A stretch of 33,430 nt of DNA from Dysgonamonadaceae bacterium (GTDB lineage: Bacteria; Bacteroidota; Bacteroidia; Bacteroidales; Azobacteroidaceae). The notes beneath the pieces were generated by a model that was given only the letters and a program-made list of their open reading frames with translations, was not told where the DNA came from and made no database searches. Shown piece by piece: positions 1-33,430 of this stretch (the first letter of the stretch is position 1; each line of letters begins with the position of its first letter). Location: the NCBI GenBank assembly GCA_031275735.1, contig JAISOJ010000114.1, positions 1 to 33,430 on the forward strand, read 5' to 3'. The translations under genes and the position numbers were made by a program.

Positions 1-114
1 ATAACAGAATAATAGTGATTTTCTTATCAAAAAAGAAAAATTCATCCAAAATATACTTGATTGCAATTAATTTATTCTGATAATCAACAATATATGCATT
101 TTCTTACGTCGAAC

Positions 115-396
115 TCAGGTTATCACCTTACGAATTAATTCCTCAATAGATATGATATCGTTGCTACATTCTTCAATGACAGACCATTCCAATTCATTAA
201 ATACTAAATCCAATATTTGTTTGTCGTTATAATATTCTGTGTAGAAAAAAGAGAATGAATCAAAATTTTTTTGTTGAGAAACTTTATATGTAAACTTATT
301 GCTGGTGTAAAATTTAAGAATTTCACCGAAATAAATCCATTGTCCTTTTTTTCTTAAATTTACGTGTTCGAAAAAATAAAATTTATTTTTCTTCAT
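115..396 (-). CDS. Hypothetical protein, 93 aa
   Basis: I do not recognise this protein. It is small, AT-rich in codon use and rich in Phe, Tyr, Lys and Glu, with no signal peptide or clear membrane segment. Its acidic C-terminal part (residues 60-90) looks like one or two helices. The ATG lies inside the 3' end of the CPBP protease gene: the two reading frames overlap by 14 bases, which suggests translational coupling and a shared transcript. It ends in TGA at 115-117. Being the last gene of a minus-strand group with a damaged member, it may itself be a remnant or a shortened protein. It is probably a real gene because of the overlap and sensible composition, but no function can be inferred. 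Confidence 0.55.
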   Translation of the reverse strand: MKKNKFYFFEHVNLRKKGQWIYFGEILKFYTSNKFTYKVSQQKNFDSFSFFYTEYYNDKQILDLVFNELEWSVIEECSNDIISIEELIRKVIT

Positions 397-1300
397 TAAC
401 TGTTCGCTTTCTAAATAACCAAAATACGAAAATGACGGTAGCTACCGATAAGGCAAATGTCAGTCCTAGCGGTGGTCCCAATAAAGGATTTCCGGTTTTT
501 ACAAAAATCAAAATAATAGTTGTATTGATTATTCCGTGCATAGCCGCCGGAATCAGTAAACTGCCGGAACGGTGAAGCGCTTGCGAAAAGTAGAATGCCA
601 ATGCAACACAGACAATTACCATAAAAAGAATTCCGGCAATGCGATGTGCTCCGTAATTAAGTCCCATAAGAATTAAAGGCGCGTGCCACAGTCCCCAAAT
701 AATTCCAATCACAAGCGCTTTCCTGTATCCCTTGATTAATATTTCTTTTTCTAAAAAACCGCGCCAGGCAATTTCTTCTCCCATAGCGAAAAAAAGATTG
801 ACGGTACATCCGACAAATAAACTGTATATGGCTATTAGTGGAAAGCCTATCAACAAACGAAAAGATAAATTTAAAAAAGGCGAGGGTAATTTGCTCAAAA
901 TTTGGGGATCAAAATCTTCATTGGAAATAATCAGCATCCCAAAATCTTTTAACCCCAAAATGTTGCCCGTCAAATAAGAGAAAAATAGAATTAACGCAGG
1001 TAATAAAAAAGCGGTAGCCGTTAGATATTTTAAAGATTGAGCAATATTTATATTTTTTAAACGAATCCGGTAATTTGTAAAAATTTTCCTAAACTTCCAT
1101 TTCTCAACAATCAAAACAGAAATAGCGGGAGCAAACATATACAATGCTCCTATTATCTTTAGGGATAAAACCGAATTAATTACAGGATCGCCCATATTCA
1201 AATATCGTTCACATAAGTATTTTCCAACAATGGCAAACAGCAGGGATAATACGATCAGAAGAAAAAAGAATTTTTGTAATTTTGTTATTCGTGTCCACAT
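383..1300 (-). CDS. CPBP family intramembrane metalloprotease (CAAX protease-like)
   Basis: This is a polytopic membrane protein of 305 residues with about eight hydrophobic segments. It carries the diagnostic CPBP (Abi/CAAX protease) motifs: EEIAWRGF with E175, E176 and R180; GLWHAPL with H206; and AAMHGIIN with H255 and N259. In this family these residues form the metal-dependent active site within the membrane. Known members process prenylated proteins or bacteriocin-like peptides, or act in immunity and signalling; the substrate here is unknown. It begins six bases downstream of the dehydrogenase pseudogene stop and overlaps the next small gene by 14 bases, so the three likely shared a transcript. 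All motif residues are present and length is normal, so it is probably functional. Confidence 0.88.
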   Translation of the reverse strand: MWTRITKLQKFFFLLIVLSLLFAIVGKYLCERYLNMGDPVINSVLSLKIIGALYMFAPAISVLIVEKWKFRKIFTNYRIRLKNINIAQSLKYLTATAFLLPALILFFSYLTGNILGLKDFGMLIISNEDFDPQILSKLPSPFLNLSFRLLIGFPLIAIYSLFVGCTVNLFFAMGEEIAWRGFLEKEILIKGYRKALVIGIIWGLWHAPLILMGLNYGAHRIAGILFMVIVCVALAFYFSQALHRSGSLLIPAAMHGIINTTIILIFVKTGNPLLGPPLGLTFALSVATVIFVFWLFRKRTVNEEK

Positions 1301-1306
1301 AATTAA

Positions 1307-2341
1307 TTAATTTTTATATTTATAAACTACTTTTCCCAATCGGTCTTTAAAGTTATAGGTCAAATCGAAAAAATCGACTTCTTCGCCTTCCGAAAAAGTT
1401 TTATCTAATAATATTAAACTTTCCCTTTTTGTAATCGTCAATCGCCTTTAATCCGTCTTCCCTTAGCCCTATACAATTTCCTATAATTGAAATATTTTTT
1501 GCCATAACATTCATAAACAGCCTTGTAAAATATCGCCCCTATAGATATGCGGTTCTTTTGCAAACGGCGTATATTGATCGTAAAAACCACAGGTTGCATA
1601 TTTGGCATCAAAATTCATCAATTCTGTAATCCTTGGCAAATATACATCAAAAAACGGGTCTATCACAGCGTCAAATGGCCCTATTTCTTTCATTATTTGG
1701 CTAATATTCGGATCGTCCAGAAAACTGTTCAATTTTAAATCTACAAGCAAGACTGCTTTAACTCCCAGCTCCTTCAATGTATCCGAATATTTAGGCGACG
1801 ACGTCATGGCATACACTTCTACATCCTGATTTTGTAGGGCGCTGATAGCGGCTAATGATGTGTTGGATTTAGCGGCGGTCACCAAGACTTTTGCCTTCGG
1901 TTTCACTACTTTCCGGATCATGCTGTAAGAGGTGAATCCGGCAATAGGCAAAACCGCAGCCGCTTCATCGGAAATTTCGTCCGGTATTTTTATCAGTTTC
2001 GAAGGATAAAAATCGTCTATCCGGCGGGAGGCATGGTTCGATGGCAATCCCGGTTTATAAAACTCATATTCATCGTCGTAAGGATAAGAAATATTCGGAA
2101 TCACTCGATCGCCTATTTGAAAACCACTTACATTCTTCCCCAACTCAATGATTTCGCCGACAAATTCGGAACCGATATACGAAAACAGATAATTTCCCTC
2201 TTTTGCTGCATCTTCTATTTCTTTATTGTATTTGAATATAAGAGTCTTGTCGCGGTAATTGCATGAAAAAGCCCGTTTTTTCACCAAAACACGATTGTCC
2301 GGATCGGCCCAATGAATTGTATCGCTACTATACCTGAATAG
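1307..2341 (-). pseudogene. Zinc-type alcohol dehydrogenase / quinone oxidoreductase-like (MDR family), frameshifted and 5'-truncated
   Basis: The largest open piece (1511-2287) encodes the catalytic and Rossmann parts of a medium-chain dehydrogenase: FSCNYRDKTLI, GSEFVGEII, GDRVIP, AAVLPIAGFTSY and VLVTAAKS. Reading on past its TGA at 1511-1513 in the next frame gives a smooth continuation (FMNVMAKNISIIGNC, then DDYKKGKF). Near 1410 the frame changes back and runs to a stop at 1307-1309 (LDKTFSEGEEVDF, then GKVVYKYKN). The two shifts look like a loss of one base near 1520 and of two bases near 1410, so the net change is three bases. Upstream, the frame stays homologous-looking (DTIHWADPDNRVLVKKR) back to a stop at 2342-2344 but has no ATG, so the true N-terminus is missing. 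It abuts the glycosyltransferase stop by 12 bases. Assembly errors could mimic the shifts but not the missing start. Confidence 0.8.
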
Positions 2342-2353
2342 TTACCAAATAAT

Positions 2354-3481
2354 TTACTGTTTCCCTGTCAGTAAAAATTTATATCCTAAACGATTTTGGA
2401 TCAGGTCCTCTTTTTTCAATTCAAACGCTTTCATCCAAATAAATTCCGACTCTTGTATCCATGCGCGGAATTCATTATTTTCTTTGTATTCGGGAATATA
2501 ATGTAAGAGAATATCCAAATTAAACGCATTGTCTACAATTCCGCCTCCTGCTAAAGAAATTTCATAAGCATTGCAATCTTGTTCAATGTGCGTAGGAACC
2601 ATTAACACCGGTTTTCCCAGATATATTGCTTCACATACCGACTCAAAACCGGCAGTAGTCGCATAGGCTTTACATCCGGCCATATATTTAATAAATTTTT
2701 GATCATTCAACCGATGAAGAGTGAGATGCTCATTAATCGCCATTTCTTCCGGCGCATCTTTTTTATCCCAAAAAAAATGCATTGTAGTTTCGGGGTGGTT
2801 CTTTTGAAAATTGATAATATCTTCGATATAAGTATCATTCAACATATAACCATGCAAATAATTACCTGTTTCCGCCTTGATCGTAAAAAATTCTTTTCTC
2901 AACAGCGGAGGCATCACTGTCAAACAACAGAAAGGGACATCTTCTTTTTTAGTAATGGACAAAGCAAATAACTTAGAAGCTCTACAACAAGAAATACGGG
3001 TATAAATTTTTAGCATTTTTAATTCGGCTATACTACAAGGCGGAAACTTATATTCCGGATGAAGAAATAGATATTGATGAGCAATACTAATATAAGGAAT
3101 TTTAGGCGGAAAACAAGCATAACTAAGCCCGGTTAGAAATTCATAAAAATTAACAACTACATCCGCTTCCGATTTCTTTATTTGAGTTCTTATAAAATGA
3201 ATACTTCGGAGATACAAAATAGTTCTAAAAATATTATAAGCAAGGCTTATCCATATATTATTTTTTTTATTTTTAGGAGATGGAAGAAAATTCGGACTTT
3301 CAAAGCGGCAAATAGGAGTATTCATGCTATTCGAAAAGAAAGATGGCAGCTCGCGCCGTTTACTTTTTCCAACCAACACATTAACAATCTGATGACCATT
3401 TTTTGTAAGCATTTCTTTTAACGCAATGGCTTGCGTTAAATGTCCTCTCCCTTCTCCTTGAACTACAAATAAAAATTTCAT
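2354..3481 (-). CDS. GT-B fold glycosyltransferase, MurG/UGT-like
   Basis: This 375-residue protein starts with a Rossmann-type strand and a glycine-rich loop (MKFLFVVQGEGRGHLTQAIA), as in GT-B nucleotide-sugar transferases. Near the C-terminus it has the donor-binding pattern TTAGFESVCEAIYLGKPVL followed by EQDCNA, which resembles the MurG/UDP-glycosyltransferase signature (GGxxSxxEAxxxGxPxxxxP..EQ..NA). There is no signal peptide, so it is cytoplasmic or membrane-associated. Family members transfer a sugar from a UDP-sugar to a lipid or small molecule; the acceptor cannot be told. It resembles the conserved MJ1255-like glycosyltransferases found in many Bacteroidetes. The start ATG at 3481 is supported by the motif position and by a promoter box 24 bases upstream. 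It is divergent from the TPR-ribH operon. Confidence 0.82.
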   Translation of the reverse strand: MKFLFVVQGEGRGHLTQAIALKEMLTKNGHQIVNVLVGKSKRRELPSFFSNSMNTPICRFESPNFLPSPKNKKNNIWISLAYNIFRTILYLRSIHFIRTQIKKSEADVVVNFYEFLTGLSYACFPPKIPYISIAHQYLFLHPEYKFPPCSIAELKMLKIYTRISCCRASKLFALSITKKEDVPFCCLTVMPPLLRKEFFTIKAETGNYLHGYMLNDTYIEDIINFQKNHPETTMHFFWDKKDAPEEMAINEHLTLHRLNDQKFIKYMAGCKAYATTAGFESVCEAIYLGKPVLMVPTHIEQDCNAYEISLAGGGIVDNAFNLDILLHYIPEYKENNEFRAWIQESEFIWMKAFELKKEDLIQNRLGYKFLLTGKQ

Positions 3482-3504
3482 TCAAATCAAGATTTTTTAC
3501 CAAG

Positions 3505-3512
3505 CAAATGTA
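3505..3512 (-). promoter_or_regulatory. Putative Bacteroidetes -7 box for the glycosyltransferase
   Basis: On the minus strand this reads TACATTTG, an exact match to the TAnnTTTG box, 24 bases upstream of the glycosyltransferase ATG. I see no clear TTG box at the expected 19-21 base distance. Confidence 0.5.
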
Positions 3513-3573
3513 ATTCATTTCTCCGATATAAAAAAAAGATAGATAAATATTTCATTAATTATTATAAATGATT

Positions 3574-3581
3574 TACTTTTG
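3574..3581 (+). promoter_or_regulatory. Putative Bacteroidetes -7 box for the TPR-ribH operon
   Basis: TACTTTTG matches TAnnTTTG and lies 33 bases before the ATG at 3615. It overlaps a possible TTG start at 3579, which argues that translation starts at 3615 and not in the promoter. The upstream TTG box is not obvious. Confidence 0.55.
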
Positions 3582-3614
3582 CATTCCAAATTCATAAAAA
3601 ATTATTTAAGAACA

Positions 3615-4310
3615 ATGGCAAAAAAATCAAAAATCACGGAGCCTACGCAAGCGGAAAAAAACGTAGGTGAAATTCTTTCGAAAACAGACCAATTTGTTGA
3701 ATCTCATTTAAAATTAATTATTACCGTCGTAATAGCAATAATCCTTGTGGTAGTCGCTATTATAGGCGTCCGACAAGTTTATTTCATCCCAAAAGAAAGA
3801 GAAGCTGAGACTGCCATGTACCCGATTGAACGATATTTTAGCTCTCAACAATGGAATTTAGCTTTAAACGGCGATAGTTTAGGCAATAGTGGATTTTTGC
3901 AAATAATCGACGATTACGGTTTTACTAAAACGGGAAATTTGGCAAAAGCTTACTCCGGTATTTGCTTTTACCACTTAGGTGATTATGACTCCGCTCTTCA
4001 ATACCTGAAAGAATATAAAAGTAAAGACATAATCATGTCTTCTGCCATAACAGGTATGATAGGCGATTGTTATGTCGAATTAAAAGAATTTGAAAAAGCC
4101 ATTGATTATTTCAAAAAAGCGGCTAATAAAGCAAACAGTAGTTTGATGAGTCTGACGTACTTGAAAAAAGTCGCCGTTACTTACGAAAGCTTAGGCAACT
4201 ATAAAGAAGCATTAAACGCTTATAATACAATTAAAAACAAGTATCCCGAATCGCAAGAAGCTTCCAATATCGACAAATATATTGAAAGAGCAAAGGGATC
4301 GGTAAAGTAA
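3615..4310 (+). CDS. Membrane-anchored tetratricopeptide repeat protein
   Basis: Starting at the ATG at 3615, this is a 231-residue protein with a short charged N-terminus, one strong transmembrane helix (about residues 34-52) and a C-terminal TPR region. TPR-like units are visible around [39 protein letters not shown] and [18 protein letters not shown]. The topology resembles YfgM-type proteins: an N-in anchor with a periplasmic TPR domain that binds proteins. An upstream in-frame TTG at 3579 falls inside the promoter box, so I prefer the ATG. It is followed 11 bases later by ribH, an arrangement I recall as common in Bacteroidetes, and the two are probably co-transcribed. The partner protein is unknown; a role in envelope protein assembly or protein interaction is an inference. 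Confidence 0.82.
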
Positions 4311-4321
4311 ATCCAAAACTA

Positions 4322-4807
4322 ATGGCTACAAGCAATTTGTCGGAATACGATACCGAGCGGCTTCCCGATGTAAGTAATATGCACTTTGCTATTGTGGTGT
4401 CGGAATGGAATAAGAATATTACTTATCAACTCCGAGACGGGGCTTACAATACTTTAATTAAACATGGAGCCAAACCTGAAAATATCACGACGGGTTATGT
4501 ACCCGGAAGCTTTGAACTGGTTTATGGAGCTAAGAGGATGGTTGACGCCCTGAAACCGGACGCCGTTATCGGATTAGGTTGCGTTATCCGGGGCGAAACG
4601 CCTCATTTTAAATATGTTTGTACCGGTGTAACGCAAGGATTTGCCCAACTGAATGCCGAGGGAAATATTCCATATATCTTCGGATTGTTGACCAACGACA
4701 CTTTACAGCAATCCATTGATCGGTCGGGAGGAAAATTAGGGAATAAAGGAGTTGAGGCGGCAATAACGGCAATAAAAATGGCGGGTTTTGCCGGTATTTT
4801 CAAATAA
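4322..4807 (+). CDS. ribH: 6,7-dimethyl-8-ribityllumazine synthase
   Basis: RibH condenses 5-amino-6-ribitylamino-uracil with 3,4-dihydroxy-2-butanone 4-phosphate to form lumazine, the penultimate step of riboflavin synthesis; it is cytoplasmic and forms icosahedral or smaller shells. The 161-residue length is typical. Visible family motifs are VSEWNKNIT near the N-terminus, [26 protein letters not shown] (with the catalytic His) and GNKGVEAA near the C-terminus, which forms the phosphate and substrate site. It follows the TPR gene at 11 bases and is probably in the same operon. No other riboflavin genes are in the window. The start ATG gives an N-terminal extension of about 20 residues, normal for the family in Bacteroidetes. 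Confidence 0.96.
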
Positions 4808-4813
4808 AATTAT

Positions 4814-4821
4814 TACCTTTG
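4814..4821 (+). promoter_or_regulatory. Putative -7 box for the tRNA pair
   Basis: TACCTTTG matches TAnnTTTG and lies 15 bases before tRNA-Tyr. A TTTG at 4787-4790, inside the end of ribH, is 23 bases upstream, slightly longer than the usual spacing. Confidence 0.45.
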
Positions 4822-4835
4822 CGTGCTTTTTTGAA

Positions 4836-4918
4836 GGGCAGTTACCAGAGTGGCCAAATGGAGCTGACTGTAACTCAGCTGGCGTACGCCTTCGGTGGTT
4901 CGAATCCATCACTGCCCA
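4836..4918 (+). tRNA. tRNA-Tyr (anticodon GTA)
   Basis: This is a class II tRNA of 83 bases. The acceptor stem is GGGCAGT (4836-4842) with ACTGCCC (4911-4917) and discriminator A. The anticodon arm is GCTGA / TCAGC enclosing loop CTGTAAC, giving anticodon GTA. A long variable arm follows and the T-loop reads GGTTCGAATCC. The CCA end is not fully encoded. Confidence 0.95.
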
Positions 4919-5011
4919 CAATAGAGAGTAAGAGTTATGAAAAAAATAAGAAAAAACATTGCAAGAATGTATAATTCTTCGTTTTTAATTTTTAATTCTT
5001 AGTTCTAACAA

Positions 5012-5084
5012 GCGGAAGTAGCTCAGTCGATAGAGCATTAGCCTTCCAAGCTGAGGGTCGCGGGTTTGAGTCCCGTCTTCCGCT
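5012..5084 (+). tRNA. tRNA-Gly (anticodon TCC)
   Basis: A 73-base tRNA with acceptor stem GCGGAAG (5012-5018) pairing with CTTCCGC (5077-5083) and discriminator T. The anticodon loop CTTCCAA gives TCC. The T-loop reads GGTTTGAGTCC. It lies 93 bases after tRNA-Tyr and is probably co-transcribed with it. CCA is not encoded. Confidence 0.95.
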
Positions 5085-5099
5085 CTAAAGAAAAAGAGT

Positions 5100-6056
5100 A
5101 TGAAAAAAATTAGTGTAATTGTTAATCCCATTTCCGGAACTATTTCTAAGGATAACATATCTAAGCTAATTAACAGACTACTGCATCCTCAAACATTTCA
5201 AACTGAAATTTTTTATACTCAATGTGCCGGTCATGCGTCTGTACTTACGCAACAAGCATTGAATAAAGGTGTAGATTATATTGTTGCAGCGGGAGGAGAC
5301 GGTACGGTTAACGAGGTTGCCCGAGCAATGGTACATACCTCAGCTACCTTAGGTATTATTCCCGTTGGTTCGGGAAATGGATTGGCCCGCGATTTGGGTA
5401 TCCCTATGGATATCAAAAAAGCGATAGAATTGATTGCACAGGCACAATATACCCAAGTAATTGATTACTGTAAAGCCAATGAGCATATTTTTTTCTGTAC
5501 TTGCGGCGTGGGTTTTGATGCTGTTGTAAGTGAAAAATTTTCGGAAAGTAAAAAAAGAGGTTCTATTTCATACGCGAAAAGCGCTATTGCAGAATACTTG
5601 AAATTCAAGCCCGACGTATATGAAATTACATTGGACGAGGGAACAACCTTGAAAGAAGAAGCATTCCTGATAACATGCGCTAATGCTTCCCAATATGGAA
5701 ATAATGCCTACATTGCGCCTGACGCTAATAATAGGGACGGACTGATGGATATTGTGATAGTAGCGCCCATCAATCCGCTTGATGTCGGTCCGCTTACCAT
5801 CCAATTGTTTACAAAACAAATAATTAATAATCAGCGAGTTAGTTATTATCGTTCTTCAAAAGTAACCATAAAAAGAAACCATCCGGGTCCAATGCATGTG
5901 GATGGAGAATCGCTTCATGCCGGAACAGAAATCCTATTAAAAACAATTCCGGCAGGTTTGCGGGTGATAGCGCCATTGAAAACAAATAAACAACGAACGC
6001 TCCAAAATCAGTTGGAAAATATTCATTTATTTTTCCGGGAAATTTTTAACGATTAA
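5100..6056 (+). CDS. Diacylglycerol kinase / lipid kinase family (YegS/DagK-like)
   Basis: This 318-residue cytoplasmic protein has the DAGK catalytic domain. KISVIVNPISG opens the fold, the nucleotide loop GGDGTVNEVARA lies at about 65-76 and the second signature PVGSGNGLARDLGIP at about 89-103. C-terminal motifs include GVGFDAVV, DGLMDIVIV and HVDGE. These proteins phosphorylate diacylglycerol or related lipids using ATP and feed phospholipid turnover; some members phosphorylate sphingolipids, which Bacteroidetes make, so the substrate is uncertain. The ATG is 15 bases after tRNA-Gly, so the gene may be transcribed from the tRNA promoter. All key glycines and the Asp are intact. Confidence 0.9.
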   Translation: MKKISVIVNPISGTISKDNISKLINRLLHPQTFQTEIFYTQCAGHASVLTQQALNKGVDYIVAAGGDGTVNEVARAMVHTSATLGIIPVGSGNGLARDLGIPMDIKKAIELIAQAQYTQVIDYCKANEHIFFCTCGVGFDAVVSEKFSESKKRGSISYAKSAIAEYLKFKPDVYEITLDEGTTLKEEAFLITCANASQYGNNAYIAPDANNRDGLMDIVIVAPINPLDVGPLTIQLFTKQIINNQRVSYYRSSKVTIKRNHPGPMHVDGESLHAGTEILLKTIPAGLRVIAPLKTNKQRTLQNQLENIHLFFREIFND

Positions 6057-6178
6057 GTAGGCGATTATTTTATGTGACAGAAAAGTATAAACTGTAACAA
6101 AGCTTGTAATTCCGTCAAAAAATGAAAATATCGTACAACATTATCGACTTAAAAATGTTATATCATAACAATTCATAA

Positions 6179-6208
6179 TTGTCAATTAAAAATTTTCATG
6201 TAACTTTG
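6179..6208 (+). promoter_or_regulatory. Bacteroidetes-type promoter of the metal-efflux operon
   Basis: TTG at 6179-6181 and TAACTTTG at 6201-6208 are 19 bases apart, the preferred spacing of the Bacteroidetes housekeeping promoter. The ATG of the first operon gene follows 17 bases later. No clear operator repeat for a metal regulator is visible. Confidence 0.7.
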
Positions 6209-6225
6209 CATCGTATTTTTGTTTT

Positions 6226-6645
6226 ATGAGGAAAAAACTTGCTTCCATATCCCTGATTGTCACGGTCAACATCCTTTTATTGACATTTCTGGCGGTGGCC
6301 CACCACCACCACGAGGGGATTCCTCATTTTACGTGGAACGAACGGGAAACAGAACAGGAATCGACCGGAAGCAATTCCTGTTGCCATTCCAACGAAAAGG
6401 ACGAATCCTGCCGCTTCGAGCAGAACTACATCGCCCTCAAGCCCTACAGGAAGCAATCCCTTTCCCCTTCACATTTCCGGTGGAACCATCCGGACAACCA
6501 TTTTCAAATCCCCCTTTCCGCATACACTTTCGACTTTTCCCTGCCGAACACCCGCGAACCGTTCCGGCGCCCCCCTTATTTAGCCGCATATCACTCGGTT
6601 ATCGCCCACTCAGGTAGAGGATTGCGCGCCCCGCCTCGAGCTTAG
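6226..6645 (+). CDS. Small exported His/Cys-rich protein upstream of RND efflux genes (DUF6769-like)
   Basis: This 139-residue protein begins with a hydrophobic signal or anchor segment (residues 5-25) directly followed by four histidines (26-29). Further possible metal ligands are in NSCCHSNEKDESC and in scattered His residues (HFRWNHPDNHF, YHSVIAHS). The C-terminus ends in a conserved-looking GLRAPP segment. I recall similar small proteins, grouped as DUF6769, preceding CusBAC-type operons in Bacteroidetes, but the assignment is from memory. A periplasmic metal-binding or metal-donor role for the pump is inferred from ligands and neighbours. It is the first gene of the efflux operon, 17 bases after a consensus promoter, and shares the higher GC content of the downstream genes. 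Confidence 0.75.
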   Translation: MRKKLASISLIVTVNILLLTFLAVAHHHHEGIPHFTWNERETEQESTGSNSCCHSNEKDESCRFEQNYIALKPYRKQSLSPSHFRWNHPDNHFQIPLSAYTFDFSLPNTREPFRRPPYLAAYHSVIAHSGRGLRAPPRA

Positions 6646-6725
6646 CCTCTCTTTTGCCTAACGAATTTTACCTTTCCCATTCGGGACTTCCTTACATCGT
6701 TTCGGCAGTCTTTTTGAAGCTATTT

Positions 6726-6753
6726 GTCATTGCCGGCTCAACCTGCAACGACA
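6726..6753. repeat. Possible decayed copy of the GTCATTGCGGGC hairpin repeat
   Basis: These 28 bases begin GTCATTGCCGGCT and match 14896-14923 at about 20 of 28 positions. The second stem half is degraded, so it can no longer fold as well. It sits in the 169-base gap between the His-rich gene and the adaptor gene, which otherwise holds an AT-rich spacer with repeated AATTCATAA words (6761-6814). Confidence 0.35.
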
Positions 6754-6814
6754 AAGCGCCTATAATTTATAATTCATAAACTTAATAATTCATAACTCAA
6801 TAATTCATTCACAT

Positions 6815-8047
6815 ATGAAACAATCATGTTTAACAAACACCCAAGAGCATGAAAACGGGTATTCATTTACCCGTCAACTTGTCAACCCGTTTACTCGTCA
6901 ACTCGCCAACTCGTCAACTCGATATCTGTCGCTTCTTTTTCTTCTCCTCCTGTTGACAGCCTGCCATACCGAACAGGCAGCCAATCGCCACGATGAAGAA
7001 AATGAAGAAAACGCACATCTTCCGGGCGCGGTCCATTTCAGCCGTCAGCAACAGGAAAAAATCCCCTTTACCATCGCCCCCCCTATGGTAGAGCCTTTAG
7101 GAGAACTTATCCGGACAACTGCCCGAATAGAATCTTCCCAAGCAGACGAGGCAATCATTTCCGCTCGCGTTCCGGGCATTGTTTTTTTCTCCGGAACTCA
7201 TCTGACGGAAGGACGAAACGTCGCCGCCGGACAAACCTTATTCTCGGTTTCCGGCAAGGGACTAACCGCCTACGATTCCGGCGTCCGTTTGGCAGAAGCC
7301 AAAGCAAACTACGCAAAAGTCAAAGCAGATTATGCCCGGGCACAAGAACTGATTCGGGAAAAAATAATATCCGAAAAAGACTTTATGCAAACAAAAACAG
7401 ATTACGAAACAGCCAAAGCCGTTTTCGACAATTTGTCGCGCAACTTCACGCAAGGCGGACAACAAATTTCCGCACCATTTGCCGGCTACCTGAAACAACT
7501 ACTGGTAGAAAACGGCCAATTCGTCGAAGAAGGCCAAGCTTTGGCCATTGTCTCCAAAAACAAAACCCTCCTGCTGATAGCCGACGTTCCGTCGCGCCAT
7601 GCAAAATTGCTGCCCCTCCTTTCCACAGCAACAATTCGCGGCGAAGGCAAAACCATGTATTCCCTGGAAGAACTGAACGGAAAAATATTGTCGTTCGGAA
7701 AATCCCTGAACAAGGACAACCGACTGATTCCCGTCAGTTTACAGATAGACAACCGAACAGGACTACTGCCGGGAGCCTTTGTGGAAATATTTTTGAAAAC
7801 CCAAACAGGAAATCCCGTAACAACAATCCCCGTTTCGGCTTTAATCGAAGAACAAGGCCTGTTTTTCGTTTATGTACAACTGGATCCCGAATCCTTCGAA
7901 AAGCGGGAAGTAACTCTGGGGGCGACCGACGGAATCCGCGTGGAAATCCGTTCCGGTCTGGACAACAACGAGCGGATAATTACACAAGGAGCGATGGCAG
8001 TTAAACTCGCACAATCCGCCGGCACACTTAACACACACGAACACTAA
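6815..8047 (+). CDS. RND efflux periplasmic adaptor subunit (CusB/CzcB-like lipoprotein)
   Basis: This is a membrane-fusion protein linking an RND pump to an outer-membrane channel. The lipobox LLTAC places the lipidated Cys at residue 50. After it come a barrel-sandwich half (IISARVPGIVFF), an alpha-helical hairpin rich in Ala, Lys and Glu (about 155-210), the second lipoyl half (ISAPFAGYLKQLLVENGQFV) and a beta-barrel with a C-terminal GLDNNERIITQGA segment. The N-terminus is odd: about 36 residues precede the hydrophobic core, and residues 18-36 are encoded by an octanucleotide array (6866-6921). No in-frame ATG exists between the array and the lipobox, so the ATG at 6815, which belongs to a repeated module, is the best start. 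It is 11 bases from the pump gene. The metal is not determined. Confidence 0.92.
   Translation: MKQSCLTNTQEHENGYSFTRQLVNPFTRQLANSSTRYLSLLFLLLLLTACHTEQAANRHDEENEENAHLPGAVHFSRQQQEKIPFTIAPPMVEPLGELIRTTARIESSQADEAIISARVPGIVFFSGTHLTEGRNVAAGQTLFSVSGKGLTAYDSGVRLAEAKANYAKVKADYARAQELIREKIISEKDFMQTKTDYETAKAVFDNLSRNFTQGGQQISAPFAGYLKQLLVENGQFVEEGQALAIVSKNKTLLLIADVPSRHAKLLPLLSTATIRGEGKTMYSLEELNGKILSFGKSLNKDNRLIPVSLQIDNRTGLLPGAFVEIFLKTQTGNPVTTIPVSALIEEQGLFFVYVQLDPESFEKREVTLGATDGIRVEIRSGLDNNERIITQGAMAVKLAQSAGTLNTHEH
6866..6921 (+). repeat. Octanucleotide tandem array, 7 units, inside the adaptor gene
   Basis: Seven contiguous 8-bp units fit the pattern (T/C)(C/T)(A/T)AC(C/T)(C/T)G; typical units are TCAACTCG and TTTACTCG. 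It is translated in frame as FTRQLVNP followed by FTRQLANS, an eight-residue period from three 8-bp units. A second array of the same units is at 15099-15178. Confidence 0.9.
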
Positions 8048-8057
8048 ACAAAAATCC

Positions 8058-11000
8058 ATGCTAAACAAAATAATAAATTTTTCACTAAACAACAAACTAT
8101 CCATACTGTCAGCCACAGTCCTCCTGCTCGTCTTCGGCATTTACACAGCAAATAAAATGGACATTGACGTTTTTCCGGACTTGACGGCCCCAACCGTAGT
8201 GGTGATGACCGACGCCGGCGGAATGGCCGCCGAAGAAATCGAACGCCTGGTCACTTTCCCCATCGAAACAGCAGTAAACGGCGCAACCAATGTCCGGCGA
8301 GTACGTTCCACCTCCAAACAAGGCAATTCATTCGTATGGATAGAATTTGACTGGGAAACAGACATCTTCCAAGCACGCCAGATTGTAAGCGAAAAAATTG
8401 CGACACTTGCGAGCATCATGCCGCAAGGAATACAACCGATTTTAGCGCCCCAATCAAGCGTAATGGGAGAAATCTTTTTCATCGGACTACAATCCGATTC
8501 GACGGACGCAATGAATTTGCGAATCCTCGCCGAATGGGTGATCAAACCGGCAATTCTGGCGACAGGCGGCGTATCGCAAGTCACCATTATCGGCGGCGAC
8601 TACAAGCAATACCAGGTCTTGGCCGATCCGGCGCGAATGAATTACTACAAAGTCTCGCTGAACCAATTGGCAGCCATTTGCTCAACAATCAGCGAAAACT
8701 CGTCGGGCGGCATCCTTCGGGAATACGGAAACGAATATTCGCTTCGCGGAATAGCCCGGACGTCCGATTTGGACGAATTGGGACATTCGGTCGTAAAGAT
8801 GAACGGCGACGCCCCCGTATACCTGAACGACGTTGCAGAACTGAAAATCGGAGCAGCCCCCAAGATGGGCGACGCTTCGCAAAATGCCTCACCCGCAGTA
8901 ATACTTTCGGTATCAAAGCAACCCGACGTCAACACCTTGCAGGTAACAAAAAAAGTGGAACAAAGTTTGGAAGAATTACGGAAAACCCTGCCTCCGGACG
9001 TGCGGATGGATACGCAGATTTTTCGCCAGGCAGACTTTATCGAAACCTCCGTCAACAACGTGACACGCGCCCTGATCGAAGGAGCCATTTTCGTAATTCT
9101 CATCCTCTTCCTCTTCCTGAGCAGCCTCCGTACGACGGTAATATCAGTCGTCGCCATTCCGCTCTCGTTGCTGGGAACAGTGATTGCAATGCACTTGCTC
9201 GGCATGAACATCAACACAATGAGTCTGGGCGGAATGTGCATCGCCATCGGTTCGCTGGTAGACGATGCAATCATTGATGTGGAAAACGTATACAAGCGTT
9301 TGCGGCAGAATCACCTGAAACCAAAATCGGAACGGGAATCCCCTTTTCGGATTGTATTCGACGCATCGCGCGAAATTCGAGCATCCATATTACACGCAAC
9401 CCTGATAATTATCGTCGCATTCATTCCCCTGTTTTTCCTTTCGGGAATGGAAGGACGCCTCCTGAAGCCGTTGGGAATCGCATATATCATTGCACTTTTC
9501 ATGTCGCTGATTGTTGCCATGACACTCACGCCATTGCTTTGCCAAATGATGCTGTCCAACGATAAATATTTGACCAAAAACAAAAAAGAAGCCTGGCTCG
9601 CACGAAACCTTTCCCGTTATTACGAACATTCCCTGAAAAGAATATTCAAGCACAAAAAAACAGTACTATTGGCGGCAGCCGCCCTGTTCACCCTGTCGCT
9701 GGTCTTGTTTTCGAGGATGGGAAGAGGCTTTCTACCCGAATTTAATGAAGGCGCCCTGACTATTTCCGCCATATGCAAGCCGGGCGTTTCGCTGGACGAA
9801 TCGATCAATTTGGCTACCCTCGTGGAAAAGGAATTGCTGACGATTGCGGAAGTACGGACGACCGCCCGACGGACAGGACGCGGAGAACTGGACGAACACT
9901 CCATGCCGTCCAATGCAACGGAAATCGAAGTAAAATACGTATTGGACAAGCGTTCCGCCGAAGCATTCATGGCGGAAGTACGGACCAAACTATCCGCCAT
10001 ACCCGGCCTCGCCTTCACCGTCGGCCAGCCCGTCGGCCACCGAATCGACCACATCCTGTCGGGAACACGCGCCAATATCGCCATTAAACTCTTCGGCAAC
10101 GACCTGACACGCCTGTTTACCCTGGGCAACCAAATACAAAGCGCCATTGTAAACGTTCCGGGATTGGTCGACGTAAGCGTGGAACAACAAACCGAAGCGC
10201 CGGAAATTCAAATACGCGCCAACCGGCGGATGCTTGCCCGTTATGGAATTACAATAGAAGAATTTAACCGTTACGTCGCTTTAGCATTTTCAGGCGAAAA
10301 ACAGACGGAAATCTTCGAAGGCCAGCGAAGATTTGATTTGATCTTGAAATTGCATCCCGACTACACAACCTCGTTGGACGCTATCGGTTCGGTGCTGATT
10401 GACACAGGCGACGGCGGAAAAGTGCCTCTCGAAGAAGTAGCGGAAATCGTTTCCACCACAGGACCGAATGTGGTCAGCCGGGAAAACGCACAACGACGAA
10501 TCGTCATCTCGGTCAACGTAGCCGGTCGCGACGTAGGCAGCGCCGTAGAAGAAATTCAATCGCTCATCGCTTCCAAAATTACCCTGCCCGAAGGCTACCG
10601 CCTGGAATACGGCGGACAATTCGAGAGTGCGCAAAAAGCCTCCCGCATATTGCTGCTGACCTCGTTGCTGGCGATCGGCATAATTTTCCTTCTACTATAC
10701 CAGGAATTTAAAAATCCCCGTCTCGCAGCGGTAATTCTGATCAACCTGCCGTTGGCCCTGATCGGCGGAGTACTGGCCGTATATTTCACTTCCGCGGTAA
10801 TAAATATTCCGGCAATAATCGGGTTCATCACCCTGTTCGGAATAGCCACGCGCAACGGTATCCTGCTCGTATCCAACTACCAGCGCCTGAAAGAGCAGAA
10901 AATTCCCTTGTACGAACGCATTATCCGCGGGTCGACCGACAGGCTGAACGCAATCCTGATGACCGCCATTGCCGCCGGACTGGCCTTGCTTCCGATGGTT

Positions 11001-11147
11001 TTCAACGGCGACAAGCCCGGCAACGAAATTCAAAGCCCTATGGCGACAGTGATTCTGGGAGGATTGCTAACTTCCACGCTGTTGAATATTTATATAGTAC
11101 CGATATTGTATCAAACAGTCGAACGGAACGCAGACAACGCGAAATAG
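8058..11147 (+). CDS. CusA/CzcA family heavy-metal efflux RND transporter
   Basis: A full-length RND pump of 1029 residues. The N-terminal helix is followed by DIDVFPDLTAPTVVVMT and the porter domain, then membrane segments at about 335-500 and a second half that mirrors the first (helices about 862-1020). The TM4 charged motif VDDAIIDVEN (401-410) supplies the Asp and Glu residues used for proton relay. By my alignment from memory, the three methionines that bind Cu/Ag in E. coli CusA fall on S570, the N619 area and H665, so this is unlikely to be a typical Cu(I)/Ag(I) pump; a divalent metal is more likely. It takes metal from periplasm or cytoplasm and works with the adaptor and channel on either side. 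The gene is GC-rich compared with its flanks. Confidence 0.95.
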   Translation: MLNKIINFSLNNKLSILSATVLLLVFGIYTANKMDIDVFPDLTAPTVVVMTDAGGMAAEEIERLVTFPIETAVNGATNVRRVRSTSKQGNSFVWIEFDWETDIFQARQIVSEKIATLASIMPQGIQPILAPQSSVMGEIFFIGLQSDSTDAMNLRILAEWVIKPAILATGGVSQVTIIGGDYKQYQVLADPARMNYYKVSLNQLAAICSTISENSSGGILREYGNEYSLRGIARTSDLDELGHSVVKMNGDAPVYLNDVAELKIGAAPKMGDASQNASPAVILSVSKQPDVNTLQVTKKVEQSLEELRKTLPPDVRMDTQIFRQADFIETSVNNVTRALIEGAIFVILILFLFLSSLRTTVISVVAIPLSLLGTVIAMHLLGMNINTMSLGGMCIAIGSLVDDAIIDVENVYKRLRQNHLKPKSERESPFRIVFDASREIRASILHATLIIIVAFIPLFFLSGMEGRLLKPLGIAYIIALFMSLIVAMTLTPLLCQMMLSNDKYLTKNKKEAWLARNLSRYYEHSLKRIFKHKKTVLLAAAALFTLSLVLFSRMGRGFLPEFNEGALTISAICKPGVSLDESINLATLVEKELLTIAEVRTTARRTGRGELDEHSMPSNATEIEVKYVLDKRSAEAFMAEVRTKLSAIPGLAFTVGQPVGHRIDHILSGTRANIAIKLFGNDLTRLFTLGNQIQSAIVNVPGLVDVSVEQQTEAPEIQIRANRRMLARYGITIEEFNRYVALAFSGEKQTEIFEGQRRFDLILKLHPDYTTSLDAIGSVLIDTGDGGKVPLEEVAEIVSTTGPNVVSRENAQRRIVISVNVAGRDVGSAVEEIQSLIASKITLPEGYRLEYGGQFESAQKASRILLLTSLLAIGIIFLLLYQEFKNPRLAAVILINLPLALIGGVLAVYFTSAVINIPAIIGFITLFGIATRNGILLVSNYQRLKEQKIPLYERIIRGSTDRLNAILMTAIAAGLALLPMVFNGDKPGNEIQSPMATVILGGLLTSTLLNIYIVPILYQTVERNADNAK

Positions 11148-11182
11148 TTGTTTTTACCCGTATTTCAAAACAATTTCAAACA

Positions 11183-12346
11183 ATGAAACGATTATTATTT
11201 TTATTTATCACTTTTCATGCCTTGAGCATGTATGCACAACCGTCCTTCCTGGAACAGATTGAACGGAACAACACGGTTTTATCGGCCTTCCGCAAGCAAT
11301 TGGACGCGGAAAAAATTGCCAACAAAACCGGCATCTATCCGAAAAATCCCGAAATGGAATTTCACTACCTTTGGGGAAACCAATCTGTTCCGGGCGACCG
11401 CGTGGATTTTTCAGCCACGCAAACCTTTGATTTCCCCACAGCTTATTATTACAGGAAAAAAATTTCCGACACTCAAAACCGGCAGGTAGATTTGAAATAC
11501 CTGATCGAAAGGAAAAACATCCTCCTGGAAGCGCAATCCACCTATATCCGTCTGATTTACCAAAACGCCCTTTCCCTGAAATGGGAAGAACGTCTGGATC
11601 AGGCGCGTCAGACGGTTTCGGCCTATCAATTCAAAATGGATAAGGGCGACGCCTCGGCTTTGGACCTTAACAAGGCGAAAATCAATCTGTTGAACGTACA
11701 AAAGGAATACGACTCATCCCTTGCAGAAGAAGATTTTCTCCGCGCCGAATTGAATCGCCTGAACGGAGGCATCCCCCTCGACCTGCCATTGGATTTTCCG
11801 TCGATATGGCTTCCCGTCGATTTCGAGCAATGGTACAGGGAGCAACAGGAAAAAAATCATCTCCTGCAATATTTACAACAGGAAACGGCGCTGAGTCGGG
11901 AAAACGGGAAATTGCAACGTTCGCTGAATCTTCCCGGATTTTCGGTCGGATACATGAGCGAAAAGGTATCGACCGAACAATTTCGGGGAATTACGCTCGG
12001 TATTTCCATTCCTTTGTGGGAAAACAAAAACAAGGCGAAGCAAATAAAGGCCCGCACGCTGGCCGGAGAGGAAAGCGAGTCGGACGCCCGTTTCCGCCAT
12101 TACAACGAAGCAAAAGCGCTGTACGGGAAAGCCGTCCGGTTGCAGAAAATCGTTGACGAGTACAGGAGAAGCGAATTGCCGGACAATACGTCGGACTTGT
12201 TGAAAAAGGCGCTGAATGCCGGCGAGATCTCGCTGATCGACTACCTCTTCGAATGGGACATTTACTACGAATGGATCAGCAACCGGCTCGAAAGCGAACG
12301 CGACTTGCGGCTGACGGCAACGGAACTGATGCAATGGGAGTTGTAA
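11183..12346 (+). CDS. TolC/CusC-like outer-membrane efflux channel
   Basis: This 387-residue protein begins with a signal peptide (MKRLLFLFITFHALSMYAQ) and has the duplicated OEP layout. Each half has long Gln, Glu and Lys-rich helices (about 100-195 and 240-375) and short beta-strand parts such as MEFHYLWGN and LPGFSVGYMSE, then ITLGISIPLW. It is somewhat shorter than typical TolC proteins but within the range of CzcC/CusC-like proteins of Bacteroidetes. It forms the outer-membrane duct of the efflux complex made with the two genes before it, 36 bases downstream of the pump gene. GC content and operon position match the rest of the efflux island. The metal specificity lies in the pump, not here. 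Confidence 0.9.
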   Translation: MKRLLFLFITFHALSMYAQPSFLEQIERNNTVLSAFRKQLDAEKIANKTGIYPKNPEMEFHYLWGNQSVPGDRVDFSATQTFDFPTAYYYRKKISDTQNRQVDLKYLIERKNILLEAQSTYIRLIYQNALSLKWEERLDQARQTVSAYQFKMDKGDASALDLNKAKINLLNVQKEYDSSLAEEDFLRAELNRLNGGIPLDLPLDFPSIWLPVDFEQWYREQQEKNHLLQYLQQETALSRENGKLQRSLNLPGFSVGYMSEKVSTEQFRGITLGISIPLWENKNKAKQIKARTLAGEESESDARFRHYNEAKALYGKAVRLQKIVDEYRRSELPDNTSDLLKKALNAGEISLIDYLFEWDIYYEWISNRLESERDLRLTATELMQWEL

Positions 12347-12354
12347 CATCACTT

Positions 12355-12387
12355 ATCGCGTCAAATTCGATCAACTTTTGGCGCGAT
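12355..12387 (+). terminator. Inverted repeat after the efflux operon, possible terminator
   Basis: ATCGCGTCAAA (12355-12365) pairs with TTTGGCGCGAT (12377-12387), ten of eleven positions, around an 11-base loop. It starts nine bases after the channel gene stop. No run of T follows, so intrinsic termination is uncertain; RNA 3'-end stabilisation is equally possible. Confidence 0.4.
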
Positions 12388-12458
12388 GGGTATGGAAAAT
12401 AATTAAGGATACCGTATAATATTTTTATCCGGCTGTAGGTTATATCAATTATTTCATG

Positions 12459-12466
12459 TAAATTTG
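12459..12466 (+). promoter_or_regulatory. Putative -7 box for serC
   Basis: TAAATTTG matches TAnnTTTG, 44 bases before the serC ATG. The region just upstream has no clear TTG box at 19-21 bases. Confidence 0.45.
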
Positions 12467-12510
12467 TGCTTCGATTTTTTTCAAATAACATTTAAATAAA
12501 CAAAAGTATT

Positions 12511-13578
12511 ATGAAAAAGTACAATTTCAATGCGGGACCTTCTATCCTCCCAAAAGAAACGGTAGAAAATACTATCAAAGCAATTGAAAATTTTGCAGGA
12601 ACCGGTTTAGGCCTTATGGAAGTAAGCCACCGCTCTAAAGAATTTCAAGCTGTGGTAGATGAAACTGTTGCTTTGTTTAAAGAATTGTTGAATATTCCCG
12701 AAGGCTATTCCGTTTTATTTCTTGGTGGAGGCGCCAGTTTGGAATTTTGTATGGTTCCTTATAACTTATTAGAGAAAAAGGCAGCTTATCTAAATACCGG
12801 AACCTGGGCTAATAAAGCGCAAAAAGAAGCTAAATTATTCGGGGAAGTGGTGGAAGTAGCTTCTTCCAAAGAAGCCAATTATACCTATATTCCCAAGAAT
12901 TACGCTATTCCGGCTGATGTGGATTATTTCCATATCACCACTAATAACACTATTTTTGGAACGGAAATTCATACGGATATCAACTCTCCGGTAACTTTGG
13001 TCGCCGATATGTCGTCCGATATTTTTTCCCGCCCGGTAGATGTGAGTAAATACGGATTGATTTATGGCGGAGCACAAAAGAACCTTGCCCCCGCGGGCGT
13101 AACTTTTGTTATTGTAAAAGAAGACATTCTGGGTAAAGTAAGTCGTCCGATTCCAACCATGTTGGATTATCGGACACACATCAAAGACGGTTCTATGTTT
13201 AACACGCCCCCGGTTCTTCCTATCTATGCCGCAATGCAAACCTTGAAATGGTTAAAAGCCTTAGGAGGAGTCGAGGAAATGTATAAAAGGAACAAGGAAA
13301 AGGCCGGACTTCTTTATGACGAAATCGACCGCAATAAATTGTTCAAAGGAACAACTGCCATAGAAGACCGTTCTTTAATGAACATTTGTTTCGTAATGAA
13401 CGAAGAATACCAATCTTTGGAAGCTGAATTCTATCAATTTGCTACTTCAAGAGGAATGGTAGGAATTAAAGGTCATCGTTCGGTAGGCGGTTTCCGGGCG
13501 TCAACATATAACGCCTTGCCGAAAGAAGACGTTGTTGCATTGATTAAAACCATGCAAGAATTCGAAAAAACACATTAA
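12511..13578 (+). CDS. serC: Phosphoserine aminotransferase
   Basis: SerC converts 3-phosphohydroxypyruvate and glutamate to O-phosphoserine, the second step of serine synthesis; it can also act in pyridoxine synthesis. The 355-residue protein starts with the family signature [12 protein letters not shown] and continues with [10 protein letters not shown] and [11 protein letters not shown]. The PLP-binding lysine is K190 in [13 protein letters not shown], and the C-terminus has [14 protein letters not shown] with the phosphate-binding residues. It is cytoplasmic. In many Bacteroidetes serC is followed by serA; here pgk follows 15 bases later, so the pair supplies glycolytic 3-phosphoglycerate chemistry and serine branching from one transcript. 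The gene has a lower GC content than the efflux genes before it. Confidence 0.96.
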
Positions 13579-13593
13579 TTTATATTTTTTATT

Positions 13594-14853
13594 ATGCAAA
13601 CAATTGATAAATTCAATTTTTCAGGACATAAAGCATTTGTGCGCGTAGATTTTAACGTTCCTTTAGACGAAAATTTCAATATTACCGATGATACTCGTAT
13701 TCGAGCAGCTATGCCAACGTTAAAGAAAATTCTTTCGGACGGAGGCAGCTTAATCATCGGTTCTCATTTGGGACGTCCTAAAGGAATTGATGATAAATAT
13801 TCGCTCAAACACATTTTATCCCATATTTCCGAATTGTTGGGCAAAAATATAGCATTTGCTAACGATTGTTTGGGAAAAGAAGCCGTTGAAAAATCGGCAG
13901 CTTTGAAAGCGGGAGAAGCTTTGTTGTTGGAAAACCTCCGTTTTTATGCAGCCGAAGAGGGTAAGCCCCGCGGATTAAAGGAGGATGCTGCCGATGAAGA
14001 AAAAGCGATAGCGAAAAAAACCGAAAAAGCCAATCAAAAAGAAATGGCTAAACAATTAGCCTCTTATGCAACGGTTTATGTAAATGATGCTTTTGGTACG
14101 GCACACCGTGCCCATGCTTCTACTGCAATTATTGCCGATTACTTTGACAATGATCATAAATTATTCGGATACCTGATGCAAAATGAGATCGACGCTGTTG
14201 AAAAAGTATTGAAAGATACAGCTCGTCCTTTTACAGCTATTATGGGCGGCTCAAAAGTCTCTTCTAAAATCGATATCATCGAAAATTTGTTGACTAAAGT
14301 GGATAACCTGATTATTGCCGGTGGAATGACCTACACGTTTACCAAAGCGTTGGGAGGGAAAATAGGTAATTCCATTTGTGAAAACGACAAATTGGATTTG
14401 GCTTTAAGCCTAATTCAAAAAGCCAAAGATAACAAAGTCAACCTTGTACTGGCGATTGACGCCAAAGCGGCAGATCGTTTTAGCAACGATGCTAAAACTC
14501 AATTTGTTTCAGTTGACGCCATCCCCGACGGATGGGAAGGATTGGACATCGGTCCGGAAACCGAAAAGAAATTTGCGACCGTTATCGAAAATTCCAAGAC
14601 CATCTTATGGAATGGCCCTACCGGAGTATTTGAGTTTGAAAACTTTACAGGAGGTTCGAAAGCCGTAGGGCAAGCAATTGTTAAAGCGACAGAAAAAGGC
14701 GCTTTCTCGCTTGTCGGCGGAGGCGATTCGGTAGCATGCGTAAACAAATTTGGCATTGCCAATAAAATGAGCTATGTTTCTACCGGCGGAGGCGCTTTAC
14801 TGGAATTTATCGAAGGGAAAGAATTACCGGGAATCAAAGCTATTCGCGGATAA
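13594..14853 (+). CDS. pgk: Phosphoglycerate kinase
   Basis: Pgk transfers the acyl phosphate of 1,3-bisphosphoglycerate to ADP in glycolysis and runs backwards in gluconeogenesis. Clear motifs are [73 protein letters not shown] and the nucleotide-site [16 protein letters not shown] with [10 protein letters not shown] at the C-terminus. It is 419 residues, longer than the classical 390-400 because of a Lys/Glu/Ala-rich insertion (about 125-150) that I recall from other Bacteroidetes enzymes. It begins 15 bases after serC and is probably co-transcribed. The following repeat element (14866-14990), a strong palindrome, could end its transcript. All catalytic motifs are intact. Confidence 0.97.
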
Positions 14854-14865
14854 ATCTTTACAAGT

Positions 14866-14990
14866 GCTGTCTCAAAAGCCCCTTGTGGTGTGCTTGTCAT
14901 TGCGGGCTTGACCCGCAATCCCCTGAAAGACAACGCTCGTTTTTCGGGAGATCCCGCGTCAAGCGCGGGATGACGCACTTTTGAGACAGC
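14866..14990. mobile_element. MITE-like palindromic element, 125 bp, with 13-bp terminal inverted repeats
   Basis: The perfect terminal repeats are GCTGTCTCAAAAG (14866-14878) and its complement (14978-14990), which look like insertion-sequence ends. Inside are two hairpins: TTGCGGG/CCCGCAA (14900-14918) and ATCCCGCG/CGCGGGAT (14951-14971), whose loops cttga and tcaag are complementary, so the element also folds on itself as a whole. It codes for nothing credible. No convincing target-site duplication is visible. It lies 13 bases after pgk and could end that transcript. Confidence 0.75.
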
Positions 14991-15011
14991 CCCTTAATTC
15001 TTATTTCTACC

Positions 15012-15134
15012 ATGAGAGATTCCTGTTTAACAAACGTCCAAGAGTATGTAAATAAGGAAATTGTATTGGTTTCCGCACTCGCAATATCGAAGCGTTTGTT
15101 TACCCGTTTACTTGTTTACTTGTCAACTCGTTAA
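15012..15134 (+). CDS. SCLTN-type short ORF upstream of the fucosidase, 40 aa
   Basis: The ORF encodes MRDSCLTNVQEY at its start and ends in a stop within an octanucleotide array. Its first 12-14 codons match the start of the efflux adaptor gene (MKQSCLTNTQEH) at 33 of 42 bases; the array is read in the same frame in both (LFTRLLVY here, FTRQLVNP there). I do not recognise the peptide. It may be a leader peptide, a decoy of a dispersed repeat, or a remnant of a gene start. Translation is unproven. It ends 52 bases before the fucosidase ATG, so coupling or attenuation is possible but speculative. Confidence 0.35.
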   Translation: MRDSCLTNVQEYVNKEIVLVSALAISKRLFTRLLVYLSTR

Positions 15135-15178
15135 CTTGTTTACTCGTCAACTTGTTTACTTGTCAACTCGTTAACTTA
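15099..15178 (+). repeat. Octanucleotide tandem array, 10 units, before the fucosidase
   Basis: Ten contiguous 8-bp units such as TTTACTTG, TCAACTCG and TTAACTTG run to eight bases before the fucosidase ATG. Units vary mainly at positions 1-3 and 6-7, while the A, C and final G stay fixed. This is the same family as 6866-6921. It occupies the probable 5' leader and ribosome-binding region of the fucosidase. Confidence 0.9.
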
Positions 15179-15186
15179 ATTTACGT

Positions 15187-16482
15187 ATGAAAAAAATCAG
15201 TCATTTATCTATCTTTTTATTATTTGCAATCAATCTGTTGGGGCAAACGCAGAAACCTGATGTGAAATGGTTGGAAGAGGCTCGTTTCGGTATGTTTATT
15301 CATTTTGGACCTTACAGCGTTTTGGGTGATGGCGAGTGGGTAATGAACAACCGTTCTATAAAAGGATGCGATTACAACCGTTTGCAAAATTTATTCAATC
15401 CGCAAGCTTTTGATGCCAGGGAATGGGTGAAAATAGCTAAAGACGCCGGAATGAAGTACATCACTTTTACTTCCCGTCATCACGATGGATTCAGTAATTG
15501 GGATACCAAACAATCGGATTGGAATATTATGAATACTCCTTACGGCAAAGACCTGATCAAGCAACTGGCTGACGAATGCCACAAGGAAGGTATCAAATTG
15601 GTATTTTATTATTCGTTATTAGACTGGATGCGCTCCGATTATCAGTACGAAACCGGGCGTACAGGACAAAAAGCCGGTAGAACCGAAAAAAGTAACTGGA
15701 ATTCGTACCTCCGTTTTATGAAAGCTCAATTAACCGAGTTACTCACTAATTACGGACCTATTGCCGGTATTTGGTTCGACGGACATTGGGACCAAACTTC
15801 GCATGAAAACCGAACTTCGCACGAAACATTTGTAGATTGGCATTATCCGGAAATATACGATCTGATCCACCGTCTACAGCCGGAATGTTTAATCGCTAAT
15901 AATCATCATTTACCGCCATTTCCCGGAGAAAATTACCAGATCTTTGAAAGAGATGTCCCGGGAGAAAACAAATCCGGATTAAGCGGGCAAGAAGTTTCCT
16001 TTCTTCCATTGGAAACCTGCGAAACCATCAATAATACTTGGGGATTTTCAATCGCCGACAGCAACTTCAAATCGACGAAAGAATTACTTCAATTACTCAT
16101 CCGAACGGCAGGAAGCGGCGCTAACTTATTATTGAACACCGGTCCGATGCCAAACGGTAAAATTCAACCCGAATGTGTGGAACGCCTGCAAGAAATGGGT
16201 GAATGGTTGAGCCGATACGGCTGTACCATTTATGGAACGCGACAGGGGGTAATACCGCCTCAAACGTGGGGAGTCAGCACTGCCAAAGATAATACCCAAT
16301 ATATTCATATATTGGATAAAAATATGGCTACGTTAACAGTAAAAATACCGGATATCAAATCGGCTAATTGGGTAAATAGCGATTCAAAATTGACCTGGGA
16401 AAAGGACCAAAAGAGCGGAGAAGTAACATTTACATTCAACGAAAGATTAGACGACATTGATTCAATAATAGAAATTAAATAA
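15187..16482 (+). CDS. Alpha-L-fucosidase, GH29 family
   Basis: This exported glycoside hydrolase of 431 residues has a signal peptide (about 1-20, ending LLGQ) and a GH29 (beta/alpha)8-type catalytic domain. Visible motifs are WLEEARFGMFIHFGPYS at the start of the barrel, FTSRHHDGFSNWDT (96-107) and GIWFDGHWD, in which D198 is the likely nucleophile. Later, LLLNTGPMPNGKIQ closes the catalytic domain and a short beta-rich tail follows. It removes terminal alpha-L-fucose from host or plant glycans in the periplasm or at the surface. No SusC/SusD pair is nearby, so this is not a complete polysaccharide locus. The start is preceded by an octanucleotide array and an SCLTN short ORF. The acid/base residue cannot be assigned by eye. 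Confidence 0.93.
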   Translation: MKKISHLSIFLLFAINLLGQTQKPDVKWLEEARFGMFIHFGPYSVLGDGEWVMNNRSIKGCDYNRLQNLFNPQAFDAREWVKIAKDAGMKYITFTSRHHDGFSNWDTKQSDWNIMNTPYGKDLIKQLADECHKEGIKLVFYYSLLDWMRSDYQYETGRTGQKAGRTEKSNWNSYLRFMKAQLTELLTNYGPIAGIWFDGHWDQTSHENRTSHETFVDWHYPEIYDLIHRLQPECLIANNHHLPPFPGENYQIFERDVPGENKSGLSGQEVSFLPLETCETINNTWGFSIADSNFKSTKELLQLLIRTAGSGANLLLNTGPMPNGKIQPECVERLQEMGEWLSRYGCTIYGTRQGVIPPQTWGVSTAKDNTQYIHILDKNMATLTVKIPDIKSANWVNSDSKLTWEKDQKSGEVTFTFNERLDDIDSIIEIK

Positions 16483-16542
16483 ACCCGTTTCTTCCGGTTA
16501 ATTTTTATATCTCCTATTTAAGTTTTGAAATAACCTTTTTTT

Positions 16543-16573
16543 TTGTAAGTTAAAGTTTTTTTATTTACATTTG
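16543..16573 (+). promoter_or_regulatory. Bacteroidetes-type promoter of the AraC-type regulator gene
   Basis: TTG at 16543-16545 (within a T run) and TACATTTG at 16566-16573 are separated by 20 bases, matching the consensus. The ATG of the regulator follows 30 bases downstream, so the regulator has its own promoter apart from the fucosidase. Confidence 0.7.
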
Positions 16574-16603
16574 TAAAGTCGTAAAATAAAACATATATTT
16601 CAA

Positions 16604-17446
16604 ATGAAATTGCTTTACCTAGAAGAACATCTTGCTTGCAGCAATTATGTTTCGGACTATAATGTGGGATTTAAATATTATCATATTTCGAAAGGAGAAT
16701 ATTTTGTTTCTTCTAACCTAAACTGTAACTGTTTATTATTCCTCATAAAAGGGAATATAAAACTTTCCTATGAATCGCAAGATTATATCCTGAAAAGAAA
16801 TAATATTGGCTTTTTTCCTGTATCTACGGAGTATACAATACAAGTAATAGCGGACGCCGATATAGTCATTAATTATTTCAATAAGCCCATAGATTTGTGT
16901 GAAAAACTGGCTTTAGAAAGTTTGTTTTCTTTTGTAGGGAAAAAATCACATACTCCGATAGTAAAAACGAAACCGGCGTTAAGAACATTTTTATCTTCCT
17001 TAATTTATTTTCTGCGGGAAGGCGCCTCGTGTAAACATTTCCATGAAATCAAGCAAAAAGAATTGTTTTTCATTTTACGCTTTTTTTATACGAAAGAAGA
17101 GGTTGCCGGTTTATTTGCTCCTATTATTAGCCGAAATTTGGATTTTAAAAGTATAGTTTTAAACAATTATTTAAATACAAATTCAGTAAAAGAATTGGCC
17201 AAAATTTGTAATTATTCATTGTCTTCTTTTAACCGTAATTTTAAAAATAATTTTAACGAAAATCCATACATTTGGTTACAAAATCAAAAACTAAAATACA
17301 TTATTGGAAAACTTTCCAACAAAAATATTCCTTTTAGTCAAATTATTGATGAATTTCGGTTTTCCTCTCCCGCCCATTTTACTATTTATTGTAAAAAACA
17401 CCTGCATTTAACCCCTTCTCAATTCAGAAAAAAACATACAAAGTAA
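16604..17446 (+). CDS. AraC family transcriptional regulator
   Basis: This 280-residue protein has an N-terminal cupin-like sensor half (motifs such as FLIKGNIKLSYESQDYILK and NNIGFFPV) and a C-terminal double helix-turn-helix of the AraC/XylS type (about 180-278). The latter shows VKELAKICNYSLSSFNRNFK for the first helix-turn-helix and IIDEFRFSSPAHFTIYCKKH with the final LTPSQFRKK signature. It probably binds DNA as a dimer in response to a ligand that is not evident. It is the gene after the fucosidase but has its own consensus promoter. Control of the fucosidase is possible but not shown. The gene is strikingly AT-rich (35% GC in 16921-16980). Confidence 0.92.
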   Translation: MKLLYLEEHLACSNYVSDYNVGFKYYHISKGEYFVSSNLNCNCLLFLIKGNIKLSYESQDYILKRNNIGFFPVSTEYTIQVIADADIVINYFNKPIDLCEKLALESLFSFVGKKSHTPIVKTKPALRTFLSSLIYFLREGASCKHFHEIKQKELFFILRFFYTKEEVAGLFAPIISRNLDFKSIVLNNYLNTNSVKELAKICNYSLSSFNRNFKNNFNENPYIWLQNQKLKYIIGKLSNKNIPFSQIIDEFRFSSPAHFTIYCKKHLHLTPSQFRKKHTK

Positions 17447-17458
17447 TTAAGGAATGAA

Positions 17459-17583
17459 AAATAAACAAGATATAACAGTTGATAGAGCGCCGCTGTTTTC
17501 GACAAACTCAAAGCATCGCTTACAGGGATTAGGTCGTTTGTCCCGATAGGGACATAGGAAAAACCGTTATATCTTGTTTATTT
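17459..17583. repeat. Palindromic element, 125 bp, with 18-bp terminal inverted repeats
   Basis: AAATAAACAAGATATAAC (17459-17476) is perfectly inverted at 17566-17583. Inside are a hairpin TGTCCC-GATA-GGGACA (17539-17554) and a GC-richer core with no credible reading frame. It begins 12 bases after the regulator stop, may act as a terminator, and looks like a MITE or other dispersed repeat. It differs in sequence from the element at 14866-14990. Confidence 0.7.
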
Positions 17584-17700
17584 CGCTCCCTAACTTCATG
17601 GCAAAAAAAGTTCAGGACAACGTATAACGTATTTTACATAACATTTATGGCCGACCATAGAATAATTAATACCGATTCGGAAGTTGAATTATACAAATAA

Positions 17701-17953
17701 CAGTATCGATTATTTGGCTCCGGCGGATTTTTTTACATATCAAAGAATTGGAGAAGAAGACATTGGTTCGTTATCAGGTTATAGTTATCTCATAGCCGTT
17801 ACAACTACAATAGAAGGGCTGAAAGTGGCTTGCGAAAGAGACAACAATAGTTATGAAACCGGAATTGAAATAGCAGAGAAATAAATAGCAGAAATCAATA
17901 TCTGCCGAAGTGATTTTTACGGAGAATGGAATTACAAAATTATCACGGCATGA
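17701..17953 (+). pseudogene. Remnant of an IS transposase C-terminus (ISAzo13-like)
   Basis: One frame reads QYRLF and then FYISKNWRRR; after a frame change near 17765-17775 another reads LIAVTTTIEGLKV, SYETGIEIAEK and, past an in-frame TAA (17882-17884), NICRSDFYGEWNYKI before TGA at 17951-17953. The order EHRLF, INWRGRP, LIAATTT-x-x-GLKV, YPTGIKVSD and FHGEWNYTI is what I recall for the C-terminus of ISAzo13-family DDE transposases. Only this tail remains, with at least one frameshift and one nonsense codon, so it is dead. The family call is from memory. The rest of this 687-base gene-free region holds the palindrome to the left and a promoter to the right. Confidence 0.6.
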
Positions 17954-18007
17954 AATATATATAACTTTTTGAATAATTTATATAACAATTATTTTTACAA
18001 TAGATTT

Positions 18008-18015
18008 TATTTTTG
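18008..18015 (+). promoter_or_regulatory. Possible -7 box for the cytochrome bd operon
   Basis: TATTTTTG fits TAnnTTTG and lies 118 bases before the DUF4492 ATG. No TTG box at the right distance is clear, and AT-rich sequence makes chance matches likely. Confidence 0.3.
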
Positions 18016-18132
18016 TACAAACATAATCGTATTTTTATTTAAGCAAAAGCATATATTCATTTGTTTTATAGTCGTACGATTAATTTAAAATAGTTATTTG
18101 TGTAAATTTTGTATACTTTAAAAATAGCGTAG

Positions 18133-18387
18133 ATGAAACGAATTGCGTCTTTTTCGGATTTTATAACTATGTATGTCGAAGGTTTCAAAAACCTCACATG
18201 GGGTAAACCGTTGTGGATAATTATCATAGTCAAATTATTTATTATGTTTGCTATTCTTAGAGTATTTTTCTTCCCTAATTTATTAAACAGGTTTGATACG
18301 AGTGAAGAAAAAAGCGAACATGTTTTCAGAGAGTTAACAAAAAATCATATCACTAACGAAAAAAAGTTTTCAAATGAATCAGATTGA
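18133..18387 (+). CDS. DUF4492 small membrane protein, cytochrome bd-associated
   Basis: This 84-residue protein has a short amphipathic N-terminus (FSDFITMYVEGFKNLTWGKP), one transmembrane helix (about 26-47) and a charged C-terminal tail. It matches the DUF4492 type that precedes cydA in Bacteroidetes. Its stop overlaps the cydA start by 14 bases, so translation is coupled. By position and topology it may be an accessory subunit of the oxidase, comparable to CydX in Proteobacteria, but no sequence similarity to CydX is seen and the role is unproven. The ATG at 18133 is the first in frame. Confidence 0.85.
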   Translation: MKRIASFSDFITMYVEGFKNLTWGKPLWIIIIVKLFIMFAILRVFFFPNLLNRFDTSEEKSEHVFRELTKNHITNEKKFSNESD

Positions 18388-19930
18388 TGCATCATTAATT
18401 GATTGGTCGAGGGCGCAATTTGCACTCACAGCCATGTACCACTGGTTGTTCGTACCGCTTACGCTCGGTTTGGGTCTTATCATGGCTATCATGGAAACCC
18501 TTTATTACCGGACAAAAGACGTAAAATGGAAAAGTACGGCCAAGTTTTGGATGAAAATTTTCGGGATCAACTTTGCCGTAGGCGTTGCGTCGGGAATCAT
18601 CCTGGAATTTGAGTTTGGTACTAATTGGTCCAATTACAGTTGGTTTGTGGGAGATATCTTCGGTGCGCCGCTGGCGATTGAAGGTATTTTCGCTTTCTTT
18701 ATGGAAGCTACTTTCATTGCTGTCATGTATTTTGGATGGGAAAAAGTCAGCAAAGGTTTCCATTTGGCTTCTACATGGTTGACTGTTGGAGGCGCCACCC
18801 TCTCGGCTTTGTGGATTCTGGTTGCGAACGCTTGGATGCAGTATCCGGCAGGAATGAACTTTAATCCGGATGTTGTCCGTAATGAAATGACCGATTTCTG
18901 GGCGGTAGCCTTATCTCCGGTCGCCATTAACAAATTTCTTCACACCGTTATCTCGTCCTGGTTATTGGGAGGCGCGGTTGTTATTGGAATTAGTTCCTGG
19001 TATCTATTGAAAAAACGCGACATTACATTCGCTTTGGATAGTATTAAAGTAGCTACGATTGTCGGATTTGTCGGAGTAGTTATTTCGGCTATTACCGGCG
19101 ACGGTTCGGCCCATCAAATTGCCCAAAAGCAACCCATGAAATTGGCAGCCATGGAAGGACTCTACGAAGGCGGCGATGGTATTGGCTTGGTTGCTGCCGG
19201 CATATTAACGCCCGGTAAGCAATACGACGATTCGAAAGATCCCTTTATTTTTGATATTCAGATACCCAAAATGCTCTCTTTTCTCGCTGTCAGAGATTTA
19301 GACGGATATGTTCCTGGTATCAATAATATTGTCAGAGGCGGTTATATTACTCCTGAAGGGGAAAAAGCGTTGTCGATAGAAGAAAAAATGACAAAAGGAA
19401 AAAAAGCTTTCGACGCCCTGAATCAATATCGAGAAGCCAAGAAAAATAAGGATGACATTCAATTAGCAGAAGCGAAAAAATTGTTGGACGAAAATTTTGC
19501 TTACTTTGGATACGGTTATTTCCAATCGCCGGCCGATGCAATTCCGAATGTTCCTTTAGTGTTCTATTCTTTCCGAGTAATGGTGATTCTGGGAGGATTC
19601 TTCCTGTTGCTCTTTATTGTCGTTTGGTATTTCAGTCATAAAAAGAAATTTGAACAATCAAAATGGTTACAATACGTATGTTTATGGTCGATTCCTTTAG
19701 CGTATATTACATCGCAAGCCGGATGGATTGTGGCTGAAGTAGGACGTCAACCCTGGGCTATTCAGGATATTCTTCCTGTGCAAGCTGCCGTATCGAACAT
19801 AGAAGCCGGATCTGTAAAATTAACATTTTTTATTTTTGTTGTATTGTTTACGGTTTTATTGATAGCCGAATTGAGCATTTTAACAAAACAGATCAAGATA
19901 GGCCCGGAAAAAGGGGATGAGAAAGAATGA
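18374..19930 (+). CDS. cydA: Cytochrome bd quinol oxidase subunit I
   Basis: CydA carries the haems and quinol site of the bd-type terminal oxidase, which reduces oxygen to water with high affinity and builds a proton gradient; Bacteroidetes use it for micro-oxic respiration and oxygen protection. The 518-residue protein has the expected nine or so membrane helices. Candidate haem ligands are H23 (MYHWLFVPLT), H190 (FLHTVISSW) and M403 (FYSFRVMVILGG). The proton-path glutamates are E103 and E111, and the quinol-site motif GRQPW is at 457-461. A long hydrophilic Q-loop region (about 250-385) includes QKQPMKLAAMEG and a Lys-rich insert. It overlaps DUF4492 and is followed 33 bases later by cydB. 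Confidence 0.97.
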   Translation: MNQIDASLIDWSRAQFALTAMYHWLFVPLTLGLGLIMAIMETLYYRTKDVKWKSTAKFWMKIFGINFAVGVASGIILEFEFGTNWSNYSWFVGDIFGAPLAIEGIFAFFMEATFIAVMYFGWEKVSKGFHLASTWLTVGGATLSALWILVANAWMQYPAGMNFNPDVVRNEMTDFWAVALSPVAINKFLHTVISSWLLGGAVVIGISSWYLLKKRDITFALDSIKVATIVGFVGVVISAITGDGSAHQIAQKQPMKLAAMEGLYEGGDGIGLVAAGILTPGKQYDDSKDPFIFDIQIPKMLSFLAVRDLDGYVPGINNIVRGGYITPEGEKALSIEEKMTKGKKAFDALNQYREAKKNKDDIQLAEAKKLLDENFAYFGYGYFQSPADAIPNVPLVFYSFRVMVILGGFFLLLFIVVWYFSHKKKFEQSKWLQYVCLWSIPLAYITSQAGWIVAEVGRQPWAIQDILPVQAAVSNIEAGSVKLTFFIFVVLFTVLLIAELSILTKQIKIGPEKGDEKE

Positions 19931-19963
19931 AAAATAACTTTCAATTTAATAAATAAAAATATT

Positions 19964-21091
19964 ATGGATTATTCATTTTATCAACATTACTGGTGGTTTC
20001 TAATATCCTTATTGGGAGGTATATTAGTGTTCCTGCTATTTGTGCAGGGAGGACAATCGCTTATATATTCATTAGGTAAGAAAGAAAAACATTTGAATGC
20101 TTTGATCGGTTCGTTAAGTAAAAAATGGGAACTGACATTTACCACGCTGGTTACTTTTGGCGCAGGTTTTTTTGCCTCATTTCCGTTGTTTTACTCTACG
20201 AGTTTCGGCGGCGCCTACTGGGTTTGGATGCTGATTCTTTTCAGTTTTGTTATTCAAGCGGTATCGTATGAATTTATTGCGAAAAAAAGAAACTTTTTAG
20301 GTAATAAAACGTATAAAGCTTTTTTGTTTCTAAACGGATTATTAGGTCCGATTTTGTTGGGAGCTGCTGTTTCCACACTGTTTTATGGAGCCGAATTTGT
20401 TGTAAATAAAGGTAATCTGACAGGGCTTATGCCGGTTATTTCTTCGTGGCAAAATCCATTGCATGGATTGGAAGCGGCAATTCCCGTAACAGGAGCGGCT
20501 ACCTTAGCGAATTTATGGAACATTGCATTGGGATTGGCTATCTTTTTCCTTGCTAGAAGTCTTGGCGCTCTCTATTTTATCAATAACATTAAGGATGAAG
20601 AAATCAACAAGAATGCACGAAAGCAATTACTAATTAATGTTGTTGGCTTCCTGATTTTCTTCTTGCCGTATTTAATTGCTTTGCTATTTAAAACCGGTTT
20701 GACGGAAGATCCGGTTACAGGCGTAATTAGCGCTGAACCTTATAAGTATTGGCACAACCTTTTGGCTATGCCTTGGGCCTTGGTCATTTTGCTGGTAGGA
20801 GTTGTATTGGTTCTTTGGGGTTTTATCAAAGGCATTTTTTGCCCTCAATTTACTAAAGGCATCTGGTTTGCGGGAATAGGTACTATCTTGGTAGTCATGG
20901 TGGTATTACTTATCGCCGGATACAACCATACGTCGTATTATCCTTCCGTAACGGATATGCAAAGTTCATTGACGATTGCCAACAGCAGTTCAAGCTTGTT
21001 CACCCTGAAAGCAATGTCGATTGTGTCGTTGTTTATACCGGTAGTAGTGGCCTATATCTGGTATGTCTGGCGTTCGCTGGATAAGAAATAA
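19964..21091 (+). CDS. cydB: Cytochrome bd quinol oxidase subunit II
   Basis: CydB is the second membrane subunit of the bd oxidase and pairs with CydA. The 375-residue protein is hydrophobic throughout with about eight or nine helices. Family features include the N-terminal YWWFLISLLGGILVFLLFVQ, then GGAYWVWMLILFSFVIQAVSYEF and a central LLGPILLGAAVSTLFYGAEF. It lies 33 bases after cydA and is followed by a strong hairpin terminator, so it ends the operon. No cydCD transporter genes for assembly are in the window. The start is the first ATG after cydA. Confidence 0.95.
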   Translation: MDYSFYQHYWWFLISLLGGILVFLLFVQGGQSLIYSLGKKEKHLNALIGSLSKKWELTFTTLVTFGAGFFASFPLFYSTSFGGAYWVWMLILFSFVIQAVSYEFIAKKRNFLGNKTYKAFLFLNGLLGPILLGAAVSTLFYGAEFVVNKGNLTGLMPVISSWQNPLHGLEAAIPVTGAATLANLWNIALGLAIFFLARSLGALYFINNIKDEEINKNARKQLLINVVGFLIFFLPYLIALLFKTGLTEDPVTGVISAEPYKYWHNLLAMPWALVILLVGVVLVLWGFIKGIFCPQFTKGIWFAGIGTILVVMVVLLIAGYNHTSYYPSVTDMQSSLTIANSSSSLFTLKAMSIVSLFIPVVVAYIWYVWRSLDKK

Positions 21092-21109
21092 GAAACGGAC
21101 AAATGATAA

Positions 21110-21153
21110 AATAACGAGCGACGAGTGTATTATTCGTCGCTTGTTATTTTTAT
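21110..21153 (+). terminator. Strong stem-loop terminator after cydB, probably bidirectional
   Basis: A 15-base arm (21110-21124) pairs with 21134-21148 with one G-T pair around a nine-base loop, and T-rich sequence follows (ATTTTTATAAT). On the other strand the stem is followed by TTATTTTATC, so it may also end the convergent nspC transcript. Confidence 0.85.
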
Positions 21154-21234
21154 AATGTTTTTTGCAATTCTTCCCAAAGATAAATAATAATGTAGAATAC
21201 CAAGGTACACGAAAAAAAAATAGAAAGCGAGGAT

Positions 21235-22377
21235 CTAAGCCATGCGATTTTTATAATCCTTGTATTCAAAGCGACGTAAGGTTTCCAAGCTATTATCTTC
21301 TTTCCACAGGCACAAATCGGGATGCTGAATCCCATTGAACATTGTTGTTTTAACTATGGTATAATGTATCATGTCTTCGAAAATAATCTTGTCGCCGATT
21401 TGTAATTCTTTGTCGAACGACCAGTCGCCCATATAGTCCCCGCTGAGACAAGAATTTCCGCCTAGACGGTAAGTTGGTTTTCCGGCTATGGCTTCCTGGT
21501 AGGCTCCGCGCACTACCGGTTTATACGGCATCTCCAGGCAGTCGGGCATGTGGCAGGTGAAAGACACATCTAAAATAGCGGTTTTAATTCCTTTATTTTT
21601 AATTAGATCCACCACAGAGGAGACTAAAAAGCCGGTTTGCCAGACAAAAGCGGCGCCGGGTTCAAGGATGATTTCCAGGTGGGGATATTTCTTTTTAAAA
21701 TCTTTTAATAGGCGAATCAAATGTTCGACGTCGTAATCGCTACGAGTCATCAGGTGGCCACCCCCCATATTCAGCCATTGAACACGAGGCAGTAAGTCGC
21801 CGAATTTGGCTTCTACATGCTGTAAAGTGTTTTCCAATGCATAGGAAGACGACTCGCAAAGCGTGTGGAAATGCAGACCTTCGACGCCTTCGGGCAAACA
21901 GCCGCCCAATTCTTCCCGAATAATTCCTAAACGCGAACCGGGAGCCGTAGGATTGTACAAGTCGGCGGTTACTTCCGAATATTCGGGATTAATACGTAAT
22001 CCGCAGGAAATGCGAGAAGGACTGTTTAAGGTATCTTTATAGAAACGATGGAATTGCGAAAGCGAATTAAAAGTAATATGAGAACTGCAAGCTTTGATAA
22101 TCGAAAAATCTTTTTCTGTGTAGGCAGGGGAATAAGTGTGCGCCCGACTTCCCATTTCTTCTAAGGCTAACTGGGCTTCCCAAGGAGAACTTGCCGTAGA
22201 ACAGAGCACGTATTCCCTTATAATTGGAAAGGCTTTCCATAAGGCAAACGCTTTGAAAGCTAATATGATATTCACTTTTGCGCGTTCTTTAACCGACCGG
22301 ATCAACGCAAGATTCCTGCGAAGAAGGGATTCTTCGAGCATATAGGCGGGCGAGGGGAGTAGGGCAAAATCAATCAT
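21235..22377 (-). CDS. nspC: Carboxynorspermidine decarboxylase
   Basis: NspC removes the carboxyl group from carboxy(nor)spermidine, the last step of the aspartate-semialdehyde route to spermidine or norspermidine common in Bacteroidetes. It is a cytoplasmic PLP enzyme with an alanine racemase-like fold. The 380-residue protein shows the PLP lysine K42 in LAFKAFALWK, the glycine-rich LNMGGGHLM and EPGAAFVWQTG loops, and the active-site region SFTCHMPDCLEMPYKP with GNSCLSGDYMGDW. It overlaps uvrD by eight bases. The usual partner, carboxynorspermidine dehydrogenase, is not in the window. Family call is firm; the exact polyamine product is not determined. Confidence 0.94.
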   Translation of the reverse strand: MIDFALLPSPAYMLEESLLRRNLALIRSVKERAKVNIILAFKAFALWKAFPIIREYVLCSTASSPWEAQLALEEMGSRAHTYSPAYTEKDFSIIKACSSHITFNSLSQFHRFYKDTLNSPSRISCGLRINPEYSEVTADLYNPTAPGSRLGIIREELGGCLPEGVEGLHFHTLCESSSYALENTLQHVEAKFGDLLPRVQWLNMGGGHLMTRSDYDVEHLIRLLKDFKKKYPHLEIILEPGAAFVWQTGFLVSSVVDLIKNKGIKTAILDVSFTCHMPDCLEMPYKPVVRGAYQEAIAGKPTYRLGGNSCLSGDYMGDWSFDKELQIGDKIIFEDMIHYTIVKTTMFNGIQHPDLCLWKEDNSLETLRRFEYKDYKNRMA

Positions 22378-24670
22378 ATTTTATCACTTCGAATTTAGCA
22401 AATTTCAACAACAACTGTTTTCTACCGAAGCTTTCGAATACGACACTTGCTTTGGCATTCTCGTTTTCGCCTGTCAATTCAACGATTTTTCCCAAGCCGA
22501 ACCGTTCGTGCCGGATAGTATTGCCGACCGATAAGCTGCCGATGCTTTGCACTTGTTCGACAGTTGGTTGCTTTTCTTTGATCGGCAGCAATTTTTGCGA
22601 ATTTGTATTTAAGGATTCCTGAACTGTTTTCTGTGGAGAATGGAACGATGTGTGATTATGCGTCGATCCAAAAACCGGTTTATCAAGCCGATCAAAAGCA
22701 AGATTGCCCGGTAAACACAAATAATCACGATCTATATCCTTGATAAACCGGCTGGGAGAACACATCTGCGGTTGACCGTTTCGGAAACGGCTTTTAGCAT
22801 AAGTCAAAATAACATTCTTTTCGGCCCGAGTAATCGCTACATAAAACAAGCGACGTTCCTCTTCAATTTCTTTGGCGCTGTTTTTGCTTAACTCGGAAGG
22901 GAATAAATTTTCTTCCAATCCGACAACAAATACATTCTTAAATTCCAATCCTTTGGCCGAATGAACCGTCATCATTGTTACACGGCTGGCGTGTTCGTCC
23001 TTGTCGATATCCTGGTCGGTCAGCAAAGAAATTTCGGCCAGGAAATCGCCCAGTTTAACATCCGGCCGTCCTTCTTCCAAGCGATTGGTAACAAATTCGT
23101 ACAAACTGCCGACCAATTCCTCTACATTCTGAACGCGGCTCAAGCCTTCGGGCGTCCGGTCGGCATACAATTCATTGATTAAGCCGGTTTTCCGTACAAT
23201 TTCACTACCCAGTTCGTAAGCATTTTGTAAAACATTGGCTTCTGCAAACCGGCTGATTAACAATTGGAAAGCTTCCAATTTTTTGGCTGTTCCCGTATTG
23301 ATATTCAGATTATAGTCTAAGGGATTGGAGAGAACTTTCCATAAGCTAACCCCCTGAAACGTAGCTGCTCCTATGATTTTAGACAATGTCGTGTCGCCGA
23401 TTCCGCGTGCCGGATAATTGATAATCCGCTTGAAGGCTTCCTCATCGTTGAGGTTAGTTATCAAGCGCATATAAGCAATTACATCTTTCACCTCTTTCCG
23501 TTGGTAAAAAGACAAGCCTCCATAGATGCGGTAAGGAATATTGATTTTCCGTAAAGCCTCCTCGAAGATACGGCTTTGCGCATTGGTACGGTACAATATG
23601 GCAAAATCGTTGTAATCGTATTGGTGAAGCATCCGCATTTCGGCAATCCTACTTGCCACGTTATATCCTTCTTCGTAATCGGAATAAGCGCTGAGAATTC
23701 GAATTTTTTCGCCTACGTCGTTTTTCGAAAAAACCGTTTTGGGGATTTGTTCTTTATTTTTTTTAATCAACGAGTTGGCAGCGTCGACAATCGTTTGAGT
23801 AGAACGGTAATTTTGTTCCAATTTGAATAATTTGCTTTCAGGATAAGTTTTCCGAAAATTGAGGATATTCCCGATATTAGCTCCGCGGAAAGAATAAATA
23901 CTTTGTGCGTCGTCGCCCACCACGCACACCCGGTGATGTTCGGCGGCCAATTGGCAGACAATTTCGTGCTGAACCGAATTAGTATCCTGGTATTCATCGA
24001 CAAGAATAAAGCGGAACTGATTTCGATAGCGTTCGAGTATCTCGGGTTTTTCTTCGAAAAGCAAGCAGGTGTATAACAACAAGTCGTCGAAGTCCATGAC
24101 GCCCGAAGCCCGGCAACGATTCCAATAAGCGGAATAAATTTCGTGTGTTCTTCCCTTTCGGTGGAAATGATCGTCGCCAATCAGTTCGCGGTCTTTTTCG
24201 TATTTTTCCGGAGTAATCAATGCATTTTTAACCAAAGAAATGCGAGATTGAATAACAGATGGTTTGTATATTTTATCGTCCAATTCTTTTTCTTTGATTA
24301 TCGCTTTAATAAGATTTCTAGAGTCTTGCGCGTCGTAAATAGTAAAATCCGATTGATAAGCGAAATTTTCCGCTTCCCGCCGTAGGATTCTCGAAAAAAT
24401 AGAATGAAATGTTCCCATCCATAAACGGCGTGCAATGTTTTCATCCACAATTGCGGCAATGCGGGATTTCATTTCCCTGGCGGCTTTGTTTGTGAAAGTC
24501 AGGGCCAATATATTGTAAGGAGAAATTCCATTCTTCAACAAATAAGCGATTTTGTAGGTTAGTACGCGGGTTTTTCCTGAACCGGCTCCGGCAATAACTA
24601 AACTCGGTCCTTCGTTGTAAAGAACTGCATTGCGCTGATTTTCATTGAGTTGTTGAAGAAAATCCTCCAT
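22370..24670 (-). CDS. UvrD/PcrA-type ATP-dependent DNA helicase
   Basis: This 766-residue superfamily 1A helicase unwinds DNA 3' to 5' in nucleotide excision and mismatch repair and removes proteins from DNA. Motifs in order are the Q motif LNENQRNAV, Walker A AGAGSGKT (K33), TNKAAREMK, the Walker B-type VDEYQDTNSVQ, VVGDDAQSIYSFRGA, LEQNYRST, TVHSAKGLEFKNVFV and YVAITRAEK. The C-terminal SIGSLSVGNTIRHERFGLGK segment resembles the Tudor-like tail of PcrA that contacts RNA polymerase. Length is normal and all motifs are intact. It lies 37 bases after ridA and overlaps nspC by eight bases. Confidence 0.95.
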   Translation of the reverse strand: MEDFLQQLNENQRNAVLYNEGPSLVIAGAGSGKTRVLTYKIAYLLKNGISPYNILALTFTNKAAREMKSRIAAIVDENIARRLWMGTFHSIFSRILRREAENFAYQSDFTIYDAQDSRNLIKAIIKEKELDDKIYKPSVIQSRISLVKNALITPEKYEKDRELIGDDHFHRKGRTHEIYSAYWNRCRASGVMDFDDLLLYTCLLFEEKPEILERYRNQFRFILVDEYQDTNSVQHEIVCQLAAEHHRVCVVGDDAQSIYSFRGANIGNILNFRKTYPESKLFKLEQNYRSTQTIVDAANSLIKKNKEQIPKTVFSKNDVGEKIRILSAYSDYEEGYNVASRIAEMRMLHQYDYNDFAILYRTNAQSRIFEEALRKINIPYRIYGGLSFYQRKEVKDVIAYMRLITNLNDEEAFKRIINYPARGIGDTTLSKIIGAATFQGVSLWKVLSNPLDYNLNINTGTAKKLEAFQLLISRFAEANVLQNAYELGSEIVRKTGLINELYADRTPEGLSRVQNVEELVGSLYEFVTNRLEEGRPDVKLGDFLAEISLLTDQDIDKDEHASRVTMMTVHSAKGLEFKNVFVVGLEENLFPSELSKNSAKEIEEERRLFYVAITRAEKNVILTYAKSRFRNGQPQMCSPSRFIKDIDRDYLCLPGNLAFDRLDKPVFGSTHNHTSFHSPQKTVQESLNTNSQKLLPIKEKQPTVEQVQSIGSLSVGNTIRHERFGLGKIVELTGENENAKASVVFESFGRKQLLLKFAKFEVIKYD

Positions 24671-24707
24671 GTTTATTTAATCTCCCGTCTTTGAAAACCC
24701 TTACAAA

Positions 24708-25088
24708 CTAATTTATTGCTGCAATTATTTCAATTTCCACTAAAGCATTTTTAGGCAAAGTTTTCACCGCGAAAGCCGAACGCGCCGGGTATGGTTCCTT
24801 GAAATGTTGAGCATAAATTTCGTTCATTGCGGCGAAATCTGCAATGTCGGCAAGAAAAACCGTCGTTTTAACGACATTATCTAAAGTCAATCCGGCTTCA
24901 GCCAACACTGCTTTTATGTTGTTGAAAACTTGAACGGTTTGACAGGTTACCGAACCGGGAACAAATTCGCCTGTTTGGGGATTGATTCCTAATTGACCGG
25001 ATAAAAAAACAAAGTTTCCGGCTTTAACGGCCTGTGAATAAGGTCCGATAGCAGCCGGGGCATTGGAAGTGGAAATGACTTGTTTCAT
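24708..25088 (-). CDS. ridA: RidA family reactive intermediate/imine deaminase
   Basis: RidA hydrolyses reactive enamine and imine intermediates, such as those made by threonine dehydratase, protecting PLP enzymes; it acts as a cytosolic trimer. From the ATG at 25088 the protein is 126 residues, the family standard, beginning MKQVISTSNAPAAIGPYSQA. The catalytic arginine is R103 in YPARSAFAVKTLPK. A longer reading frame upstream would extend into rlmB with non-homologous residues, so the internal ATG is chosen. A TATCTTTG box 38 bases upstream of this ATG (25126-25133) supports it. It follows rlmB on the same strand. Confidence 0.95.
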   Translation of the reverse strand: MKQVISTSNAPAAIGPYSQAVKAGNFVFLSGQLGINPQTGEFVPGSVTCQTVQVFNNIKAVLAEAGLTLDNVVKTTVFLADIADFAAMNEIYAQHFKEPYPARSAFAVKTLPKNALVEIEIIAAIN

Positions 25089-25125
25089 AAACAGTGTATT
25101 CTTAAATATTTGGATAGTTTTTGCA

Positions 25126-25133
25126 CAAAGATA
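25126..25133 (-). promoter_or_regulatory. Putative -7 box for ridA
   Basis: On the minus strand this reads TATCTTTG, matching TAnnTTTG. It sits just after the rlmB stop (25138-25140) and 38 bases before the ridA ATG, suggesting an internal promoter in this gene run. Confidence 0.5.
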
Positions 25134-25137
25134 ACGA

Positions 25138-25893
25138 CTAAATATGAGATAAAAAATGGGTACGTTGCCGTACCACTTCATAGATTAAAACAGCCGCCGC
25201 AGCCGAAACGTTTAAAGAAGCGATGTTTCCCAGAATTGGAATCTTTACCATTTCGTCGCAGATGCGGAGATTATCGAAAGAAATACCCCGGTCTTCGCCA
25301 CCCAAAACCAGAGCGACGGGAGTCGCAGCGTAATCGATGGTTGTATATTCATTTTCGGCCTTTTCGGTTGCCGCCGCTACTTTGTATCCGCAATTTTTCA
25401 AAAAACGAATGGCTTCCGTGATACTTGCCTCTTTGCACACCGGTATATTTAAAAGCGCTCCGGCTGAAGTCTTTATAGCGTCTGCATTGACCGAAACGCT
25501 ATTGTGTGCCGGAATGACAAGGGCATTCACACCGGCGCATTCGCAGGTGCGGGCAATGGCGCCGAAATTGCGAACGTCGGTTACGCCGTCTAACAAGACA
25601 ATAAACGGATTTTTGCCTTCTTCATACAAAAAAGGGACTATATCGTCCAATTTCTGATAAGTTACAGCCGATATAAAAGCGATTACCCCCTGGTGATTCT
25701 TGCGGGTCAGCCGGTCTAATTTTTCCAAAGGAACGCGTTGAATGGGAATATTTGTTTCCTTAACAATCTGGAAAAGTTCACGGGACAAATCATTTTGAAG
25801 ATCCCTGCGTATCAAAATCTTATCAACTTCTTTTCTTGCCAGTACCGCTTCTATTACGGCACGCGTGCCGAAAATCATTTCACTTTCTTTCAT
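25138..25893 (-). CDS. rlmB: 23S rRNA (guanosine-2'-O)-methyltransferase, RlmB/TrmH family
   Basis: RlmB methylates the 2'-OH of G2251 in the peptidyl-transferase region of 23S rRNA using S-adenosylmethionine. The 251-residue protein has the N-terminal RNA-binding domain (IFGTRAVIEAVLA) and the SpoU trefoil-knot domain with all three motifs: DVRNFGAIARTCECAG, ALVLGGEDRGIS and IPILGNIASLNVSAAAAVL. It overlaps recN by four bases (ATGA), a sign of translational coupling. The SpoU family contains several close relatives, so the exact target base is an inference from overall similarity. Confidence 0.92.
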   Translation of the reverse strand: MKESEMIFGTRAVIEAVLARKEVDKILIRRDLQNDLSRELFQIVKETNIPIQRVPLEKLDRLTRKNHQGVIAFISAVTYQKLDDIVPFLYEEGKNPFIVLLDGVTDVRNFGAIARTCECAGVNALVIPAHNSVSVNADAIKTSAGALLNIPVCKEASITEAIRFLKNCGYKVAAATEKAENEYTTIDYAATPVALVLGGEDRGISFDNLRICDEMVKIPILGNIASLNVSAAAAVLIYEVVRQRTHFLSHI

Positions 25894-27548
25894 TCTTTCA
25901 ATAATTCTTTTGCATTTTCAATCGCCGCTTCCGTCAGTTTGGCGCCGCTTAACATTTGCGCGATTTCTTTTATTCTTTCTTCTTTCGACAATTGACGGAT
26001 ATGCGACTCGGTCAAATTGTTGTTTTCTTCCTTGTAAACAAGGAATTGCGATTCTCCTTTGGCGGCAATTTGCGGTAAATGGCTGATGACGATTACTTGC
26101 ATGATCTTTCCCATTTCCCGCATGACGTCGCCCATTTTATCGGCTATTTCACCCGAAACGCCGGTATCTATTTCATCAAAAATAATGGAAGGAAGCGCCA
26201 TTGCTCCTGCAATTAAGGCTTTCATTCCCAACATCAAGCGGGAGATTTCACCGCCCGAAGCCGTTTGGGCAACCGGTTTCAATTCGCCGTTTTTGTTGGC
26301 CGAAAATAAATAAACAGCTTCATCTTGTCCGGTCGAATCGGGCTGTTCCTTCCGCAATAAACGGATGGTAAACCGCATGTGAGGCATTCCCAAAGAACAG
26401 ACCTTTTCTACCAACTGCTTCTCTAACTGTCGCGCAGTTTTTTGCCGTATTTGCGAAAGCTTTTCTGCTAATTGCAATACTTTTGCGAAAGCTATCGAAC
26501 GTTTTTTTTCCAATCGTGCCAATTCTTCATCGTAATTGTCAATTTCCCGGATTTGTTTGTCTAATTCATCGCGTAATTCGATCAATTTTTCGATTGAGTC
26601 CAAGCGATGTTTTTGTTGTAAAGAATATATTAAATCCAAACGTGCATTGACTTCCTGCAAACGTTCGGGATTAAATTCCAAAGCTTCTTGGCGGAAACTG
26701 ACCTCCCTGTGCAGGTCTTTCAAATCGAGATAAGCGGTCTGAATCCGTTCTGTTATTTCTTCCGAGGCGGCATACATCTTTTGCAAAGCTTGCGCTTGAT
26801 TCAAAGCATCTTTCAAAGATGAAACAATGCCGGTTTCATCGACGGACAAAAGTTGTTCGATCCGGTAGAGGCCCGATTTTATTTCTTCCACATGCGAAAG
26901 CGTTTCCGCTTCTTGTTCCAGAGCCGTTTGCTCGTCGATTTGCAAACGGGCTTCCTCCAACTGCTTGAATTGAAAACGAAGGTAATCTTCTTCCGTCCGC
27001 TGTACGCCGATCTTCTCCTTCAATTCATTGAGTTGCTTTCCTGTAGAAGCATATTCTTTGTAAGTGGAAAGATACTCGTTTTTCAAATCGCTGTTTTGAG
27101 ACAGTACATCCAAAACTTGTAATTGGAAATGATTGTCGGCCAACAATAAATTCTGATGTTGCGAATGGACGTCTATCAGGAAAGCGCCTAACTCTTTCAA
27201 GTCGTTCAATCCTGTCGGGCTGTCGTTGATGAAAGCACGCGATTTCCCCGAGGTCCAAATTTCACGCCGTAAAATACAGGTTTGAGCATCGTATTCCCAT
27301 TCTTTTTCCTGGAAAAATGTTTCCAATTGGTAGGAAGAAATATCGAAAACCCCTTCTATCAGGCATTTCTCCTTCCCTTGTTGGATAGACTTGGCGTCGG
27401 CTCTTTGTCCCAAAATCAAGCCCAAAGCGCCCAATATGATAGACTTACCGGCTCCTGTTTCGCCAGTGATAACGGAGAATCCCGCAGGAAAATTTATTTC
27501 CAATTGGGAGATAAGTGCGTAATTTTGTATGGTTAGCGACTGAAGCAT
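25890..27548 (-). CDS. recN: DNA repair protein RecN
   Basis: RecN is an SMC-like ATPase that acts at DNA double-strand breaks before or with RecA. The N-terminal half has FSVITGETGAGKSIILGAL with the Walker A lysine; long coiled coils rich in Glu, Lys, Gln and Leu span about residues 150-370; and the C-terminal half has the signature ASGGEISRLMLGMKAL and Walker B IIFDEIDTGVSGEIA. From the ATG at 27548 it has 552 residues; a TTG two codons earlier is less likely. It overlaps rlmB by four bases and begins ten bases after the porD-like gene. Confidence 0.96.
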   Translation of the reverse strand: MLQSLTIQNYALISQLEINFPAGFSVITGETGAGKSIILGALGLILGQRADAKSIQQGKEKCLIEGVFDISSYQLETFFQEKEWEYDAQTCILRREIWTSGKSRAFINDSPTGLNDLKELGAFLIDVHSQHQNLLLADNHFQLQVLDVLSQNSDLKNEYLSTYKEYASTGKQLNELKEKIGVQRTEEDYLRFQFKQLEEARLQIDEQTALEQEAETLSHVEEIKSGLYRIEQLLSVDETGIVSSLKDALNQAQALQKMYAASEEITERIQTAYLDLKDLHREVSFRQEALEFNPERLQEVNARLDLIYSLQQKHRLDSIEKLIELRDELDKQIREIDNYDEELARLEKKRSIAFAKVLQLAEKLSQIRQKTARQLEKQLVEKVCSLGMPHMRFTIRLLRKEQPDSTGQDEAVYLFSANKNGELKPVAQTASGGEISRLMLGMKALIAGAMALPSIIFDEIDTGVSGEIADKMGDVMREMGKIMQVIVISHLPQIAAKGESQFLVYKEENNNLTESHIRQLSKEERIKEIAQMLSGAKLTEAAIENAKELLKE

Positions 27549-27558
27549 GGTCAAGCGT

Positions 27559-28455
27559 TTAATTTTTCAGCGGTTCAATCTGTCTGGTCATGGACGGGAA
27601 AAGATTTCGAAGCAAATCGTAAGTCTCTTTTTTTTCTTCGGAAGAAGCTTTGCCGGCAATGGAGACGATTTCATCCAATTTGCAGTCGGCAAACATTTGC
27701 AAAACAATTTCCGAATCCCTGACTTTTTTTATATCCTTTAATATAGGCAACCCGCTCAGGATCGTAGTCCTGCCTCGATCGGGATTGGCTGCCATTTCGT
27801 CCAGGCTTTTGCGATGATAGGTGTACCACAATTCGCGATAAGGCTTCATGGATTCATCAAGAAAAACATTGATGATGGCGGCTTTGTTTCGATTATCGTC
27901 GAAAACCGACCAACCGCTCCAGGAAGAAGATTGCGCTTGCGAAGCAATAGACTGCGCTTGCCTGAAAAATACGGCGCCTCCCAGCGAAGAAAAACTGTCG
28001 AAATCAATGGCCAATATCAAGTTTGCGTAAAAAGCGATAGTAGCTACCAAATTGTTGGTTATGTCCGTTTGATTCATCTCAATAGGCGCATTTTCTATAT
28101 ATTCGAATTCAAATTTGGTATCGCGCCAATTGAGAGTAGTGGTTACATACGAAGAATTATACACCGGACGTCGCGCCTGTACAAAAAGTTCCGCTTTGAA
28201 ATTATTGTCGGAAACTTGTTCCAAAATGGTAACAGAAAAAGTACATTCGATCCTTTCTGTTTGGGAAAAAGTGGAAGAACTCCATTGCTGTCCGTTGATA
28301 AATTGGGACAATGCCCGTTCCATCGTAGTAAAAATATTTTTATTGGTCGTCTGAATACGGTCGCTGTTGACGGTGACATTGGCATTCAACTCCTGTGCCT
28401 GCAAATTGATTGCAGACAGAAGAAGGAAGATAATTATATTTATAAATTTATTCAT
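27559..28455 (-). CDS. DUF4835 family protein, type IX secretion PorD-like
   Basis: This 298-residue exported protein begins with a signal peptide (MNKFINIIIFLLLSAINLQA, cut near QAQE). Recognisable DUF4835 features are ELNANVTVNSDRIQTTNK at the mature N-terminus, FINGQQWSS, NFKAELFVQARRPVYNSSY, FEFEYIENAPIEMNQTD and AANPDRGRTTILSGLP. I recall DUF4835 being annotated as type IX secretion protein PorD in Bacteroidetes; its mechanism is not well defined. The start is ATG at 28455; a TTG one codon earlier is possible. It lies between coaBC and recN, with 15 bases to coaBC. Confidence 0.85.
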   Translation of the reverse strand: MNKFINIIIFLLLSAINLQAQELNANVTVNSDRIQTTNKNIFTTMERALSQFINGQQWSSSTFSQTERIECTFSVTILEQVSDNNFKAELFVQARRPVYNSSYVTTTLNWRDTKFEFEYIENAPIEMNQTDITNNLVATIAFYANLILAIDFDSFSSLGGAVFFRQAQSIASQAQSSSWSGWSVFDDNRNKAAIINVFLDESMKPYRELWYTYHRKSLDEMAANPDRGRTTILSGLPILKDIKKVRDSEIVLQMFADCKLDEIVSIAGKASSEEKKETYDLLRNLFPSMTRQIEPLKN

Positions 28456-28470
28456 CAAGAGTAATTTTTC

Positions 28471-29688
28471 TTAATCTACTTTTCCTGTTTGGCAGCTTAA
28501 TACGGCATTTACAATATCTTCTGCAACTTCTTTTTTCGATTTCACCGGAAAATCCGTTTTTTCTCCGTTAGCGGCGATAATACTTATTTTATTTGTATCC
28601 AACTGAAAGCCAGCTCCCTCGTCTCTCAACGAATTTAAGACGATGAAATCCAGGTTTTTCTTTTTCAATTTTCCTTCCGCATTGGAAAATTCATTTTCGG
28701 TTTCCAAAGCAAAACCGCATAAAAGCTGATTTTCCCTTTTTATTTTCCCTAAACTTGCCGCTATATCCGGATTTGCAACCAAATTCAACGTTAATGCTTC
28801 TTTGTCATTGCGTTTTAATTTATTTACTGAAAATTGCGCCGGCTTATAATCTGCCACCGCAGCCGACAAAATTGCTACATTCATTTGGGGAAAATGTTTC
28901 ATTGCCGTTTCATACATTTCATCAGCCGATTCTACATCTATCCGTCGAATACGGGGATGGTGCACCTTCGATTGTACCGGGCCGCTTACCAATATCACGT
29001 CCGCACCTTTTTCGGCGCAAACTTCCGCCAAAGCGAATCCCATTTTCCCGGAGGAATAATTACCTATATAACGTACCGGATCGAGTTTTTCATACGTCGG
29101 TCCGGCTGTTATTAAGATTTTTTTTTTAGTTAATTGATTTCTATTCTCAAAAAACGCTTCGATTACTTCGACAATCGCATCCGGTTCTTCCATTCGGCCT
29201 TTGCCTTCCAGAGCGCTTGCCAGAAATCCGGTAGCCGGTTCGATAATCCGGTTACCGTACGATTTCAGTTTGTCCAGATTGGCTTGCGTCGAAGGATGAG
29301 CGTACATATCCAAATCCATAGCAGGGGCGACAAATACAGGCGCTTTCATCGACAGATAGGTGGTAACGAGCATGTTATCGGCGATTCCATTAGCCATTTT
29401 ACCAATGGAGGTAGCCGTTGCCGGAGCAATCAACATTAGGTCGGCCCATAAACCCAAATCCACATGACTATGCCAAGTACCATCGTTGGCCGTGAAAAAT
29501 TCGCCGACCACCGGCTTATGCGTTAAGGCGGATAAAGTAACCGGAGTAATGAATTCTTTTCCCGCAGGCGTAATCACTGCTTGTACTTCCGCCCCTTTTT
29601 TTATCAAAGCGCGGCATAGATAGGCCGCTTTGTAAGCCGCAATGCTTCCCGTAATACCTAATACGATTTTTTTCCCTTGCAATGTCAT
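28471..29688 (-). CDS. coaBC: Bifunctional phosphopantothenoylcysteine decarboxylase / phosphopantothenate-cysteine ligase
   Basis: CoaBC performs two steps of coenzyme A synthesis: joining cysteine to phosphopantothenate (CoaB) and decarboxylating the product (CoaC). The 405-residue protein has the N-terminal flavoprotein domain (KIVLGITGSIAAYKAAYLC, the HSHVDLG histidine, APAMDLDMY) and the C-terminal ligase domain (ILITAGPTYEKLDPVRYIGN, then SSGKMGFALAEV). The site equivalent to E. coli Cys158 falls in GFLASALEGKGRM, where I align a serine; many relatives likewise lack cysteine there, so this may be normal. It overlaps korB by four bases (ATGA), which suggests co-translation. Confidence 0.96.
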   Translation of the reverse strand: MTLQGKKIVLGITGSIAAYKAAYLCRALIKKGAEVQAVITPAGKEFITPVTLSALTHKPVVGEFFTANDGTWHSHVDLGLWADLMLIAPATATSIGKMANGIADNMLVTTYLSMKAPVFVAPAMDLDMYAHPSTQANLDKLKSYGNRIIEPATGFLASALEGKGRMEEPDAIVEVIEAFFENRNQLTKKKILITAGPTYEKLDPVRYIGNYSSGKMGFALAEVCAEKGADVILVSGPVQSKVHHPRIRRIDVESADEMYETAMKHFPQMNVAILSAAVADYKPAQFSVNKLKRNDKEALTLNLVANPDIAASLGKIKRENQLLCGFALETENEFSNAEGKLKKKNLDFIVLNSLRDEGAGFQLDTNKISIIAANGEKTDFPVKSKKEVAEDIVNAVLSCQTGKVD

Positions 29689-30704
29689 TTTACTTCCCAG
29701 ATATCGCCTGTCATCAGAAATTCCTTGAGTGTTCGCGCCGGTTTTTTTGCTCGCACGTTTTCGATTTGTTTTTCCATATCTTCATCGTATACAGGAGCTT
29801 CTACGTCACGAATAATGCCTAATGCAACGGGTAGCTCATTGCCGTCCATCAGCGCCAATTTCAGGTGAAACGTGGGGTCGGGCGTAGTCATGTCGTGTAC
29901 CAACACATCATCCAAGGTGTAGCCGTCTTCGCCGATAGTGACTGCTTTCAGATCAAAACCGCTTTGAACAATCCCCTTGTCATTATTACTCCCGAAAATC
30001 ATTTTTTCCCCGTGTCGGAGAAAGATAGTTTTGTCTGCGCGATGTTCGCGAGCGGTGATGGTTTCGTGGATTCCGTCGTTGAAAATCACGCAATTAAGAA
30101 TAACTTCTACCACCGACGTTCCTTTATGTTTAGCAGCCGCCAGTAAGATGGCGGACGAATTTTTTACGTCCGTATCAATTGTGCGGGCAAAAAAACGGCC
30201 TCGTGCACCAATAGCCAGTTCCGCCGGACGGAAAGGGTCTTCTACCGTTCCATAAGGCGACGATTTGGAAATAAATCCCCGATCGGAGGTGGGAGAATAT
30301 TGCCCCTTCGTTAATCCGTAGATTTTATTGTTCATTAACAAAATATTGACATCCACATTACGTCTTACGGCATGAATGAAATGATTACCGCCAATAGCCA
30401 AACAGTCGCCGTCGCCTGTGGCCAGCCATACCGATAAACGAGGATTGGCAACCTTAACGCCTGTAGCAACTGCTGCGCCGCGTCCGTGAATGGTATGGAA
30501 TCCGTAAGTATTCATATAATAGGGTAAACGGGAAGAGCATCCGATGCCGGAAATAACGACTATATCGTGAGGAGCAACGCCTAATTCAGCCAGAGCCTTA
30601 TGTAAGGCGGTTAATAAACCGTAATCGCCGCAACCCGGACACCAACGCACCAATTGCGCACTCTTGTAATCTTTGGCTTGATAAGTTATTTGACTGGAAG
30701 ACAT
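29685..30704 (-). CDS. korB: 2-oxoacid (2-oxoglutarate):ferredoxin oxidoreductase subunit beta
   Basis: KorB holds the thiamine diphosphate centre of the enzyme that oxidises 2-oxoglutarate to succinyl-CoA with ferredoxin, or runs in reverse. The 339-residue protein has the cysteine motif VRWCPGCGDYG at the N-terminus, GIGCSSRLPYY, and the TPP signature TGDGDCLAIGGNHFIHAVRR with LLMNNKIYGLTKGQ. It pairs with the fused gamma/alpha subunit korA, which ends 16 bases upstream. Preference for 2-oxoglutarate over pyruvate or other 2-oxoacids is inferred from similarity to Bacteroidetes KorAB. The C-terminal part continues into a normal beta-subunit tail. Confidence 0.93.
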   Translation of the reverse strand: MSSSQITYQAKDYKSAQLVRWCPGCGDYGLLTALHKALAELGVAPHDIVVISGIGCSSRLPYYMNTYGFHTIHGRGAAVATGVKVANPRLSVWLATGDGDCLAIGGNHFIHAVRRNVDVNILLMNNKIYGLTKGQYSPTSDRGFISKSSPYGTVEDPFRPAELAIGARGRFFARTIDTDVKNSSAILLAAAKHKGTSVVEVILNCVIFNDGIHETITAREHRADKTIFLRHGEKMIFGSNNDKGIVQSGFDLKAVTIGEDGYTLDDVLVHDMTTPDPTFHLKLALMDGNELPVALGIIRDVEAPVYDEDMEKQIENVRAKKPARTLKEFLMTGDIWEVK

Positions 30705-30720
30705 GATTGTGAATTATAAG

Positions 30721-32601
30721 TTATGAATTTATGCATTGTGAGTTTTTTAATTCTCCGTTCTCTACTATTTTCGTGATTTCTTCTACCAGGCGGGCAACGA
30801 CAAAGGGCTGTCCTTTTACTCGATTGAATTGGAGAGGATTAAGTCCACCTATTTTGGCACGCAAATAAGCGGCAAATTGTCCTAAATTCTGCTCGATGAC
30901 CAATACTTTTTTGTACTTCCGCAATATCGTTTCCGCGTTTTTAGGCAAGGGGTTGATATAACGGAAGTGGGTGAAAGCTACTTTCTTTCCTTGTTCCCTG
31001 ACTTTTTCAACTGCTTCGGATAAATGGCCGTAAGTACCGCCCCAACCAACTACCAGCGTTTCCGCATCTTCGTCGCCCCAAACTTCCTGGAGTGGGAGAG
31101 TGTCGGCAATTTTGTCTATTTTGGACTGACGCACTTGCACCATTCTCTGGTGGTTGCCCGGATCGGTCGATATAACGCCTTGCATGTAATCTTTTTCCAA
31201 TCCGCCAATGCGATGCATAAAGCCTTCCGTTCCGGGAATAGCCCAATAGCGAACGTCGGTTTCCGTATTCCGCATGAAAGGCGTCCATCTTTCTCTTATT
31301 TCAGCGCTTACATAAGGCGGTTTTATTTCGGGATATTCTTCCAAGTCGGGAATCCGCCAAGCCGAAGAGCCATTGGCGATATAACCGTCGGTCAATAAGA
31401 TGACTGGAGTCAGGTGTTCCAAAGCGATCTTGGACGCCCGGAAAGCCGAATCGAAACAGTCGGTCGGAGAAAGGGCGGCGATAACTACTACGGGGCTTTC
31501 GCCGTTTCGTCCGTAAAGCGCTTGCATCAAGTCGGTTTGTTCGCTTTTGGTAGGCATTCCCGTCGAAGGGCCGGCACGCTGTACGTCGATGACTACCAAA
31601 GGAATTTCGGCCATTACAGCCAATCCGATGGCTTCGCTTTTTAAAGCTAAGCCCGGACCGGAAGTGCTTGTTGCCGCCAAGTTTCCGGCAAAAGAAGCGC
31701 CGATAGCCGTACAGATGCCGGCGATTTCGTCTTCCGTTTGCATCACCTTTACGCCTAATTCTTTGTGAACAGCGAGTTCTTGCATGATGTCGGTCGCCGG
31801 AGTAATCGGATACGAACCCAAAAACAAAGGCAATCCGGCTTTTTCGGCGGCGGCGATTAAGCCGTAAGCCGTAGCTTTATTGCCGTTGATATCGGTATAA
31901 AAACCTTTTTTATGGGAAGTCGTTTCGATACGGTAAGTGGAAACCGCAGCATGTATATTGTGTCCATAGTTGAATCCGGCTTGCAAGACTAATAAATTGG
32001 CTTTCAAAACGTCCGGTTTCTTTTTGAATTTTTCCGTTAACAGTTTCTCCACAATTTTCAAAGGACGGTTAAACAACCAGCAAACTAATCCTAATGCTAA
32101 GATATTCCGGCTTTTAAGCGCCTGCTTATTGTCGGCAATTCCTTCCAGACAATCTTTACACATTTGCGTAATGGGGGCGGCTACTACTTGAACGGAAGTT
32201 AAGCCTAATTCTTTGAACGGATCGCCGGTGGTAAACAAGGCTCTTTCCAGATCGGACGTCTGAAAAGAATCGGTATCGATGATGACGACCGAATCCGGTT
32301 TTAGGAATTGAGCGTTGACTTTTAATGCGGCCGGGTTCATAGCGATTAAAACGTCTGCTTTATCGCCGGGTGTGAACACGTTTTTAGCGCCTAATTGCAT
32401 TTGGAATCCGGAAACGCCGCTCAATGTACCGTGAGGGGCGCGTATTTCAGCCGGATAATCGGGAAAGGTAATGATTTCGTTTCCTAATTCGGCGGAAAGG
32501 TTGGAGAAAATAGTCCCGACTAATTGCATACCGTCTCCCGAGTCGCCGGAAAACCGGACGACAACCGTCTCCAGGTCTTTTATTTTCATTTCCTGTTTCA
32601 T
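30721..32601 (-). CDS. korA: 2-oxoacid (2-oxoglutarate):ferredoxin oxidoreductase subunit alpha (gamma-alpha fusion)
   Basis: This 626-residue protein fuses the gamma domain (residues about 10-190, beginning VVVRFSGDSGDGMQLVG) to the alpha pyrimidine-binding domain, as is usual for Bacteroidetes KorA. The alpha part has LFLGSYPITPATDIMQEL, SGPGLALKSEAIGLAVMAE and VVIDVQRAGPSTGMPTKSEQ, and a C-terminal transketolase-like domain (TLVVGWGGTYGHLSEAVEK). It assembles with KorB in the cytoplasm. The start ATG at 32601 follows a consensus promoter. It is the first gene of the nine-gene minus-strand run. Confidence 0.93.
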   Translation of the reverse strand: MKQEMKIKDLETVVVRFSGDSGDGMQLVGTIFSNLSAELGNEIITFPDYPAEIRAPHGTLSGVSGFQMQLGAKNVFTPGDKADVLIAMNPAALKVNAQFLKPDSVVIIDTDSFQTSDLERALFTTGDPFKELGLTSVQVVAAPITQMCKDCLEGIADNKQALKSRNILALGLVCWLFNRPLKIVEKLLTEKFKKKPDVLKANLLVLQAGFNYGHNIHAAVSTYRIETTSHKKGFYTDINGNKATAYGLIAAAEKAGLPLFLGSYPITPATDIMQELAVHKELGVKVMQTEDEIAGICTAIGASFAGNLAATSTSGPGLALKSEAIGLAVMAEIPLVVIDVQRAGPSTGMPTKSEQTDLMQALYGRNGESPVVVIAALSPTDCFDSAFRASKIALEHLTPVILLTDGYIANGSSAWRIPDLEEYPEIKPPYVSAEIRERWTPFMRNTETDVRYWAIPGTEGFMHRIGGLEKDYMQGVISTDPGNHQRMVQVRQSKIDKIADTLPLQEVWGDEDAETLVVGWGGTYGHLSEAVEKVREQGKKVAFTHFRYINPLPKNAETILRKYKKVLVIEQNLGQFAAYLRAKIGGLNPLQFNRVKGQPFVVARLVEEITKIVENGELKNSQCINS

Positions 32602-32659
32602 GTTTTTCTTTTGATTTATTAAATTTTTTGTTCCGTTATAACCGTTCTTTTTCTGGTGA

Positions 32660-32691
32660 CAAAGGTAAATATTAGTTAAGCAAAAAACAAA
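32660..32691 (-). promoter_or_regulatory. Bacteroidetes consensus promoter of the korA operon
   Basis: On the minus strand TTTG (32691-32688) is 20 bases from TACCTTTG (32667-32660), the best consensus match in the window. The korA ATG lies 58 bases downstream. It likely drives korA, korB, coaBC and further genes. Confidence 0.8.
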
Positions 32692-32697
32692 TTAATG

Positions 32698-32767
32698 GGA
32701 GCATTTGACTACGTCGATTTTTCAACTCAAATCGCTGCTCCTTTCGCAAGACAGCGTCCTGCGCTGT
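32698..32767 (+). other. Structured non-coding segment with two inverted repeats
   Basis: The 345-base gap between korA and the GLUG gene holds promoters at both ends and this segment. GGAGC plus ATTTGA at 32698-32708 can pair with TCAAAT and GCTCC at 32730-32744 with a small bulge, and ACAGCG-tcctg-CGCTGT is a hairpin at about 32751-32767. An open frame crosses it but has unnatural composition and overlaps the downstream promoter. It may be a repeat relic or a small RNA; support is weak. Confidence 0.3.
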
Positions 32768-32888
32768 TGATTATTGGACTTTTAACTCATTTTTATATTC
32801 ATTCCATCCATTTCGACTTTGAATGGGATTTATTTGCCTTTTGTCTATATTTTTGTTTCTTTATACGTAAAATTTTAAAAAAATTATC

Positions 32889-32896
32889 TACATTTG
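32889..32896 (+). promoter_or_regulatory. Putative -7 box for the GLUG-repeat protein gene
   Basis: TACATTTG matches TAnnTTTG, 49 bases before the ATG at 32946. No TTG box at 19-21 bases upstream is clear. Confidence 0.5.
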
Positions 32897-32945
32897 CAGT
32901 TGTAATTTTTTGTTTTTCAAAAAATGATTACTCAAACAAATAATC

Positions 32946-33430
32946 ATGAACAAATCAATCTTATTTTCAATCTTTTGCGCCTTTTGCGTACTGACCGGAG
33001 CCGCCCAATCCTACTCCGGCGGCTCCGGCACGGAAGCCGATCCCTATCGTATCTCTTCCAAAGCAGATATGGAGGCGCTGGCGACGGCTGTAAACAGTAA
33101 TACCGCTTATTCTATCAGTAAGTATTTCTTGTTGACACAGGATATTACCGATGAGGTTACTACTATTGTCGGTAACAGTAGTTATCCATTCTACGGTACT
33201 TTTGATGGCGGCGGACATTCGATAACTGTAAATATCAATACAACTACTACCTATGCGGGCGTTTTTGGCTACATTTACAGCGCTACGGTTAAAAATCTGG
33301 GCGTAACAGGAAGTATTTCTTCTTCTTCTTCTTATTATTCTTCTTCTTATTCTGGCGGAATTTGCGGCTATGCCTCTTCAAGTAGCATTAGCAACTGTTA
33401 TAATACAGGAAGTATTTCTTCTTCTTCTTC
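32946..33430 (+). CDS. Secreted GLUG-repeat surface protein, Ser-rich (partial, runs off the window)
   Basis: From the ATG at 32946 the frame stays open to the window end (161 full codons). A signal peptide (MNKSILFSIFCAFCVLTGAA) is followed by YSGGSGTEADPYRISSKADM, an entry motif I recall from Bacteroidetes adhesin-like secreted proteins. A beta-helix-like region follows (PFYGTFDGGGHSITVNI, TYAGVFGYIYSATVKNLGVT). The last part contains a GLUG-type unit (GGICGYASSSSISNCYN) bounded by runs of serine from TCT microsatellites. It probably sits on the cell surface; sorting by type IX secretion is possible, but the C-terminus is outside the window. Confidence 0.85.
   Translation, partial: MNKSILFSIFCAFCVLTGAAQSYSGGSGTEADPYRISSKADMEALATAVNSNTAYSISKYFLLTQDITDEVTTIVGNSSYPFYGTFDGGGHSITVNINTTTTYAGVFGYIYSATVKNLGVTGSISSSSSYYSSSYSGGICGYASSSSISNCYNTGSISSSS
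33306..33430 (+). repeat. 99-bp repeat unit with TCT microsatellites in the GLUG gene
   Basis: A segment starting ACAGGAAGTATTTC at 33306 recurs exactly at 33405 for 26 bases, up to the window edge. The offset is 99 bases, or 33 codons, one GLUG unit plus its serine linker. Runs of TCT (five at 33318-33332) encode serine and can slip in whole codons without breaking the frame. Confidence 0.8.

Follow-up and report, generated by a model that had tools for sequence, protein, structure and literature searches.

The 33,430-nt stretch of Bacteroidales DNA analysed here (the window) carries two copies of a composite sequence module, each located at the start of a gene, one encoding an efflux adaptor and the other an alpha-L-fucosidase. 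The features that make up both copies and their host genes are as follows.

6815..6856 (+), conserved core of copy 1, 14 codons from the ATG, MKQSCLTNTQEHEN; model match E 5.3e-17
6827..6839 (+), hairpin of copy 1, TGTTT-AAC-AAACA, pairing kept via compensatory changes across subfamilies
6865..6920 (+), octamer array of copy 1, 7 units, within the open leader frame
6815..8047 (+), fused CDS of 410 aa: element leader, lipoprotein-like signal and HlyD/CusB-type adaptor
15012..15053 (+), core of copy 2, a diverged copy, MRDSCLTNVQEYVN; model match E 1.2e-11
15024..15036 (+), hairpin of copy 2, TGTTT-AAC-AAACG
15012..15134 (+), leader ORF of copy 2, 40 codons, with its stop (15132-15134) inside its own array
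15098..15177 (+), octamer array of copy 2, 10 units
15179..15192 (+), right end of copy 2, ATTTACGT, then the host gene's ATGAAA; 41 such sites genome-wide, control 0
15187..16482 (+), alpha-L-fucosidase CDS, native start retained; orthologues without the core start here

Both copies of the module reported in the initial annotation were recovered in place, with cores (6815-6856 and 15012-15053) identical at 33 of 42 bases. The arrays of 7 and 10 octamers, scored by allowing a single mismatch per three-unit match, were also borne out, each in the same register from its own ATG (offset mod 3 = 2). The number of matches expected by chance, from 100 shuffles, was 0.01 for the arrays and 0.00 for the core. 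The reported fusion of copy 1 to the efflux adaptor held, the leader being open into the 410-aa CDS; the array of copy 2 does come close to the fucosidase ATG at 15187, but the leader reading frame stops after 40 codons. In the fused adaptor CDS neither the native ATG nor the element right end is recognisable, and no later in-frame ATG occurs within the first 75 codons. Adaptor orthologues in congeners, where the start is readable, begin with short MKK-type signal sequences. An Rfam scan of the window at gathering thresholds returned two tRNAs and nothing else.

The two copies belong to a genome-wide family: the model matches 67 sites (E<=0.01) in the 2.43 Mb source MAG, which is 75.9% complete, and further ones in congeners; the additional copies sought after the initial annotation thus exist, and they lie at start codons rather than at random. 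A pattern search of the same genome yielded 31 copies and none in the control. The comparison of these copies outlined an element of ~90 bp in the form most frequent in the source genome, with longer forms also present, consisting of an ATGAAA left end, a ~42-nt core, a repeat cargo and an ATTTWCRY right end, followed by the ATGAAA of the host gene. The type of cargo varies by species, octamers being the form found in the source genome. In an order-level search of 393 genomes only 15 candidates per genome were scored, recovering 15 of the 67 matches of the source genome, so that this search undercounts the family.

The left boundary is sharp. Across 30 copies, no column upstream of the ATG exceeds 0.8 bit apart from base -1 (1.23), and from the ATG to the end of the core most positions stand clearly above these values. 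Base -1 is C or T in 97/103 copies, against 147/264 background starts. At the opposite end, the right-end motif with its ATGAAA was detected at 41 sites in the genome (control 0), 35 of them beside a core match and 6 without one. Since this search motif includes ATGAAA, the presence of the hexamer at 40/44 right ends is partly built in; a less biased count takes the nearest ATG downstream that opens a long ORF, which is ATGAAA in 64/81 copies. ATGAAA is the commonest start hexamer, and background genes begin with it in 38/90 exported-like and 33/175 other cases. Two tandem cases, with one element preceding another, were also observed (L109 and L315). Among 59 copies, the flanking bases on the left and right are T/T in 38, C/C in 6, mixed T/C in 12 and other in 3. 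In the 56 T/C cases the left and right bases are associated (Fisher p=0.013, a value that overstates independence, as do the other p-values given here, because the copies share ancestry), which would fit either a target-site duplication or an element end resembling its target.

Comparison with related species is consistent with insertion at previously unoccupied starts. In 17 congener loci the fucosidase orthologues begin at the downstream ATG, with no recognisable core, and a core profile run over 35 orthologue loci detected the core in the two window genes only. These core-free starts all come from other species, and flanks could not be aligned by eye between species, so the support for empty sites derives from gene starts and gene order. 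The adaptor of genome G026 is an exception among orthologues otherwise devoid of the element. The host genes are mostly unrelated and functionally diverse.

The initial annotation had proposed either a translated leader or a dispersed element carrying a start codon, and the evidence fits both at once. Dispersal is supported by the 67 matches, the mostly unrelated host genes and the core-free starts of congener orthologues. Regarding the start codon, 65 of the 67 matches were read for leaders, and 53 of these open an ORF of 80 aa or more (49 once L043, L125, L132 and L145, which are not clearly fused, are set aside). Among the 44 copies with a usable right end and an ORF of 60 codons or more, 38 have a leader that stays open in the frame of the gene; frame 0 of the leader is free of stops in 41/44, the two remaining frames in 0/44 and 2/44. 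Copies of non-standard length are in frame in 12/17 cases (p=0.002), a modest signal, and five of the 44 are out of frame: L031 (the fucosidase), the second copy of L032, L125, L142 and L145. Ten fused genes, the efflux adaptor included, contain no further in-frame ATG up to codon 75, so that their translation probably starts at the element ATG. Some fused genes do have in-frame TTG or GTG codons, which are alternative start candidates. At the cytoplasmic-looking locus L136 the element ATG is lost and another core ATG, in a different frame, opens into the gene.

One alternative is that selection maintains the N-terminal residues as a targeting or regulatory signal for exported proteins, in a position akin to that of the extended signal peptide region (ESPR) of type V secretion proteins. 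In agreement with this, the frame is kept open and 64/69 fused products are exported-like, against 103/265 in the background, a count that excludes copies without an ORF or with a fused ORF below 130 aa. The difference between fused and unfused products (64/69 versus 18/24, p=0.03) is nonetheless weak, and elements also occur at cytoplasmic-looking genes, where they are unfused in the element frame. Furthermore, the dN/dS of the core, which the initial annotation had singled out in its SCLTN segment, is 0.85 in the main and 1.17 in the second subfamily (41 and 14 of the 65 copies, with distant copies left out), and codons 5-9 read CLTNT, CISHT, CILYT, CLVNA, CNIYT or CKSCA depending on the subfamily, while the DNA hairpin persists. 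With dN/dS close to 1 and peptides that differ between subfamilies, a conserved functional peptide was rejected as the main reading, and we regard it as improbable. Core changes creating stops are scarce (2/171 against ~13 expected; 0/44 in the second subfamily).

The 13-nt hairpin, with its 5-bp stem, keeps its pairing across subfamilies. In a hand-picked sample of 29 variants 93.1% of cells pair, against at most 57.9% in slid versions, and the covariation exceeds that of all 500 shuffles. One subfamily of the source genome breaks a hairpin pair. For the whole element, the z-score of the 88-nt consensus (-1.78) makes no convincing case for a strong fold. Hairpin conservation and placement exactly at starts could alternatively reflect a portable module, acting on translation initiation or on the mRNA, that host selection maintains and whose frame is switched by slippage of the octamers (phase variation); array length does vary, and 5/44 copies are out of frame in this one assembly. 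Yet host gene functions are diverse, orthologues (the adaptor of G026 excepted) manage without the element, variable-length copies are mostly in frame (12/17) and the cargo differs by species, making this an unlikely explanation. Least probable, in our assessment, is that core and array are independent repeats joined by chance or by recombination at ATGAAA microhomologies. Octamer arrays without a core match, the 6/41 right ends lacking one, the exchangeable cargo types and the frequency of ATGAAA as a start hexamer agree with such a scenario, but in several species different cargos lie between the left core and the right end, and the 67 core matches share one sharp boundary. In addition, 10-nt arms around the cargo pair at 8 or more of 10 positions in 32/49 copies of the source genome, the observed pairing total being reached by 22/2000 partner shuffles.

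Several known systems share features with this family. A short conserved hairpin at a set distance from one end is typical of REP and IS200-IS605-type elements, and the present element has such a hairpin. Nevertheless, a search for PF01797 (Y1_Tnp, IS200/REP family) in the 75.9%-complete source genome gave one weak partial match and none over the cut-off, so no IS200/REP transposase was identified there as mobiliser, and ends that both read ATGAAA are not known as an IS200 arrangement. With regard to MITEs and their terminal inverted repeats, no pairing joins the two outermost ends in six intact copies, but 9-10 nt from ~+36 pair with the right end and bracket the cargo in 4/6; the ATGAAA at either end may be a target-site duplication or belong to an element end that imitates its target. 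The ESPR, a conserved peptide on one protein class, is likewise an additional N-terminal stretch ahead of the signal peptide, but the peptide described here is variable and its protein classes are mixed. A phage or plasmid origin was also considered and set aside, as neither a search of IMG/VR with one exact core pattern nor a tblastn search of the leader against plasmids and phages (E<=0.01) returned any match.

The family resembles in-frame palindromic elements. Rickettsia palindromic elements (RPE) span ~150 bp and comprise ten families, with 44 integrations in a Rickettsia species (PMC10969869). Like them, the present element is a small repeat found in frame in many unrelated genes (53/65 leaders, 49 after cleaning) and adding residues to host proteins (PMC10969869); unlike them, it sits at the start codon with its own ATG, and its peptide is apparently unconstrained, given the dN/dS values and the variation in codons 5-9. 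For a palindromic fold of the whole element, as in RPE, the consensus z-score (-1.78) says little either way, and support centres on the 13-nt hairpin. ERIC/RU sequences are likewise small MITE-like repeats, and in-frame fusions of them to ORFs are reported at 24 annotated enterobacterial loci, either N- or C-terminally (PMC2759123). Compared by description, they differ from the ~49 fusions seen here in one genome, at the starts of mostly exported proteins and with fixed ATGAAA boundaries. The initial annotation's impression that the module has no named family agrees with the literature: among the best matches, judged by titles and abstract openings and including few subscription papers, no description of the element and no family that would hold it was found.

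We therefore favour, with a probability of roughly 0.7, a dispersed, probably mobile element that targets translation starts and that signal peptides tolerate. It is bounded by its ATGAAA left end with the 13-nt hairpin and by ATTTWCRY, with exchangeable repeat cargo between them, and sits directly 5' of genes, most of them beginning with ATGAAA. Its site, boundaries, copy number, open frame and hairpin covariation, and the core-free starts of relatives, are seen in the sequences themselves. By inference, the upstream region of the host gene would now serve the element ATG. The gene could remain usable in three ways: through an in-frame leader on a protein tolerating N-terminal extension, as exported proteins may, where the leader is expected to lengthen the n-region of the signal peptide; through a leader that stops before the native ATG; or through decay of the element ATG. 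The peptide sequence itself would not be under selection, and slippage of the octamer, whose 8 bp are no multiple of 3, could shift the frame. More tentatively, it is possible that these sequences represent a class of start-specialised mobile elements that recognise YATGAAA at gene starts and rebuild this target at their left end, so that insertions can stack, and that act, with their exchangeable repeat cargo, as a portable start codon and signal-peptide builder. Under this reading, residues encoded by the octamers would supply, as they appear to in some genes, the n-region or the hydrophobic core of the signal peptide, and octamer slippage could make some of these genes phase-variable.

In this uncultured bacterium the dispersed repeat lies at the start codons of dozens of genes with an ATG of its own, is apparently translated as a front extension of exported proteins, and so seems to have rewritten many protein starts. 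Start codons are usually taken as fixed, and here a repeat appears to take over or duplicate about fifty of them in one genome, with consequences for gene calls, N-terminal annotation and signal-peptide prediction in the genus. The family may also provide a natural experiment on the tolerance of the export machinery to an extra N-terminus, and on the persistence of a repeat inside coding sequence without a selected peptide.

A module occurring twice in the window had been proposed by the initial annotation, and it is borne out: the two 42-base cores are identical at 33 positions and are followed by 7 and 10 units of an 8-bp repeat (octamer) in the same register, neither core nor array being expected by chance. 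The copies and other repeats in the window are as follows.

6762-6808: separate array of the heptamer ATAATTC, immediately 5' of copy 1
6815-6856: core of copy 1, at the adaptor gene
14866-14990: MITE-like segment of 125 bp whose 13-bp inverted ends (GCTGTCTCAAAAG) are perfect, shortly 5' of copy 2
15012-15053: core of copy 2, at the alpha-L-fucosidase gene (ATG at 15187)
33317-33430: TTC-rich tandem repeats within a Ser/Tyr-rich ORF running off the contig end

AT-rich arrays resembling the heptamer array also precede, by eye, some congener gene starts. The leader of copy 1, that is, the reading frame opened by its ATG, is fused as described, remaining open into an HlyD/CusB-type adaptor (Pfam) in which the sole in-frame TTG or GTG is codon 47, within a hydrophobic stretch. 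At the fucosidase the array is present as claimed, but the leader frame does not reach the gene, ending after 40 codons inside the array, 52 bases 5' of the fucosidase ATG.

A genome-wide search for the core returned 31 copies with a 24-base pattern allowing up to 3 mismatches (reversed control pattern, 0) and 67 matches at E<=0.01 with a sequence-only model of a 51-nt core, 65 of which were read; these counts describe one incomplete MAG (2.43 Mb, 75.9% complete, 114 contigs), in which array lengths may be misassembled. Column conservation in the first 30 copies revealed AT-rich, unique sequence upstream and strong conservation that begins at the A of the ATG. A typical copy runs from ATGAAACAWTCATGTTTAACAAACACCCAAGAGCATGAAAATGAG through the repeat cargo to ATTTWCRY, followed by the ATGAAA that belongs to the host gene; of the 50 own-genome copies with a downstream ORF, 26 have their two ATGs exactly 90 bases apart. 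The right end joined to ATGAAA identified 41 sites (control, 0), of which 35 adjoin a core match; the other 6 have none, and two of these (L233, L237) contain a decayed core by eye. At L233 the element's ATG is lost and an octamer array precedes a gene (start at 1003) that resembles thymidylate synthase. In own-genome copies 10-nt arms, GAAAATGAGT and ACTCATTTTC, bracket the cargo; in a test for terminal repeats they were assessed on six intact copies and then counted over 49, in 32 of which at least 8 positions pair.

The copies are most simply read as a dispersed element, probably mobile, that targets YATGAAA at translation starts. We place the probability of this reading at about 0.70, a value slightly reduced because four of the 53 leaders scored as open are not clearly fused to a gene and a fusion in a different frame may exist at one gene of cytoplasmic appearance. 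Different copies mostly sit at genes unrelated to each other, certain families (e.g. SusD, GH2) recurring, and a pyrimidine (C or T) precedes the ATG in 97 of 103 copies versus 147 of 264 background starts. Among 17 congener fucosidase loci read at the start, 12 have ATGAAA and five another ATG at the same place; a core profile found no significant match over these loci, and, by eye, the same phosphoglycerate kinase end lies upstream in the best of them (84% identical) and in three others. Where the start of an adaptor orthologue could be read, the protein opens with a short signal sequence, often MKKI. The profile, which misses the subfamily of one genome (G026), gave no significant match over 14 adaptor orthologue loci; the G026 adaptor carries an element of that other subfamily. 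Elements also stack, one directly in front of another at L109 and, by eye, two subfamilies at L315.

Of the 44 own-genome copies whose right end is clear, 38 run open and in frame into the gene. Stop-free leaders number 41/44 in frame 0, versus 0/44 and 2/44 in the other frames, and 12 of the 17 copies of length other than 90 are in frame (p=0.002). Ten fused genes lack a later in-frame ATG within the first 75 codons, with in-frame TTG or GTG codons present; in 3 of 44 copies the native ATG is replaced by ATA or ACG and the fusion is still open, and at L030 the element ATG is lost and the native one kept.

The matching frame and codons of the two window copies had suggested either a translated leader or a dispersed element with a start codon. 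The dN/dS test proposed for the leader segment yielded 0.85 across 41 main-subfamily copies and 1.17 across 14 second-subfamily copies, stop-making changes are depleted (2 of 171 observed versus about 13 expected), and a 13-nt segment, TGTNN-NNN-NNACA, maintains pairing through TTT/AAA, TAT/ATA and TAA/TTA states. In this hairpin 93.1% of cells are paired, versus at most 57.9% when the segment is slid, and the covariation score exceeds all 500 shuffles; one own-genome subfamily (TGTAT...ACACA) has one pair broken. Conservation thus seems to lie in the nucleic acid and the open frame and not in the peptide. Octamers reading GTTAAC number 24/89 and 11/56 in two registers, against 0/56 where the register would give TAA, a count that mostly restates the open state of fused leaders.

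By a simple hydrophobicity rule, 64 of 69 fused products are exported-like, versus 103 of 265 background ORFs. Inspection by eye of the exceptions placed a hydrophobic stretch at or past the edge of the scored segment in L109, L130 and L141, and found L080 borderline and L132 doubtful as a gene. Pfam matches among 19 scanned proteins include glycosidases, SusD lipoproteins, outer-membrane barrels, thioredoxin-like and trypsin-like proteins and an outer-membrane efflux protein. Elements before apparently cytoplasmic genes lack a fusion in their own frame: the leader runs into a stop, lies in another frame or has lost its ATG, with a partial exception at L136, where another core ATG opens into the gene in a different frame. 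From sequence likeness we take these loci to include NAD kinase-like (L087), MurG-like (L136), urocanate hydratase-like and FTCD-like (L156), response regulator-like (L168, L175), ATPase-like (L288) and thymidylate synthase-like (L233) genes. The element may persist at starts because exported proteins would tolerate a longer signal-peptide n-region, and other genes would have to stop or silence the leader. In some genes, for instance L130 (...LVYLFTCLLVYSLAGC), residues encoded by the array seem to make up part of the signal peptide itself. In L130 and L141, by eye, a single open leader holds reverse-complement octamers and after them forward arrays, so that the arrays could form long inverted repeats.

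Matches were detected in 14 of 58 genomes searched. Within the genus 12 of 34 genomes match, own genome included (five of them have one match only, which in one case is weak); of 24 genomes from outside the genus, 2 match, each weakly. A looser pattern matched 8 of 38 genus genomes, its control none of the 38, and an order-level search, which undercounts, matched 3 of 393 genomes at E<=1e-5, own genome included. The exact pattern occurs in six contigs of the GTDB collection, whose titles include Candidatus Symbiothrix sp., Dysgonamonadaceae, Prevotellaceae and Bacteroidales bacterium, organisms we take to be termite-gut bacteria. In relatives, similar ends flank other cargo, namely TTTTTAG-type arrays, the GGATTGCGGGTCAAGCCCGCAATGAC palindrome or a G+C-rich palindrome. 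Four loci in G004 and G026 (L282, L288, L294, L301) define a subfamily starting with ATGAAACCCGYATGTAAAAGTTGC, some members of which have, by eye, 9-bp inverted arms (AACCCGCAT/ATGCGGGTT). Two distant core-like copies in a genome of another family (L316 and L317, G101) have longer spacers before ATGAAA and may overlap the end of the preceding ORF.
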